Source: a virus
DNA: 54,035 nt
IMG/VR virus record: IMGVR_UViG_3300012988_000006
Span: 1-54,035 of that record
Reading direction: 5' to 3' (one strand)
Under the pieces are notes generated by a model, which saw only the letters and a list, made by a program, of their open reading frames with translations, did not search any database and was not told the origin of the DNA. Positions 1 through 54,035 of the stretch are shown here, piece after piece. The position numbers and the translations under genes were made by a program. Numbering within the stretch: the first letter of the stretch is position 1; every line of letters starts with the position of its first letter.

Positions 1-123
1 AGCGTCGCGACAGAGGGGACTGTCCCTCACAACTACGATTTCATCCTCGGTGGCCGGGCGGCAGAGAACGCGTTTCGCAGGGAAATCGAGAGCCACGTCG
101 AGTGGAAGCTTCCCATCGTCGCC
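1..123. repeat. Terminal direct repeat, left copy
   Basis: Bases 1-123 are identical to 53913-54035. The reading frame of the DNA polymerase gene is continuous through either copy, which is what a circular or circularly permuted genome gives when an assembler leaves an overlap. The repeat lies wholly inside a gene, so a biological att site or long terminal repeat is less likely. Non-redundant length is 53,912 bp. Confidence 0.95.
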
Positions 124-2040
124 TTCAATGCAGGCTTCGAGCGGGCGGTGCTCGACAAGATGGGTGTCCGTCACGAAGCGATCGACCTCGTGGTCGACGC
201 GGCCGTCACGGCTCGCGCGCAGGGTGCGGGCAACCACCTGGAAGCTGCGGCCCCGCAGCTCACGAACATGGAGAAGCTGGATGCCGGCCACCAGCTGATC
301 AGTGTCTTCTCGGTCCCGAACGAGTGGAACAAGGGCAAGGCCCCGACTCCGGGGCTCATCATGGGCGACGCAGACCGAGCGACTCAGTGGAAGACCTTCA
401 TCGAGTACTGCAACATCGACGCCGCTGCAGGGCTGCGGATCCAAGCCCGCTACGAGACTCACCAGTCGACGCGGGTCGAGATCGCGTACGAGAAGCTGAC
501 TGCCGAGATGAATCAGAACGGGTGGTTCGTCGACCTGCCACTGGTTCGGCTGATGAAGGCGCAGTACCTGGCCAACACTCAGGATCTCGTGGAGAGCTTC
601 CGGCAGAAGTTCGACGTGAAGGATACGTTCTTCAACAGCACCCCGCAGATGAAGGCGTGGTGTGCGGAGCGAGGGGTTCGATCCCCGAGCTTCGATGAGG
701 ATCACGTCTCCTCGATGATCGAGAAGATCACGGCCAAGCTCAGCACGATGGAGAGCGACGACCCGAAGTTCGGGCAGTACTCGGAGGTCCTGTTTCTGCT
801 GGATGTCAAGCAGCAGCTCGGGGGCGCCAGCCTCAAGAAGCTCGACGTGATCCTGAACACGGTCGGGGCGGATGGTCGGCTGCGCAACCAGTACATGCAC
901 GTCGGAGCGGGACAGACATACCGCACCAGCGCCCGGGGCGCCCAGCTCCAGAACCTCAAGCGACTCTCGAGTGACATCGTTCCCTTCGACGAGCTCGAGG
1001 ACGTGGAGGAGCACGTCATGGGCATGACCAACGAGGAGATGGCGGAGCAGCTGCGCCAGGTGTTCGTGGCCGAAGCCCCCGACGGCGAGGAGATCGTCGG
1101 AGACTTCTCGTCGGTGGAGAGCCGAGGGCTGGCTTGGATCGCCGGCGAGGAGTACAAGATCGACGCGTACCGGCAGGGCAAGGACATCTACAAGGTGCTG
1201 GCTGCCAAGTTCCAGGGGATTGAGTATGATGAGGTCACGAAGGAAGCGCGGGCTGAGGGCAAGTACAGCGAGTTGAGCTGTGGCTACCAGGCCGGCGGTC
1301 AAGCCGTGAAGGACTTCATGCACAAGCTCGGGTTCGAGGTGACGCTGCAGGGCGCGCAGCAGCGCGTTCAGCAGTGGCGGGACGCCAACCCGAACATCGT
1401 GCTGATGTGGCACGCCATCGACTCGGGTCTCCACGAGGCGATCGCCTCAACGAGACCGTCGACGACGGTGCCCCTCGCTCACGGTCTCTCGCTGGTCTTT
1501 CACAAGACCAGGACGCCGGAGTCCCTGGCCACTCAGCACCCGGGAGCCCAATCGCTCGAGATGTCGCTGCTCCACCCGGACTCGGGAGCTCGAGCGTTGA
1601 CTCGGGTCTTCCACGGCGTCTACGAGCGGGGCAATCAGGTCGTCTACTTCAAGCCGAGCAATCGGAAGACGGGTGACCTGTGGAAGGACCGGTACTTCGA
1701 TCCGAAGACCAAGCGCACGGTGTACTACTCGATCTACGGAGGGAAGCTCGCGGGCATCCTGACGCAGAGCCTGTGCCGGGAGCTGTTCTTCTACTCACTC
1801 CAGAAGCTGAGCAACATCCTCCGCCCAGCAGAGAACGTGAAGCTCATCGGGCAGTTCCACGACGAGATCGTGGTGGAGTGGCAGCCGCAGCCGTTCGAGG
1901 ACAAGCTCCGATTCGGCGTGACGTACTCGAAGTCCAGGACCATGAGCCACATGGAGTCCGCCATGTCCTCCGTCCCCGAGTGGATGGAGGGCTTCCCGCT
2001 CACGGCCGAGATCAAGAGCGCGCACCGCTATATCAAGTGA
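1..2040 (+). CDS. Family A DNA polymerase with 3'-5' exonuclease (C-terminal 679 codons; 5' end is at 53811)
   Basis: This is the replicative DNA polymerase, Pol I-like family A. The frame is open from base 1 and joins in frame to the start at 53811 through the terminal repeat, giving a 713-aa protein. Numbered on the full protein, the exonuclease site shows LDFE (D6, E8), FNAGFE (76-81) and YCNID (170-174). The polymerase domain shows motif A DFSSVESR (402-409), motif B RAEGKYSELSCGY (K455, Y463) and motif C HDE (654-656). The residue four after the motif B lysine is Leu459 where Pol I has Phe; from memory this is common in actinophage polymerases. There is no 5'-3' exonuclease domain, as usual for phage enzymes. 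The gene is followed by a strong hairpin and lies in a replication operon between an Fe-S type nuclease and a RuvC-like resolvase. Confidence 0.95.
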   Translation, partial: SVATEGTVPHNYDFILGGRAAENAFRREIESHVEWKLPIVAFNAGFERAVLDKMGVRHEAIDLVVDAAVTARAQGAGNHLEAAAPQLTNMEKLDAGHQLISVFSVPNEWNKGKAPTPGLIMGDADRATQWKTFIEYCNIDAAAGLRIQARYETHQSTRVEIAYEKLTAEMNQNGWFVDLPLVRLMKAQYLANTQDLVESFRQKFDVKDTFFNSTPQMKAWCAERGVRSPSFDEDHVSSMIEKITAKLSTMESDDPKFGQYSEVLFLLDVKQQLGGASLKKLDVILNTVGADGRLRNQYMHVGAGQTYRTSARGAQLQNLKRLSSDIVPFDELEDVEEHVMGMTNEEMAEQLRQVFVAEAPDGEEIVGDFSSVESRGLAWIAGEEYKIDAYRQGKDIYKVLAAKFQGIEYDEVTKEARAEGKYSELSCGYQAGGQAVKDFMHKLGFEVTLQGAQQRVQQWRDANPNIVLMWHAIDSGLHEAIASTRPSTTVPLAHGLSLVFHKTRTPESLATQHPGAQSLEMSLLHPDSGARALTRVFHGVYERGNQVVYFKPSNRKTGDLWKDRYFDPKTKRTVYYSIYGGKLAGILTQSLCRELFFYSLQKLSNILRPAENVKLIGQFHDEIVVEWQPQPFEDKLRFGVTYSKSRTMSHMESAMSSVPEWMEGFPLTAEIKSAHRYIK

Positions 2041-2045
2041 ACGAC

Positions 2046-2073
2046 GGGGACCCGGAGACCAATCCGGGTCCCC
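2046..2073 (+). terminator. Intercistronic hairpin after DNA polymerase
   Basis: A perfect 11-bp stem (GGGGACCCGGA, 2046-2056, with its complement 2063-2073) has a 6-nt loop. Further pairing outward continues with one mismatch. No T-tract follows, so this is more likely an attenuator, RNA-stability or processing hairpin than a complete intrinsic terminator. Confidence 0.6.
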
Positions 2074-2097
2074 GCCGTCTGAACAAGGGAGACACTC

Positions 2098-2601
2098 TTG
2101 AATCATTATACCCTGGTCGGGGTGGACCCCGGCATCGTCCACACGGGAGTCGTGGCGCTCACTCTGCAGCCGGTGGAGCGACGCGTGACTGTGGACTCTC
2201 GCATCATCTACGGGGCCGACATCAACAGCCTCGTCATCAGCGTCCGTGCGATCGCTCCCGTCTGGAGCCGCATGTACGTGGAGGGCTACCGTGACCGAGG
2301 CACGGTGAACCAGATGAACAACAAGATGCGCGTCTTCGAGCAGGAGATCCGGCGCGAGTGGCGCAAGGCTCAGATCCTCGAGAACATGGGCGTCAAGAAG
2401 ATCGTGACGACGCCGATGATGAAGGCGTTCGGCGTGTGGAAGATGCCACACACCAACCACCGAGACCTGCAGGCTGCAGCTCGCATCGCGCTCTTCGGAG
2501 CCATCAAGCAGAAGGACCAGCCGGAGCTCAACCGGATCATCTACGAGTACTTGACCGACTACAGAGGAGGACGGCCGTGGCAGCTGGACATCATCAGGTA
2601 A
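2098..2601 (+). CDS. RuvC-like Holliday junction resolvase
   Basis: The predicted 167-aa protein has an RNase H-like fold nuclease signature: GVDPG near the N-terminus (D10), YVEGY in the middle (E62) and HRDLQAAARIAL near the C-terminus (H121, D123). These match the acidic catalytic residues of RuvC-type resolvases, which cleave four-way or branched DNA and are used by phages to resolve replication intermediates before packaging. The start is TTG at 2098, preceded by AAGGGAGA at a good ribosome-binding distance; no ATG or GTG is as well placed. It follows the polymerase gene across a short hairpin-containing spacer, and its 3' end overlaps the next small gene. The family call is firm; substrate preference cannot be read from sequence. 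Confidence 0.85.
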   Translation: MNHYTLVGVDPGIVHTGVVALTLQPVERRVTVDSRIIYGADINSLVISVRAIAPVWSRMYVEGYRDRGTVNQMNNKMRVFEQEIRREWRKAQILENMGVKKIVTTPMMKAFGVWKMPHTNHRDLQAAARIALFGAIKQKDQPELNRIIYEYLTDYRGGRPWQLDIIR

Positions 2602-2768
2602 AGAACGGGGTCTATACCAGTAAAGAGACCCGAGATACCTCGCTGCAGACGAACGTCAACGACGAGGAGAAGGCGAGGATCGAGGAGGCCGCGAGCATTC
2701 TCGGCCTCCCAGTGGCGGTGTACCTCCGGTATGCCGCCCTCAAGGAACACCGGACACTCACCTCATGA
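2577..2768 (+). CDS. Small ribbon-helix-helix-like protein (63 aa)
   Basis: The start is GTG at 2577, chosen because GAGGAGG lies 7 nt upstream; it overlaps the resolvase gene by 25 nt. The C-terminal half (DEEKARIEEAASILGLPV then YLRYAAL) resembles the two helices of CopG/MobC-type ribbon-helix-helix proteins, so DNA binding, perhaps transcriptional autoregulation, is plausible. The N-terminal 25 residues show no known pattern. The gene ends in an ATGA overlap with the next tiny ORF, which supports translational coupling. Family assignment is inferred from pattern only. Confidence 0.6.
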   Translation: MAAGHHQVKNGVYTSKETRDTSLQTNVNDEEKARIEEAASILGLPVAVYLRYAALKEHRTLTS

Positions 2769-2851
2769 ACGAGGACGAGCAACCGTGGTTCCGACCCGAC
2801 AGCATCCAAGCTGTCGTGGACCACATCAACGAGGGAGACGACTATGAGTGA
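2765..2851 (+). CDS. Micro-ORF, 28 aa, unknown
   Basis: The start ATG overlaps the stop of the preceding gene (ATGA, 2765-2768), and the stop at 2849-2851 overlaps the start of the next gene at 2844. The predicted acidic peptide (MNEDEQPWFRPDS...) has no recognised motif. The tight overlap on both sides is the main evidence that it is translated; it may serve mainly to couple translation between its neighbours. Confidence 0.45.
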   Translation: MNEDEQPWFRPDSIQAVVDHINEGDDYE

Positions 2852-3530
2852 CACCTGCCCCGTCTGCCGCCACGCGGCGCACGGCAAGAGCTGTCCCAAC
2901 GCTGCGAGCGACAACGACTGTGGCTGCAAGCACGACACGCTCACGCTCAAGCAGGCGCCGGCGGCCGTGCCGCAGACACGCCGGAAGGCAACGCAGCGGT
3001 GGCAGCTGAAGGTCCCGGACCACACGGACCCGAAGTACGAGGAGCTGAACGCGTGGTTCTACTCCACGCCGAACGCTGCCAAGGGTCTCAAGGGCAGCAT
3101 GATCGACTACATGCGCAACCTCGACGGCTCGCACAACGGCCTGAGCTGGGGCGCGGCGGCCGTGCGCAAGATGAAGCTGCGCTGGGGCCTCGCCCTGCAG
3201 CTCGTCAACCCGCGCAGCGTGACGAAGATGATCGACGGCATCATCAGCGACGTGGCCGGCATGATCGTTGCCATCTACGAGGAGGAGACTGGTGCGCCGC
3301 AGCGCCTCCTCCGCTACACGCCGGAGGAGCCGCCGTGGGGTGAGATGACCGAAGAGCAGAGGCAGGCTAGCACGGCGGAGAGGCAACGCCTCTACGACGA
3401 GCACAAGCTCGCAAGGAAGCCCTGGGACAAGGCTCTCCAACGCGTCAACGCACTCATCGCCCCGCACTACACAAGCATCTCCGGCTACCGAGTCGGAGAC
3501 GAGATCAGCATCAAGAAGGAGACACCATGA
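2844..3530 (+). CDS. Unknown protein with N-terminal Cys-rich zinc-ribbon-like segment (228 aa)
   Basis: The start ATG at 2844 is preceded by GAGGGAGA. Residues 5-8 (CPVC), Cys17, and Cys26 and Cys28 in a CGC form a cysteine-rich N-terminus that could bind zinc. The remainder is a soluble, mixed-charge protein with an alpha-helical middle (SWGAAAVRKMKLRWGLALQL) and a basic C-terminus. No family is recognised. It sits in a tight run of overlapping genes between a micro-ORF and a DUF6378-like gene (ATGA overlap at 3527), within the replication operon, so a DNA-metabolism or nucleotide-related role is an inference from position only. Confidence 0.75.
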   Translation: MSDTCPVCRHAAHGKSCPNAASDNDCGCKHDTLTLKQAPAAVPQTRRKATQRWQLKVPDHTDPKYEELNAWFYSTPNAAKGLKGSMIDYMRNLDGSHNGLSWGAAAVRKMKLRWGLALQLVNPRSVTKMIDGIISDVAGMIVAIYEEETGAPQRLLRYTPEEPPWGEMTEEQRQASTAERQRLYDEHKLARKPWDKALQRVNALIAPHYTSISGYRVGDEISIKKETP

Positions 3531-4057
3531 AGGAAGAGAAGGTCGACCTCGACGAGCGCCGCCAGGTCTACGGCGAGTTCGTCGACAACATGGAGCGCAC
3601 CGCGCTCATCTGGAGCGGCATCCTCGGGTTCGAGGTGAAGGACTACCACGTCCCGCTCATGATGCTCGCGTACAAGGCGTTCCGCTCGGCGCAGGCGCCG
3701 CGCTACAGCGACAACACGGACGACATCGAGGGCTGGCGTCAGGGCCTGCTGAAGGTGGTCGACGAGAACTACGGCGGCACGATCCAGGCGCGCGACGTCA
3801 CGAGCTACCTGGAGCAGGTGGCTGCGGAGAAGACGGCGATCCAGACGCAGCAGACGGACGACTACGTCCCGGCACCGGAGGACGCTGTCCGCCCGGACCT
3901 CAACGGCCAGTCGCAGGAGGCGGGTCACATCATGGACCAGTGGCTCCAGGCCCACAACGGGGAGTACCAGCCGTGCGAGCACTACGAGCGGCACCCGGCG
4001 CACACGTACGAGATCGCCAAGAAGCCCGGGAAGTACTACTGCCCGGGCGTCCGATGA
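3527..4057 (+). CDS. DUF6378-like phage protein (176 aa)
   Basis: Residues about 10-80 (VYGEFVDNMERTALIWSGIL, then VPLMMLAYKAFRS and a D-rich stretch ending GWRQGLL) match the pattern I know from the DUF6378 family, a small helical domain common in phage genomes with no established function. The C-terminal part adds a separate segment with two cysteines and several histidines (EHYERHPAHTYEI and KYYCPGV), possibly metal binding. The start ATG overlaps the upstream stop (ATGA). The stop overlaps the helicase start at 4054 by 4 nt, so it is co-translated with the SF2 helicase. Confidence 0.7.
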   Translation: MKEEKVDLDERRQVYGEFVDNMERTALIWSGILGFEVKDYHVPLMMLAYKAFRSAQAPRYSDNTDDIEGWRQGLLKVVDENYGGTIQARDVTSYLEQVAAEKTAIQTQQTDDYVPAPEDAVRPDLNGQSQEAGHIMDQWLQAHNGEYQPCEHYERHPAHTYEIAKKPGKYYCPGVR

Positions 4058-5304
4058 GGACGATCGAGACCGCTGCCGAGGCTCTCACCGTCACGACAGA
4101 CAGTGGCGAGTGGGAGTGGATGAGCCACCAGACAGCGGCGTTCGACAGGTGGATCGAGCTCACCGGCCTGTACGGCGGCAGCGACCTCAACATGCTGGCC
4201 AAGATGCTCGTGTTCTATCCCACGGGCAAGGGCAAGACGGAGATCATGCTCACCTGCATGTACCTCGTCGACGTCAAGAGAGTCGTGGTCGTCGCACCGC
4301 CGGTGACTCACGCCCGCTGGAGGCGGGTCGGCCACGCTCTCGGGATCCAGGTCGACACGATCAGCCACGCCAAGTACCGGATGAAGGACACGGCGTTCTA
4401 CTCGACGGACCCGATCATCGTGGACGAGTTCCACCTGCTCGGGAAGCAGACCGGCGCCGGCTGGAAGAAGTTCGACGCGCACATGCGCAAGATCAAGGCC
4501 CCAGCCATCATCGGCTCGGCGACGCCCGAGTACAACGAGGCGGAGCGGGTGTACTGCGTGATGCACGCCCTCGACGCGCCCAACAACAAGGGCGGGTTCA
4601 TCGGGTGGCTGTACGAGCACTGCATCACGGAGCAGAACCCGTTCGGCAAGATGCCGGTCGTGGTGCGCCTGCGCAACTTCGCCTCGGCGGAGGAGATGCT
4701 GGCCAGCCTGCCGTACGCCGTGTACGTGCCGGACGAGGCGCCAGACATCTCGACACCGGTCTTGATGCCCGCGTGGGAGAGCGAGGACTTCGAGGAGTGG
4801 AACCTCGATCACTCGAAGAAGCGCGTCATGGCCAGCCAGATGGAGAAGAAGCACCGGCAGACCTTTCACAACATCATCGACCCAGACTCCGGGGAGATGA
4901 GGTTCGAGGTCGCCACCAAGCTGCTCGAGCTCCTGGACAAGCATCGGGACAAGCCGGTGCTCGTGTACCTCGTTCACAGCGAGATCGCGAAGCTGGTCTA
5001 CGCCGAGCTCAAGGCGGTGTACGAGCTCAACGTCACGTACATCGACGGTGATACTCCCTCTGGCCTCAAGGACAAGCTGCTCGACGAGTTCGTCGCCGGG
5101 CAGTGGGACATCCTCGTGGGCACTGCTACCCTCGCCACGGGTCGCGACGGCATCGACAAGGTGTCCGACGCGATCATCATCCTCGACGACACCGACGACA
5201 ACGCCCACCGGCGTCAGCTCATCGGGCGCGTACTCCCACGAGGAGTCGTCAAGCCCGCGGACTACGTCGGCAAGGTCGCGTACAGGTTCGTCTTCACAGC
5301 GTAG
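4054..5304 (+). CDS. SF2 DNA helicase (DExH type, 416 aa)
   Basis: This is an ATP-dependent DNA helicase or translocase of superfamily 2. Visible motifs are Walker A PTGKGKT (56-62), motif II DEFH (124-127), motif III GSATP (154-158), and motif VI QLIGRVLPRG (about 388-397). Two RecA-like lobes are therefore complete. The start was set at ATG 4054, which overlaps the upstream stop by 4 nt; the open frame continues upstream but only as a shadow of the preceding gene. Family members in phages act in replication restart, branch migration or origin opening; its place between a resolvase and an SF3 helicase favours replication or recombination. Confidence 0.9.
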   Translation: MRTIETAAEALTVTTDSGEWEWMSHQTAAFDRWIELTGLYGGSDLNMLAKMLVFYPTGKGKTEIMLTCMYLVDVKRVVVVAPPVTHARWRRVGHALGIQVDTISHAKYRMKDTAFYSTDPIIVDEFHLLGKQTGAGWKKFDAHMRKIKAPAIIGSATPEYNEAERVYCVMHALDAPNNKGGFIGWLYEHCITEQNPFGKMPVVVRLRNFASAEEMLASLPYAVYVPDEAPDISTPVLMPAWESEDFEEWNLDHSKKRVMASQMEKKHRQTFHNIIDPDSGEMRFEVATKLLELLDKHRDKPVLVYLVHSEIAKLVYAELKAVYELNVTYIDGDTPSGLKDKLLDEFVAGQWDILVGTATLATGRDGIDKVSDAIIILDDTDDNAHRRQLIGRVLPRGVVKPADYVGKVAYRFVFTA

Positions 5305-5347
5305 GGGTGGGGCCGGCACGACCGGCACGCTAAAGAAGGAGACACTC

Positions 5348-5482
5348 GTGGCAGACCGTAACAAGATCGAAGAGGCAATCGAGAAGCGTCTCATCCGGGC
5401 GCTCGACGAGGACCTGGACTCCGAGGGGGTCGAGGTGCTCGAGCACAAGATCGAGACGATCCGGCAACTCGCTGGAGACTGA
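5348..5482 (+). CDS. Small charged protein, 44 aa, unknown
   Basis: GTG at 5348 is preceded by AAGGAG at an ideal distance (leader AAGAAGGAGACACTC, the same leader style seen before other genes here). The protein is highly charged and probably entirely helical (ADRNKIEEAIEKRLIRALDE ...). No homologous family is recognised. It lies between the two helicase genes, so a regulatory or protein-protein role in replication is possible but unsupported. Confidence 0.65.
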   Translation: MADRNKIEEAIEKRLIRALDEDLDSEGVEVLEHKIETIRQLAGD

Positions 5483-5486
5483 GACT

Positions 5487-5517
5487 GGTGTGGCGGTCGA
5501 GACCCGGCCGCCACACC
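5487..5517 (+). terminator. Intercistronic hairpin before the SF3 helicase
   Basis: A perfect 10-bp stem GGTGTGGCGG (5487-5496) pairs with CCGCCACACC (5508-5517) around an 11-nt loop. No run of T follows; the SF3 helicase ribosome-binding site (AAGGAGAGG) comes directly after. It belongs to the same class as the other hairpins in this arm. Confidence 0.55.
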
Positions 5518-5533
5518 GCAGACAAGGAGAGGA

Positions 5534-6922
5534 ATGCCTGATCTCAAAGACAAGAAGGAGCTGGCCCAGGCCGCGCGCAGCATGGCCGAGGGCTTCGAGC
5601 TCGTCCATCAAAACGGGACGCTATACGTCCCGGTAGGGTGGTTCAACATGGAGATGGATCCTCCGCCCGCCGTGGGCGAGGCGATCTGGATCCCCCTCAA
5701 TCGACACGAGCTCCTCGAGCTCGCGAACGACCAGTTCAACGTCCTGTTCGCGAACGACGGCGAGGCCCGGTCGTTCGAGTTCATGCTCAAGCAGTTCGCC
5801 AAGCACGGGAGAGGCAGCGGCGCGCTGCTCATCCGTACCGACGCGGGCCTCAAGACCATCAACGCTGTCGGCCAGCTGATCGACCACGATGGGTCGTTCA
5901 GCCCGAACTTCCTCGGGCCCACGCTCAACGAGGACCCCTCCGACAAGGAGGAGGTCTGGAAGACCATCGTCGAGTGGCTGGGCGGGAGCGAGGACGAGGC
6001 ACACTCGCTGCTGCACCACCTCGCCACGGCGCTCGCGCCGGGGTGGAGCGCCGTCAAGTACGTCCTGCTCATCGGCGAGGGCCGCAACGGCAAGGGCGTG
6101 CTGCTGGCGATGCTCACGGAGCTCTTCGGCGACGGGAACATCAGCAGCATCAGTCGGCAGGCGATGGCAGAGCGGAGCCCGACCTGCGTCGAGCTCAACA
6201 ACAAGCTGCTCAACATCATCTTCGACGGGGAGATGGGCTACATCAAGGACTCGTCGGCCGAGAAGACACTCATCGCCGGCGAGCCGCTCTGGGTTCGCAT
6301 GCTCTACGAGAGCGGGACGACCCGAGTGCAGACCAACGCGCTCTTCATCGAGGGTCTGAACTTCGAGCCCAAGGCGCGAGACAAGAGTCCCGCCCTCCAG
6401 AAGCGACTCATCCGGTACTCGTTCCCGAACGTGTATCCGATGAACCCGGCGTTCCACTCCCGCATGACGGGAGAGACGATGGTGGGCGCGCTGCTCTCGC
6501 TGCTCCTGGACCACTTCGTCCAGGAGAAGGAGCTGGCAATCAAGCTGGCACCGACGAAGAAGAGCACGGAGATGCAGTACGACCAGGTGTGGATCAACTC
6601 TCCGATCCTGCAGTTCCTGGAGAGCCTGTACCAGACGGACCCGAAGCTGCTGGATCGCATCGGAGACGTGGACTTCGAGCTCGACAAGTTCCTCAACTCG
6701 TTCAAGCCGTGGGCGCAGACCCAGGGACTGCCCGAGCGCAGCGACGGAGACCTGCTCGCCCTCGTGCGGCAGAGCTTCAACGTCAAGTGGAAGGCAAAGC
6801 GGGAGAACGGCAAAGTCAAGAATCGCAAGGTCCTGGGAGGCTATCGCCCGGAGACCTTGATTGCAATCGAACAGATCACAGGAGGTACTGATGGCGACGA
6901 AACTGCCGTGGTGGAGGACTGA
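5534..6922 (+). CDS. SF3 / D5-like replicative helicase (462 aa)
   Basis: Walker A GEGRNGKG (181-188), a Walker B-like IIFDGE (228-233), a sensor region (TNALFIEGLN, 267-276) and a conserved arginine after LQK (R291, candidate arginine finger) identify a superfamily 3 AAA+ helicase of the D5/P4 type. These form hexamers that unwind DNA at the fork. The N-terminal 170 residues resemble the D5 N-terminal region but lack primase residues; the primase is the separate next gene. The start ATG 5534 has AAGGAGAGG upstream. Its 3' end overlaps the primase start by 32 nt. Together they split the primase-helicase function that some plasmids and phages fuse in one chain. Confidence 0.9.
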   Translation: MPDLKDKKELAQAARSMAEGFELVHQNGTLYVPVGWFNMEMDPPPAVGEAIWIPLNRHELLELANDQFNVLFANDGEARSFEFMLKQFAKHGRGSGALLIRTDAGLKTINAVGQLIDHDGSFSPNFLGPTLNEDPSDKEEVWKTIVEWLGGSEDEAHSLLHHLATALAPGWSAVKYVLLIGEGRNGKGVLLAMLTELFGDGNISSISRQAMAERSPTCVELNNKLLNIIFDGEMGYIKDSSAEKTLIAGEPLWVRMLYESGTTRVQTNALFIEGLNFEPKARDKSPALQKRLIRYSFPNVYPMNPAFHSRMTGETMVGALLSLLLDHFVQEKELAIKLAPTKKSTEMQYDQVWINSPILQFLESLYQTDPKLLDRIGDVDFELDKFLNSFKPWAQTQGLPERSDGDLLALVRQSFNVKWKAKRENGKVKNRKVLGGYRPETLIAIEQITGGTDGDETAVVED

Positions 6923-7760
6923 CACCTACGACATCGAAGGCTTCACGGAGATCCTCGACCAGAACGGTACGCTGGATCTCTGGGGAGACCACGGGCCCGC
7001 ACTCGTGCGTGCCTACCCGAGCGGGTCCACCCAGAACGGGTGGGGTCTCGCTCCGACCACGTTGCCGGGCGGAGACCCCATGCCCGGCTTCATCGAGAAC
7101 TACGAGAACAAAGTGTTCGGCCTGCGGAGAGCCATGTACGGCTACTCCAAGGGCAAGCACGGTCTCGCTCTCGTGATGCGGAGCGCACGCCTCGTGTGCG
7201 TCGACATCGACGGGAAGAACGGCGGGTTCGAGCACGCATCCGAGCTCGGGCGCCTGCCGGCCACGCGAGCGGAAGTCAGCAAGAGCGGCAACGGCTACCA
7301 CCTGTTCTACCTGACGGGGGAGTCGTGGACCGACGAGGGCTTCGGCGAGTACGCGGATCAGATCGGCATCGTGCAGGGCGTGGACATCCGCGCCGTGGGC
7401 TGTGTCTACCACTGGCCGCAGCAGCGCTGGAACGACCGCCAGCTGTCCGAGCTGCCGGACTGGCTGGGCCAGCGCCTGAAGGAGAAGAAGCAGCGGATCG
7501 CGGCCACCCAGGACGCGGTTCGGAAGATCACTACACTCGACGAAACGGAGATGCTCATGGCACAGCACGCACTCATCATGGAGCTCGACAAGCCCATCAA
7601 GCCGGGAACCCGGAACACGACCCTCTTCGCCATCGGCAACAAGCTGCGCCTCGCCGGCGTCGCCGACTGGCAGAAGGAGATCGAGCGCCGGGGCGCGGAG
7701 ATCTCGCTCGACCAGGACGAGATCGAGCGGATCGTCCGCAACATCGAGCGTCAGCCGTGA
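6891..7760 (+). CDS. Archaeo-eukaryotic type primase / prim-pol (289 aa)
   Basis: The motif VDIDG (D105, D107) followed by SGNGYH (132-137, H137) and a third acid in GVDIRAVG (D165) is the catalytic signature of the AEP/bifunctional primase-polymerase (prim-pol) superfamily. It would make the primers for the family A polymerase. The C-terminal 90 residues (TTLFAIGNKLRLAG ...) look like the helical PriCT-type domain often found between a prim-pol domain and a D5 helicase. The start was moved to ATG 6891, where GGAGG lies about 6 nt upstream; the longer reading frame is only overlap with the helicase gene. Confidence 0.88.
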   Translation: MATKLPWWRTDTYDIEGFTEILDQNGTLDLWGDHGPALVRAYPSGSTQNGWGLAPTTLPGGDPMPGFIENYENKVFGLRRAMYGYSKGKHGLALVMRSARLVCVDIDGKNGGFEHASELGRLPATRAEVSKSGNGYHLFYLTGESWTDEGFGEYADQIGIVQGVDIRAVGCVYHWPQQRWNDRQLSELPDWLGQRLKEKKQRIAATQDAVRKITTLDETEMLMAQHALIMELDKPIKPGTRNTTLFAIGNKLRLAGVADWQKEIERRGAEISLDQDEIERIVRNIERQP

Positions 7761-8092
7761 GCTGGCTCGATGACGCCCGCGAGGCGCTGCCGCCCGAGGT
7801 CCGGGTGCCTAGCCCCTACGGCGTGTACAAGGACGGCACGTTCACGCCGTTCCCGGGGCGAGAGACCGAGCCCACACGCTTCCCGGCGCTGCTCGACCCG
7901 GAGTCGGGGTGGCCGGTGGAGACCCGGCTGTGGGAGCGGGTGGCGCTGACCTACGGCGACACGATGCCGCTCGAGCTCAGCGACTGGACGGAGGCGAACC
8001 GGCCTGAGCTGGAGATCATCATGGCGATGATCATCGACGCCATGCAGAGCGAGTTCTCCATTCAGGAGAAGCCGGACGAACCGGTGGGATGA
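7757..8092 (+). CDS. Unknown protein, 111 aa
   Basis: The start GTG overlaps the stop of the primase gene (GTGA at 7757-7760), indicating translational coupling. The protein is acidic, soluble and has no recognised motif (SWLDDAREALPPEVRVPSPY ... SEFSIQEKPDEPVG). It is the last gene of the replication run, followed immediately by a classical intrinsic terminator. Confidence 0.75.
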   Translation: MSWLDDAREALPPEVRVPSPYGVYKDGTFTPFPGRETEPTRFPALLDPESGWPVETRLWERVALTYGDTMPLELSDWTEANRPELEIIMAMIIDAMQSEFSIQEKPDEPVG

Positions 8093-8094
8093 GT

Positions 8095-8136
8095 GAGACG
8101 GGAACCCTTTCGGGGGTTCCCGTCTCTCTTTTTTCT
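8095..8136 (+). terminator. Strong rho-independent terminator
   Basis: A perfect 13-bp stem (GAGACGGGAACCC, 8095-8107, with its complement 8114-8126) and a 6-nt loop are followed directly by a T-rich tract (TCTTTTTTCT). It closes the plus-strand replication transcript. Confidence 0.92.
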
Positions 8137-8160
8137 CAAAAAATTTTTCGCGAAGCGAGT

Positions 8161-8166
8161 TAGAAT
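8161..8166 (+). promoter_or_regulatory. Candidate -10 element (TAGAAT) for a leaderless transcript
   Basis: TAGAAT ends 6 nt before the ATG at 8173, so transcription would begin at or next to the start codon. There is no ribosome-binding site before that ATG. No convincing -35 is visible; the upstream stretch AAAAAATTTTT is AT-rich. Confidence 0.45.
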
Positions 8167-8172
8167 GGTGTC

Positions 8173-8700
8173 ATGACTGACACGGGAGAGAGCTTCCTCA
8201 CGGAAGCAGAAGAGCATTTCAGGGGAAAGCTGGATGGGTCTTACAGGGGCGTGCCGACGACGGCCCGCCCCGTGCGCGAGTCAGCGCGCCTGGACCAGCT
8301 TCTCCTGGCGGATGAGGAGAGAGGTCGCATGCCTCTCACCGAGAGCAAGTACATCGTGCCGAGCAACCCCAACCTCGTTCGCTGGGAGCGCGAGGTGCGG
8401 AAATTCCTGCGCAACCTGACACCCCGCAAGGAGCACCGGGTCGCCAGCGTCCACGTCTTCGAGTGGGCCACCGGTATCCCGCTCGCCGAGTTCATCGAGA
8501 ACGGGGGCAAGCCGCAGAGCGACCTGCGCCACATCAACACGATCCTGCGCGGGTACTTCGGCAAGGGCTACCAGACGAACATCGCCGGGCGGAAGATCCT
8601 CAACTGCTACCGAGTGCCCCAGGGGTTCTACATCAGGACCCACCGGCCCCGGACCAACGAGCTCTACGCCGAGTACCTGGCCAAGACCCTGTACCCGTGA
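8173..8700 (+). CDS. Unknown protein, probably from a leaderless mRNA (175 aa)
   Basis: The ORF follows a terminator and has its own candidate -10 box so close to the ATG that the mRNA would have no leader; leaderless translation is frequent in actinobacteria. The C-terminal half (from RVASVHVFEWATGIPL to YRVPQGFYI) has a regular helix-strand pattern that could be a winged-helix DNA-binding fold, but I do not recognise a family. The gene lies apart from the replication operon and close to the convergence with the late operon, so a late-acting or regulatory role is possible. Confidence 0.75.
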   Translation: MTDTGESFLTEAEEHFRGKLDGSYRGVPTTARPVRESARLDQLLLADEERGRMPLTESKYIVPSNPNLVRWEREVRKFLRNLTPRKEHRVASVHVFEWATGIPLAEFIENGGKPQSDLRHINTILRGYFGKGYQTNIAGRKILNCYRVPQGFYIRTHRPRTNELYAEYLAKTLYP

Positions 8701-8718
8701 GCCGGACGGGGGACGAAC

Positions 8719-9012
8719 GTGGGTAGGCCCGGCACGCATCATTCCAGCCTCAGCAGGTGGCGGCGACTGGCGCCCCCACCCTTCATCGAGGACCATCTGC
8801 GTGTAATGCCCGAGGATACACAGGGCGTCGCCGAGATGTACTGGCACCCCGTCGACTGCGCCTGCGCCGCCTGCCAGAACCCGATCGCTGTCCGGGTCAA
8901 GCGGTACCGGCTCACTCACACTCGAGACCTGGCTATACGCGCATCGAGCGCTGCTCCGCCACTGCCTCTTCCGATTGAGGAGCTCCTTCGAGCTGCTGGT
9001 ATATCAGGATGA
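8719..9012 (+). CDS. Small Cys-containing protein, 97 aa, convergent overlap with late operon
   Basis: The GTG start at 8719 is preceded by GGGGGAC. The segment VDCACAACQNPIAVRVK carries three closely spaced cysteines that could bind metal. The last 80 nt (8933-9012) overlap, in antisense, the final gene of the minus-strand operon, so either the two convoys truly collide here or the real stop of function lies earlier. No family recognised. Confidence 0.5.
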   Translation: MGRPGTHHSSLSRWRRLAPPPFIEDHLRVMPEDTQGVAEMYWHPVDCACAACQNPIAVRVKRYRLTHTRDLAIRASSAAPPLPLPIEELLRAAGISG

Positions 9013-9232
9013 TGCTGTCGAGGTCGTTGCCCCAGATCGCCTGCGAGATGATCGTGGCGGCGAGGACGTCGTTCGTGTCGGGCGACTGCATGCGCACAGT
9101 CTGCACGGTGCCCCAGCGCTGATTGAACAGCCAGCGGAGGCGGGTCGCGAGGGAGAACCTGTGCTCCTTGGGGATCTGCTTCCGGTAGTTCTGGAAGCGC
9201 TCCACCTCGCCACGGATCGCAACCTCAGACAC
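8933..9232 (-). CDS. Small protein at end of late operon (99 aa)
   Basis: The start ATG at 9232 overlaps the end of the upstream gene by 8 nt. The protein has a basic helical N-terminal half (VERFQNYRKQIPKEHRFSLA) and a hydrophobic central helix (VLAATIISQAIWG ... IILIYQQ). It is the last gene of the head operon, two genes after the terminase large subunit. A terminase small-subunit-like or packaging-associated role is conceivable by position, but no motif shows it. Confidence 0.7.
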   Translation of the reverse strand: MSEVAIRGEVERFQNYRKQIPKEHRFSLATRLRWLFNQRWGTVQTVRMQSPDTNDVLAATIISQAIWGNDLDSIILIYQQLEGAPQSEEAVAEQRSMRV

Positions 9233-9521
9233 TGATCTGTCCTCCCGTCAGGTCCTCGAACTCGAGCTCCACCGTCTGCCCCGTCGCCGGGTGGGAGCCG
9301 GGCTTGCGGCGCCCGACCGTGCGGAGCGTGATGATCTTCTGCGCCTTGCTCGCGCGCTGCATCGCGCCCCGGACGCGGGGGTCGGGGCGCATCGCGATCT
9401 CGTACAGCTTGCGGCCGATGAGCTCCCACGTCAGGTCGTTGAGCTCCGGCTCCCGACGAGCCTGCGGGTGTGCGGCCACGTACTCCAGGCTGCCGGCCAC
9501 GGTCTGGCTCTGTCGTCTCAC
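9225..9521 (-). CDS. Small basic protein after terminase (98 aa)
   Basis: The start was set at GTG 9521, which overlaps the terminase stop as GTGA; a TTG 18 nt further upstream is also possible. The N-terminal 40 residues (RRQSQTVAGSLEYVAAHPQA) and a long basic central part rich in Arg and Lys suggest nucleic-acid binding. No family recognised. Its position directly behind the large terminase makes a packaging accessory or small terminase plausible, unproven. Confidence 0.7.
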   Translation of the reverse strand: MRRQSQTVAGSLEYVAAHPQARREPELNDLTWELIGRKLYEIAMRPDPRVRGAMQRASKAQKIITLRTVGRRKPGSHPATGQTVELEFEDLTGGQISV

Positions 9522-10975
9522 GCCCACACTCCGCTCCAATCCTCAGTGTACGTCGAGGCGCTCCCGCCGGCGGCCTCGAACATGTTGCCGCCGAAGAACT
9601 GCAGCTCCTTGGTCGCCTGCACGACGTACCGCAGCGCGTCCATCATGTGCGAGTACTTGTCGTGCAGCGGCTTTCCGCTCCACTCCTGCAGCTTCGCGTT
9701 GTACTCGTACTTGTACTGCTCCAGGCAGCTCATCAGCCAGTCGCAGTTGGCCGAGTGGATGATGGTGTTGTAGAGCTGGATGCGGACCTGCTGGATGTCG
9801 GTGATGAGGTCGTAGTCGCCGGCACGCGAGCCGGGGATCTTCCAGACCTTGTTGCTCTTCGCGAGCACGGCGACGTTGGGGAACTTCTGCCGCATCATGT
9901 CGGCGGGGGTCGTGTTGACCGCCTTCTCGTGGTGCTCGCCGTCCCACGGCAGGATGATCTGCGCGATGCGGTTGAAGTACGGCTTCTCGCGCAGCACGTC
10001 CACGTACTCCGGCAGCGCCTTGCCGTGGCCCTCGCCGCAGTCGTAGAGGAACAGGCGGCCATTGATCCACTGGAACGCGATCCAGGCCGTCGCGTCCGAG
10101 TGCTGGCCCGACGAGCCGATGTCGAACGCGACGTAGACGGGGTGGCCCACGTCGAGGTTGAAGGTCTCTGCCCGGCGGTCGTTGATGAGGTCGATGTACG
10201 CCTCGCCGTAGACGGCGGCAGCGTCCATCTCGTCGAAGTCGACGTAGTACTCCTGCATGAACATGCGGTCGTTGCCGAACCGCTTGCGATAGCTCTCCCG
10301 GTCGCTCTCGAGAGCCGCCTTGCTCCGGACGGGCGGCAGGCCCTCCCGCGTCATCATCTCGTTCAGGTCGTCGATCGTCCAGATGATCTGGCCGTAGTCT
10401 GTCCGGTTGCCCTCGCTCTCCATGAGCTGCCAGAGCGGGTTGTTCCGCCGGCCTCGAGGGGTGCTCGCGACCATGAGTCGCTTCTTCTCGTGCTCACCGG
10501 AAATGATCGGCTTGAGGCGGGGCAGCGGGTCCTCGCGCCCGAACAGCGCGAGCTCGGTGAACGCGTAGTCCTGGAACGACGTACCGACACCGTTCGTGTC
10601 CTGGCCGCTCTGGAAGTAGCCCTGCAGCTTCATGCGGCTGCCGTTGGCGAAGTCCCCCTCCATGACCGTGTTCTTCCAGTCACAGTAGCCGGGCGGGGTG
10701 TTGTCCTGCAGCATGCGGATGTATTGCCCGGTGGCGGGGTCGTTGTACGTCTTCTGCCAGAGGATGTCGCGGATCATCGGGTTGTTGAGCGAGATGTAGA
10801 CGCCCGTCGTCTTGGCGACGCGGAGGCGGCTCTCCACCATCTCCATGCTCATCGCCACGTCCTTCCCGCTCTGTCGCGGGAGCACGGCGACGCCGATGCG
10901 CTTCGTCCGCCACATCGAGTGCAGCTGCTGCTGGTACGGTCGCGGGACGTAGTGTACGGGGAACTTGGTTCTCAC
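9518..10975 (-). CDS. terL: Terminase large subunit (485 aa)
   Basis: This is the packaging motor ATPase and nuclease. An adapted Walker A LPRQSGKD (32-39), a Walker B-type YAFTE (137-141) with catalytic Glu141, the coupling motif STPRG (171-175), and an RNase H-like nuclease with VAFDIG (Asp285) and a C-terminal HMMDALRY are all present and in order. The start was set at GTG 10975 because it overlaps the stop of the upstream small membrane-protein gene as GTGA; the longer open frame (to 11131) is a shadow of other genes. Unusually, the terminase is near the end of the structural operon and far from the portal gene. Confidence 0.95.
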   Translation of the reverse strand: MRTKFPVHYVPRPYQQQLHSMWRTKRIGVAVLPRQSGKDVAMSMEMVESRLRVAKTTGVYISLNNPMIRDILWQKTYNDPATGQYIRMLQDNTPPGYCDWKNTVMEGDFANGSRMKLQGYFQSGQDTNGVGTSFQDYAFTELALFGREDPLPRLKPIISGEHEKKRLMVASTPRGRRNNPLWQLMESEGNRTDYGQIIWTIDDLNEMMTREGLPPVRSKAALESDRESYRKRFGNDRMFMQEYYVDFDEMDAAAVYGEAYIDLINDRRAETFNLDVGHPVYVAFDIGSSGQHSDATAWIAFQWINGRLFLYDCGEGHGKALPEYVDVLREKPYFNRIAQIILPWDGEHHEKAVNTTPADMMRQKFPNVAVLAKSNKVWKIPGSRAGDYDLITDIQQVRIQLYNTIIHSANCDWLMSCLEQYKYEYNAKLQEWSGKPLHDKYSHMMDALRYVVQATKELQFFGGNMFEAAGGSASTYTEDWSGVWA

Positions 10976-11088
10976 CACTGGCTCTTGCCCTCGCCGACGA
11001 AGATGACCATCCACAGCGGCATGAGGGCGAGAGCCAGGGCGGCGAGCAGGAACACTGTCGCGATCACCGCCCCGGCTGTCTTCCACAT
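10972..11088 (-). CDS. Single-helix membrane microprotein (38 aa)
   Basis: ATG 11088 to TGA 10972, ending in a GTGA overlap with the terminase. Residues 5-31 (AGAVIATVFLLAALALALM and onward) form one clear transmembrane helix with a short charged C-terminal tail (VGEGKSQW). Size and shape fit a pinholin-like or antiholin-like peptide or a small inner-membrane packaging accessory; it lies outside the lysis cluster, so function is open. It starts 3 nt after the stop codon of the upstream gene. Confidence 0.65.
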   Translation of the reverse strand: MWKTAGAVIATVFLLAALALALMPLWMVIFVGEGKSQW

Positions 11089-11090
11089 GG

Positions 11091-12143
11091 TCAGATCCTG
11101 ATCGTTCCGGGCTGGAACCCCAGCGTGCCAAACAGCGCGTCGAAGTCGTTCGCCGCGTCTCCGGAGCTCCCCGCCTGGCTGGTGAGCCCGGGCTGCGGCT
11201 GCTCGTTCTGGAACTGTCCCTGCGGGTTGCGGGGCTGCTCCGTGGCGCGCTGCTGCTGCGGGCTGGGGGCCGCCGCCGGGGCAGCAGCCGCCGGGGCAGC
11301 GGGCGCGAGGCGGGACTTCACCGAGTCCACGATCGCCTGCAGGTTCTCGGTGGGAACGATGAAGCCGATCGGCTTGCCGTCGGCGTTCTTCTTCAGGAGG
11401 TGCTTCGCGCTCTCCATGAAGCCGTCCGCCAGCGCCTTGTCGCTCAGGAGCTCGGGGTTCGCCTGGAAGAGGTCGGCCGCCGAGTGGAGCCGCTCCACGT
11501 CGTCGCGACGCTCGTCGCTGAGACGCGCGGCGCGGTCGCCGATCTCGCGGTTGAGCTCGTACTTGACGTGCTCCTGCCACTCGGCCGCCTCTTCCGTGTC
11601 GCGGAGGAGCATCATGCCGTCTGCGTCGAGCCGGTCCTTGGGCGTCGAGTCGAGCCCCGGGACCTTCGTCCCCTTCAGGACGACGGGCGGCTTCTGGACG
11701 GCCTCGATGTAGTTGCCGAACTCGGTTCGGACCGCCTCGATCGCCTCCGTCTCGGTCTGCTTACGGATGGTCTCGTTGATGCCAGCGGAGACGGCACCCC
11801 AGTCGACTACCGGAGTGGGGGTTGCGGGCCCAGGAGCTCCAGCAGGTTCCCCGGGCTGCTCACCTCCGGCTTGGGCACCGTCAGCTCCGGGTGCTCCCGG
11901 TACTGCCGGCTTACCTGCGTCTCCTGGATTCGGTGCTGGTGCAGCTGCTCCAGCTGCTCCAGCTCCTTCAGCCGGAGCAGCTGGTGATCCGTCTCCAGCT
12001 GCAGGAGCAGGAGCCTCTGCGCCGCCCTCTGCCGGAGACGGGTTATCCGTCTCAGGTGCCAGAGCGTCCATGAGTCCCGCAAACGCTGCCTCAGGCGAAG
12101 TCGGGAGCTCGACGACCTCAACCTCGGTGTTCCCATCGCTCAC
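11091..12143 (-). CDS. Ala/Pro/Gly-rich structural or scaffold-like protein (350 aa)
   Basis: The GTG start at 12143 overlaps the upstream stop (GTGA). The N-terminal 30 residues are acidic (SDGNTEVEVVELPTSPEAAF), followed by a long low-complexity Ala/Pro/Gly linker (about residues 30-125), a charged helical core (about 125-280) and a second Ala/Pro/Gln-rich region, ending in a short hydrophobic tail (DALFGTLGFQPGTIRI). Acidic, helical, low-complexity proteins near terminase genes are often scaffolds or capsid-assembly factors; this is inference. The linker uses GCT, GCA and GGA codons far more than neighbouring genes, so it looks compositionally distinct. Confidence 0.75.
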   Translation of the reverse strand: MSDGNTEVEVVELPTSPEAAFAGLMDALAPETDNPSPAEGGAEAPAPAAGDGSPAAPAEGAGAAGAAAPAPNPGDAGKPAVPGAPGADGAQAGGEQPGEPAGAPGPATPTPVVDWGAVSAGINETIRKQTETEAIEAVRTEFGNYIEAVQKPPVVLKGTKVPGLDSTPKDRLDADGMMLLRDTEEAAEWQEHVKYELNREIGDRAARLSDERRDDVERLHSAADLFQANPELLSDKALADGFMESAKHLLKKNADGKPIGFIVPTENLQAIVDSVKSRLAPAAPAAAAPAAAPSPQQQRATEQPRNPQGQFQNEQPQPGLTSQAGSSGDAANDFDALFGTLGFQPGTIRI

Positions 12144-12715
12144 AGCTCCTCCAGGTTCGCCTGCAGCCGGGCGCCGATCCGGGCCTGGGCCTCTTCGTCG
12201 TAGGAGAAGCCCACGGTCTGGAGGTGCTGCGCCAGACCCATCTCGCCGAGGAAGAAGCTCTTGACCTCGGCGATGACCGCGATGTCGATGTGAGCGTCGG
12301 GGCTCGTCACGTCGAAGTCGCGGTACTCCCATCGCTGCATCTCCTCCTGCCAGAGCGTGAGGATCTCGATGTAGAAGTCACGGTTGTACGTGGCGTCGTC
12401 CTCGACTCGCTCCAGCGCGTCGGGGGTCTCGGCCCGGTACTTCTCGAGAGCCTCGTCGAAGATCGAGCGGAGCCGGATCACGCGCTGGTGGAACAGCGTG
12501 TGGTACGCCTTCACGTCCTGGACGGAGAGCTTCGGCCACGTCGACACGATCTTGTTCGCGAAGCCGGGCGTGATGAACTCCTTCGCGAGGATCTGGTCGG
12601 CGGGCTCGAGGTTCGCCTGCCAGATCTCGATGATGGTGTGCGTCACGCCGGACGACTCCGAGTGGAGAGCCTCCAGGTCGGCGATGTCCTGCTCGGTCAG
12701 CTGCTCTTCGGTCAT
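12140..12715 (-). CDS. Unknown late protein (191 aa)
   Basis: The start ATG at 12715 overlaps the stop of the upstream gene by 4 nt (ATGA) and its own stop overlaps the next start. The protein is strongly acidic and predicted helical throughout (TEEQLTEQDIADLEALHSES; then ILTLWQEEMQRWEYRDFD). No recognised domain. Position within a tightly coupled head-gene string suggests a virion assembly or internal head role. Confidence 0.75.
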   Translation of the reverse strand: MTEEQLTEQDIADLEALHSESSGVTHTIIEIWQANLEPADQILAKEFITPGFANKIVSTWPKLSVQDVKAYHTLFHQRVIRLRSIFDEALEKYRAETPDALERVEDDATYNRDFYIEILTLWQEEMQRWEYRDFDVTSPDAHIDIAVIAEVKSFFLGEMGLAQHLQTVGFSYDEEAQARIGARLQANLEEL

Positions 12716-13521
12716 CGGGTCATTCCTCCCAGTACGCCGAGGCGTCGTGCCTCGGACTCGATTTCACGGTTCACCGTGCTGATGTCGTAGCCGAGCGCCG
12801 TACCGGCGTAGCTGCGCTTGACGCCGGCGGGGACGAGGTCCGCCCCGCCGTAGTAGTTCTCGACCTCGAAGAGATCGTAGACGCGGGTGCCCTGGTACGT
12901 GTGGATCCGGAAGGGCAGGTTCGGGTCGCGGTAGATGCCGACCTGGCTCGGCGGCAGGGTGATCTTCACCTGCGCCGCGCGGCGCTCCTCGCCTGGCATC
13001 TCGAAGCTCTCGGTGTACTCGCCGTTGCGGACGGACACCGTCTTGCTGCCGGTCTCCGTGTAGTCCAGGACGCGCCGGGCGCGGGGCTTCGGGAACGCGC
13101 TCTTGACGATCTCGTCCTGGTACCAGATGATGCCGTTCTCGTCGGTGCGGATCGGCTCGTCTTCGCCCTTGGTGTTGAGGCGCATGCCGGCGTGCTGATC
13201 CCGGTCGATGATCGGGCCGCCGGTCGCGGGCTGCTCCTTGTCCGTCTTCGGGACGACGGGCTGACCGGTGCGAGTGGCTTCGAGCGCAGCCGCGAGCCGG
13301 GCGTTCTGCTCCAGCAGCGCGGTGATGTCGACGGGGTTGGCCTCGGGCGCCCAGGTCTGAACGATCTCCGGGTCGCCGGTGCGGATCTGGGTCACCATGT
13401 CCCGCAGCTCCGCCTCCGTGTAGTCGCGGTAGTGTCGATTGAACTCGACCCCCGCATCCTGCAGCTCGTGGTAGAGCGCAGCCTTCTCTGCTTGGGACAC
13501 TGATCCTCCGTAGGTAGGCAA
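12712..13521 (-). CDS. Unknown late/structural protein (269 aa)
   Basis: The start ATG at 13521 has ACGGAGGATC... upstream and a TATAAT box further up (13537-13542). The N-terminal third is helical with a leucine-rich stretch (ALLEQNARLAAALEA); the middle is a proline- and charge-rich linker; the C-terminal half is beta-rich (KTVSVRNGEYTESF; VGIYRDPNLPFRIHTYQG). This domain layout suits a head or tail completion protein, but I do not recognise a family. Confidence 0.75.
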   Translation of the reverse strand: MPTYGGSVSQAEKAALYHELQDAGVEFNRHYRDYTEAELRDMVTQIRTGDPEIVQTWAPEANPVDITALLEQNARLAAALEATRTGQPVVPKTDKEQPATGGPIIDRDQHAGMRLNTKGEDEPIRTDENGIIWYQDEIVKSAFPKPRARRVLDYTETGSKTVSVRNGEYTESFEMPGEERRAAQVKITLPPSQVGIYRDPNLPFRIHTYQGTRVYDLFEVENYYGGADLVPAGVKRSYAGTALGYDISTVNREIESEARRLGVLGGMTR

Positions 13522-13536
13522 TTCTTCCTAAACAGG

Positions 13537-13563
13537 ATTATAGCCTACCTGCGGAGGTTTCGC
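13537..13563 (-). promoter_or_regulatory. Candidate late promoter, GCGAAACC-N13-TATAAT
   Basis: On the minus strand a consensus -10 TATAAT (13537-13542) lies 13 nt downstream of GCGAAACC (13556-13563). The same upstream motif and nearly the same spacing precede the giant gene, and a variant precedes the gene at 18883. It would drive the 13521-to-8933 gene block. Confidence 0.55.
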
Positions 13564-13635
13564 TCAGCGGCGTGCGACGACGATGATCGAGCAGATCGCG
13601 ATCACGATGAGGCAGATGGTGTTGACGAGCTCCAC
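13564..13635 (-). CDS. Transmembrane microprotein (23 aa), tentative
   Basis: GTG 13635 lies 1 nt after the stop codon of the nozzle gene and the frame ends at 13564. The peptide (MELVNTICLIVIAICSIIVV plus a basic tail) is a single transmembrane helix with a positive C-terminus. The perfect hydrophobic design and coupling to the upstream stop argue for reality; its size argues for caution. Confidence 0.35.
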   Translation of the reverse strand: MELVNTICLIVIAICSIIVVARR

Positions 13636-13636
13636 G

Positions 13637-16015
13637 CTAGGGCCTTCCTGTATCGATGAATGGCGAGGGGACACCGTTGTCGGTGTTGCTGGCGAGGCCG
13701 AGCGAGCTCTGGCCGTACTCGAAGGTCTCGACCGACCCGTACGCGTAGCCGACGTTGACCGTGACCGGCAGGTAGCGGTACTGGAGGAGGTTGATCTGGC
13801 CGTAGCTGGTCGCGACGGTATCGTTCTCCGTGACGGAGCGCGCCCAGAAGAACCACTCCTTGAGATCCCGCCCGATCTGGAGAAAGTCCTCGATGTCGAA
13901 CGGGAGTGGCCGGTCCCCCAGGTCGTTCTCGATCGGCCGGCGATAGGTCTTCTTGACCTCGATCAGCTGGCCGTACGGGTCCATGCCCCGGATCCCGTAC
14001 TCCAGGGCGCCGCGCCAGTTCCCGAACGTGAGGTTCACCTGCTGCAGCCGGGCCCACGCGTCGTGCGCCCGGTTCGCACCCTGGGTGTTGGTCTCGATCT
14101 GCCACGGGATCGCGCGCTGGATCGTCCCGCCGCTCGCCGAGTACTCGTCGGTGAGGCGCTGGTCGTCGAAGACGAAGATGCCCTCGGGGCGACTGATGCT
14201 CATGTAGAGCTTGCCGCCGACCTCGAGCTTGGAGAGCGCGATGCCCTGCACGAGCCACCGGCTCCACGAGCCCTGGTCCTTCGCGCCGTCGTAGACCCAC
14301 ACCTCGTTGCCGTTACAGTTCGGCAGGAGCTCCTCGCCGTCCGGGTTGTTCACGAGGTAGTACAGGCGGTTGTCGTGCTGGCTGCTGACGATGTTCTCCT
14401 TGGTGCGGAGTGCCAGCCACTTGTTCGCGATGTCGTCGGTCAGGGTCGAGTGGTTGATGTTGTAGTTGCTCGCCGTGCTCTTCATGAGCTCGGTGTCGAG
14501 CGGGTGGATCATGGTGTTGTTGAAGACCTCGACGCCGTACGGGCTCACTGTCCCCGGCGTGGCGGTCGTCTCCTCGAACCCCATGATCGCAGTCGACCCG
14601 CTCTGCCCGCTGACGGACGCGGGAGCCATGTAGTAGCTCGTCGAGTAGCCGTCGACGCCGGAGCACAGGATCGTGATGGTGTCGACGGACTGCGGGTTCT
14701 GCCAGAGCTTCACGGCCACCGGCACCAGCAGGTTTCCGCTGGTGAGCGTCTTGACTCCGCCGCCCTTGCTCGGGGTGAAGTTGGTGAAGTCGCCGGCGAG
14801 GTTGCTGCTCCACATGATGCGAGCCAGGTTCTCCCGGTCGTTCACGAGGATGAGGCGGTCGCCCGCGACGAGGCCCTGGCTCGCGGAGCTCGGGTCGCTG
14901 TAGTTGACGCGGTTCTCGAGAGTCGGGAGCGGCGCCGTCGCGCTGCCCAGGTCGATCGCCGCCGTGTTCTGGATCCAGCCGTCCACCGCGCGAGTCGAGC
15001 TCGAGGTCAGCGTTCGGCTCCCGACGATGATCGCCTCGCTCGGCACGACGTCCTGGTCGCTCCAGGTGAACTGGTAGAGGTTCCACTTCTTCGCGCCCTC
15101 GGCGATCGCCTGCGTGAAGACAGCTGCAGGCAGGATCGCGACGAGCTGGTCCATCGCCATCTTCGGGTCGGTGACTGCCGTCGTCGTCTCGTTGCCGCTC
15201 GCGTCCGGGACGCGGAACTTCCACTGGCTCCAGCCGCGCTGAGCCTGGATCATCGTGATCTGGCTCGCGGCGCTCTCACCGATCTCGTTCTCGAACGTGT
15301 AGAAGTAGCCGTACGTGTAGTCGTTATCGGCAGCCTGGCTGCTGACGAGAGTCCCCAGCGTCGGCGTCTCCGCGGCGGGGATCGTGTTCTTCGTCGCGTT
15401 GTTGATCCACGTGGCGTCGGGGTGGACGACGCTCAGCGCGTCCGCCGGCGCCCAGGCCGGCACGGTGATCTGCACGACCTTCTTCGCCGTCTTCCCGACG
15501 CCCACGTCGAAGAGGCGGAGGTCCTCGCCGCCGTCGGAGAGCGCGAAGACCTTGTTGTCGATCTGGAGGTACTTCACGAACGTCGTCGCCGAAGAGAAGC
15601 TCAGCGTGCCCTCGCCCTGGGGGATCGTGAACCCCGCCTCCGAGAGACTCTTGATGTCGAAGCGCTCGGTCACTGAGTTGTACACGGCCACCTTGAAGCC
15701 GACGACTCCCGTGCTCTGCCGGGCCGCGAACAGCAGCGCCTTGCGACCGTCGTTCAGGAAGAAGTGCTCGAAGCCACCGACCATCGTGGACGAGTAGTTG
15801 CTGTCCAGCCAGGTGTTTGCTGTCAGGACGGAGCGGATCGCCGGGCGGATGCGCACGGCGCCGCCGCGAGTGATCTGCACGTTCTCCATGATGCGGAGGC
15901 TCGTGGGCTCGCTGACGCCCGGCGGGTTGGCGGTGCTCCACCCGGAGAATTCTCTGAGGTACGCCTTGGACAGCGGCCGATCTGGCTGATGCGGATCCTT
16001 CTTAGGTCCAACCAC
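13637..16015 (-). CDS. Tail tubular protein B / nozzle-like protein (792 aa)
   Basis: Length, beta-rich composition, and an N-terminal pattern of LSKAYLREFSGW ... then SLRIMENVQITRGGAVRIRP (the constant start of T7 gp12-like nozzle proteins, which list and number the tail genes' first strands) identify a podovirus nozzle with a beta-propeller body. The C-terminal part (FGNWRGALEYGIRG, IENDLGDRPLPFDIE) continues the beta-structure. The protein closes the distal tail tube and binds fibres. It starts at GTG 16015, 3 nt after the stop codon of the adaptor gene, in the canonical adaptor-nozzle order. Confidence 0.8.
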   Translation of the reverse strand: MVGPKKDPHQPDRPLSKAYLREFSGWSTANPPGVSEPTSLRIMENVQITRGGAVRIRPAIRSVLTANTWLDSNYSSTMVGGFEHFFLNDGRKALLFAARQSTGVVGFKVAVYNSVTERFDIKSLSEAGFTIPQGEGTLSFSSATTFVKYLQIDNKVFALSDGGEDLRLFDVGVGKTAKKVVQITVPAWAPADALSVVHPDATWINNATKNTIPAAETPTLGTLVSSQAADNDYTYGYFYTFENEIGESAASQITMIQAQRGWSQWKFRVPDASGNETTTAVTDPKMAMDQLVAILPAAVFTQAIAEGAKKWNLYQFTWSDQDVVPSEAIIVGSRTLTSSSTRAVDGWIQNTAAIDLGSATAPLPTLENRVNYSDPSSASQGLVAGDRLILVNDRENLARIMWSSNLAGDFTNFTPSKGGGVKTLTSGNLLVPVAVKLWQNPQSVDTITILCSGVDGYSTSYYMAPASVSGQSGSTAIMGFEETTATPGTVSPYGVEVFNNTMIHPLDTELMKSTASNYNINHSTLTDDIANKWLALRTKENIVSSQHDNRLYYLVNNPDGEELLPNCNGNEVWVYDGAKDQGSWSRWLVQGIALSKLEVGGKLYMSISRPEGIFVFDDQRLTDEYSASGGTIQRAIPWQIETNTQGANRAHDAWARLQQVNLTFGNWRGALEYGIRGMDPYGQLIEVKKTYRRPIENDLGDRPLPFDIEDFLQIGRDLKEWFFWARSVTENDTVATSYGQINLLQYRYLPVTVNVGYAYGSVETFEYGQSSLGLASNTDNGVPSPFIDTGRP

Positions 16016-16018
16016 GCG

Positions 16019-16783
16019 TCACCACCGATACTCGGAGTGCGGGTGGCCGTGCCCGCCGCTGGCCGGGCCGTCCAGCCCCTCCAGCGGGAGGACGATGTCG
16101 TTCAGGTACGGCAGGTCGGTGTGGCGCGTGTCACGCTCGCTCAGGGCGTACATGATGTTCTTCCACTGGTCTTCCAGCACCATCGCTCGGGGCTGCGTGA
16201 TCGGGTCCGTCTGGGCGTAGATGTACGCCGCGCGGGCCGTGATCAGGTCGGGGTAGTCGAAGTCGAGCTTCTGCTGACGCTGGTCCTCGGTGATCGGCTG
16301 GCCGAGGGCCGGCAGCGCGAACTGGCGCGGCTCGCGCATCACCGGCACCATGACGTGCAGTCCCTGCAGGCTGGCGTTGAGCGGACGAGAGAAGCGGATC
16401 GTCTGCCGGGTGACGGCGACTCGCAGCTCCGGCGTCGTAGCGTACTTACTCAGGCTCTCGCGGGGCAGGAAGTACGCCCAGAGCCGCGCCTGGCCGTAGT
16501 CGTCACAGAGAGTGACGGCGTCGTCGTTCATCAGGCGCGTGCGGAGCGAGCCGACGAGCTCGAACTCCTGGTCGCCCGTGCGGACGGTGCCGACCTCCTC
16601 CCGGTCGGAGTAGTAGCTCCACTCGTTCTCGAGGGCAGTGAGGCGCAGCGCGCGGTTGATCGTCCGCGCGAGGACGATGTACCGGTCGCTCTGCGGCGTG
16701 TACTGCAGGTCGAGCCCGGTGAGGATCGCGTTGACCTCCGCGACCGCGTCATCGAGCGAGAGTGCGACGTTGTTGTTGACCAT
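16019..16783 (-). CDS. Tail tubular protein A / head-to-tail adaptor (254 aa)
   Basis: The N-terminal helical pattern (SLDDAVAEVNAILTGLDL, then ARTINRALRLTALENEWSYY) is typical of podovirus gp11-like adaptor (gatekeeper) proteins that join portal to nozzle. The start was chosen as ATG 16783, which has GAGGAAG at 6 nt and overlaps the upstream stop as TGATG; two GTG codons just upstream are possible alternatives. It lies immediately before the nozzle gene, as in T7-like phages. The C-terminus (PASGGHGHPHSEYRW) is His-rich. Confidence 0.75.
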   Translation of the reverse strand: MVNNNVALSLDDAVAEVNAILTGLDLQYTPQSDRYIVLARTINRALRLTALENEWSYYSDREEVGTVRTGDQEFELVGSLRTRLMNDDAVTLCDDYGQARLWAYFLPRESLSKYATTPELRVAVTRQTIRFSRPLNASLQGLHVMVPVMREPRQFALPALGQPITEDQRQQKLDFDYPDLITARAAYIYAQTDPITQPRAMVLEDQWKNIMYALSERDTRHTDLPYLNDIVLPLEGLDGPASGGHGHPHSEYRW

Positions 16784-17781
16784 CACCACTTCCTCAGGGT
16801 TGCGCCCTCGGCCTTCTTGGGCGGGGCGCCGAGGTTCACCACCGCAGCCTTGTTGCTGGTGGTGAGGGCCTTCTCCTGCTCCTTGCCCTTACCCTCCCAC
16901 TCGGTCCAGCCAGCCGGGAGGCCCTGGCGGGTGTACGCGCCGGCGGCGGCCTTCGCAGCCTCGTCGGCGGCGTTGCCGTACAGCTTGTTGTACTTCTCGC
17001 TGGACTCGCTGTCGACGTTCGTGTTGCTGTTCTCGATGTTCTGGATCTGGGTCCAGGTGTCGGCTGTCTGGTTGTAGTAGTTCTGGAACGCGCTCTCCCG
17101 GTCACTCTCCTTCTGGTTGAAGAGGTTGGAGCGACTGGTGGACACGTCGGTGTTCATTCCACTGATGGCCGAGTTGATCGAGCGCACCGTGTCGAAGTAG
17201 CTGCGAGCGTTCTCGCTCTGGTTCGCGTCGAAGTTGCGGAACGCCTGCATCTGCGTTCGGAGCAGGTCCGTCTCGCCGGCGCCCTGCAGGGCCGCCTGCT
17301 CCAGCAGGTCGCTGCGCTCGCGGACGGCGTTGCGGACGTTGGCCGAGCTCGTGTCGGCCTCGCTCTTGTCGTTGTCGCTCGCGCTGGTGAGGAGGTTCTT
17401 CAGGTTGAGGCTGTAGTTCGCGAGCAGCGTCGAGTCAGCGTCGGAGAACGCCCGCTCGATGTTGCCGAGCTTGGCGTCGCGCGCTGCAGCGAACGAGCCG
17501 AGCAGCTTGTACTGCCCCTCCGCGAGGTCCCTCGTTGCCTGGTTGGCAGCTCGCGAGCGGCTCTTGCCCTCCGCGTTCGCCCGAGCTGCCGCAGCGTTTG
17601 CGGCGTTCTGGGCGATCTGCTCCGGCGTCGGCCCCGACGGCGTCGTTGCCCCCGGCGCCGGGGCGACGAACGGTCGCGACCCGCTGGGGGCGACGGGGGT
17701 GTAGACGGCGGTGATCACCGAGTTTGCTCGCTTGGCCTTGGCCGGGGCCTTCGCCCAGTCACCGACTGCTGTGAGCGCCAT
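16783..17781 (-). CDS. Probable internal virion / ejection protein (332 aa)
   Basis: The protein is almost entirely helical and Ala/Asn/Ser-rich with long coiled-coil-like stretches (AAARANAEGKSRSRAANQAT; AFQNYYNQTADTWTQIQNIE), beginning with a proline-rich linker. In podoviruses such helical proteins encoded next to adaptor and nozzle are internal core or ejection proteins. No specific family can be named. It begins at ATG 17781 with GGAGGC upstream, and its stop overlaps the adaptor start. Confidence 0.65.
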   Translation of the reverse strand: MALTAVGDWAKAPAKAKRANSVITAVYTPVAPSGSRPFVAPAPGATTPSGPTPEQIAQNAANAAAARANAEGKSRSRAANQATRDLAEGQYKLLGSFAAARDAKLGNIERAFSDADSTLLANYSLNLKNLLTSASDNDKSEADTSSANVRNAVRERSDLLEQAALQGAGETDLLRTQMQAFRNFDANQSENARSYFDTVRSINSAISGMNTDVSTSRSNLFNQKESDRESAFQNYYNQTADTWTQIQNIENSNTNVDSESSEKYNKLYGNAADEAAKAAAGAYTRQGLPAGWTEWEGKGKEQEKALTTSNKAAVVNLGAPPKKAEGATLRKW

Positions 17782-17782
17782 G

Positions 17783-18883
17783 TCAGCCTCCGAAGTATCG
17801 CTGGCGGAACTCGGCGCTGCTCATGTAGCTCGCGTCGCCGGAGCCGATGCCCGTCGCCGCGTAGTCAGCCTGCTTCAGCCGAGTGTCGAAGTAGTTGTAG
17901 ATCGTGTTGGTGTCGAGGCCGGGGAACTCGCTGGAGAGTCCCTGCAGCCAGGTGCCGAGCTCGGCGTCGGTGACTGGCTCCGCCAGGTCGTTGCGACCGA
18001 GGAAGTCGTAGAGCTGCGAGAGGGCCTGGCTCTCCTCGCTCGCCGGGTTGTACGCCGCCGAGGGGGTCGCTCCCCGCGCGCGGTCGAGGAGGCTCTGCCC
18101 GGCCTCGAGCGCCTTCGGGACGGCGGAGAGGGTCGCCTTGCCGTAGTCGTCCATCGCGGCAGCTCGGGTCCCGAGACGGTTGCCGCCACCGATGGTCGCC
18201 AGGTCAGCCTCGGTCGCGAGGGCCTGGCCGTTGAGGTAGTTGTCGAGGTCGCCGTACTTGCTCTTGATGCCGAGCTGCTCCAGGACGCTCACCGTCTCCG
18301 GGGCCACGACCGAGCCGCCCGCGCCGGGGCCGCTGCCGAAGAGCTTCTTGATGCGACCGTCGTACTCAGCGTCGCTCGTCGTCTCGCCCTTGGCGACGTC
18401 TGCCTTCACGGCGCCGCTGATCGCGGTGTTCGCGTCGACGGCCGCGCGCTGCTGCGGGCTGAGTGCGTCGTACTGCTCCCACGAGAGCTCCTTGGGGACA
18501 TAGACCGAGTTGGCCCGCCCACCCGCGAGCGCCCGGCTGATGGACTGTCGAGCGACGCCCCGCTGCTCCTCGGCGTCGCGCTCCTTCGGGGGTCGCGAGT
18601 CGGCGGCTGCCTTGGCGGCGTCCTGCCTGCTGGAGCCGAGCGGGACGACGCGACGAGGGTCCGTCTGCGTGGGCTGCTTCTGCCCGGAGCGGACGTAGCC
18701 CGCGTCGCGAGGGGAGCCGGGCGAGCTCACCCGGGCGTTGGGAGCGTCGAAGCCTCCACCGCCCGGGCGAGACCGAGACCCGCCACCTCCTTCGCCGGCA
18801 GGAGGCTGACCGGTGCTCGTCCCCGCAGCTCGTTGTGCCGCGCGGCGGGCCTCGTAGTCCCGCTGCCACTTGTTGAGTGCCAC
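17783..18883 (-). CDS. Unknown structural protein with disordered N-terminus (366 aa)
   Basis: The GTG start at 18883 is preceded by AGGAGGCAACC and a nearby promoter-like TAGAAT. About 120 N-terminal residues are Gly/Arg/Pro-rich and probably disordered (GEGGGGSRSRPGGGG); the rest is helical with Asp/Tyr-rich segments (LYDFLGRNDLAEPVTDAEL; then a tail ending FRQRYFGG). It lies between the holin and the ejection-like gene. A virion-internal or tail-associated role is inferred from position. Confidence 0.7.
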   Translation of the reverse strand: MALNKWQRDYEARRAAQRAAGTSTGQPPAGEGGGGSRSRPGGGGFDAPNARVSSPGSPRDAGYVRSGQKQPTQTDPRRVVPLGSSRQDAAKAAADSRPPKERDAEEQRGVARQSISRALAGGRANSVYVPKELSWEQYDALSPQQRAAVDANTAISGAVKADVAKGETTSDAEYDGRIKKLFGSGPGAGGSVVAPETVSVLEQLGIKSKYGDLDNYLNGQALATEADLATIGGGNRLGTRAAAMDDYGKATLSAVPKALEAGQSLLDRARGATPSAAYNPASEESQALSQLYDFLGRNDLAEPVTDAELGTWLQGLSSEFPGLDTNTIYNYFDTRLKQADYAATGIGSGDASYMSSAEFRQRYFGG

Positions 18884-18907
18884 GGTTGCCTCCTGATCTA
18901 CAGTCTA

Positions 18908-18935
18908 ATTCTAGCGTGCCGCGTCAGAACTTCGC
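18908..18935 (-). promoter_or_regulatory. Candidate late promoter, GCGAAGTT-N14-TAGAAT
   Basis: TAGAAT (18908-18913) lies 14 nt downstream of GCGAAGTT (18928-18935) on the minus strand, the same 14-nt spacing as the element before the giant gene. The leader to the GTG at 18883 is about 18 nt and contains AGGAGG. It would start transcription inside the end of the holin gene. Confidence 0.5.
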
Positions 18936-19175
18936 GCGGTTGGGAGTGGCGTACACTCCGCCGAAGAGTGTGCCGGCCGCCACGAGCGTGCCCGTGCCGA
19001 TCACCGTCCACTCGACGGGAGTGATCACGTTGTCGCCGGTCAGGGCGACGGTCAGGCCGCTGAGGAACGCGACACCGATACCGATCGCACCGGCGACCCA
19101 CGCCTTGGCGGCGGTGGTCTTGGTGTTGTCGACGATCTCGGCGACCTCGCTGCGAGTGAGGGGGATGTTGGTCAT
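18924..19175 (-). CDS. Holin, phage r1t type (83 aa)
   Basis: Two transmembrane helices (AWVAGAIGIGVAFLSGLTVAL and WTVIGTGTLVAAGTLFGGVY) are separated by a short turn containing TGDNVITPVEW, and the protein ends in YATPNRAKF. This TxxEW and PN layout is that of the r1t-like holin family widespread in actinophages. It forms the lesion in the cytoplasmic membrane that releases the endolysin and sets lysis timing. The start ATG overlaps the upstream coiled-coil membrane gene by 4 nt. It belongs to a four-gene lysis cluster. Confidence 0.85.
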   Translation of the reverse strand: MTNIPLTRSEVAEIVDNTKTTAAKAWVAGAIGIGVAFLSGLTVALTGDNVITPVEWTVIGTGTLVAAGTLFGGVYATPNRAKF

Positions 19176-19585
19176 GATGTCTTCCTTTCGATGGGTCCGG
19201 TGGATGTCTTGGCGGGGTAGTCGACGAGGTGGGCGAGCCCGAGTTTCTTCAGGAGAGGTGTCGGGAGCGGCGGAATGGGTCCCAGTCTACCGCGAATGTC
19301 CCACAGCCACAGCTGCGTGAAGAACGCGCGGAGAGCCTCGTGGGTCTCATCCTGCTCCTTCTTGAGCTTCTCGAGCTCGTCTCGAATCGGCTTCACAGCC
19401 TTCTCGATCTGCTCCGCGATGTACTTCGCGAGCTCGTTCGCGTCCTCGAATCTCTCCGAGAGCGCCACCTGGCGCTGGGCCTCCGCCTCGACATTGTCCT
19501 TCTTGCGCGATCGGAGCCACACCCACAGTCCGCCTCCAGCGGCGGTGGCGAGTCCGATGAGCGCGACGATGACACCCTCACTCAT
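19172..19585 (-). CDS. Membrane-anchored coiled-coil lysis accessory protein (137 aa)
   Basis: An N-terminal transmembrane helix (VIVALIGLATAAGGGLWVWL) is followed by basic residues, a long charged coiled coil (about residues 35-90) and a Pro/Leu-rich tail. This i-spanin-like topology, with the gene between holin and endolysin, suggests a lysis accessory or second holin; the exact class is uncertain, since a monoderm or mycolate host would not need a classical spanin pair. ATG 19585 overlaps the preceding gene. Confidence 0.65.
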   Translation of the reverse strand: MSEGVIVALIGLATAAGGGLWVWLRSRKKDNVEAEAQRQVALSERFEDANELAKYIAEQIEKAVKPIRDELEKLKKEQDETHEALRAFFTQLWLWDIRGRLGPIPPLPTPLLKKLGLAHLVDYPAKTSTGPIERKTS

Positions 19586-20072
19586 TTCTCAGCTGGTTCA
19601 CTCTCTCTTGGACCTTCCGCTTGAAGTCCCGCCGGAGCAGGATATCGATGCGGGAGAGCGCTAGTGGTAGTCCAAAAGCCAGCATAGAGACAACGAACCA
19701 GTTCGGGGCTTCTCGAGAGGCGAGCTGCTCGGGCGAGGGAAACAGGAGGATGGAGCACATGTAGCTGACGATGAGCCCGATGAGGGCGGTCTTGGCGGCG
19801 ATCTCCAGCTTCCACAACTGCTCGAAGCTGACGCTGACGAGGCATGCGGCTGCGATGAAGATCAGGAGGAGACCTAGAACGTCGGTGACATCACCGAAGA
19901 TCCGGTCGAGGATCCGCGACCCAAACGCGATCGCGGTGATGCCCGCAGACATGGCGATGAGGTCATACACCGGCAGCCAGAACCGCTCGAGTACTCGGTA
20001 CTCCGACTGGACATCCTTCAGGGAGGAAGGATGCCACACGCTCGCGCGATACAGCTGCCGGTGCAGACGCAC
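19578..20072 (-). CDS. Multi-pass membrane protein in lysis cluster (164 aa)
   Basis: About four hydrophobic segments are visible (LIAMSAGITAIAFGS; VLGLLLIFIAAACLVSVSF; ALIGLIVSYMCSILLF; WFVVSMLAFGLPLAL), with a basic N-terminus and a basic C-terminal tail. It starts at GTG 20072, 1 nt after the endolysin stop codon. Four-pass proteins beside holin and endolysin genes can be holin-like or antiholin-like; no family is recognised. Confidence 0.7.
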   Translation of the reverse strand: MRLHRQLYRASVWHPSSLKDVQSEYRVLERFWLPVYDLIAMSAGITAIAFGSRILDRIFGDVTDVLGLLLIFIAAACLVSVSFEQLWKLEIAAKTALIGLIVSYMCSILLFPSPEQLASREAPNWFVVSMLAFGLPLALSRIDILLRRDFKRKVQERVNQLRNE

Positions 20073-20073
20073 G

Positions 20074-20769
20074 TCAGACCCCGGCTTGCTTGTGGAACGC
20101 GAGCCAGTTCTTGTTCTCGGCAGTGGCCCACGACTGGCGCGACCCGGGGCCGAAGTCGTGGTCGATCGCGCCCTGGTAGTTCCACTTCGCCCGGAGCCAC
20201 CGCTGCGCGGCGTCCCAGGTCTGGTTGCCGGCGATGCCGTCTTCGGCCCCCGCGCCGTAGCCGTTGCGGTTGAGGAAGCGCTGGAACGCCGTGATGGTGC
20301 CCGTGCCGGGGATGTTGTCGATCGCGCCGGTGTAGCCGTAGTTCACCTTCAGCATCGCCTGGATGCCGTACCAGCGCAGGCTCTTCGCGATGGTGCTGAC
20401 GGCCGCAGGCTGCGGGTTGTCGGCGGGCTTGGCGACGCCTCGGAACATGTAGTGGACGGGGTCCTTCGGCCCGTACCACACGAAGCCGAACTCCTGCAGC
20501 TTGGCTCGGTCACTCGTGTAGTTGTACACGTCGGCAGCGGTTCCCTGGACGTGCTCGCTGCTCTCCGCCGGATTCGCGGGAGGGTACAGGTAGGGCGGGC
20601 GGTTGTACGTGCCGCCCATGTTCCAGCGGTCGATGAGCCGCTGCTGCTCGGCCTTCGGGACGCCCGCGCGGTTGATGCGGATGGGACCGTACTTGTCCTC
20701 CAGCGCGTTCATGGCGTCGGCTGCGTCGTCACGCATCCACATGCCGGGGTGGTACTTGAGATCCTTCAT
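20074..20769 (-). CDS. Endolysin: M15 (VanY-like) peptidase plus C-terminal peptidoglycan-binding region (231 aa)
   Basis: The zinc-site motif SEHVQGTAADVY (H73, D80) with the second histidine in PVHYMF (H106) is the LAS/M15 D-Ala-D-Ala carboxypeptidase/endopeptidase signature. It cleaves peptide bonds in peptidoglycan. From about residue 120 the protein has two repeats of a PG_binding_1-like unit (TGAIDNIPGTGTITAFQRFL and QGAIDHDFGPGSRQSW), which anchor it to the wall. There is no signal peptide, so export depends on the holin. The start ATG 20769 has AAGGGAGAAC upstream. Confidence 0.88.
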   Translation of the reverse strand: MKDLKYHPGMWMRDDAADAMNALEDKYGPIRINRAGVPKAEQQRLIDRWNMGGTYNRPPYLYPPANPAESSEHVQGTAADVYNYTSDRAKLQEFGFVWYGPKDPVHYMFRGVAKPADNPQPAAVSTIAKSLRWYGIQAMLKVNYGYTGAIDNIPGTGTITAFQRFLNRNGYGAGAEDGIAGNQTWDAAQRWLRAKWNYQGAIDHDFGPGSRQSWATAENKNWLAFHKQAGV

Positions 20770-20783
20770 GGTGTTCTCCCTTG

Positions 20784-21233
20784 TTAGACGCTGCCGAAGT
20801 CTCGGAGCGCGTACTTGTTGAGCCGTCGCACGACTCGGGCGAGGGTCTTGATCGAGGATGCGGGGCTGCTGTTGATGGTCGAGTTGGTTGCGTCGATCAC
20901 CGCCTGGACGTCGAGGAGGTCCTGCCGGAGAGACGTCTCGATGTTGCTCTGGTTGGACCGACTCGCAGCAGCTGCGGACTCCTCCGGCGTCTTGTTCCGC
21001 AGTGTCCACGTCGTGATGACCGTCTTCGTCGGCTCGTCGAAGGTGTACACAGCGTCAGGCGTCTGGGTCGCCGTGTCCGCCGGGCGAGGCTGCTCAGTGA
21101 CGAGATACCAGCCTCGAGCGTTCAGGATCTCGGGGTCCATCGGGCGAAGGTCCCACCACCGGTCGTCCGCAAACACCAGCGACGGCGGCGGGCCGAAGCC
21201 GTCGACCACTGAGTTCGTAACGTGTGCCCACAT
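20784..21233 (-). CDS. Tail-fibre-associated / assembly-like protein (149 aa)
   Basis: The short N-terminal Trp/Asp-rich segment (VFADDRWWDLRPMDPEILNA) followed by WYLVTE and a helical C-terminus is a layout I associate with small proteins encoded directly after tail-fibre genes (assembly chaperones or fibre-end proteins). The family is not certain. It starts at ATG 21233 after the last fibre gene and precedes the endolysin. Confidence 0.6.
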   Translation of the reverse strand: MWAHVTNSVVDGFGPPPSLVFADDRWWDLRPMDPEILNARGWYLVTEQPRPADTATQTPDAVYTFDEPTKTVITTWTLRNKTPEESAAAASRSNQSNIETSLRQDLLDVQAVIDATNSTINSSPASSIKTLARVVRRLNKYALRDFGSV

Positions 21234-21241
21234 GTCGGCTC

Positions 21242-21892
21242 CTAGATGATTACAATGCTGGCGAGGGAGATGGGCTGCGAGGAGTTTCCGTGCGAGACGG
21301 AGACGACTAGTGCAGAGTTCGCGGTGCCGGGGTCACGCAGCGCGGCGGTGAATCCCGTCAGACCACCCTCCGAGGCGAGCTCGTAATTCTTCGTGGCGTT
21401 GCTCCAAGTGTACGACACGCTGTTGCCGGTCGTGGAGGCGGCGAGGACTGCCTGGTTCGCACCGACATTCGTCGTGACGCTGCTGGAGGTTCCACTCGTA
21501 GCGAGCGCCGACTGTGGGTCTGCCGCCCCGGTGTAGTTGAGAACATTGTAGATGCCGAGACACGCGCGAGCTTGGTCGGCGGTCAGATTGACGGTGAACG
21601 TGTAGCTGCCCGTCGGCTTCGCATCGAGCATGTAGATGGCGACGAGGCTCGAGTTCCCCCCACCGGCTGTCACGAGTGAGGTGACAGGGTCGCCGTCCCA
21701 CGTCGCCCCCGTGATGTTGTACGACAGTCCCGCGCTGAGGCCCTCTGACTGGAACACGACTGCCCGCCGCTCCCCCGCGGTCGTGGTTACCGTGAAGCTG
21801 TAGCTGCCGAGATTGTTGACGTCCTCCAGCACGGTGGAGTAGACGATGCTCAGCGCCCCGCCCCCACTGCTGTTCTGCTTCCCCGAAGCCAT
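21242..21892 (-). CDS. Beta-rich tail fibre / adhesin-like protein (216 aa)
   Basis: After a Gly/Ser-rich start (MASGKQNSSGGGALS) the protein is a Thr/Ser-rich beta-sandwich-like domain with features such as NITGATWDGDPV, IYMLDAKPTGSYTFTVNL and LGIYNVLNYTG. This arrangement is common in distal tail-fibre or adhesin modules of phages. The start is ATG 21892, 8 nt after the stop codon of the repeat fibre. It is a good candidate for host surface binding, together with the preceding fibres. Confidence 0.65.
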   Translation of the reverse strand: MASGKQNSSGGGALSIVYSTVLEDVNNLGSYSFTVTTTAGERRAVVFQSEGLSAGLSYNITGATWDGDPVTSLVTAGGGNSSLVAIYMLDAKPTGSYTFTVNLTADQARACLGIYNVLNYTGAADPQSALATSGTSSSVTTNVGANQAVLAASTTGNSVSYTWSNATKNYELASEGGLTGFTAALRDPGTANSALVVSVSHGNSSQPISLASIVII

Positions 21893-21899
21893 GATGCCG

Positions 21900-23825
21900 C
21901 TACGCAAGGTCGCCTGCCAGGGTCCAGGTGTTTGCAGCCACTTTGATGGCAGTCACGACAGACTTGTTCGCCCGCGTGACCAGGCTGGGAGTACCGTCCA
22001 CCGTCGCACCGGTTCCGTTTACGAAGGTCGCCATGCCTGCGCCCCGGACCTGAAAGTCGATCGAGCCGCCGACGGGGATTGCGACATCGGAGTCTTGGGG
22101 CATGGTCACGGTGATCGGGGAGGCGTTCGTCAGAGTCACGAATTTTCCCTCGTCCGTCAGGACGGGAGTGTACGTCGTCCCCGTCTGCGCGTTCACACCG
22201 ACGTAACGGTTGGCGGGCCCCCACTTGACGCCTGTCGCCTGGGTGGAGTCTGCGGTGAGCACCTGGCCGTCGGTCCCGACTGCAACGGCTGTCTCCGTGG
22301 ATGCAGCCGTCCCGACGAGGATCGAACCCTTCGCCGAGTAGTCCGCAAAGCGGACGTAGCGGGAGTCGGCGGTGGTGAGGTTGACCGCGTGTGCAGCGAG
22401 AGTGGCATTGCCCACCGAGAGATTCGCGTTGCCGTCTCGCCGGGGGAGAGAGGCGGCAGTGGCGCTCGAGGTGGTCGCCTCCCACTTGACTCCGCCGGAC
22501 TGCGACGAGTCGGCGACGAGAACGTTCGTGTTGGATCCGACAGTCGTGAGTGCGATCGAGTTCGCCCCGGCGCCCGTCACGAGCTGCCCCTTGGCGCCGT
22601 ACGTCGAGAGGCCCATCGTCTCGGAGGTCTTCGTCACCCAGGTATCCGTCGCCGTCTTCACGAGGCGGGCGGACGCGTTCAGTGGCAGGATCTGGATGTT
22701 CCCGAGCAGCGTGACGCCGGCGCCGGGAGTCAGAGTGACGGGGCCCGTTCCGATGTTGGCAACTTCGACCTCCGTCCCGGTGCTGAACGCGACGGAGGAG
22801 TTCGGCGGGACCGTCAGTGTCGAGGCCGCCGCGTTACTCATCGTGACGAGCTTGCCGCGATCCGCGAGGACCAGGGTGTACGCGGTGCCGGTCTGCGCGT
22901 TGATGCCCAGCAGGAGGCCGCGCGTCGTCTGCACCATCGCGGTCGTCGCGAGCTGGGTCGTGTTGGTCGACGAGGATGCGGTCGGCGCGACGGGGGTGCC
23001 AGTGAGCGAGGGGCTCGCGAGGGGCGCGTAGCCCTGGCCCTTCACGAACGCGGTCGTCGCGACGTTGGTGCTGTTGTCCGTCACCGTCATAGTCGGGGCG
23101 ATGACGGTGCCGGTGAACGTCGGGCTCGCGAGCGGCGCGTAGCCCTGTCCCATCACGAACGCGGTCGTCGCGAGCTGGGTCGTGTTGGTGTTGACCGCCG
23201 CCGTGGGCGCGGTCGGAACGCCGGTGAACGCGGGCGAGTCGAGGGGTGCTCCGCCGCCTCCAGAGCCGTAGCCCTGGCCCTTGACCCACGCCGTCGTCGC
23301 GAGCGTGGTGGAGTTGTCAGCGAGCGAGGCAGTCGGGGCCGTCGGAGTGCCGGTGAGCGCGGGGCTCGCGAGCGGTGCGTACCCTTGCGCCTTCACGAAG
23401 GCGGTCGTCGCGATCTGAGTCGTGTTGGTCGCCGCCGCTGCAGTCGGGGCGGTGGGCGTGCCAGTGAACGCGGGGCTCGCGAGCGAAGCCTTGAGTGTCA
23501 GCCCCGGGACGGTCGGAGAGGCCGCCGTCCCACCGAGATCTCCGGAGAGCTGCACGACACCCTTGCTGCTGACGGTGGCGTCGGCGACAGCTCCCGACGC
23601 CGCTGCCCACTTCAGCCCCGTGGGTGACGCGGCGTCGGCAGTGAGGACCTGGCCGTCCGTGCCGCTGGAGAGCGTGGAGTACGCCGCCGCGCCGGTGCCC
23701 GCGAGGAGCACGCCCTTCGCGGTGTAGTTGACGCGCTTGACGAAGTCGGCGGCGAGCCGCGTCTCGACCCGGGGCGGGAAGAGCTCGTCGTCATCTACGC
23801 CCAGTCGCTTGAATGGTCCGGCCAT
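21900..23825 (-). CDS. Tail fibre with five tandem repeat units (641 aa)
   Basis: The N-terminus (AGPFKRLGVDDDELFPP) is followed by fibre-type repeats: residues about 115-298 hold five units of 37-43 aa beginning LASPAFTGTPTAPTA and containing TTQIATTAFVK, a pattern seen in side tail fibres of many phages. Two copies of an NAQTGT(A/T)YT...LVTMSNA-type beta domain follow, one near residue 310 and one near the C-terminus. The start was set at ATG 23825 (SD GGAGG 7 nt upstream); a GTG 3 nt earlier is an alternative. A candidate TATAAT lies just upstream. Confidence 0.85.
   Translation of the reverse strand: MAGPFKRLGVDDDELFPPRVETRLAADFVKRVNYTAKGVLLAGTGAAAYSTLSSGTDGQVLTADAASPTGLKWAAASGAVADATVSSKGVVQLSGDLGGTAASPTVPGLTLKASLASPAFTGTPTAPTAAAATNTTQIATTAFVKAQGYAPLASPALTGTPTAPTASLADNSTTLATTAWVKGQGYGSGGGGAPLDSPAFTGVPTAPTAAVNTNTTQLATTAFVMGQGYAPLASPTFTGTVIAPTMTVTDNSTNVATTAFVKGQGYAPLASPSLTGTPVAPTASSSTNTTQLATTAMVQTTRGLLLGINAQTGTAYTLVLADRGKLVTMSNAAASTLTVPPNSSVAFSTGTEVEVANIGTGPVTLTPGAGVTLLGNIQILPLNASARLVKTATDTWVTKTSETMGLSTYGAKGQLVTGAGANSIALTTVGSNTNVLVADSSQSGGVKWEATTSSATAASLPRRDGNANLSVGNATLAAHAVNLTTADSRYVRFADYSAKGSILVGTAASTETAVAVGTDGQVLTADSTQATGVKWGPANRYVGVNAQTGTTYTPVLTDEGKFVTLTNASPITVTMPQDSDVAIPVGGSIDFQVRGAGMATFVNGTGATVDGTPSLVTRANKSVVTAIKVAANTWTLAGDLA
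22932..23483 (-). repeat. Five tandem protein-coding repeats in the tail-fibre gene
   Basis: Five degenerate units of about 111-129 nt encode LASPxxTGTP..APTA followed by (T/S)TxxATTA(F/W/M)V; one unit carries a six-residue GSGGGG insertion. The repeats are visible at both DNA and protein level and probably form a repetitive fibre shaft that can vary in length by recombination. Confidence 0.8.
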
Positions 23826-23842
23826 CACGCCTCCTCCAGTCG

Positions 23843-23848
23843 ATTATA
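23843..23848 (-). promoter_or_regulatory. Candidate -10 TATAAT upstream of the repeat fibre gene
   Basis: A perfect TATAAT on the minus strand lies 17 nt before ATG 23825 with GGAGGAGG between them. No recognisable -35 and no GCGAAACC element is present, so it is weaker evidence than the other late boxes. Confidence 0.35.
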
Positions 23849-23853
23849 CCCGG

Positions 23854-25251
23854 TCATGCCACGCCTATCTTGATCGTGCCGCCGTCGTTCGTGTAGGGCG
23901 TGCAGCGCTTGATCGTGCCGCCGTCGTTCATGTAGACCTCGTTGAACTTCACGGTGCCGCCGTAGTTCACGTAGAGGCCGTCCGTCGGGGCGCCCGCCGT
24001 GATGATCAGGATGATGTTGCTGTACCCGCCGGGGCCGTTGTTGCTGCCGGGCCAGATCTGCGCGTAGTGTGTCGTGCTCGGGAGGAGGCCCGTCAGATCC
24101 TTGAAGGTCGCCGTGGAGGGCAGGGAGAAGGTCTGCAGCCCTGTCGAGAAGGACAGGTCTCGCGCGACTCGCAGCTGGTAGCTCGAGATCGTCGCGCCAT
24201 TCAGTACGGTCGGGGCCGTCCAGTATACTTGCGAGGTCGTGTCGGTCGTCGCCGTGCTGCCGAACGTCGCGACCTGTCCCGGCACGTTGGTGAGCAGCGG
24301 GACCGTGACCCACGCGCCCCAGTCACTCCAGCCTCCACCGACCACGTCGTTCTTGACCGCCATGCGGTAGTACCAGGTGCCGGCGGAGAGGTTGTTCACG
24401 AAGACGGGGGCGTACCGGTTGTTCTGGATCATCGTCGCGCCGGTGGGGCTGGCGGTCGTGTTGACCTCGATCTTGACGTTGGTGAGTGCGCCGCCGCCGT
24501 TGTCCGCGACAGAGGGGAGTGTCGTGTAGAAGCTCGAGCTCGTGATGTCGGTGGCCGAGTAGCCGGTCGGCGCGCTGGGAACGCTCGTCGCGGCCGTCAT
24601 GATCGGCGTCCACGAAGTCCAGTCGCTCGTGCCCTCCGAGTCCTGCACTCGCACCGAGGCGTAGTACTGCGTGTTCCTCTGCGCGCCGGTGACGTTCACG
24701 CTCGTCGCGGCGCTGCCGACCCAGCTATACCACGGCGACCCCGACGGGTCGTGCGCGGGGGTTCGACAGACGTGCAGCTCGTAGTTGGAGACTCCCACCC
24801 ACGAGCCTGCAGTCGGCCAGCTCACGGTGAAGCTGTTGGCGGTGATGCTCGACGCGGTGGGCGGCCCGTACATCGACGGCGGCCGGTAGTAGTCGGTCCC
24901 GTAGTAGCCCCCGGAACCGCTCGTCGACGTCCAGCTCGTGCCGGGGATGCCTCCGCTGACACTGATGGTGCCGCTCATCGTTCCGTTGGCGGCGTGGGTG
25001 TGCCAGATCTGGCGGCTCATGATCAGCACCCAGCTGGTGCCGACGCTCTTCGTGCTGTTCTCTGTGAACGGGTTCCCGCTGATGTTCATGCCCCACGAGC
25101 CGCTGCCGTACGTGGTGGCACTGTTGCGACGAGCCCAGAGCTCTGCCGTCACGAGCGAGCGGTTGTTTGCCGCGTCGTCGCCCGTGCTCCACCGGACCTC
25201 GGTGTTGAGGCCGGCAGAGTTGTTGGAGACTCCGAAAGTACCGCTAGGCAT
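23854..25251 (-). CDS. Tail fibre with fibronectin type III-like domains (465 aa)
   Basis: About three FN3-like domains are visible in the C-terminal two thirds; each shows a Trp/Tyr-rich beta pattern such as TVSWPTAGSWVGVSNYELHV, NTQYYASVRVQDSEGTSDW, TWYYRMAVKND and ISSYQLRVARD. The N-terminal part is Ser/Gly-rich beta. The C-terminus carries three short repeats of (N/Y)(D/G)GGT(I/V)K, a GGTIK motif seen at the ends of phage fibre proteins. The start ATG 25251 overlaps the upstream gene. It is probably a receptor-contacting tail fibre. Confidence 0.8.
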   Translation of the reverse strand: MPSGTFGVSNNSAGLNTEVRWSTGDDAANNRSLVTAELWARRNSATTYGSGSWGMNISGNPFTENSTKSVGTSWVLIMSRQIWHTHAANGTMSGTISVSGGIPGTSWTSTSGSGGYYGTDYYRPPSMYGPPTASSITANSFTVSWPTAGSWVGVSNYELHVCRTPAHDPSGSPWYSWVGSAATSVNVTGAQRNTQYYASVRVQDSEGTSDWTSWTPIMTAATSVPSAPTGYSATDITSSSFYTTLPSVADNGGGALTNVKIEVNTTASPTGATMIQNNRYAPVFVNNLSAGTWYYRMAVKNDVVGGGWSDWGAWVTVPLLTNVPGQVATFGSTATTDTTSQVYWTAPTVLNGATISSYQLRVARDLSFSTGLQTFSLPSTATFKDLTGLLPSTTHYAQIWPGSNNGPGGYSNIILIITAGAPTDGLYVNYGGTVKFNEVYMNDGGTIKRCTPYTNDGGTIKIGVA

Positions 25252-26398
25252 GCTTCAGCCAGACCTCGCCGGGGGCGATGTCGGCTGTCGTCGGTACCGT
25301 GGTGCCGTGCTTCCAGCCGTTCAGGTCGCTGACCTTGGGAACGCGGTTCTTGTCGAGGGTCCCGCTGATGACCTTGGCTGCGTCGATGCCAGCTGCGGGC
25401 AGGAAGTCGGTGGTGTTCGCGAGAGACGCGGAGCCGAACGCGGGCTTGCCGGTGACCTCCGTCCACGCCACGGTGAAGTCCTCGCCGGCGAGCGAGGTCA
25501 GCAGCGTGCGCTCCGCCGGGGTCATGGCGAGGCGGGTCGGCGAGTCGGGGATGTCGTCGAGGTCGGTGGGTGCGACCACGACCTCCCAGCCCCAGCCGCC
25601 GGCGCCGTTCGCGCGGGGCACTGCACCCGCCGCTGCGCCGACCCCGGAGAGCAGGCCGAACTGCCCGGTGGGGGCGATGAAGAAGCCCGGGTCAGCGGGA
25701 TCCTCCACGTCGGAGTAGCCGCCCCACGTCTCCGTCGGCGATGCCCAGCTGAACGAGCCCTCGCTGACGCCGTTGCTCGTGAGGACGTGGTTGGGTGCGG
25801 CGGGCTGCGGCACGAGACGATTCAGCGGCCGGTTGAGGATCGCGCCCGGGGCCGCCGGGTCGGCGATGTTCCAGTCGGGCTGGCTGTAGTGGTCGAGCTT
25901 CTCCTTGTCGGAGAGCGAGAAGTTTGCCATGCCGGGTGCGAGGGCGGGGCCCGCCTCCACGTTGATGACGGTGGAGCCGCCGAGCTGGACGGTGAGCGCC
26001 GTGGCGATGCCGTCGTTGTCGTAATCGCCGGTGAGGTCGTAGTCCGGGTTGTCCACGATCTGGATCACGCCGGAGACGAGGAGGCCCTGGTAGGCGTCGC
26101 TCCCGGTCAGGGAGATGACGAAGGGGTACTCACCCTCTTCCTCGTCGAGGTCAGACGCCTGCAGCGCGAAGCGAGCGAACCCGATCTCGGGCTCGAGCTC
26201 GGCGACGCTGTTCAGGAGGATGTTCGAGGTCGTGTCGAACGGGGGGAGCTTGCTGACGATCTCCACCGTCGCGCCCGTCAGGTCGATCGTGACACCGTTG
26301 CGGTCGGTGACGAAGACGCCGAAGGCGAAGCTCTTCGCTCGCGCGAGCTTGAGCACCGTCTTCTGTCGGGGGATGTTCTCGAGCTGGGGCACCGCCAC
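25244..26398 (-). CDS. BppU-like N-terminal tail fibre/baseplate protein (384 aa)
   Basis: The first 120 residues (FAFGVFVTDRNGVTIDLTGATV followed by a beta pattern) resemble the BppU/upper-baseplate N-terminal domain that attaches fibres to the tail. The middle carries a DYDNDG acidic loop and Pro/Gly-rich spacers; the C-terminal part contains a fibre-type DFLPAAGIDAAKVISGTL segment. It starts at GTG 26398 with GAGAGGA upstream, right after a strong hairpin. It likely links the podovirus tail hub to the following fibres. Confidence 0.65.
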   Translation of the reverse strand: MAVPQLENIPRQKTVLKLARAKSFAFGVFVTDRNGVTIDLTGATVEIVSKLPPFDTTSNILLNSVAELEPEIGFARFALQASDLDEEEGEYPFVISLTGSDAYQGLLVSGVIQIVDNPDYDLTGDYDNDGIATALTVQLGGSTVINVEAGPALAPGMANFSLSDKEKLDHYSQPDWNIADPAAPGAILNRPLNRLVPQPAAPNHVLTSNGVSEGSFSWASPTETWGGYSDVEDPADPGFFIAPTGQFGLLSGVGAAAGAVPRANGAGGWGWEVVVAPTDLDDIPDSPTRLAMTPAERTLLTSLAGEDFTVAWTEVTGKPAFGSASLANTTDFLPAAGIDAAKVISGTLDKNRVPKVSDLNGWKHGTTVPTTADIAPGEVWLKHA

Positions 26399-26416
26399 TC
26401 CTCTCTAACTTGGAGC

Positions 26417-26453
26417 GGCGGCCGCAGTGGCCGGGAGATCCACTGCGGCCGCC
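26417..26453 (-). terminator. Strong intercistronic hairpin after capsid genes
   Basis: A perfect 14-bp stem GGCGGCCGCAGTGG (26417-26430) pairs with 26440-26453 around a 9-nt loop. There is no T-tract on the minus-strand side. It lies between the capsid block and the fibre block, where it may lower fibre expression or protect the capsid mRNA 3' end. Confidence 0.6.
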
Positions 26454-26467
26454 ATTGTTCCGTCGGG

Positions 26468-26614
26468 TCAGGCGGGCGGACCCTGGGGCGGCTGCCCACC
26501 CTCCGCAGGCGGACCCTGGTCGGGAGCGGCGCCCCCGGCGGCCTGCGTGACAGCGTCCTTCGCCACGCCGGCCAGCTCGATGATCTGATCGAAGATCTGG
26601 ATCAGTTCGTCCAT
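26468..26614 (-). CDS. Small acidic Pro/Gly-rich protein after capsid (48 aa)
   Basis: ATG 26614 is preceded by GGGGGCGG. The N-terminal half is an amphipathic helix (MDELIQIFDQIIELAGVAKD) and the C-terminal half is Pro/Gly-rich (APDQGPPAEGGQPPQGPPA). It lies 12 nt after the stop codon of the major capsid gene and is probably expressed at high level; a minor capsid, decoration or regulatory role is possible. No family known. Confidence 0.65.
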   Translation of the reverse strand: MDELIQIFDQIIELAGVAKDAVTQAAGGAAPDQGPPAEGGQPPQGPPA

Positions 26615-26626
26615 GTCCGCCCCCGA

Positions 26627-28210
26627 TCAGTTCTTGCGCTTCAGGACAGCGGTGCCGTCCGTCAGGTTGTCGCCGATCGAGATGCCCGTGGTCGACGGCT
26701 GCGCGGCAGCCGACGTACCGGCGGTCGACACGACGTAGGTCTGCCCGTTCGTGAACGTGAGGACCTGGCCGACCGTGTAGGCGGTGGAGTTGGCGCGGTT
26801 GATGACCAGCGGCGTCGGGTCGTCGGACACGAGCAGCGGGTTGCGGTGAGCCTGGTCGCCGGTCTCCTGGATAGCGAGACCCGCGTTGAGGTTCTTCGTG
26901 TCGGAGTACTGACGCTCCTGGTTGTACCACTCGGGCTTGGAGAGCACCGTGTCGGGACCGGAGAGCGGGTACGTCGAACCCTGGACGATGTTCGTCTGGG
27001 CGCGGGCCGCTGCGACCTTGGCTGCGACGTTCGTGAACGAGGTGTTCACGACGGTCAGCTTGTCGATCGTGGTCGGGAGGAAGAGCGGGACGATGCCCTC
27101 CGACAGCTGGTCGATGGCCCAGACGTCGTAGGAGAAGTCCTGCACGTACTCCGTGCCCTTGAACCGCGTGCCACCATCCTGCTGACGACGCTCCGAGAAG
27201 TACTCGTAGGTCTGGATGGCGCCCTTGTACGCCGCGAGAGCGACGACCTGGCGGAGCGTGCGCCCGCCGGTGGCGGTGGATGCGACCGGGTCGACCACGA
27301 GGTTGGTGTCCGTGAACACCTTCGGGAAGAACTCGGGGTGCATCTTGACGAGCTTCCACGAGCCCTTGAGGGTGCCGAGGTAGCCCGCCGCGTTCGCGCC
27401 GGAGATGTCGCCGTCGCGGAGCAGCTTGAACGCGCTCTCCGTGCCGGCACCCTTGTCGATGAGCGCGTTGATGAAGACGAGCTCGAGGGCCGACGGGATG
27501 AGCAGGAAGCGCTCGCTGTTGCCGAAGTTGCTGTCGAACCAGTTGTCCGAGAACGTCAGCGTCAGGGCGTCCAGCGTGCCCAGCGGGTTCGCGTCGTCGA
27601 GGTACATGCCCTTGACGTTCGCGAACGACGGCTGGATCTCGTTGTCGTACGTCTCGCCGGGCTCCGCGATCCACTTGTAGTCCGCCGCGTTGCCGGTGTT
27701 GGCGATGCGGTGAACGTCGGGGGTCTGCGGGCCGGGCGTGTCGACGCCGGAGACGCGGGGAACGAGCTTGCCCGTCATGTGACCCGAGATCGCTGCCAGG
27801 AGGCAGTACTTGTCGTGGTCGCGGAGCACGGTGGTCTGCATCTTGCGACCGGTGTACTCCTGCACGATGTTCTTGATCGGGTTCGTGCGGAGCTGCTCGT
27901 CGAAGACCGTGAAGCCGAACGAGCGGTGGCGCGACATGGAGTACTCGCGCCAGAAGATCGGGGGGATGCCGTTCTTCCACTCCGAGGTGAACTCGGAACC
28001 GGAGTAGTGGTCGGTGCCGATGCGGCCGAGCTCGGCATCGACGATGAAGTCGTCGACACGAATGTCGGGCACCTTGACCGAACGAGCGTTCGGGTTGGGC
28101 TTGATCTCGTTGCCGGTGAACATACCGGCGATGGGGGACGAGATTCGGAGATACGTTGCCAGGGCAACCTGGTAGTCGGAGAGGCCATCCCTCTGGACCG
28201 GTGCAACCAT
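26627..28210 (-). CDS. Major capsid protein with C-terminal beta domain (527 aa)
   Basis: Located directly after the portal gene, with a strong ribosome-binding site (GAAAGGAGGGATGC). The long body (about residues 20-470) has the soluble alpha/beta composition of an HK97-fold capsid, with an IPPIFWREYSMSRHRSFGFT strand segment and a VFTDTNLVVDP loop. A C-terminal extension (about 470-527: AYTVGQVLTFTNGQTYVV ... DNLTDGTAVLKRKN) resembles the small beta modules that decorate phage proteins and bind carbohydrate. Identification rests on order, size and composition; mass spectrometry of virions would settle it. Confidence 0.8.
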   Translation of the reverse strand: MVAPVQRDGLSDYQVALATYLRISSPIAGMFTGNEIKPNPNARSVKVPDIRVDDFIVDAELGRIGTDHYSGSEFTSEWKNGIPPIFWREYSMSRHRSFGFTVFDEQLRTNPIKNIVQEYTGRKMQTTVLRDHDKYCLLAAISGHMTGKLVPRVSGVDTPGPQTPDVHRIANTGNAADYKWIAEPGETYDNEIQPSFANVKGMYLDDANPLGTLDALTLTFSDNWFDSNFGNSERFLLIPSALELVFINALIDKGAGTESAFKLLRDGDISGANAAGYLGTLKGSWKLVKMHPEFFPKVFTDTNLVVDPVASTATGGRTLRQVVALAAYKGAIQTYEYFSERRQQDGGTRFKGTEYVQDFSYDVWAIDQLSEGIVPLFLPTTIDKLTVVNTSFTNVAAKVAAARAQTNIVQGSTYPLSGPDTVLSKPEWYNQERQYSDTKNLNAGLAIQETGDQAHRNPLLVSDDPTPLVINRANSTAYTVGQVLTFTNGQTYVVSTAGTSAAAQPSTTGISIGDNLTDGTAVLKRKN

Positions 28211-28274
28211 CCTGCATCCCTCCTTTCAGGGACTCTTTCGCCGGACCTCCCGGCTGCTTCCATTCTGCCCGCTA

Positions 28275-30254
28275 CTACGCGGGTACAGCAGTTGCAGGTG
28301 CTACACCCGCAGTTGCAGGGGCAGATTGTACAGATTGCCCCCCTGACTGCCGCGCCAGGAGCTCCGCGACCGCCTCGGTGAGCACGGAGAGCTGCTTCGA
28401 CTGGGACTCGATCGCGGCCACGAACGCCTGCTTCTCGTTCTCCACGTCCTCGTCGGGCTGGTTGATGTTGGCCTCGATCGCCGCCTGCTCCGCCTTCTGC
28501 GCGCGGAACTGCTCGGTCTCCCCCTGCACGAGCAGCTCCTTGAGCTCCTTCGAGTGGGTCGCGCCGGTGAGCTCGATCTCCTTCTCGACGATGTAGAGCA
28601 TCGCGGCCGTCGCGTGCGCGAGCGCCTGCTGGTTGCCGGATGCCGCGAGCGCCGGCATGGCCTGGCTGAGGGGGACGAACAGCTGGTTCAGGATCCGCAG
28701 CTGCTTCTCGTCTTCCATCTCGACGAGGGACCCGGGGATCGCGCGGACGAAGTACTCCGTCGCGAGGTCCGAGAAGTCCATCACGAGCGTGCCCTCCTCC
28801 TTGGCAGGCTTCTCTCCCTCGGCGGGGGTCGCGACGAACAGCTCCGGGTCGAGCCCCGCCTTGAGCAGCTGCACTCGCGCGTCCGCCGTCGGCACGATGC
28901 TCTTGACGCTCTTGAGCTCCTGGAAGAAGATCGTCAGGGCGTACCCCGCGTATCGGCTGGCGAAGGACTCGATCGCCTTCTGGTAGTTGTTGGTCGTGAT
29001 GTCGACCATCGCCTGCTGCGCCTCGACGCCCTGCGGTGTCTGGCTCATCGCCCCGCCGGTGCCCTGCATCGCCATCTGCTGGTCTGCGGCGCCGATGAGC
29101 TGCACCATGTTGCCCTGGTTGGCTGTGGCGATCTGGTTGTACTGCAGCAGCGTCTGGCTGTTCTGCTCGAACGTCTCGAACTTTGCGTTCGGGTTGCCGA
29201 CCTGGATGAACTTGCCGGGGCCCAGGTTGGGGGTGCCGTTCAGGCCGGTGCCGAGGCCGATGATCATCGGGTTGATGTTGCGGTACCACATCTTCATGGC
29301 ACCGTTGAGCAGCAGATCCTGGAACTCCTGGCGGCCAAGCAGGAGCTCGACCTGGCTCTTGCCGAGGGGCTGCGACAGGTCCTTCTCCAGCACGAGGAAG
29401 AAGACCGGGTGCTCCTTCAGCGGGTGCTTGTTGGGCTCGATGCGGAGCAGCATCTTCGACCGGGTCTCGAACGTGAGGAACGGCTCGCCCGTGTTCGAGT
29501 ACCACGTCACGATCTCGTAGCCGTCGGGGATCTGGCCGCGCTTCTTCGACTCGTGATCCACGCTCTGCATCTCGCGCGGCGGGGGCGGGGTCTTCAGCAT
29601 CGCCTTCAGGGCGGCATCGTCCCAGCCCGCCAGGCCGATCTTGCTCTTGGCCTGGCCCTTGGTGAGGTAGCGGCGGACGAACACGTCGGTCGCCTGCCGG
29701 ATGTCGCGCGCGCCGGGCTCGGGGAAGACGTCGCGGTAGTGGATGTTGTCGTACTTGATGTACCACCCGTTCTTCGCGTCCTGCGCGAGCACAGGGATCA
29801 CGCAGTCGAACCCGAGAGTCAGGGCCGACTTCGCCGAGGCGAAGAGGCTCTGCTGCAGGTCGTTCGAGTACTGGTCGTCGCCGCAGATCTTGCTGCGGAG
29901 GATCCAGCGGCTGAAGATGCCGTAGACGTCGTCGTCGTCGAACTTGCTGATGACCTCGAAGTTCGGAGTGTGCTGCACGAGGTTGCGCGCCATGCGGCGG
30001 ATCATGCCGGCGGTCTCGCCGGAGCTGATGTTGGGCAGGTCGGGCTTCTCGCTGATGACCTCCGCCGCCGCGATCTTCTCGAGCTTCCAGTAGTTCGCGA
30101 CTCGAGCGTCCATCTCGGTCTTGTACTTCAGGTACTTGAGGTTGAGCTCCTGCGCGCAGTCACTGATCGCGTGGAACTCGAGCACACCGTCCCGCCCCTC
30201 GGAGCGGTTGGTGTACCACTGTTCGACCTTAGTGATCGGCTCTGCTACTGCCAC
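28275..30254 (-). CDS. Portal protein (659 aa)
   Basis: Size, acidic/helical composition and the central portion (LLLGRQEFQDLLLNGAMKMW, GLNGTPNLGPGKFI) fit a podovirus-type portal, the 12-mer at the capsid vertex through which DNA is packaged. The C-terminus is a coiled-coil/crown-like region (ELKELLVQGETEQFRAQKAE) with an Ala/Pro tail. It starts at GTG 30254, overlapping the end of the giant gene by 10 nt (CAGTGGCAGTAG), and is followed by the capsid gene. A candidate -10 TACAAT lies 43 nt upstream, inside the giant gene. Confidence 0.88.
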   Translation of the reverse strand: MAVAEPITKVEQWYTNRSEGRDGVLEFHAISDCAQELNLKYLKYKTEMDARVANYWKLEKIAAAEVISEKPDLPNISSGETAGMIRRMARNLVQHTPNFEVISKFDDDDVYGIFSRWILRSKICGDDQYSNDLQQSLFASAKSALTLGFDCVIPVLAQDAKNGWYIKYDNIHYRDVFPEPGARDIRQATDVFVRRYLTKGQAKSKIGLAGWDDAALKAMLKTPPPPREMQSVDHESKKRGQIPDGYEIVTWYSNTGEPFLTFETRSKMLLRIEPNKHPLKEHPVFFLVLEKDLSQPLGKSQVELLLGRQEFQDLLLNGAMKMWYRNINPMIIGLGTGLNGTPNLGPGKFIQVGNPNAKFETFEQNSQTLLQYNQIATANQGNMVQLIGAADQQMAMQGTGGAMSQTPQGVEAQQAMVDITTNNYQKAIESFASRYAGYALTIFFQELKSVKSIVPTADARVQLLKAGLDPELFVATPAEGEKPAKEEGTLVMDFSDLATEYFVRAIPGSLVEMEDEKQLRILNQLFVPLSQAMPALAASGNQQALAHATAAMLYIVEKEIELTGATHSKELKELLVQGETEQFRAQKAEQAAIEANINQPDEDVENEKQAFVAAIESQSKQLSVLTEAVAELLARQSGGQSVQSAPATAGVAPATAVPA

Positions 30255-33200
30255 TGGTTCAGCCTTCCGCGTTCGCTGGAGAAACGCTCTCTCCTAATTG
30301 TAGAGCGTCGAATGATGGGGTTACTGGTATTGACGAAGGGGATTCCGCGGTTGTACGTCACGTCGCCGCGCTCCGGCCCGTTCAGGCGGTAGCTCCAGCC
30401 GCCGCCTCCACCGCCGCCGCCGCCGTAGCCGCCGGAGCGGCTGTAGCGGGAGCGACCGTAGACGCCGTCGGCGTAGTTGGTCCAGCTCGGGTGGTTGACT
30501 GCATCCAGGACTTCCTGGAAGTTCTTGTCGATCAGCTCCTGCAGGTCACTCATCGTCGGGTTCGCGACCGACGAGTGCTCGCGCTCGAGGTTCCGCATGC
30601 CGGTGTTGACGTTGGCGAGGGAGTCCGTCGAGTTGAGACGCGAATCCTGGTCGAGTCCGCCGCCGAGCTGGCCGGAGTTGTAGGTCTGGAGCGGGGCCTG
30701 GCCGAAGAAGTTCTCCAGCGAGCTCCGCGCGATGCCAGTCGCCCACGGCATCCCGTCCGGGCCGGTGACGTAGGTCGTGTTCAGCTGCTTGTACGTGGTC
30801 GTCGGGTTGTAGCTGATGTAGTCGCTGTTGAAGATCACGTCGTTCAGCGGCGTGGCGTACGGGTTCGTCTCGCTGCCGTAGAACGTCTGGCGCACCTGCT
30901 CGTCCGCGACGTCCTTGCTGAGCCCGAGGTCCAGGTACTCCTGGGTCAGCTTCGCGGTGAGCTCGTTCGCGATCTTCTGGCGGTCCTCGTACGACAGGTA
31001 CAGACCCTCCATCGCCGGGTCTCCGGGGCGCAGCGTCCCCATCTGGAGGCCCTTGATGACGGCCATGCCGCCCTCAGTCGTGAGGACCTCGCGCTGCTGC
31101 TTCGGGTCCCACATGCTCATGATGACGCTGATGGCTTCGTTCTCGGTGAGCTCGGTCCCGTCGACCTTGCGCGTCTTCACGGCCATGTTGTACCGGATGT
31201 ACTCGCTGTCTGCGAGTCCGGTGAAGAGGCTGGTGAACAGCGCGAGGCTCGCGCGGTTCTCCGTGAGCGTCTTGATCCGGGCCTCGGTCGGACTGGCCTG
31301 GAGGGATCCGACCGCAGGCTCGCCGGCGTCGTTCACAAACTGCTGCAGCGCGTCGGTCTTCATCGGCTGCCCGTTGTCGTCGCGCTGGATCTCGCCCGTG
31401 TCGTTGAGGTCGGCAAGGGTGTACGGGTCGCGGTCGTACTGGTCGGCCGCCGTGTAGATGCTGTTGACGAACGAGTTCTCCAGCAGCATGCGCTCCAGCG
31501 CCATCACGCCGTTGATCATGAAGCCGAAGCTGTTCACGAGGTCGACCGGGTTGCCCCGGCTCTCCGCGTCGCGCGCAGCGTTCTCGAGCTCGGTCGCGAT
31601 TCGCGCGGCCTCGTCGAAGCCCGTCTCGTTGATCAGCGGCATGCTGCCGAGGGCGTCCTCGAAGCCCCAGAGGACGTGGGCGAAGTTGCCGGTCGTCAGG
31701 TAGTTGTCGATGCCCATCATCGGCGAGATGAACTGCTTGAGCGTCCAGTGCAGCTGCACCATGCTCACCGGCTCGCCGTCCTGGTCGACGCCGACCTTGT
31801 ACATCTGCTTCAGCTGCTCCGCGAACGGGAACCAGTCCGGCAGGTTGTCGAGGTACAGCGCGTCGGCGTTGCGCCAGTCGTTGACGATCTCGCGCGGGTC
31901 GTACACCCAGCCGGCGCCCTCCGCCTGAGCTGCACGGCGGCGACGCTTGTCCTCATCGTCCTCGCCGTTCAGCCCGAGGCTGCCGGTCAGCAGGCCGAGA
32001 CCCATCAGGGCCGTGTGGGTCAGGCCGCTCTGGATGACGGCGTCGGCGAGGTTGACGTTCTCCATCGTCTCCGCCACGAAGTCGATGTCGTGGATGGCGG
32101 CGTTGTAGTCCTTCGACTCGCCCTTCAGCCAGGCGCGGGCGTGGCCGAGGCCCTTCTTGATGGACGGGCTGTTCAGCGCGACGGCGGAGACGGCGTTGAG
32201 GGCCTGCAGGCCGAGCATGTTCGTCGCCGCGTTGCTCGCGTAGTTGAAGAACAGGAACGGCAGCTTGAGCCCGAGCGTCGCGGGGATGTTCACGATGACG
32301 CGGGGGTTGTGCGTCAGCGGGTCGATGAAGTTCTTCATCAGGAGCAGGCTCAGGACGGTGGGCTTCAGGCTCCGAAGGTTCGCGATGCGGTTGATCGCGT
32401 ACTGGTGGAGCTCGCGGTAGTTCTTCTTGACGAACTGCGGGTCCGTCTGCAGCCCGTTCAGCAGCTGCTCCGGCGTGAGCGTCATGCGGCTGCCCATGCT
32501 CATGGCGTTGCTCATGACGCTCATTCGGTACCGCTTCGCCATCATGGACTGCTTCATGCCGTACGACGGGTCCTGCCAGCGGCCAGCGATCCCCGCGAGC
32601 TTCGCCGAGGTCCGCTCGGCCCAGCCCGCGTTGTGCAGCTTCGCGTGGACCAGGATGTCCTGGTTGATCATGCCCATGAAGCCCTGGTTCTCGCCGAGAG
32701 CCCGGTCGACGGCTGCCGCGCGCTGCTGCAGGTCCTTGCCGCCGACGAAGGCGTCGCCGGTGAGCGTGTCCTTCACGACCTCCAGGAAGTTCTTGATGCC
32801 GCTCTCGACCGGGGCCGTGACGTACAGCCACGGGTTGAACATGCCGTTCGCGGCGCGCATGTTGGTGAGGATCCGCATCAGGGCGTTGCTGCTGGTGCCC
32901 TGCGTGACGAACCGCCAGCCGCCGGAGCGGAGCTGCTCCATCGTCAGCGGCACGGGCTCGGGGATCGAGTTCTTCTTGCGGTACGCCGCGAAGCGCTTCT
33001 GCGCCGCGTCGAGACCCGAGCTGGGCGGGTAGTCGCCCTGCCACACGCCGCCGGAGAGCCGGCCACCGAAGATGCTGGAGATGGTGGCGCCGGCGTTCCC
33101 GATGTTGGCCGTCTGGAGCTGGGCCGAGCGGACGGGATCCATGCTCACCGGGAGGTTGGCGAACAGGTCGCCCATCTCGCGGAAGGTGTTCATGTATCCG

Positions 33201-36200
33201 TCTGCGGCCGTCTGGAACAGCGGCTCCGGGGGATTGCGGTTCGGGTTCAGCGCCACTAGGACGAAGTCCTCGAGGCTCTGTGCGACCGTGCCGTCGGCGC
33301 CGCGCAGCTGCCACTTGTTGCCGGGCTTGTGCGCCCGGGCGAGGAGCAGCACGTCGCTCAGCCCCATCATGCTCTGGCTCGCGCGGTCGACCGGGTAGCG
33401 GCCCTCGCTCAGCATGGGACGGATCCCGAGCTCGACTGCGTCCTTGAAGTCACGGAACGAGAACGAGCCGATGGTCGGGTCCTGGCCGGGCGCGGCTGCG
33501 GGGCGGCCGAGCCACGCGCGGACCCACGCGTCGACGCGGGAGGCGCTGGCCTCCGTGAGTCCCATGTCGAGCACGATGCCGTTGCGGAGTGTGGCGGCCT
33601 CCGCCTTCTCGGCGGTCGTCCACTCGCTCTCGTCTGCGGGCTGCTCGAACTGGATGCGGGCGTCGCGGTTGACCTCGAGAGCCACTCGCTCCGCCGGCAG
33701 CAGTTGCCGCGTCAGGGAGTAGGTCGGGACCTGGCGGAGCCGCTCGTTGTTCATCACGGCGAGCACGTCCCGAGCCGACTGGACCTTGGTGACGTTGGAG
33801 CGGGTGACGAACGCCTCCGTCTTCCGCAGGTCCTTCGCCCGGTACAGGTGCGCGCCGAGCGTCTCCTCGACCATCAGGGTCTGCTGGCGAGACGACGCCT
33901 CGGTGCGGTTGCGATCGCGAGACTGTGCCTTGAGCTCCGGGGTGTGCCCGGAGGTGTGGAGCTCGGCGAACTGCAGGTAGCCCTCGTGCGTCATCGACGC
34001 GTCCTTGTTCGTGACGAGGAACGTCCAGTCCTCCTTGAGCTGGTAGCCCGAGCCGTCCTCGAGCCCCGGCTTGTTGTTCAGCCGAAGGTTGAGCTCGTTG
34101 AAGATGTAGCCGCGCAGCGGGCTGCCGAGCGGCGCCTTGTCGAAGGTCGCCGTGAACAGCTCCGGCAGGCGCACCGAGACGGGGTTGTTGCCGACGCGGG
34201 GGGCGTCGAAGCCCGGGGCGCCCATCACGTCACTCGGGCGTGCCTGCTTGTACTGCAGGTACACGAGGGCCGCGAGCGTCACCTGGTCGGCCGGCGTTCG
34301 CTGCGCCACCGGCTTCGTCAGGACGGCGGTGTTGAACGTGCCGAGGCTGCCGGAGAGGCGGCTCATCGCGGCGGTGAACGCGTCGTCGGGGTTGAACAGG
34401 CTGTTGCGCAGGCTCTCGACGGCGGCCACGTCGAGCTCAGCCTGGCGGGCGAGCTCCTTGAACAGGTCTTGGATGTCCTGTCGAATCCGCTGCTGCTCCG
34501 CCGGCTTCAGGGCATCCCAGTCGGGGCGCGAGATCCCCAGCAGCGACTCCGCGTAGGCGGGGACGAAGTCCATCCCGAGGAAGGCGAACGCCTCGCGGGC
34601 GCTCACGATGAGCCCGTCGTAGTTCTCCTTGCTCGTGGTGTCCGCCCAGTGGGTCGCGAAGTTCAGGTCGAAGTTCCGGAGTGGCCCGAATGCGGGCACC
34701 TCGAGCCCCGCCTCCTCGAAGCCACCGCTGATGACGAGCTTCGCGCCGTTGCGCTGCAGGACCTCCTTGTTGCCGAGCTCGCTGATCGCGATGCTCTGGC
34801 GAACCGACAGGCCGTACCCGTTCTCCGGCACCCACGCGCGGATCTTGCCCGAGTACGCCGTCGCATTCTCCTGGGTCCGGGTGCCGTAGATCGCGACGTT
34901 GGAGGCGGCCCCGCCCTCGTTCGCCGGGGTGGCGAGCTGGGCCGAGAGCTCCGTCAGGTCACGGATCGGCTCGTGGCCGTGGCGGACGAGGATCAGGCGG
35001 TTGCCCGGCCCGACGAGCACGATGATGTCGCCGGTGCCGAAGTCGCTGCCGACGGCGGGGAGGCCGGTTCCCACGTCGTAGCTCGACGCGGCCCGACGGA
35101 GGGCTGCAGTGAGCTCGGCGCGAGCGTCGGCATCCTTGCGAGCCTGACGCGTGCTGACGCGGCGGCCCGGCTCCTTCTCCGGCGGGTTGATCGCGAGCAG
35201 GTGGTCGATCGTGCGGGGGTCGACCGCCATCGCGTTGAGCTGCTCGCTCACGAAGACGCGCTGCTCCTGCGTGGCCGCGACGCCGAACTGGTCGTACGCG
35301 TTGATCGGGGCCAGGCTGCTCGTGAGCACGAGCTCGCGCCCGTTCATGCTGGCGAGCTTGTTCGCCAGGGCCGCGTTCTCGGTGACCGACAGCGTGCGGG
35401 AGTGGAAGACCGTCGCGAACGAGTCCGGCCACAGCTCCTCCGTCTCCGTGAGGCGCGAGTACAGCGCCTCCAGGGTGCGGAAGTTGCTGGTCGGGTCGAA
35501 CGGGACGAACAGGCCGCGCGTGCCGGGCACCGTGCGATACATGATCTTGTCGAGGTCGGCCGGCGTCAGCGTGCGGCTGTCGATGGATCCGGTCGAGTCG
35601 ATGAGGGCAATGCTGACGCCCTTGTCCGCGAGCTCCCGCACGAAGGAGATGAGCTCCCGCTTCCGCTCAATCGGGTCCTGCGGGAACGTGTCGACGTGGA
35701 CGATCGCGAGGTCTCGGTGCAGCAGTCGCTGGCCGGCGGCCTCGTGGTCGCCCGGCTCCTGGCGGATGTCGTTCAGACCGCTGAGGACGCCCGCGACCCG
35801 GCCGCCAGTGAGCTTGCCGGGCTTGTACTGCACCTGCCACGCCGTACTGAACTCCTCGCCCTGCAGCGTCGCGTTCAGCTGGGCGAACGCCGTCTGCGCG
35901 GCGAGGTCCGAAGAGCGCGGGTCCGCGTCGATCGGAAGGTTCATGGCGATGCCGGCCTGGCGCAGCGCGTACTGCGGGACGCCGGTCAGGAAGTTCTGGT
36001 CTCGCTGCAGCGTCTCCATCGCGGCGACGCGCCGCTTGACGTACGGCTCGGCGTTGCGCTCGCGGCTCGCGTCGGGCCCGACGCGGTAGTTGCGCCAGGT
36101 CTCGAGGCGCCGCTTCTGGGCCTGCAGCTCCGCCGGGGTGTACGGCGGGCGGACGGAGCTCTGGCTCATCGCGCCTCGAGCCCCGACTCGGGTATTGAGC

Positions 36201-39200
36201 AGGTTCACCGTGGACCCTGACTCCACGATCCCCGGCACCTTGCGGAGCAGCGGGGTCAGCGAACCCGTCCAGACGGGAGTCGCCGCCGAGTCGATGGTCG
36301 GAGCCTCGAGCATCGGGCGAAGCAGGCCCTGGGTGTTCTGCTCGCCGAGCAGGGTGTTCAGCGTGCGGGGCGAGAGCGTGATGAGTCGAGCCGTCGAGCC
36401 CTCCGGCAGCGAGCTCGTCGCCTGGAGGCGGATCGCCTCGTCGGCCGACAGCAGCTGCTGGTTCCCGCTCGCGTCCGTGACGAGCAGCGCGTGCCGCATC
36501 TTCAGGTCCTTGAACAGGAAGTTGTAGCCCTTGGGGTCGAGCGGGCGGTGGCCGAGCGAGTGCGACAGGACGAACAGCGTCTTCGCCTTGAGCACCTCGT
36601 ACACGTCTCCCAGCTCCTCCAGGAGGGCGATGTCCTCTGCCGTGGGGAGCTTAGGGTTGATGAGCGCGTCGGTGCCCTTCTTGTTCGCCTTGAGGCTCGC
36701 GAGCTGCTCGATGACGTTCTCGCCGTCGATACCCATGATGCCGCTGGCGAGGAGACTCTCGTACGTGTCTCCGATGCCGTCCTCGCCCTCGAAGAACAGG
36801 TTGTTCGCCCACTCGGCGCCGGGGGGAAGGTCTGCCGGGTGGTAGATCGAGACCTGCACCGAGATCTCGGTGGCGTCGTTCGGGACGAGGGAGCCGAGGC
36901 TGGCGCTCAGCTCCTCCAGGCTCGTGGACGCGAGTCCGACGCGGCGACCGAGCGCCTCGCCCTGGAACTCGTGGTCCGGGCTGATGGCGGCGGCGTCGCG
37001 GAGGTTCGCCTGGATCGTGTTGCCGGCAGTGTCGCGGTACGTGACGACGATCGCGTCTGCGCCTCGGGCGAGGAAGCGGCCGTTGAGCATGGCGAGCGGC
37101 TCGACGTGACCGTCCTCGCCGAACAGCCCGTCCTCCAGCAGGCTCGGGAGCGCGTCTCCGCGCAGCGACGCTGCAGCGACGGGGCTGAGCGTGAAGACGC
37201 GGGGCTTGACCCCAGCGGACTCCGGGTCGAGGTAGGTGCGGTGCGTGGCGGCGATCGGGGCCGCGTACTTCGCGTACAGGATGCCCGAGCTCGAGACCTG
37301 GCGGCTGGCTCCGGAGGAGTCGATGCGGTTCTGCGCGTCGACACTCTGCCGCATGATCTCCGGCGTCCAGCGTCCCAGCTTCTCGGGGTCGACGACGCGG
37401 TTGATGAGCATCTCGAGCTCGTCCCGGTCGGTCAGCGTGAAGCGCTGGCCCTCGCCGATCGTGAGGTTGAGGAAGTCCTGGGCCGCGAGCAGCTCCGGCG
37501 ACTTCGGGTCGGCGATCGCGTCCGTGAGGTATCGGAACGACTGATCCATGTACCGCGCGTGGCCGAGGGTGTCACGCTTCAGGTCGCCCGTGAGAGCGTC
37601 CAGGACGCTCTCGTACGTCACGGTCTTCGGCAGGGTGCTCATCGCGACGCGAGTGCTCGTCACGCCGACGATACTCTCGGTGAACTTGTACGCGAGCACC
37701 GCGCGGGCCACGGCGTCCCAGCGCTCCCGGTTGAGCTCGGGGTCGGCCGCGAGCACCGGCACCAGGCCGGTCGCGTCAGTCGCGGTCGCCGTGGTGAGCA
37801 TGCGGACCTCGTCGCTCAGCGTGCTCTGCGCGATCGCGGGGTTGTTCTGCACCTCGTCGTTGAGGGCGCGCATGCGCTCCAGCGAGGTCGTCCCGTCGCT
37901 CCAGTCGATGAGGTACGCCTGGGCGTAGTCGCGGAACAGGTTGTCGTTGCCGTAGACGACGCGGGCGAGGATCTCGTCGCGCTGCTCGGCGGCCTTGATC
38001 TGCTCGGGCGACGCGTTCTCCGGCAGCACGCTGAGCGCGTTCGCGTAGATGCCGTCGCGGATCGTCTCAGCCACGTCGGAGCCGAACGACTCGTCGACCG
38101 ACAGGTTCTGGGAGAGCCGGCGCGTCGCGTCGGAGACCATCTTGGCGATCTCCTCGGGCTTGCCGTACGCGGCGGCGGCGCGGAGCATGCGCGCCACGTC
38201 CAGCATCGCCTCGTTCGCGATCGCCTCGAGCTCGTCCGGGGTGAGCGTGCGGCTCGCGGTGGAGGTGCGGGCGATCGCGAGGTCGGCGGCGTAGCGCTGC
38301 AGGCCGAAGTTGCGACCGTACTTGCTGGTCAGCGCGTCGATCTGCGCGGCGTAGCGGAGGACGTCCCGGTTCGCGTTGGACCCGAGCATCCGGTCGTACA
38401 CGGTGCCTTCGGTCGGCTCGCCGACGAGGTCGCGGAGGCCCATCTTGGTGAGGAGCTGCTGGCTCATCCCACCGTTCTCGAGCGTCTCGAACGCCGTGGG
38501 GAAGACGGCGGCGCGCAGCATCGGCCGGTACGCCGGGTCCTTCCACATCTCGAGGAACCGCTCGACGTCCTGGTACTTGTCGCGGCCCTGGCCGGCGTTG
38601 GAGAGGGCCGTCCACTCGATGATGCGGCCCTCGCGGTCGGCGAGGCGCAGGTTCTGCCCCGCGAACAGTCCCATGTCGGCGGCGGCGTCGTCGGCGTCCC
38701 AGGTCGTCATGGCTCCGAGCATCTGCGCGTAGCCGATGCTCTGCAGCGGCGAGTACCCGAGGGCCTGGATGTTGCTCAGGGTCTCGTAGTAGGTCGCGCC
38801 GAGGCCCTTGTCCGTCATCTTGCCCATGAACCCGCTGATCGCGCCGAAGACGCTGCGCATCAGGGTGCCGGGGCCGAGGGCGGGGCGCAGGCCGGCCGAG
38901 GTGGCGAACGAGCGCTGCAGCGTGTCGAGCAGGTGCAGGCTGTCGGATCGCTTGCCACTCTTGTACTGGGCGAGCGCGTGCTGCAGGGTCGTCATCAGGT
39001 CCGCGTCGTTGGCGTCGAGCTCGAGCTCCTGGCTCGCGTAGTCCTGGAAGCCGACCGCCGCGTTCGCGAAGTTGCGGATCGCGTCGCGGAGCTCCGCGCC
39101 GGGCAGCTGCTTGCTCCAGCCGCCGGCGGTGCGGGAGGGGTCGAAGGACGCCACGTCCCGGAACCACGCGAGCTGCGGCGCGCCGGTGCGGAACTCCTTG

Positions 39201-42200
39201 TTGACGGTCGCCATGAACTCCGAGAGGTCCTGGCTGGTGAGCAGGAGCTCCTGGAACCGGGCGAGGCGCGGCGGGTCGGTCTGCAGCTGCAGCACGAGCT
39301 CCACCATCCGGTCGTCGACCATCTTGGGGTTCGTCTCGTTGCCGAGCACGTTGAGCTTGGCCTGCAGCGTGTTGCGGAAGTACGTCATGACCGCCTGCTT
39401 CGGCGGCTGCGTCAGCATCTCCGCGAACCAGCGGGCCACGTTGACGCGGCCGTCGGGCAGCGGCTCGAACACGACGTTGACGATGTCGGTCGGCAGCAGG
39501 TCCGCGATGGTGCGGGCGAAGTTCGGGTTGCCGTCGAGCAGGCGCAGCACGCTGGCCACGTCGAGCTTCTTGATGCGGTGCAGCTTGGCCAGGTCGGCGA
39601 GAGCCCTGCGAGTGTACTCGAACGCGTTCTCCAGGCTCTTCTGCATGCGCTGGTCGCGCACGTAGTCGGTGGAGTTCGGGTTGATCTCGCCGGAGCGGGG
39701 GTCTGCGGAGAGCTCCTTGTCGGCGGCGGCGAAGATCGCGTCGATGCTCGTCTTGTACGCGGCCTCGTCCAGCGTGAGCTCGAGGAGCTCGTCGCGGGTG
39801 TACGGCGCGTCGTGGCGCTCACCGGCGTAGCGGTAGTCGGTGCGGGCGCGCTCGCGGAAGTCGCGCCGGGCGAACGTGTCCTTCGCCTTGTACTGGGCCT
39901 TGAGCTGTCCGACCGTCATCTGCGGGCCGAAGTTGTCGGCAGCGGCACCCATCACGGCAATGAGGGGCGTCGCGTCGAAGATCTCGACCCACGCCTCGTC
40001 GGCGTCGAGGCTCTGGATCAGCCCCGCCTTCTCCTCGTACTCGGCGATGTGGTCGACCTGGCGGGCGGCCTCGCGGAGGGCCCACTGGCCGAGGGAGATG
40101 AACCCGCCCTGGTCGGTCCACTCGGTGCCCTCGCGCGAGTAGTTGGGCATGGAGAGCTGCGCGACGACGTGGGCGCCGACGACGCCGTTGCCCTCGAGCC
40201 CGTACGCGCGGGCGACGCTCTGCAGGATCGCCATCGCTCGCTGGCTGATCTCGTCGCGGCTCAGGATCGACTGCCGGACGGAGACGCCGATGCCGCTCGA
40301 GATCGCCTCGTACCAGCTGACGAGGGCGTCCACCAGGTTGTCGGGGCGCTGGCCGGCGGTCTCGCTCGGGGAGCGGTAGTCGCCGTAGTGCAGGTGCTGC
40401 GGGGCGCGGAACGCGTCGTTGCCGACGGTGAGCTGGTGCATCGTGGCGCCCGGGGTGGCGGCCGAGATGCCCTCGCGCGTGGTCGACTGCCCGACCGGCA
40501 GGATCGGGGCGACCTCGCCGTAGTTGATGTCGGTCTCGACGCGGGCCGCGAGCTTGTTCTTGAACTTCTCCAGCATGCTGAACATGTGCTGGTCGATCGC
40601 CATGTAGACGCTGCTCATCGGCGGGATCCCGAGGCCGTTGCCGCGCTCGCCGAGGCGGATCACCTCGTCGGACGCCTGCGTGTTCAGCTTCTGGAACAGG
40701 TTCTGCTTGGCGTCCACGACGCCGCGACGGAGCTCGTCGATCGTCTCGTCGACGATGGTGTCGATGTTGGGGACGGTCGCGAGGTTCGTCTTCAGCCAGG
40801 CGCTCATCACCCGGAGGGTGGCCTCGGCGCTCTTGCTACCGACGCCGCCCTTCGCCGCCAGGCCGAGGCGGTCGATGATGAACTCCTCGGTGTCGCGGGT
40901 GCCGATCTTGACGGAGCCGTCGCGCATGCCGAGCGCGTTCAGGCCGAGCCGCAGCGCGCGGTACGCGTCGTCCTCGATCTCGATCGCGACCTGGACGTGC
41001 TGGCGCACCATGTCGCCGTCGAAGTCGCCGTCGATCATCTTCAGGATCGCGTGACTGACCTTCAGCAGGCCCTGCCCGCCGTCGAGCGTGTCCTGCAGGG
41101 AGACCTGCGGCATCAGCATCTGGAACGAGCCGGCGCTGTTGTTCGGGGAGCGGCTGAGCAGCACGCCGACGGCCTTCGCGTACAGGCTGCCGGTGATGAC
41201 GTCGCCCTCCTGGACGACCGAGTCCCACGCGACCTGGATGACCTCGTTCGCGTCGCGCACGATCTGGGCCTGGCGCTCCGGAGTCGCCGACACGAACTCC
41301 CGCTGCAGCCGGTGCATCTGCTCCAGGACCATCGCCTGAGCCTCCGCGATGGGCTCGAGCTGCGGCGCCGGGTTGCGCTGGGCGATCTGGTCGCGCACGG
41401 AGTCGGCGTTGCTCTGGAGCAGGTTCACGACGGAGTCGAAGTCGCTCAGCACGACGTGGTTGGGGATGTCGCTGGACTGCAGCGAGCCGAGCGTGAACGT
41501 GCCCTCCAGGGCCGGGTTCAGGCTCCGCATCTCCTTGTCCTGCGTCAGCAGGGCGGCGTCCAGGCTCTTCTCGAGACCCACGTCGAACTTGACGGCCTCC
41601 ATCACCTGCTCGCGCGCCGCGCGCTCGCCGGCCTCGCGGAGCCCCATCGAGACGAGGGGCGGGGCGGCGGTCGCCTGGCGCTTCTGCTCCGGCGTCCAGC
41701 TGTCCCACTGCTCGCGGGTCGGCGGGGTGACGTTGTTCAGCTTGGCGATCTGCTGGCTCCGCAGGTAGCCCCGCTCGTTGGCGGAGTAGCTCCCGACCCG
41801 GGCGCCGACGCTCATGCCCGCGCCGGCGGCGGCGCCCTGCAGGTAGCTCATGATGACGTCGTTGCCGTCGGGGGTCCAGCCGTGGCTCAGGGGCTCGAGC
41901 ACCGACTGGGTCGCCTCCTCGAGACCCTCGCCGAACGCGTTCACGAGCGCCGTCTTCGCGAGGTTCGTGCCGCCCTCGATGTCCTTCGCCGCCTGGTACA
42001 GCAGCTGGTTCGCCTGCTGAGGGCTGATCGCGCCGCCGTGCTGCGCCCGCATGATCTGGGTCTGCAGCTTCGCGCTGGCCCACATCGTCGCCTCGCTCGG
42101 GGCGAGCATCGTCATCGTGGTGCGCGGGGTGCCGACGACCTGGCCCGCCTCGTCCAGGTAGAACTGCTTGCCACCGATGCGCTCGGTGCGGACGGCGCCC

Positions 42201-43513
42201 TCCGGCATCGTGCGGTTGAACAGGCTGAGCCGGCTCGCGTCGTCGACCGTACCGAGCGCCGCGCGGTCTGCGCTGGTGACGGCACGGGCGATGCCTCGAG
42301 CCCCGGCGAGCTGGACGACGTCCATACCCACCGCGCCGATGGCGGCGAGCCACTGGCCCGGGTCGTCCGGCGCGTCGAAGTTGCCGATGCGGTCGTCGAA
42401 CCGCGCGCCTCCCTGGAAGGCGAGCTGCCCCGCGCCGCCGGCCACGGTCGCGCCCATCGCCGTCTTGAACGCGGCCTGGCCGACGGGGCTGGCGAACTGC
42501 AGGAGCGAGTCGCCGAGGGTCGCCGTGATCCCGAGGCCCGTGAGCCACCAGGGCCGCTCGGCGCCCATGTCGTAGTAGGCGCTCGAGTCGTCCCAGCCGC
42601 CGTTGGCGAGGTCCGTGACACCCTGCGTCAGGTTGGAGAGGGGGGTGAAGGCGCTCAGCGCCGCGCCGCCCCACTGCTGCAGGCCCGTGCTCAGGCCGCC
42701 CGCCGGGCCGAACTGCTCCGCGGCCATGCCCGTCTGCACGGTGGCCCGCGCCGCCTGGTCGACCAGGAAGTCCTTGTTGGCCGCCGCCGCCACGCCACCG
42801 ACCACGGCACCGGCTGCGATGCCGATCGGGCCCCCGAAGATGCCGAGCGCCGCGCCGCCCACGGCACCGGCGGCGATCGCCAGGGTGCCCTCGACGGCGT
42901 CGTCCCACTCGCTCTTCTGCTGGTCGATCTCGCTCTGGTAGGCCTTGCTGCCCTGGGCCGCCGCGACGTTGCGCGTGTCCTCCGCCGCCCGGGCGTCGAC
43001 CGCCTCCTTGACCGCGAGGGGGTTCGAGCGGAGCCGCTCGTACGCGTGCTTCTGCTCGTCCGCGCTGAGGCTCAGCTGCGCGAGCATCTGGTAGCCGGTG
43101 GCCTCGTCGTAGCCGCTCTCCGGGTCCAGCAGGTTGCCCCGGTAGGTGCCGTCCTCGTACACGTCGCCGAGGCGGATGTCTCGCCCGTCGGCGGCCTTCT
43201 GGCCCTCCCACGTCGCGACGCCGGTGAAGTCCTCGCTCGAGTACCAGTCGCCGATCGTGCCGGCGTCCAGCCGCGCGTTGCGCTGGTCGAACATCTTCTG
43301 GTAGAAGGGCGTGTTCCAGCCGTTCTCCGTGGAGCCGACCTGGCCGCCGCTCTGCCACTTCGGGAGTCGGGGCGCCGCCTCCAGGGCGAACCGGCTCCCC
43401 TGCCAGCCGCCGGCGGCGCGCGTCTCGTCCTGGGTGACCGACTGCTGCTGGGCTCCGACGGGGGCCGCGACCGGCGCCTCAGTAGCAAACCGGGATTCGC
43501 GCCAGCCGGCCAT
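30245..43513 (-). CDS. Giant virion protein (4,422 aa) with RNA polymerase beta-prime-like catalytic motif
   Basis: The ATG at 43513 is chosen because GGAG precedes it by 8 nt and a TATAAT box lies at 43556-43561; the frame stays open 56 codons upstream. Residues 784-790 VLLSRSP and 830-834 DFDGD (preceded by DG, followed by M and H839) match the RNA polymerase beta-prime double-psi barrel: VLLNRAP then NADFDGDQM and a histidine, with Asp830, 832 and 834 as Mg ligands. Other modules: glycine-zipper hydrophobic segment (about 211-245); long helical, Gln/Ala-rich body; hydrophobic stretches near 3751 and 3835; Gly-rich C-terminus (about 4360). The partner beta-like barrel with its two lysines was not found. 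It precedes the portal and is probably a virion ejection protein; its polymerase activity is inferred. Alternatives: degenerate barrel with a non-catalytic role. Confidence 0.8.
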   Translation of the reverse strand: MAGWRESRFATEAPVAAPVGAQQQSVTQDETRAAGGWQGSRFALEAAPRLPKWQSGGQVGSTENGWNTPFYQKMFDQRNARLDAGTIGDWYSSEDFTGVATWEGQKAADGRDIRLGDVYEDGTYRGNLLDPESGYDEATGYQMLAQLSLSADEQKHAYERLRSNPLAVKEAVDARAAEDTRNVAAAQGSKAYQSEIDQQKSEWDDAVEGTLAIAAGAVGGAALGIFGGPIGIAAGAVVGGVAAAANKDFLVDQAARATVQTGMAAEQFGPAGGLSTGLQQWGGAALSAFTPLSNLTQGVTDLANGGWDDSSAYYDMGAERPWWLTGLGITATLGDSLLQFASPVGQAAFKTAMGATVAGGAGQLAFQGGARFDDRIGNFDAPDDPGQWLAAIGAVGMDVVQLAGARGIARAVTSADRAALGTVDDASRLSLFNRTMPEGAVRTERIGGKQFYLDEAGQVVGTPRTTMTMLAPSEATMWASAKLQTQIMRAQHGGAISPQQANQLLYQAAKDIEGGTNLAKTALVNAFGEGLEEATQSVLEPLSHGWTPDGNDVIMSYLQGAAAGAGMSVGARVGSYSANERGYLRSQQIAKLNNVTPPTREQWDSWTPEQKRQATAAPPLVSMGLREAGERAAREQVMEAVKFDVGLEKSLDAALLTQDKEMRSLNPALEGTFTLGSLQSSDIPNHVVLSDFDSVVNLLQSNADSVRDQIAQRNPAPQLEPIAEAQAMVLEQMHRLQREFVSATPERQAQIVRDANEVIQVAWDSVVQEGDVITGSLYAKAVGVLLSRSPNNSAGSFQMLMPQVSLQDTLDGGQGLLKVSHAILKMIDGDFDGDMVRQHVQVAIEIEDDAYRALRLGLNALGMRDGSVKIGTRDTEEFIIDRLGLAAKGGVGSKSAEATLRVMSAWLKTNLATVPNIDTIVDETIDELRRGVVDAKQNLFQKLNTQASDEVIRLGERGNGLGIPPMSSVYMAIDQHMFSMLEKFKNKLAARVETDINYGEVAPILPVGQSTTREGISAATPGATMHQLTVGNDAFRAPQHLHYGDYRSPSETAGQRPDNLVDALVSWYEAISSGIGVSVRQSILSRDEISQRAMAILQSVARAYGLEGNGVVGAHVVAQLSMPNYSREGTEWTDQGGFISLGQWALREAARQVDHIAEYEEKAGLIQSLDADEAWVEIFDATPLIAVMGAAADNFGPQMTVGQLKAQYKAKDTFARRDFRERARTDYRYAGERHDAPYTRDELLELTLDEAAYKTSIDAIFAAADKELSADPRSGEINPNSTDYVRDQRMQKSLENAFEYTRRALADLAKLHRIKKLDVASVLRLLDGNPNFARTIADLLPTDIVNVVFEPLPDGRVNVARWFAEMLTQPPKQAVMTYFRNTLQAKLNVLGNETNPKMVDDRMVELVLQLQTDPPRLARFQELLLTSQDLSEFMATVNKEFRTGAPQLAWFRDVASFDPSRTAGGWSKQLPGAELRDAIRNFANAAVGFQDYASQELELDANDADLMTTLQHALAQYKSGKRSDSLHLLDTLQRSFATSAGLRPALGPGTLMRSVFGAISGFMGKMTDKGLGATYYETLSNIQALGYSPLQSIGYAQMLGAMTTWDADDAAADMGLFAGQNLRLADREGRIIEWTALSNAGQGRDKYQDVERFLEMWKDPAYRPMLRAAVFPTAFETLENGGMSQQLLTKMGLRDLVGEPTEGTVYDRMLGSNANRDVLRYAAQIDALTSKYGRNFGLQRYAADLAIARTSTASRTLTPDELEAIANEAMLDVARMLRAAAAYGKPEEIAKMVSDATRRLSQNLSVDESFGSDVAETIRDGIYANALSVLPENASPEQIKAAEQRDEILARVVYGNDNLFRDYAQAYLIDWSDGTTSLERMRALNDEVQNNPAIAQSTLSDEVRMLTTATATDATGLVPVLAADPELNRERWDAVARAVLAYKFTESIVGVTSTRVAMSTLPKTVTYESVLDALTGDLKRDTLGHARYMDQSFRYLTDAIADPKSPELLAAQDFLNLTIGEGQRFTLTDRDELEMLINRVVDPEKLGRWTPEIMRQSVDAQNRIDSSGASRQVSSSGILYAKYAAPIAATHRTYLDPESAGVKPRVFTLSPVAAASLRGDALPSLLEDGLFGEDGHVEPLAMLNGRFLARGADAIVVTYRDTAGNTIQANLRDAAAISPDHEFQGEALGRRVGLASTSLEELSASLGSLVPNDATEISVQVSIYHPADLPPGAEWANNLFFEGEDGIGDTYESLLASGIMGIDGENVIEQLASLKANKKGTDALINPKLPTAEDIALLEELGDVYEVLKAKTLFVLSHSLGHRPLDPKGYNFLFKDLKMRHALLVTDASGNQQLLSADEAIRLQATSSLPEGSTARLITLSPRTLNTLLGEQNTQGLLRPMLEAPTIDSAATPVWTGSLTPLLRKVPGIVESGSTVNLLNTRVGARGAMSQSSVRPPYTPAELQAQKRRLETWRNYRVGPDASRERNAEPYVKRRVAAMETLQRDQNFLTGVPQYALRQAGIAMNLPIDADPRSSDLAAQTAFAQLNATLQGEEFSTAWQVQYKPGKLTGGRVAGVLSGLNDIRQEPGDHEAAGQRLLHRDLAIVHVDTFPQDPIERKRELISFVRELADKGVSIALIDSTGSIDSRTLTPADLDKIMYRTVPGTRGLFVPFDPTSNFRTLEALYSRLTETEELWPDSFATVFHSRTLSVTENAALANKLASMNGRELVLTSSLAPINAYDQFGVAATQEQRVFVSEQLNAMAVDPRTIDHLLAINPPEKEPGRRVSTRQARKDADARAELTAALRRAASSYDVGTGLPAVGSDFGTGDIIVLVGPGNRLILVRHGHEPIRDLTELSAQLATPANEGGAASNVAIYGTRTQENATAYSGKIRAWVPENGYGLSVRQSIAISELGNKEVLQRNGAKLVISGGFEEAGLEVPAFGPLRNFDLNFATHWADTTSKENYDGLIVSAREAFAFLGMDFVPAYAESLLGISRPDWDALKPAEQQRIRQDIQDLFKELARQAELDVAAVESLRNSLFNPDDAFTAAMSRLSGSLGTFNTAVLTKPVAQRTPADQVTLAALVYLQYKQARPSDVMGAPGFDAPRVGNNPVSVRLPELFTATFDKAPLGSPLRGYIFNELNLRLNNKPGLEDGSGYQLKEDWTFLVTNKDASMTHEGYLQFAELHTSGHTPELKAQSRDRNRTEASSRQQTLMVEETLGAHLYRAKDLRKTEAFVTRSNVTKVQSARDVLAVMNNERLRQVPTYSLTRQLLPAERVALEVNRDARIQFEQPADESEWTTAEKAEAATLRNGIVLDMGLTEASASRVDAWVRAWLGRPAAAPGQDPTIGSFSFRDFKDAVELGIRPMLSEGRYPVDRASQSMMGLSDVLLLARAHKPGNKWQLRGADGTVAQSLEDFVLVALNPNRNPPEPLFQTAADGYMNTFREMGDLFANLPVSMDPVRSAQLQTANIGNAGATISSIFGGRLSGGVWQGDYPPSSGLDAAQKRFAAYRKKNSIPEPVPLTMEQLRSGGWRFVTQGTSSNALMRILTNMRAANGMFNPWLYVTAPVESGIKNFLEVVKDTLTGDAFVGGKDLQQRAAAVDRALGENQGFMGMINQDILVHAKLHNAGWAERTSAKLAGIAGRWQDPSYGMKQSMMAKRYRMSVMSNAMSMGSRMTLTPEQLLNGLQTDPQFVKKNYRELHQYAINRIANLRSLKPTVLSLLLMKNFIDPLTHNPRVIVNIPATLGLKLPFLFFNYASNAATNMLGLQALNAVSAVALNSPSIKKGLGHARAWLKGESKDYNAAIHDIDFVAETMENVNLADAVIQSGLTHTALMGLGLLTGSLGLNGEDDEDKRRRRAAQAEGAGWVYDPREIVNDWRNADALYLDNLPDWFPFAEQLKQMYKVGVDQDGEPVSMVQLHWTLKQFISPMMGIDNYLTTGNFAHVLWGFEDALGSMPLINETGFDEAARIATELENAARDAESRGNPVDLVNSFGFMINGVMALERMLLENSFVNSIYTAADQYDRDPYTLADLNDTGEIQRDDNGQPMKTDALQQFVNDAGEPAVGSLQASPTEARIKTLTENRASLALFTSLFTGLADSEYIRYNMAVKTRKVDGTELTENEAISVIMSMWDPKQQREVLTTEGGMAVIKGLQMGTLRPGDPAMEGLYLSYEDRQKIANELTAKLTQEYLDLGLSKDVADEQVRQTFYGSETNPYATPLNDVIFNSDYISYNPTTTYKQLNTTYVTGPDGMPWATGIARSSLENFFGQAPLQTYNSGQLGGGLDQDSRLNSTDSLANVNTGMRNLEREHSSVANPTMSDLQELIDKNFQEVLDAVNHPSWTNYADGVYGRSRYSRSGGYGGGGGGGGGWSYRLNGPERGDVTYNRGIPFVNTSNPIIRRSTIRRERFSSERGRLNQWQ
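30297..30302 (-). promoter_or_regulatory. Candidate -10 TACAAT before portal
   Basis: TACAAT on the minus strand lies inside the last codons of the giant gene, 42 nt before the portal start. No clear -35. It could give the capsid genes transcription independent of the 13-kb giant mRNA. Confidence 0.3.
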
Positions 43514-43555
43514 CGACCACTCCAACGCCGGGGGACGGGTCCGGCTACTCCCTCG

Positions 43556-43583
43556 ATTATAGCCAGTCCCCGGCGGGTTTCGC
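43556..43583 (-). promoter_or_regulatory. Candidate late promoter of the giant gene, GCGAAACC-N14-TATAAT
   Basis: TATAAT (43556-43561) lies 14 nt downstream of GCGAAACC (43576-43583) on the minus strand. The predicted start (about 43549) leaves a leader of about 36 nt with GGAG before ATG 43513. This is the head of the late convoy. Confidence 0.6.
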
Positions 43584-43599
43584 GCGCCCCGACTCGGCA

Positions 43600-43966
43600 C
43601 ACTCGCCGCCGGAGGGGCTAGCGATCCCCGGCCGAGGGTGACCCTCACTCCCGGGGAACTCGGCCCGGGACAGCCGGGCACGGGCCTCTACCCGGGAAAC
43701 ACGGGTGACGATCCGGGGTCGGGGCGGAATCCCCGGGGAAAACCGTTACGAGAGTTGAGAAGGTGCCGATGGTTCTCAGGAAAGCGGGAACTTTTTCTGT
43801 GGAGATCCATTAATACAATAGAAACAAATAACACACATCTATACCCCCCTATACATGTATATGTATGGGTATAGGTCAGTCATATAAATCATTGAATCGA
43901 TAGTATCAAGTGAATCAAGTATCAATTTTTGGATCAAGTCAATCTAGCCAAAGGAACTTCGTCACC
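43600..43966. promoter_or_regulatory. Divergent control region with AT-rich core, palindromes and ATCAAGT repeats
   Basis: No convincing gene lies between the giant gene and the first early gene. Bases 43600-43740 are unusually GC-rich with repeated CCCGGG-type strings, and 43800-43965 is markedly AT-rich. Within the AT-rich part, CTATACCC (43839-43846) and GGGTATAG (43867-43874) form an inverted repeat around TATACATGTATA (43850-43861, perfect palindrome). ATCAAGT occurs at 43905, 43914 and 43933, with ATCAATT at 43921. TATAAA at 43883 could be a plus-strand -10. The region is suited to early promoters, an operator or an origin. Confidence 0.65.
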
Positions 43967-44227
43967 ATGTCCGCATTTCAGCTCAATCTCCAGCCGTTGC
44001 TCGACGCCCAGGTCACCCGCATGCTTCAGGACCCCAAGGTCACTGAGGCACAGAACGCCATCCTCGACAAGATGATCATGGAAGTCACGGACGACATGCT
44101 CGTCAAGGTCGAGAACATCGGCAACAAGCTGGCTGAGCTTCGGGCAACACCCGAATCTCGGACTGCCAACGCGACACTCATCGCGTTCTACGAGCGTCAG
44201 CTCAACCGCCTCGCGGGTATCAAGTAG
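43967..44227 (+). CDS. First early gene, small helical protein (86 aa)
   Basis: The start ATG 43967 has AAAGGAAC upstream; an in-frame GTG at 43910 is a less likely start. The protein is charged and fully helical (PLLDAQVTRMLQDPKVTEAQ; then KVENIGNKLAELRATPESRT). No family recognised. It is alone on a transcript bounded by the AT-rich control region and a strong terminator, so it is likely expressed first after infection and may act on host transcription or on the adjacent iteron array; this is inference. Confidence 0.75.
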   Translation: MSAFQLNLQPLLDAQVTRMLQDPKVTEAQNAILDKMIMEVTDDMLVKVENIGNKLAELRATPESRTANATLIAFYERQLNRLAGIK

Positions 44228-44243
44228 CATCTCGCTACTGCCT

Positions 44244-44281
44244 AAACAGTCAGGTCCCAATCGGGACCTCTCTGTTTTTCT
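44244..44281 (+). terminator. Rho-independent terminator after the first early gene
   Basis: A stem AGGTCCC/GGGACCT (44252-44258 and 44263-44269) is extended by AAACAG/CTGTTT on the outside and followed by a GTTTTTCT tract. It ends the short early transcript. Confidence 0.85.
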
Positions 44282-44578
44282 AACGTCATCAGCCTCTTTT
44301 TTGTCATCTCATGCACATAGTCGGTAAACTCAACCACAGACCTCACTAGCTACCGCTAGTCGCGTGACGCTTGCGCTCAGGCTACTGAGCGACCGGCATC
44401 CAACTAGCGGGATGTGCGTGGATGACTGTTTCTAGGCTGATGATCGTTATCTACACAAGGTCCGCCAGGACCTGTCTATCCGCAGCGTTCAGCTACGGTC
44501 TGTGTGTTCTTTGTTTCGTCCGAGACGCCGGCCACGTGTGGCCGCCTCTTTGCCCTCGCCGACACGGCTCTGCCGTGG
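44282..44578. other. Gene-free stretch before the CGTTACG array
   Basis: No ORF with codon use like the neighbours is seen. It holds small hairpins (ACTAGC/GCTAGT at 44345-44360; AGGTCC/GGACCT at 44458-44473; GGCCAC/GTGGCC at 44530-44543, which has CACGTG at its centre). A structured noncoding RNA or origin-flanking region is possible; I see no tRNA. Confidence 0.5.
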
Positions 44579-44803
44579 CGTAACGACGTAACGAGTCGCC
44601 ACCTCAAACTTTCTCTACTCATCCCCTCCCAACTTTTGGGATGAAAAACTCGTTACGCTCGTTACGCCATGTCTCGCATGGGAAGGCGACTCGTTACGTT
44701 GCTCGTTACGTGCCCGTTACGTGACTCGTTACGCCTCGTAACTCGACGAGTTAGAGGCGTAACGACTCGTTACGTTTGGGGATTCGTTACGTTTTTCGTT
44801 ACG
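44579..44803. repeat. CGTTACG iteron array, candidate origin or regulator-binding site
   Basis: Nine exact CGTTACG copies on the plus strand start at 44651, 44660, 44692, 44704, 44715, 44727, 44768, 44785 and 44797; three inverted copies (CGTAACG) start at 44579, 44587 and 44758. Many neighbours are 9-12 nt apart, about one DNA helical turn. An inverted CTCGTAACTCG/CGAGTTAGAG element lies at 44736-44756. Elsewhere only isolated copies were noticed (43744, about 21214, about 22200). Confidence 0.85.
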
Positions 44804-44867
44804 TCTTCTCCATCACTTGAGCAGGCTTGCGTGGGCCCTGGCGAGGGCCTTCGGCTGGCTAGCCTCC

Positions 44868-44887
44868 ATAGGTGGGAACCTATTTTT
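44868..44887 (+). terminator. Weak hairpin with T-tract
   Basis: ATAGGT (44868-44873) pairs with ACCTAT (44878-44883) around GGGA and is followed by TTTT. It lies between the iteron array and the next gene; it could terminate or attenuate a transcript coming from the array. Confidence 0.4.
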
Positions 44888-44910
44888 GGGAGAGAGAAGG
44901 GAAAGGAATT

Positions 44911-45135
44911 GTGTTAGAGACACAAGAGAGAGAGGCAAGGAAGGCATTGAAGGAGTTCACGGCTCTGGCGAAGAAGCAGTACCGTGAACTGAAGAAGATC
45001 GAGTCGGATCACCGTTTCGGTGCTGCGACTCAGTCCATTCGTGATGAACTGCGGCAGACCTGGGCTGCCATCCGCGTTCAGCAGGAGCGCATCTGGTTCA
45101 TCGAATCTCGTCGGCGCGCCCTGCGTCGACGGTAG
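44911..45135 (+). CDS. Small helical, basic protein (74 aa)
   Basis: The start was set at GTG 44911 because AAGGAA lies 5 nt upstream; a GTG 39 nt earlier overlaps a hairpin and is less likely. The protein is a long charged helix (REARKALKEFTALAKKQYRE) ending in a basic cluster (FIESRRRALRRR), which suits nucleic-acid or host-protein binding. No known family. It is the first gene after the iteron array and so a candidate iteron-binding or regulatory protein. Confidence 0.6.
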   Translation: MLETQEREARKALKEFTALAKKQYRELKKIESDHRFGAATQSIRDELRQTWAAIRVQQERIWFIESRRRALRRR

Positions 45136-45138
45136 AAT
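45133..45138 (+). promoter_or_regulatory. Candidate -10 TAGAAT before gene 45161
   Basis: TAGAAT overlaps the stop codon of the upstream gene; the predicted start near 45145 leaves a short leader with CTGGAGGAC before ATG 45161. No clear -35 sequence. Confidence 0.4.
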
Positions 45139-45160
45139 CTCTACTGGAGGACAGACACTC

Positions 45161-45478
45161 ATGACCACTCAGCTCACGCGCCTTCGTCAGGCGCTTCGCG
45201 ACCACAACATCCGCACCAGCCAGCCCACTCGGGATGGCGTCTTCCCGCTGCTCCATCGAGTCAACGGGCACCGGATCAGCATCTGGATTCAGCAGATCCG
45301 CTCCAACCTCTACCGAGTCACGGTCTACGTCGGCGGCTTCGAGGCCGCATCCACGACGTTCATGCCGAAGCTCGGCGACATCATCAACGACCAGCTCGGC
45401 GTCACCGCCTGCAACGAGCTCGTCTCCGGAATCATCGCTCGCTTCGGCGACATCGTCAGTGAGGACGACTTCCAGTGA
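45161..45478 (+). CDS. Unknown early protein (105 aa)
   Basis: The start ATG 45161 follows CTGGAGGACAGACACTC. The sequence (RLRQALRDHNIRTSQPTRDG, then RISIWIQQIRSNLYRVTVYV) has a beta-hairpin-like middle flanked by helices. I do not recognise a family. Its stop overlaps the next gene (GTGA at 45475), and the gene is in the small-gene early cluster. Confidence 0.7.
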   Translation: MTTQLTRLRQALRDHNIRTSQPTRDGVFPLLHRVNGHRISIWIQQIRSNLYRVTVYVGGFEAASTTFMPKLGDIINDQLGVTACNELVSGIIARFGDIVSEDDFQ

Positions 45479-45600
45479 ACGGCTACACGGAGGAGGAGAT
45501 GATCCGCCACGGCAACCGGCACTTCTGGCTCGGTCTCGTGATGGGCTGCCTCGCGACGGGCTTCACGGCCTTCGCCGTCGTGTGGGCGGTGTCGCTGTGA
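45475..45600 (+). CDS. Single-pass membrane microprotein (41 aa)
   Basis: GTG 45475 overlaps the upstream stop (GTGA); the stop at 45598-45600 overlaps the next start. Residues 18-40 (WLGLVMGCLATGFTAFAVVW and on) form one transmembrane helix, with an acidic and basic N-terminus. Small early membrane peptides in phages often act on host membranes or in superinfection exclusion; that is only a possibility here. Confidence 0.6.
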   Translation: MNGYTEEEMIRHGNRHFWLGLVMGCLATGFTAFAVVWAVSL

Positions 45601-45947
45601 CCACCGACTACCGATCCATGAGCGCCGAGGAGCGCGCCGAGTTCTCGAGGCACATGAGCGAGCTCGGCGCCGAGAAGCAGGCCATCACGCTCGAGGCCGG
45701 CGCCACTCGCAACTCCAAGCCGTGGGAGGAGTGGGAGGACAACGTGCTCCTGAACGAGTCCCTGACCGGCGTGGAGCGGGCGCTGCGACTGCAGCGCACG
45801 TACTACTCGACGGTCCGCCAGCGTGCGATTCGCCTGCTGGAGCGCGGCGAGCTCGGCCAGCCGTGGCGCCGCGTCAAGGATGCGCCGGTGCTCTGCCCGT
45901 GCGGCTCGCTCGACGGCGACCACGAGGACTGGTGTCCCAATGGGTGA
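45597..45947 (+). CDS. HTH-like protein with C-terminal zinc knuckle (116 aa)
   Basis: The region from KPWEEWEDNVLLNE through RALRLQRTYYSTVRQRA has the helix pattern of a Myb/SANT-like or helix-turn-helix domain (conserved Trp pair at the start). The C-terminus carries CPCG ... DWCPNG, which with the nearby His could coordinate zinc. It is therefore a candidate early DNA-binding regulator, possibly acting on the iteron array about 0.8 kb upstream. GTG 45597 is coupled to the previous gene. Confidence 0.65.
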   Translation: MTTDYRSMSAEERAEFSRHMSELGAEKQAITLEAGATRNSKPWEEWEDNVLLNESLTGVERALRLQRTYYSTVRQRAIRLLERGELGQPWRRVKDAPVLCPCGSLDGDHEDWCPNG

Positions 45948-46053
45948 CACCCAGGTCCTCATCGCCCTCGCCGTCATCGGCACCCTCGTCGGGGTCATCC
46001 CCGGCGTCGTGATCATCGTCGCCGTGGCACTCATGGGCCTCATCGACGAGTAA
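45940..46053 (+). CDS. Hydrophobic membrane peptide (37 aa)
   Basis: ATG 45940 overlaps the stop of the preceding gene by 8 nt. Residues 5-34 (QVLIALAVIGTLVGVIPGVV and on) form one long or two short transmembrane segments with a Pro at the centre; the ends are acidic. No known family. Confidence 0.6.
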   Translation: MGDTQVLIALAVIGTLVGVIPGVVIIVAVALMGLIDE

Positions 46054-46055
46054 CT

Positions 46056-46095
46056 CCCTGCCCGGGTCGCTGAGCTAGCAGCGGCCCGGGCAGGG
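46056..46095 (+). terminator. Intercistronic hairpin
   Basis: Perfect 11-bp stem CCCTGCCCGGG (46056-46066) with 46085-46095 and an 18-nt loop; no T-tract. It lies between the membrane peptide and the next gene. Confidence 0.55.
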
Positions 46096-46148
46096 GCTCC
46101 ACACCCGTGGGGCGCTCCAGAAATACTAGCGACACGAAGGAGAAGATC

Positions 46149-46484
46149 ATGGCGGAAGCCAGCAAGAAGGCGACGAAGGCCACGGCCGAGAAGCCCAAGC
46201 AGACGAGCACCGCTCGTCTCAGCCCCGTCGAGCGCGCGCAGCAGGCGCTCCTCGAGGCCATCGAGAAGGACAAGGCCCGCCGCGCCAAGCGAGCCGAGAC
46301 CGTCCGTGAGGAGCTCGAGGCGGCCCAGCGCCAGCTCGAGAAGAGCCAGGCCCGCGTCAACACGCTGCAGGCCGAGCTCGACTCCCTCACGGTCGAGCCC
46401 AGCGAGGCCGTGCAGTACGCCGCCGCCCTGGAGGGTGGCGAGCAGGCCAGCACGCTCGACGTCCAGAACGACTCGAAGGAGTGA
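46149..46484 (+). CDS. Lys/Ala-rich coiled-coil protein (111 aa)
   Basis: The start ATG 46149 follows GAAGGAGAAGATC. The N-terminus is Lys/Ala-rich (AEASKKATKATAEKPKQTST), resembling histone-like tails, and the middle is a long charged coiled coil (REELEAAQRQLEKSQARVN). It may bind DNA or oligomerise. No family recognised. Its stop overlaps the start of the nucleotidyltransferase-like gene. Confidence 0.7.
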   Translation: MAEASKKATKATAEKPKQTSTARLSPVERAQQALLEAIEKDKARRAKRAETVREELEAAQRQLEKSQARVNTLQAELDSLTVEPSEAVQYAAALEGGEQASTLDVQNDSKE

Positions 46485-47281
46485 GCGTGCAGATCCCGGC
46501 CTTCGAGGCTGTGGATCTGTTCGCCGCTCCGCTGGCGGGGCTCCCGGTGTTCATCGCCGGGAGCTCCGCTGCCGCAGCGCGTTCGGGTCTCAAGCGCCTC
46601 GACTACGCGTTCGACGACGTGGACGGCTTCTGTGCGACGGAGTACGCACTCATCAGCGCTGCAGAGCGACTGATTCAGGGGGGATTCGTCGTTCACGATC
46701 GTCACCAGCGCCTCTACCAGCGCTGGCTCAAGCAGGGCTTCAGCGGCTGGCACACCAACAGCCTGAAGCTCACCGGCCCCGACGGCCTGGAGGCGAACCT
46801 CGTCTACAAGGTCGTCAACAAGCGCCCGGTCAGCAGCCTGAGTCAGGTCCTCGAGTCCTTCGACTTCGGCCTGCTCGCCGTCGGCTACGACTGCCAGGAC
46901 CAGGCCTGGCGAGACATGCGCCCGTACTTCTTCCCGAGCCAGAGTGTCCACGACGCCTTGCCGCTGCTCCCGCTGCGGCGAGACGACTGGCGCAACGGCT
47001 TCATCAGCCAGTACCAGGGGCTGCGGGAGGCGGGGCGCTACGCCAAGTACGCCGAGTACGGGTGGGACATGTCGCTCGTCAAGGACGACCTGCTCACGGG
47101 CTACCGGGAGGCTGCGCTCTACCTGCTCGATCGAGACCAGGTCGAGAAGCAGACGCTCGGCACGATCTACAACACGATCGCTGACCACATCGAGGACGAC
47201 GAGACCGCCAAGCTCGTCGAGGTCGGGCGGGAGATCCCGTTCATGGACAGCCTCGATCTCGTGATGGAGGCTCTCGAGTGA
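46481..47281 (+). CDS. Nucleotidyltransferase-like phage protein (266 aa)
   Basis: The core GSSAAAARS, followed about 12 residues later by FDDVDGF, and the strands LKLTGPDGLEANLVYKVV and VLESFDFGLLAVGY fit the pol-beta-type nucleotidyltransferase fold (GS then DxD, then a third acidic strand). Such proteins transfer nucleotides to tRNA, proteins or antibiotics, and also occur as AbiEii/MenA-type toxins. The DxD residues are intact, so activity is likely. GTG 46481 overlaps the previous gene (GTGA). Related genes in other phages have no proven role. Confidence 0.65.
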   Translation: MSVQIPAFEAVDLFAAPLAGLPVFIAGSSAAAARSGLKRLDYAFDDVDGFCATEYALISAAERLIQGGFVVHDRHQRLYQRWLKQGFSGWHTNSLKLTGPDGLEANLVYKVVNKRPVSSLSQVLESFDFGLLAVGYDCQDQAWRDMRPYFFPSQSVHDALPLLPLRRDDWRNGFISQYQGLREAGRYAKYAEYGWDMSLVKDDLLTGYREAALYLLDRDQVEKQTLGTIYNTIADHIEDDETAKLVEVGREIPFMDSLDLVMEALE

Positions 47282-47850
47282 ACGAGGACGACGACGAGTT
47301 CCCGCTCCCGGAAGACACGCCGGACCCGCGTCCAATCTGGGCGACGGCCCCGTTCCAACAGGTGATCGCCGACCAGCTGAAGATCCAGTCCCCGATCATG
47401 AACATGTCCACGAACGGGATCCCCCGACAGTCGGGCAAGAATTCGGCGAACACCTTCTGGGGGAGCGGAGCCACATTCAGCAGCACGGAAGCCCTTCCGA
47501 CGCCGGCCAATCCCGTCGTCGAGAAGCTCCTGAAGGATCTCGAGGACGACCCGATCGCCCTGACTGGGGGCGAGCGGGGGACCATCGTTACCGAGAAGGA
47601 GCTCGAGACCATCCAACAGCTGGGCGCGTACTCGCCCTTCAAGGGGCGAGTCGGGCAGGTCGACATCTCCACGATCGATCTCGAGACGGTCACCATCTGG
47701 GCGCTGGCTCGACTCGATGATATGCACAGGACAGGAGCACACAAGAAGTACCAGGAGATGAAGACGCTTCGCGTCTCCGAGAACAAGATGAGCGAGTTGC
47801 AGAGCTGGCAAGTGCTGGCGCTGATCGAACTGTTAGGAGGAAAGCCGTGA
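47278..47850 (+). CDS. Unknown acidic protein (190 aa)
   Basis: The start ATG is not used: GTG 47278 overlaps the previous stop (GTGA). The protein has an acidic N-terminus (NEDDDEFPLPEDTPDPRP), a low-complexity centre and a helical C-terminal third (ALARLDDMHRTGAHKKYQEM; then SELQSWQVLALIELLGG). No family recognised. Confidence 0.7.
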   Translation: MNEDDDEFPLPEDTPDPRPIWATAPFQQVIADQLKIQSPIMNMSTNGIPRQSGKNSANTFWGSGATFSSTEALPTPANPVVEKLLKDLEDDPIALTGGERGTIVTEKELETIQQLGAYSPFKGRVGQVDISTIDLETVTIWALARLDDMHRTGAHKKYQEMKTLRVSENKMSELQSWQVLALIELLGGKP

Positions 47851-48020
47851 CTTCGGCACCACCATTCGAGCCGGGCCTACGTACGGGGCCGGTCAAGGTC
47901 GCCACGCCCCTGAGCATGCCGGCCGACGCTCACGTCGCCAATCGTCGTGAGCTCCCCAGCGTCCTCCCGACGCCGGATCCGTGGTGGATCCAGATGCTTC
48001 TCGGAAGGAGGAAGCGATGA
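47847..48020 (+). CDS. Small Pro-rich protein (57 aa)
   Basis: GTG 47847 has TTAGGAGGAAAGCC upstream and overlaps the previous stop (GTGA). The peptide is Pro-rich (TSAPPFEPGLRTGPVKV) with a Trp/Arg end (PWWIQMLLGRRKR). The stop overlaps the next start (ATGA). Confidence 0.6.
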   Translation: MTSAPPFEPGLRTGPVKVATPLSMPADAHVANRRELPSVLPTPDPWWIQMLLGRRKR

Positions 48021-48205
48021 CTCACCACGACGACTGCCCCGCTCGTCTCGACGCCGACGCTCGCTGCGACTGCGCAGAGCTCGAGCTTCGAGACACGGCT
48101 CAGGCCGTGGCCGACTACAACAGGGCGACCCAGCCCTCGGCTGCGGAGCTGATGCGGCGAGCGAAGGAGAAGGGCTTTGTCACGCCGCAGCCTGGGTACG
48201 CCTGA
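48017..48205 (+). CDS. Small Cys/His protein (62 aa)
   Basis: ATG 48017 overlaps the previous stop and GGAAGGAGG lies upstream. The N-terminus (THHDDCPARLDADARCDCAE) has histidines and three cysteines that could bind zinc; the rest is helical. The frame continues open past its TGA to 48445 without an evident new start, see the next entry. Confidence 0.65.
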   Translation: MTHHDDCPARLDADARCDCAELELRDTAQAVADYNRATQPSAAELMRRAKEKGFVTPQPGYA

Positions 48206-48445
48206 AGAGAACGCTTCGACGCCATCCTCGACGACGACGGCAAGGGCTGGCTCCTCACCATCGGGAGGGATCAGCGCCTCTACTGGCTCTACTACCGAGC
48301 CAGAGTGCACGAGAATAGCTACGCCATCAATGACTCCCCCATCGAGGAGCAAGGTCAGCAGTACAAGGACCTCCTCGCCGAGACCCGGCGAAAGCTCGCA
48401 GAGTTCGAGGAGGGAGTTGCCCTCGCTCTGGAGGAGGGCGAGTGA
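48206..48445 (+). other. Open frame without a start codon, continuing gene 48017 past its TGA
   Basis: Directly after the TGA at 48203-48205, and in the same frame, 79 codons continue with phage-like codon use (RERFDAILDDDGKGWLLTIG ...). The first in-frame ATG/GTG/TTG is a GTG after more than 30 codons. Either UGA is read through, giving a protein of about 142 aa, or a start was lost, or a non-standard start is used. The end overlaps GTGA at 48442. Confidence 0.5.
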
Positions 48446-48461
48446 GCTGGGCTACCTGCGC

Positions 48462-48707
48462 ATGATCTACGAGTACCAAAAGGAATACCAGGATCGAGGC
48501 TACACCATCGTCTTCCGCGTCTCCCCGCGATTGAAGGCCGACGAGTACTCGGAGATCGTCTACTACCAGTCGTGGGATCGAGAGGGCGTGGCGTGGTGGG
48601 TCCACGTCGATGGCATGGAGCACTCATTCAAGCTCACCGACGACGCCATTCGAGAGAACTCCCGGATACAGTGGCTGATCTCGGAGTCTCAAGCGGGGAT
48701 GGACTGA
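48462..48707 (+). CDS. Small protein (81 aa), unknown
   Basis: The ATG at 48462 begins a soluble protein with an alpha-beta pattern (IYEYQKEYQDRGYTIVFRVS; then YYQSWDREGVAWWVHVDGM). The ribosome-binding site is not obvious, as GGAGG lies about 25 nt upstream, so the start is uncertain. No family recognised. Confidence 0.6.
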   Translation: MIYEYQKEYQDRGYTIVFRVSPRLKADEYSEIVYYQSWDREGVAWWVHVDGMEHSFKLTDDAIRENSRIQWLISESQAGMD

Positions 48708-48722
48708 GAGAGAGGAGTTTCT

Positions 48723-49055
48723 ATGGCGGCTGAGTCGCTAGCACGCCTGTGGCTCTGCGCGTGGGAGCAGGGCTGGCTCACCGAGTCGATCGTCCACAGT
48801 CCCGAGGGTCCGTGGTCGTGGGAAGAGCTCGAGGAGCGCAACGACATCTGGTCGAAGGGCATCTACGGGTGCCAGCACGGCAACGGGAGCTGGTGCGCGA
48901 CGTGCTGGGGCTACGTGCCCGGCACCTCGGTGTGGCGAGAGCAACACCACAGTGGAGTGTCACCACTCCCGGGGCCATTCACCAAGGTCGTCCTATGGAA
49001 GAACGGTGTGGGCGAGGAGGTCTGGCCCACGTCGGGGGAGAGATACGTAGCGTAA
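48723..49055 (+). CDS. Trp/Cys-rich protein with possible zinc site (110 aa)
   Basis: ATG 48723 follows GAGAGGAGTTTCT. The centre (YGCQHGNGSWCATCWG) has CxH and CxxC, and nine or more Trp in total. A zinc-ribbon-type fold is plausible. No family recognised. Confidence 0.65.
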   Translation: MAAESLARLWLCAWEQGWLTESIVHSPEGPWSWEELEERNDIWSKGIYGCQHGNGSWCATCWGYVPGTSVWREQHHSGVSPLPGPFTKVVLWKNGVGEEVWPTSGERYVA

Positions 49056-49134
49056 CTGCTGTCACTCCAGTCACAACTGAAAATCGTAGTAACACCCGAC
49101 ACGAGAACGCTATCCCAACGTCGGAGGCCCCCGC

Positions 49135-49140
49135 TACAAT
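49135..49140 (+). promoter_or_regulatory. Candidate -10 TACAAT in the 49056-49193 gap
   Basis: The gap before gene 49194 carries TACAAT about 54 nt before the ATG and an AACAAGGAGAC ribosome-binding site. No good -35. It could start a transcript for the MoxR/VWA and replication block. Confidence 0.4.
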
Positions 49141-49193
49141 AGGTAGTGGGGTGTCCGGGATGATCACCTCATCACTCACAACAAGGAGACAAC

Positions 49194-49631
49194 ATGTCGT
49201 TCAAGACCATCGCCCTCGCCGGAAACAAGGTCCTCGTCCGTGGTACGGACGTCACGGGCTCCGAGGGCCAGGAGGTGCTCGACTCCACGCAGTGGCTCGA
49301 GCTCAACCAGAAGGACGTCCACGGCGCCGCGCACGCCAAGTTCAACGAGGCCGTCGAGGCGTTCTTCGCGCCCATCACGGACGCGATCGACGAGCTCGAG
49401 GCGGCGCACCGCATCGAGAACGCGGTGGACCCGCTGTTCTACGTCGTCAAGGGCGAGGCCGTCGAGGCCGTCGCCGGCGAGGCGCAGGAGATCATCGAGC
49501 TCAACCGCGACTCGGTCATCCTGCGCGCCATCGAGGAGGGCCAGTCCGACCGCCTCGTGTGGGTCAACAACCACCTCGAGGTCACGGCCGCGCCCGTCGC
49601 CTCGGCGTCGGCGGCTCCCGCCGGCGAGTGA
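49194..49631 (+). CDS. Unknown acidic protein (145 aa)
   Basis: ATG 49194 has ACAAGGAGAC upstream. The protein has a beta-strand start (FKTIALAGNKVLVRGTDV), an acidic helical middle (HAKFNEAVEAFFAPITDAID; EAVEAVAGEAQEIIELN) and an Ala-rich tail. No family recognised. It is followed by a strong hairpin and sits before the MoxR gene. Confidence 0.7.
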   Translation: MSFKTIALAGNKVLVRGTDVTGSEGQEVLDSTQWLELNQKDVHGAAHAKFNEAVEAFFAPITDAIDELEAAHRIENAVDPLFYVVKGEAVEAVAGEAQEIIELNRDSVILRAIEEGQSDRLVWVNNHLEVTAAPVASASAAPAGE

Positions 49632-49637
49632 CCCTGT

Positions 49638-49670
49638 CCGAGGCCCCGGTCAGTACGACCGGGGCCTCGG
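49638..49670 (+). terminator. Intercistronic hairpin, 14-bp perfect stem
   Basis: CCGAGGCCCCGGTC (49638-49651) pairs perfectly with 49657-49670 around a 5-nt loop; no T-tract follows. It is the strongest of the intercistronic hairpins on the plus strand. Confidence 0.6.
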
Positions 49671-49685
49671 CCTCCTCAACTCAAC

Positions 49686-50852
49686 ATGGCTGTCTACGAG
49701 AACGAGCTTCGAGCGCTCGGAGTCACGTACGCTCGTGTCTACGATCCTCGAAACGGAGACGAAGTCTTCACCTTCCGGCTCGCGACCAACCCGGAATTCG
49801 AACTCACGCTGCGATCGGGGGACCTGGATACCTGCGACGCTAACGACATCTACCAGAAGCTGCTCGTCTCTCTCGACGAGCCAGACTTCCAGACAAGGAA
49901 CAAGATGCTTGAGACACTCATCAAGCTCTACACGACCTACATGCGTATGGACGTGAGGAGCCCGATCCCACACCTCGCCGGTCCTCCCGGCGTGGGCAAG
50001 AGCGAGACCGTCGCTCAGCTCGCCGAGACGGTGGGCAAGAAGCTCCACATCATCAACGTCAGCCGCATCAACCCGATGGAGCTCGAGGGGCTGCAGATGC
50101 CGACGGCGCGCAACACCAAGCTCTCGCTGCTGCTCAGCCCGATGTGGGCGAACTTGCAGGAGGGAGACGTCGTTCTCTTCGACGAGTTCCTGCGAGGGTT
50201 CCCCGAGGTCTACAACGGCCTGCTCGACATCTTCACGAGTCGGCACGTCGCCGGCTACGACCTGCCCCGCGTCTTCATCGTGGCTGCGAGCAACAGCATC
50301 GTCACGTACGACCCGGCGCTGGAGGATCGACTCCTCCACCTGTTCGTGCCCGACCTGCGGAGCTCGACCAACACCCGCTACCGGGTGCAGCAGATGTTCT
50401 GCGAGAAGATCGGGATCCTGCCGGACATGGCGAAGTCGACGGAGATGACGGAGCTGTTCGACAAGCACGTCCTGCCCATGTTCGGCGTGCTCGACCAGTT
50501 CAAGCACAAGCCCGGCGCGGGGACGTCGTCGCCCGGCGGGAAGAGCGTCCGCAACCTCATCGGTCAGGCGCTGCTCCGGCAGGTCGAGACGCCGGAGCTC
50601 AAGAGCCTGATCGTCGAGAACAACCGCAGGGCTCTGTCGGCGGGCAAGTACCAGTTCGTGCTGCTGCTGAACGGTCGGAACATCGACCCGAAGTACAAGC
50701 CCGCAGCACTCAAGCTCGTCGGCAACGACAAGCTGTCCATGATTCAGGCCGGGAACCTCGACCTGAACCTCCAGCTCATCGAGATGGAGGAGACCAAGAG
50801 GGAGACACCCATGAAGAAGGAGGAAGAGACCGATGACGTTGAGCTCGACTGA
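49686..50852 (+). CDS. MoxR-type AAA+ ATPase (388 aa)
   Basis: Walker A GPPGVGKS (99-106), Walker B VVLFDE (162-167), a sensor 1 Asn in FIVAASNS (N203) and the EDRLLHLF strand after it identify a MoxR-family AAA+ ATPase. MoxR proteins work as chaperone-like motors with VWA-domain partners, and the very next gene encodes a VWA protein. The N-terminal 95 residues are helical and carry no known motif. ATG 49686; its end overlaps the VWA start at 50833 by 20 nt. In this context the pair may assemble or remodel a phage complex at replication or modify host proteins. Confidence 0.85.
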   Translation: MAVYENELRALGVTYARVYDPRNGDEVFTFRLATNPEFELTLRSGDLDTCDANDIYQKLLVSLDEPDFQTRNKMLETLIKLYTTYMRMDVRSPIPHLAGPPGVGKSETVAQLAETVGKKLHIINVSRINPMELEGLQMPTARNTKLSLLLSPMWANLQEGDVVLFDEFLRGFPEVYNGLLDIFTSRHVAGYDLPRVFIVAASNSIVTYDPALEDRLLHLFVPDLRSSTNTRYRVQQMFCEKIGILPDMAKSTEMTELFDKHVLPMFGVLDQFKHKPGAGTSSPGGKSVRNLIGQALLRQVETPELKSLIVENNRRALSAGKYQFVLLLNGRNIDPKYKPAALKLVGNDKLSMIQAGNLDLNLQLIEMEETKRETPMKKEEETDDVELD

Positions 50853-51774
50853 CGTTCAGCACCAGCTCTCGATCTTCGAGTTCGCACCGGGCCGCAAGGC
50901 TGGGTGGGGCACGCTGATCAAGCTGCTGCCGGACGTGGAGACCGCGCTGTTCTTCGCGCGCGCGTACAAGATGCCGTACGACAAGCTCAGCGAGCTGCTG
51001 TACGGCCTGTTCAAGAGCGACGTCGTCAAGGCGCTCAAGAGCGGCAACCACTCCACGACGCTGCAGGACTACATCGTGGACACCGTGCCGACGGACGTGG
51101 TCCGTCAGGCGAAGCCGGCCTGGGTACCGGCTCCGCCGCCGGCGCAGTTCCTGCCCCAGGTCTGGGAGAGCATCGACCTCGTGATCGCGGAGTCGATCGC
51201 CGTCGTCGCCGACAAGGTGGGTCGAGTGATCGACTCGCTGCCCAGCAAGCAGGGGCAGATGGTGTTCCAGCAGCTGGCCCGCATGAACCGTCAGGGCACC
51301 CAGCTCGGGCGATTCGACGCACGCATCAAGCACCGTCACCAGACGAAGAACCTCTTCATCCTGGACGACAGCGGCTCGATGTCGGCGGAGACGATCCGGG
51401 CTATCCTGCCGGACGTCATCGCGAGCGCGTGGGCCGTGGACGCCACGCTCGCACTCGTCAGCGACACCTGCCGGGTGTGGCAGCCGGGGTCGTACAGCAT
51501 GGACAACGTGCTGGCGGCGGGAGAGTTCTCGGGAACCCACTACGAGACGCTCGTCCCGCTGCTGAACGAGGACTGGGGCGTGGTCACCACGATCGCGGAC
51601 TACGACTCGTCGTACGGTGCTCGCGACGCGTGCGCCAAGGCGACGGGCCGCATCGACAAGGTCCTGGACCTGTCGCTCGTGAACCGCCCGACGTTCCTCG
51701 CCGCGTGCGTGGGTCAGCGGGCCGCGAGCGTCGAGCCGATCCTGGTCGCCGCGACCCCGCGCGTCCTCAACTGA
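50833..51774 (+). CDS. VWA-domain protein partner of MoxR (313 aa)
   Basis: ATG 50833 lies inside the end of the MoxR gene. The MIDAS motif DDSGSMS (178-184; D178, S180, S182) with later threonine and aspartate residues (GTHYETLVPLL; TIADYDSS) identifies a von Willebrand A metal-binding domain. The N-terminal 170 residues are a helical partner-binding region. The pair is typical of MoxR-VWA chaperone systems in bacteria, where the VWA protein presents a target through Mg and a partner residue; substrate is unknown. Confidence 0.85.
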   Translation: MTLSSTDVQHQLSIFEFAPGRKAGWGTLIKLLPDVETALFFARAYKMPYDKLSELLYGLFKSDVVKALKSGNHSTTLQDYIVDTVPTDVVRQAKPAWVPAPPPAQFLPQVWESIDLVIAESIAVVADKVGRVIDSLPSKQGQMVFQQLARMNRQGTQLGRFDARIKHRHQTKNLFILDDSGSMSAETIRAILPDVIASAWAVDATLALVSDTCRVWQPGSYSMDNVLAAGEFSGTHYETLVPLLNEDWGVVTTIADYDSSYGARDACAKATGRIDKVLDLSLVNRPTFLAACVGQRAASVEPILVAATPRVLN

Positions 51775-51781
51775 AGAACCT

Positions 51782-51822
51782 CCGGGGCCTGGACCGAGCT
51801 GCTCGGCGAGGCTGGGCCCCGG
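51782..51822 (+). terminator. Branched hairpin before SSB
   Basis: CCGGGGCC (51782-51789) pairs with GGCCCCGG (51815-51822), with a smaller CGAGC/GCTCG stem inside. It is followed by CCGGAAAAATTTTTCGG, a near-palindrome with an A5T5 core that includes a T-run, so partial termination is possible. Confidence 0.55.
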
Positions 51823-51879
51823 AAACTCCGGAAAAATTTTTCGGATCGAGATCGAGATCACAACAAAGGAGATAGCCAC

Positions 51880-52596
51880 ATGGCTAAGCCCACACCCGCA
51901 GAGGCAACGAAGGCGAAGACCGTCACCATCAAGGGACGGCTGAGCTTCCCGAGCTTCACGCACACGGAGGCCGTCGCCCGCGCTCGGCGCAGCACGATCC
52001 CGGCGATCGCCTCCAAGCCGGACGACAAGATCGGTCCGGAGTTCAACGTGCTCATCGAGCAGGACCAGCTCGACAAGCTCAAGAACCACATCGAGAACGT
52101 CTTCATCCCGTACGTCGAGGCCCAGGCCGCGGCGGGCGAGAAGCGGGACGTGCTCGACCCGAAGGTCATCAAGAAGATCCAGACCAAGCTCGGCGACGAG
52201 GACTGGGACGGAGCTCCGCACCTGCCGATGAAGCCCATCGACCCCAAGTACCAGGACAACACGCCCGAGTGCGTGGCCTCGGTCAAGGTCACGGGCCGCG
52301 CCGGCAGCAGCACCAAGCTGCTCGCCAAGGTCACCGAGGAGGACCAGCTCGACCCGCTCGACCCGGACGTGCTGTCGTTCCCGGTCATCAAGCCGATCAA
52401 CGAGACGGTCTTCGACATGTACCCCGGTGCATACGTCGCCGTCACGCTGAACCTCTACGCGTTCAACAGCAGCACGAGCGTCAACGGCATCTCGGCCGGC
52501 GGCGACGCGTGCGTCTACCTCGGTGACCTCGAGGGTGAGCGCATCGGCGGCGGCGGCGGTGGCGTGGACGAGGACGCCATCTTCATGCTCGACTGA
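51880..52596 (+). CDS. Single-stranded DNA-binding protein (238 aa)
   Basis: The N-terminal OB-fold pattern (VTIKGRLSFPSFTHTEAVAR, then GPEFNVLI) resembles DUF2815/gp2.5-like phage SSBs. The C-terminus is a Gly-rich linker followed by an acidic tail ending in an aromatic and hydrophobic residue (GVDEDAIFMLD), the hallmark of SSBs that recruit polymerase and helicase. ATG 51880 follows AACAAAGGAGATAG. It would coat ssDNA at the fork and coordinate the replisome encoded nearby. Confidence 0.82.
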   Translation: MAKPTPAEATKAKTVTIKGRLSFPSFTHTEAVARARRSTIPAIASKPDDKIGPEFNVLIEQDQLDKLKNHIENVFIPYVEAQAAAGEKRDVLDPKVIKKIQTKLGDEDWDGAPHLPMKPIDPKYQDNTPECVASVKVTGRAGSSTKLLAKVTEEDQLDPLDPDVLSFPVIKPINETVFDMYPGAYVAVTLNLYAFNSSTSVNGISAGGDACVYLGDLEGERIGGGGGGVDEDAIFMLD

Positions 52597-52602
52597 GCAA
52601 CC

Positions 52603-52634
52603 GGCCGGGGCCACGGGCGACCGTGGTCCCGGCC
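52603..52634 (+). terminator. Intercistronic hairpin after SSB
   Basis: A 14-bp stem with one G-T wobble (52603-52616 with 52621-52634) and a GCGA tetraloop. No T-tract. Another member of the intercistronic hairpin series. Confidence 0.6.
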
Positions 52635-52659
52635 TCTCACCTCTGAACAAGGAGTACAC

Positions 52660-52860
52660 ATGGACAAGAAGTACACGCTCTGCGTGGAGATCAAGAAGCG
52701 CCCCGGCCACTGGATCAGGCACATCCTGACCCTGGACCAGCTGAAGGCGTGGCTCGAAGAGCACATCATGAAGGCCGAGGACTACACCGGCCGCTTCTAC
52801 GTCGAGGCCCACCAGCCGCAGCACATCGACGGCGAAGAGACGACGGAGTTCCCGCTGTGA
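52660..52860 (+). CDS. Small protein (66 aa), unknown
   Basis: ATG 52660 has AACAAGGAGTACAC upstream. The protein alternates strands and helices (KKYTLCVEIKKRPGHWIRH; LDQLKAWLEEHIMKAEDY) and may be a small alpha/beta fold. No family recognised. Its stop overlaps the nuclease start (GTGA at 52857). Confidence 0.65.
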   Translation: MDKKYTLCVEIKKRPGHWIRHILTLDQLKAWLEEHIMKAEDYTGRFYVEAHQPQHIDGEETTEFPL

Positions 52861-53798
52861 GCACGCCTCTCCCGACACCAAAGGTGCGGAAGTTCTCGGC
52901 GAGCGCGGCGGCACAGCTGATGCAGTGCCCCGGCTCTGCTCGGCTGGAGCAGGCGATCCCGGGCTTCATCCATCCCGTGAGGGACGACGCAGCCGGGGCG
53001 AAGGGCGTGGGCACTCGCTTCCACGAGCAGCTGTACGCCGTGCGAGCACTCAGCCCTTCGGAAGTCAACAACTACGCGTCGATCCTGCTGTCGTGGAGCG
53101 CCCAGCACTACCTCAAGAGGTACGCTCAGTGCGACGATCCCGCCAAGATGCGGCAGTGGCTGGATGCAGAGTACCCCTCTCTGCGAGAGCCGGCCGACGT
53201 CGAGAGCATCCAGCACCTCATCGACTGGCTGTGCCTCATGCGGGAGTACCCTCCGAAGCTCCTGCGGTGGGGCGTGGACGCTCTGTTCGTCTTCTCGTCC
53301 ATCCTTCAGAAGGCGTTCCGCAAGCTCTGGGCGCCAATGATTCACGCGGAGAAGTCGGTGCAGGCATCGTGGCTGGTCGGAAACTACTCGACCACGCCCG
53401 ACGTGGTCGTGGGAGCTGACGACACCCTCTGGGTGCTGGACTACAAGACGGGAAAGATCCCCGTCTCGGCAGTCGACAACGACCAGCTCATGTACTACGC
53501 CGCGTGCTACGTCGCGAAAGATCCATCCATCGAGCGCATCAAGCTCATCGTCTCGCAGCCAGACAACTACTCCACGCACGCGGTACGGCGGGCGGACGTG
53601 CTGGCATGGATGGAGAAGGCATGGGAAGCCGAGCGGAAGATCCTTCAGGGGGATCTGACGCTTCGCCCGGGCGACAAGTGTACGTTCTGCCCGGCGTACC
53701 CGCACTCGCGCGGGGACAAGGGATTCCCGCTCTGCCCAGTCACGAGCGAGATGCTGTACCCCACGCGGATCGACGAGCTCGCGATCCTCAACATCTAG
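52857..53798 (+). CDS. PD-(D/E)XK nuclease, Cas4/RecB-like with Fe-S cysteines (313 aa)
   Basis: The nuclease core shows GTRFHE (H56), PDVVVG (D182), LDYKTGK (D195, K197) and a following Gln (Q210) with YY, the RecB/Cas4-type active site. Cys24 near the N-terminus and C275, C278 and C293 at the C-terminus fit the split four-cysteine Fe-S pattern of Cas4, AddB and DUF2800-like exonucleases. It would process DNA ends in recombination or degrade host DNA. The GTG start at 52857 overlaps the upstream stop. It lies directly before the DNA polymerase gene. Confidence 0.85.
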   Translation: MSTPLPTPKVRKFSASAAAQLMQCPGSARLEQAIPGFIHPVRDDAAGAKGVGTRFHEQLYAVRALSPSEVNNYASILLSWSAQHYLKRYAQCDDPAKMRQWLDAEYPSLREPADVESIQHLIDWLCLMREYPPKLLRWGVDALFVFSSILQKAFRKLWAPMIHAEKSVQASWLVGNYSTTPDVVVGADDTLWVLDYKTGKIPVSAVDNDQLMYYAACYVAKDPSIERIKLIVSQPDNYSTHAVRRADVLAWMEKAWEAERKILQGDLTLRPGDKCTFCPAYPHSRGDKGFPLCPVTSEMLYPTRIDELAILNI

Positions 53799-53810
53799 GA
53801 AGGAGCACTC

Positions 53811-54035
53811 ATGGCTGGAGGACTCGACTTCGAGACCTACGGGGACGTGAACCTCAAGGTCCACGGCCTCGACCGGTACGTCAATCACCCGTCGTTTCGC
53901 CCACTCATGGCGAGCGTCGCGACAGAGGGGACTGTCCCTCACAACTACGATTTCATCCTCGGTGGCCGGGCGGCAGAGAACGCGTTTCGCAGGGAAATCG
54001 AGAGCCACGTCGAGTGGAAGCTTCCCATCGTCGCC
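53811..54035 (+). CDS. DNA polymerase N-terminus (continues at base 1 through the terminal repeat)
   Basis: ATG 53811 is preceded by AGGAAGGAGCACTC. The first residues (MAGGLDFETYG) hold the exonuclease I acidic pair. The frame reaches the end of the window and continues in frame at base 1 of the window. See the entry at 1-2040 for the full 713-aa protein. Confidence 0.95.
   Translation, partial: MAGGLDFETYGDVNLKVHGLDRYVNHPSFRPLMASVATEGTVPHNYDFILGGRAAENAFRREIESHVEWKLPIVA
53913..54035. repeat. Terminal direct repeat, right copy
   Basis: Identical to bases 1-123; an assembly overlap that shows the contig closes on itself. Confidence 0.95.

Follow-up and report, generated by a model that had tools for sequence, protein, structure and literature searches.

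The 4,422-amino-acid protein encoded on the minus strand of the window (the whole 54,035-nucleotide stretch of viral DNA analysed here) is, with a probability of roughly 0.8, a virion-packaged, DNA-dependent two-barrel RNA polymerase, as judged from sequence profiles and predicted structures; RNA synthesis is the activity expected of it on this basis. Giant phage proteins that include a two-barrel virion RNA polymerase are already known, and the present protein is predicted to represent a new lineage of RNA polymerases that is highly diverged and has its domains in reverse order. The homology of both halves, the invariance of the catalytic residues, the reversed order and the conserved operon position were all computed. 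The short-tailed actinobacterial phages of this family probably carry their own transcription enzyme into the host within the particle. The actinobacteriophages with the gene form a widely isolated group, in which it takes up a quarter of the genome, and a function is offered here for one of the largest viral genes known.

The giant gene and its family

The minus-strand frame covers positions 30245-43681, and the ATG at 43513 gives the 4,422-aa protein (30245..43513). This start, at M57 of the frame, is backed by the invariant 'MA' that opens the proteins of the relatives, and in the numbering used throughout, residue j ends at 43513-3(j-1). Orthologues of 4,434-4,494 aa were found in nine annotated phages. 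The protein of Arthrobacter phage MissAmericana is 42% identical over its whole length, and those of the Microbacterium phages Burro, Casino, Fede, Atraxi, Akoni, Mazun, Corn21 and Birdfeeder are 25-29% identical. Burro gp27, Akoni gp31 and their relatives (Eekayvirinae, Burrovirus), which are direct orthologues (25-30% identity), have been published as proteins of unknown function (PMC7302621, PMC8281081), the former paper describing the gene, which exceeds 13 kb, in cluster EK and in Burro. Some database records call the product a tape measure protein. The orthologues at L002:18831-32135 and in NC_048860 and NC_048801 bear this label, which is likely a misannotation, the characterised relatives Akoni and Burro being short-tailed podoviruses.

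Single-sequence searches of Pfam, PHROGs and the PDB gave no match, for Pfam also with other single members of the family, whereas family profiles did give matches. Similarly, a first scan of viral contigs with one sequence was negative, but alignments as queries succeeded. Additional family members were taken from IMG/VR by such alignment-based scans. When diverged members were used as queries, only Microbacterium and Arthrobacter phages matched among 50,697 phage records. One further relative came from an uncultured Propionibacterium bin. The sequence filed there (L080:4017-17354) contains a giant gene with both DFDGD and GDK...K, and it is probably a phage contig within the bin.

Near the N-terminus, a glycine-rich hydrophobic stretch (residues 209-249; 42767..42889, minus strand), in which G220, G235, G239, N246 and D248 are kept in 32-33 of the 33 sequences, is a probable membrane-inserting segment. 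As measured by the density of invariant positions, the highest conservation is found in the C-terminal region (residues 3840-4422; 30248..31996, minus strand), which is probably the virion-assembly part. C-terminal glycine-rich matches of the whole-protein profile to Lassa and ebolavirus glycoproteins were discarded as low-complexity artefacts.

The beta'-like half and its aspartate motif

A preliminary description of this DNA had pointed to a sequence in the giant protein that resembles the catalytic site of RNA polymerase beta'. The motifs lie as described, with VLLSRSP at residues 784-790, DGDFDGDM at 828-835, and D830, D832, D834 and H839 at the positions given. The distance from R788 to D830 is 42 residues, compared with 35 from R425 to D460 in E. 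coli beta'. In the alignment of 35 family sequences, the invariant positions (35/35) include R788, P790 and S796 of the RxP....GS motif (R788 to F797; 41123..41152, minus strand), D830, D832, G833 and D834 of the catalytic metal-binding motif DFDGD (residues 830-834; 41012..41026, minus strand), and also N756, R855 and G857. D828 varies among the relatives. H839 had been proposed as part of the motif, and this was not borne out, as most relatives have Q or another residue at the position. The giant protein has no DxDGD other than this conserved one, and the RxP....GS/DxDGD pair was obtained in none of 2,000 shuffles of the protein. DxDGD is kept as well in the relatives that were found via the DNA element described below and not via the motif.

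The region of the double-psi barrel (residues 660-880; 40874..41536, minus strand) was compared with known polymerases by profile methods. A 29-sequence profile of this region was searched against 177,635 PDB sequences using hmmsearch. Ranks 1-3 were taken by beta' of the AR9 nvRNAP (7s01 and 7s00, E 0.007-0.008) and by PHIKZ055 of the phiKZ nvRNAP (7ogp, E 0.009), and the alignments coincide exactly with the catalytic motif. The comparison with an alignment of jumbo phage beta' by hhalign gave an E value of 1.3e-6. Scanning the entire 4,422-residue protein with a beta' profile that included E. coli produced a single match at residues 752-855 with a score of 68.3 (E 2.7e-7), while the runner-up scored 17.9 and the reversed or column-shuffled controls 14-19.

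The half as modelled by AlphaFold, residues 440-1600 (38714..42196, minus strand), was predicted from 26 family sequences with a pLDDT of 72.5. The model contains strands at residues 672-677, 687-690, 784-789, 798-804, 816-819 and 835-838, a predicted layout that is compatible with a beta' barrel carrying a helical insert and in which the RxP strand comes ahead of the metal loop within one barrel. In a Foldseek search of 350,542 PDB chains, the best 50 matches, classed by chain label and length, were all RNA polymerase beta' chains, AR9 7s01_d among them, with a best E value of 9.5e-4; these alignments are long and of low TM-score. Profile and fold comparisons of this part of the protein had been suggested in the preliminary description, and those made here, with hhalign, hmmsearch and Foldseek, support the assignment of residues 660-880 as a beta'-like RNA polymerase barrel. 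The profile scan for the bridge helix and trigger loop gave nothing above control. A guessed trigger loop, 'TxGQTLxQxTxGSDAFR' at residues 1018-1048, gained no support from the profile scan and was set aside.

The beta-like half and its lysine motif

It had also been suggested to look for a second barrel with its two lysines, and a beta-like barrel was found in the same chain. The beta-like half was modelled as residues 2100-3260 (33734..37216, minus strand; pLDDT 71.8), and its lysine barrel region corresponds to residues 2815-3010 (34484..35071, minus strand). This region contains a G-[DN]-K ... K motif (34739..34774, minus strand), whose K2916 and K2925 are the equivalents of K1065 and K1073 in E. 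coli beta and are invariant (33/33). Both lysines lie within 'GDK(8)K', followed by a conserved P and 'SK', a succession that resembles 'GDKMAGRHGNKG...DMP...PLGVPSRMN' of beta. K2962 (34628..34630, minus strand), aligned with the arginine of 'PLGVPSRMN', is present in 33 of 33 sequences.

A beta profile was made from the lysine barrels of E. coli and jumbo phages and scanned over the whole protein. The best match, at residues 2902-2977, scored 28.2 (P 0.025 over the whole protein) and aligned both lysines, the P and SR/SK, while the runner-up scored 17.7 and the controls 11.7-17.5. Among 43 segments of 200 residues, the score was 27.9, versus 17.7 for the best segment that does not overlap. 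The beta-barrel profile alone gave no match to PDB sequences. From the model of residues 2100-3260, Foldseek retrieved second-largest RNA polymerase subunits at ranks 1-27 of the PDB matches, as classed by chain label and length, with a best E value of 0.016. These subunits were from Pol II, Pol III, archaea, Mycobacterium, vaccinia, ASFV, Francisella and AR9. Against BFVD, the best matches after the family's own entries were viral RNA polymerase beta proteins, from vaccinia, mimivirus and moumouvirus (E 1e-3 to 1e-2). With this Foldseek E value and profile P value, the beta half is less strongly supported than the beta' half.

Barrel order and comparison with known polymerases

Both barrels lie on one open frame of 4,422 codons, the aspartates before the lysines, with 2,084 residues from D832 to K2916. 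If E. coli beta' is placed before beta, a spacing of 1407-462+1065 = 2,010 residues is expected. The observed spacing fits this value, so that the chain resembles a beta' and a beta of full size joined in one polypeptide and flanked by ~440 aa on the N-terminal side and ~1,200 aa on the C-terminal side. The two halves were folded separately by AlphaFold, and the model pTM values of 0.41 and 0.50 indicate moderate confidence. The chain may be processed after translation. The predicted barrel order is beta' then beta, the reverse of that in QDE-1, gp66 and P23-45. Natural bacterial rpoB-rpoC fusions have beta first. The beta profile gave no match before residue 752, and a lysine barrel of the YonO/gp66 type just upstream of the aspartate barrel was rejected, as residues 440-760 are mostly helical in the AlphaFold model and show no beta profile match. 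No report of the reverse barrel order was found in the open-licence literature. If the enzyme is active, both orders of joining the two barrels are possible in the universal transcription enzyme, a point of relevance to the evolution of multisubunit and single-chain RNA polymerases.

The giant protein had been likened to the single-chain two-barrel polymerases. This likeness stands insofar as both barrels are on one polypeptide, as in crAss-like gp66, YonO and QDE-1. However, these three are absent from the top profile or fold matches, and the nearest enzymes by profile and fold are multisubunit polymerases of jumbo phages and cells, not YonO or gp66. Throughout the single-chain clade (QDE-1, YonO, gp66 and P23-45), the lysine barrel is N-terminal to the aspartate barrel, whereas D832 precedes K2916 here. 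In QDE-1, the lysine and aspartate barrels occupy residues 690-792 and 916-1018, respectively (PMC1750930), and a connector from DPBB-B to DPBB-A is described in PMC10770324. In the cellular and jumbo phage multisubunit enzymes, beta and beta' are on separate chains, whereas the giant protein is a single frame. The beta' subunits of the AR9 and phiKZ nvRNAPs (7s00/7s01 and 7ogp), the best PDB sequence matches, have the RNPxxxxGS...K...DxDGD layout in common with it, but they are separate subunits of jumbo phages, and the giant protein is one chain in a 54-kb phage.

The virion RNA polymerase of phage N4 is a giant protein of about 3,500 aa with a T7-type right-hand fold. Packaging in the virion, as proposed for the giant protein, an origin in a podovirus and a gene placed among structural genes are common to the two. 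The folds are nevertheless unrelated, and the giant gene was reported to have no resemblance to that of the N4 enzyme (PMC7302621). The nearest precedent in function is gp96 of phage P23-45, a 5,002-aa tape measure protein that is an active virion polymerase with conserved AT-rich promoters (PMC10770324). Like the putative virion protein described here, gp96 contains an internal two-barrel RNA polymerase, a DFDGD (near residue 780 in gp96) and low similarity to known polymerases, and a conserved AT-rich element (in gp96, the promoter) goes with it. The differences are that the beta-like barrel of gp96 comes before the beta'-like one in a compact arrangement (fragment 1-1200), while the order is reversed and the barrels lie 2,084 residues apart in the giant protein, and that P23-45 is a long-tailed phage, while the giant-gene family belongs to short-tailed phages.

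Genome position and virion association

In every annotated genome examined, the giant gene opens the structural operon, is followed directly by the portal gene and faces the replication genes. A protein of ~250 kDa is present in Burro virions and was assigned by size as presumably the giant gene product or a processed part of it (PMC7302621). The band has about half of the predicted full mass, a size that might, speculatively, reflect cleavage between the halves. The operon position and this band, as assigned by its size, lend indirect support to packaging in the virion. A search of the open-licence literature found no work in which a virion RNA polymerase is connected with Microbacterium phages.

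The window encodes a family A DNA polymerase, an AAA ATPase and a PD-(D/E)XK nuclease, and no sigma factor was found in it. The earlier statement that the genome has no other RNA polymerase gene holds for PF00623 and PF00562, neither of which has a match in the window. The T7-type family PF00940 was not found either, in a search in which the control genomes also gave no match, so that this part of the statement has no positive control behind it.

Proposed mechanism and alternative explanations

In the following scheme, catalytic activity, injection, promoter and timing are what we infer. The giant protein would be made late together with the structural proteins and then packaged, the conserved C-terminal part probably anchoring the polymerase in the particle. 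It would be delivered with the DNA, and the N-terminal part (about residues 1-440) probably aids the membrane passage. The beta'-like half is predicted to supply the metal-binding DFDGD loop (D830, D832 and D834) and the beta-like half the two catalytic lysines (K2916 and K2925), and both barrels would fold together into one active site despite the separation of ~2,080 residues and the reversed order. The delivered polymerase would transcribe the first genes, possibly from the AT-rich element upstream of its own gene, and infection by these phages is predicted to begin independently of the host RNA polymerase. For the scheme in its fullest form, i.e., an active virion polymerase that is a near-full-size fusion with beta' before beta and whose own AT-rich promoter drives a single small pre-early gene, we would put the chances at about even.

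The likeness to RNA polymerase could be accidental, with DxDGD forming a chance metal-binding loop. DxDGD alone is a calcium-loop pattern that is frequent in unrelated proteins, and Pfam gave no RNA polymerase domain. However, unbiased profile and fold searches paired each half with the correct RNA polymerase subunit, and the catalytic residues do not vary. With two independent fold searches refuting it, this explanation is extremely improbable. The same two-barrel core occurs in PolD (PMC10770324), from which a DNA polymerase or primase of this kind might be considered in place of an RNA polymerase. This was rejected and can hardly be correct, as there is no PolD among the fold matches listed, the metal motif agrees in full with the DxDGD of RNA polymerases, and the phage already encodes a family A DNA polymerase.

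A degenerate RNA polymerase, no longer able to synthesize RNA and kept only as a virion part with a structural, DNA-guiding or host-polymerase-binding role, would agree with the very low sequence similarity outside the active-site motifs and with the lack of profile detection of the bridge helix and trigger loop. On the other hand, at 19-47% identity, no part of the region is better conserved than the active-site residues, which argues against degeneration, since decay would release them first, and we regard this explanation as unlikely. An active RNA polymerase might also act later, on late genes or in replication priming, with packaging that is incidental or does not occur. A single gel band from one relative makes up the virion evidence, which is consistent with such a role; against it stand the place of the gene, which in all annotated genomes examined lies within the structural operon and ahead of the portal gene, the conserved N-terminal membrane-like segment, and the known cases of N4, crAss-like and P23-45 phages, in which giant fused polymerases act as enzymes of the virion (PMC10770324). 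A later-acting enzyme is accordingly judged improbable, and a packaged polymerase that serves the first genes is preferred.

The AT-rich element and the adjacent early region

A conserved AT-rich intergenic element (43765..43909) has the core TATAGGGGGGTATA...TGTnnnnnTTGTTT on the minus strand and is a candidate promoter or origin. It is present in a single copy ~300 bp upstream of the giant gene, with a small gene on its other side. The lowest-GC stretch of the window is at this element (43,810, GC 0.30), as is the case in nearly all relatives examined. The mean pairwise identity of the core is 0.64, versus 0.13-0.25 in the flanks outside the AT-rich block; across the whole family, the element is kept in position and sequence, and the flanks are not. 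When 2.9 million viral contigs were scanned blind for the pattern GGGGGTATN{4,5}TGTN5TTGTTT, it was found in 24 stretches, including new relatives that keep DxDGD, and 18 of the 24 carry the giant gene within the DNA examined. The co-occurrence is evidence of conservation but not of recognition by the polymerase. There is no support for a hairpin promoter of the N4 type, as the stem-loop in the element does not exceed those of shuffled sequences in strength (z -0.9).

On the side of the early genes, the element is followed directly by an 86-aa gene (43967..44227, plus strand), which has a positional counterpart in all annotated relatives. The small genes of the relatives at this position have almost no sequence conservation. 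The 86-aa gene is a candidate pre-early gene. It is followed by a terminator-like hairpin (44252..44269, plus strand; z -6.9), and it stands alone between the AT-rich element and this strong hairpin (43967-44269). Further on, at 44579-44803, 11 copies of TCGTTACG occur in 225 bp, where 0.8 would be expected in the whole window. The same gap in relatives contains different but similar repeats, AGGTAACG in Burro and GCGTAACC in Akoni. The repeats at 44579-44803 are possibly iterons of a replication origin.

The AT-rich element may be a replication origin, or else a host-sigma promoter, and not the promoter of the giant polymerase, since it is a single-copy element at the lowest-GC point of the genome and adjoins the iteron-like repeat cluster, and since TATAAT is found at it in some relatives. 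We consider this a serious alternative, with a little less than an even chance. It is opposed by the position of the element directly before the small gene and then the terminator, and by the conserved AT-rich promoter of the P23-45 virion polymerase (PMC10770324). Elsewhere among the early genes, a 176-aa gene on the plus strand (3527-4054) matches PHROG families labelled phosphofructokinase (E 2e-12), a label that is doubtful.
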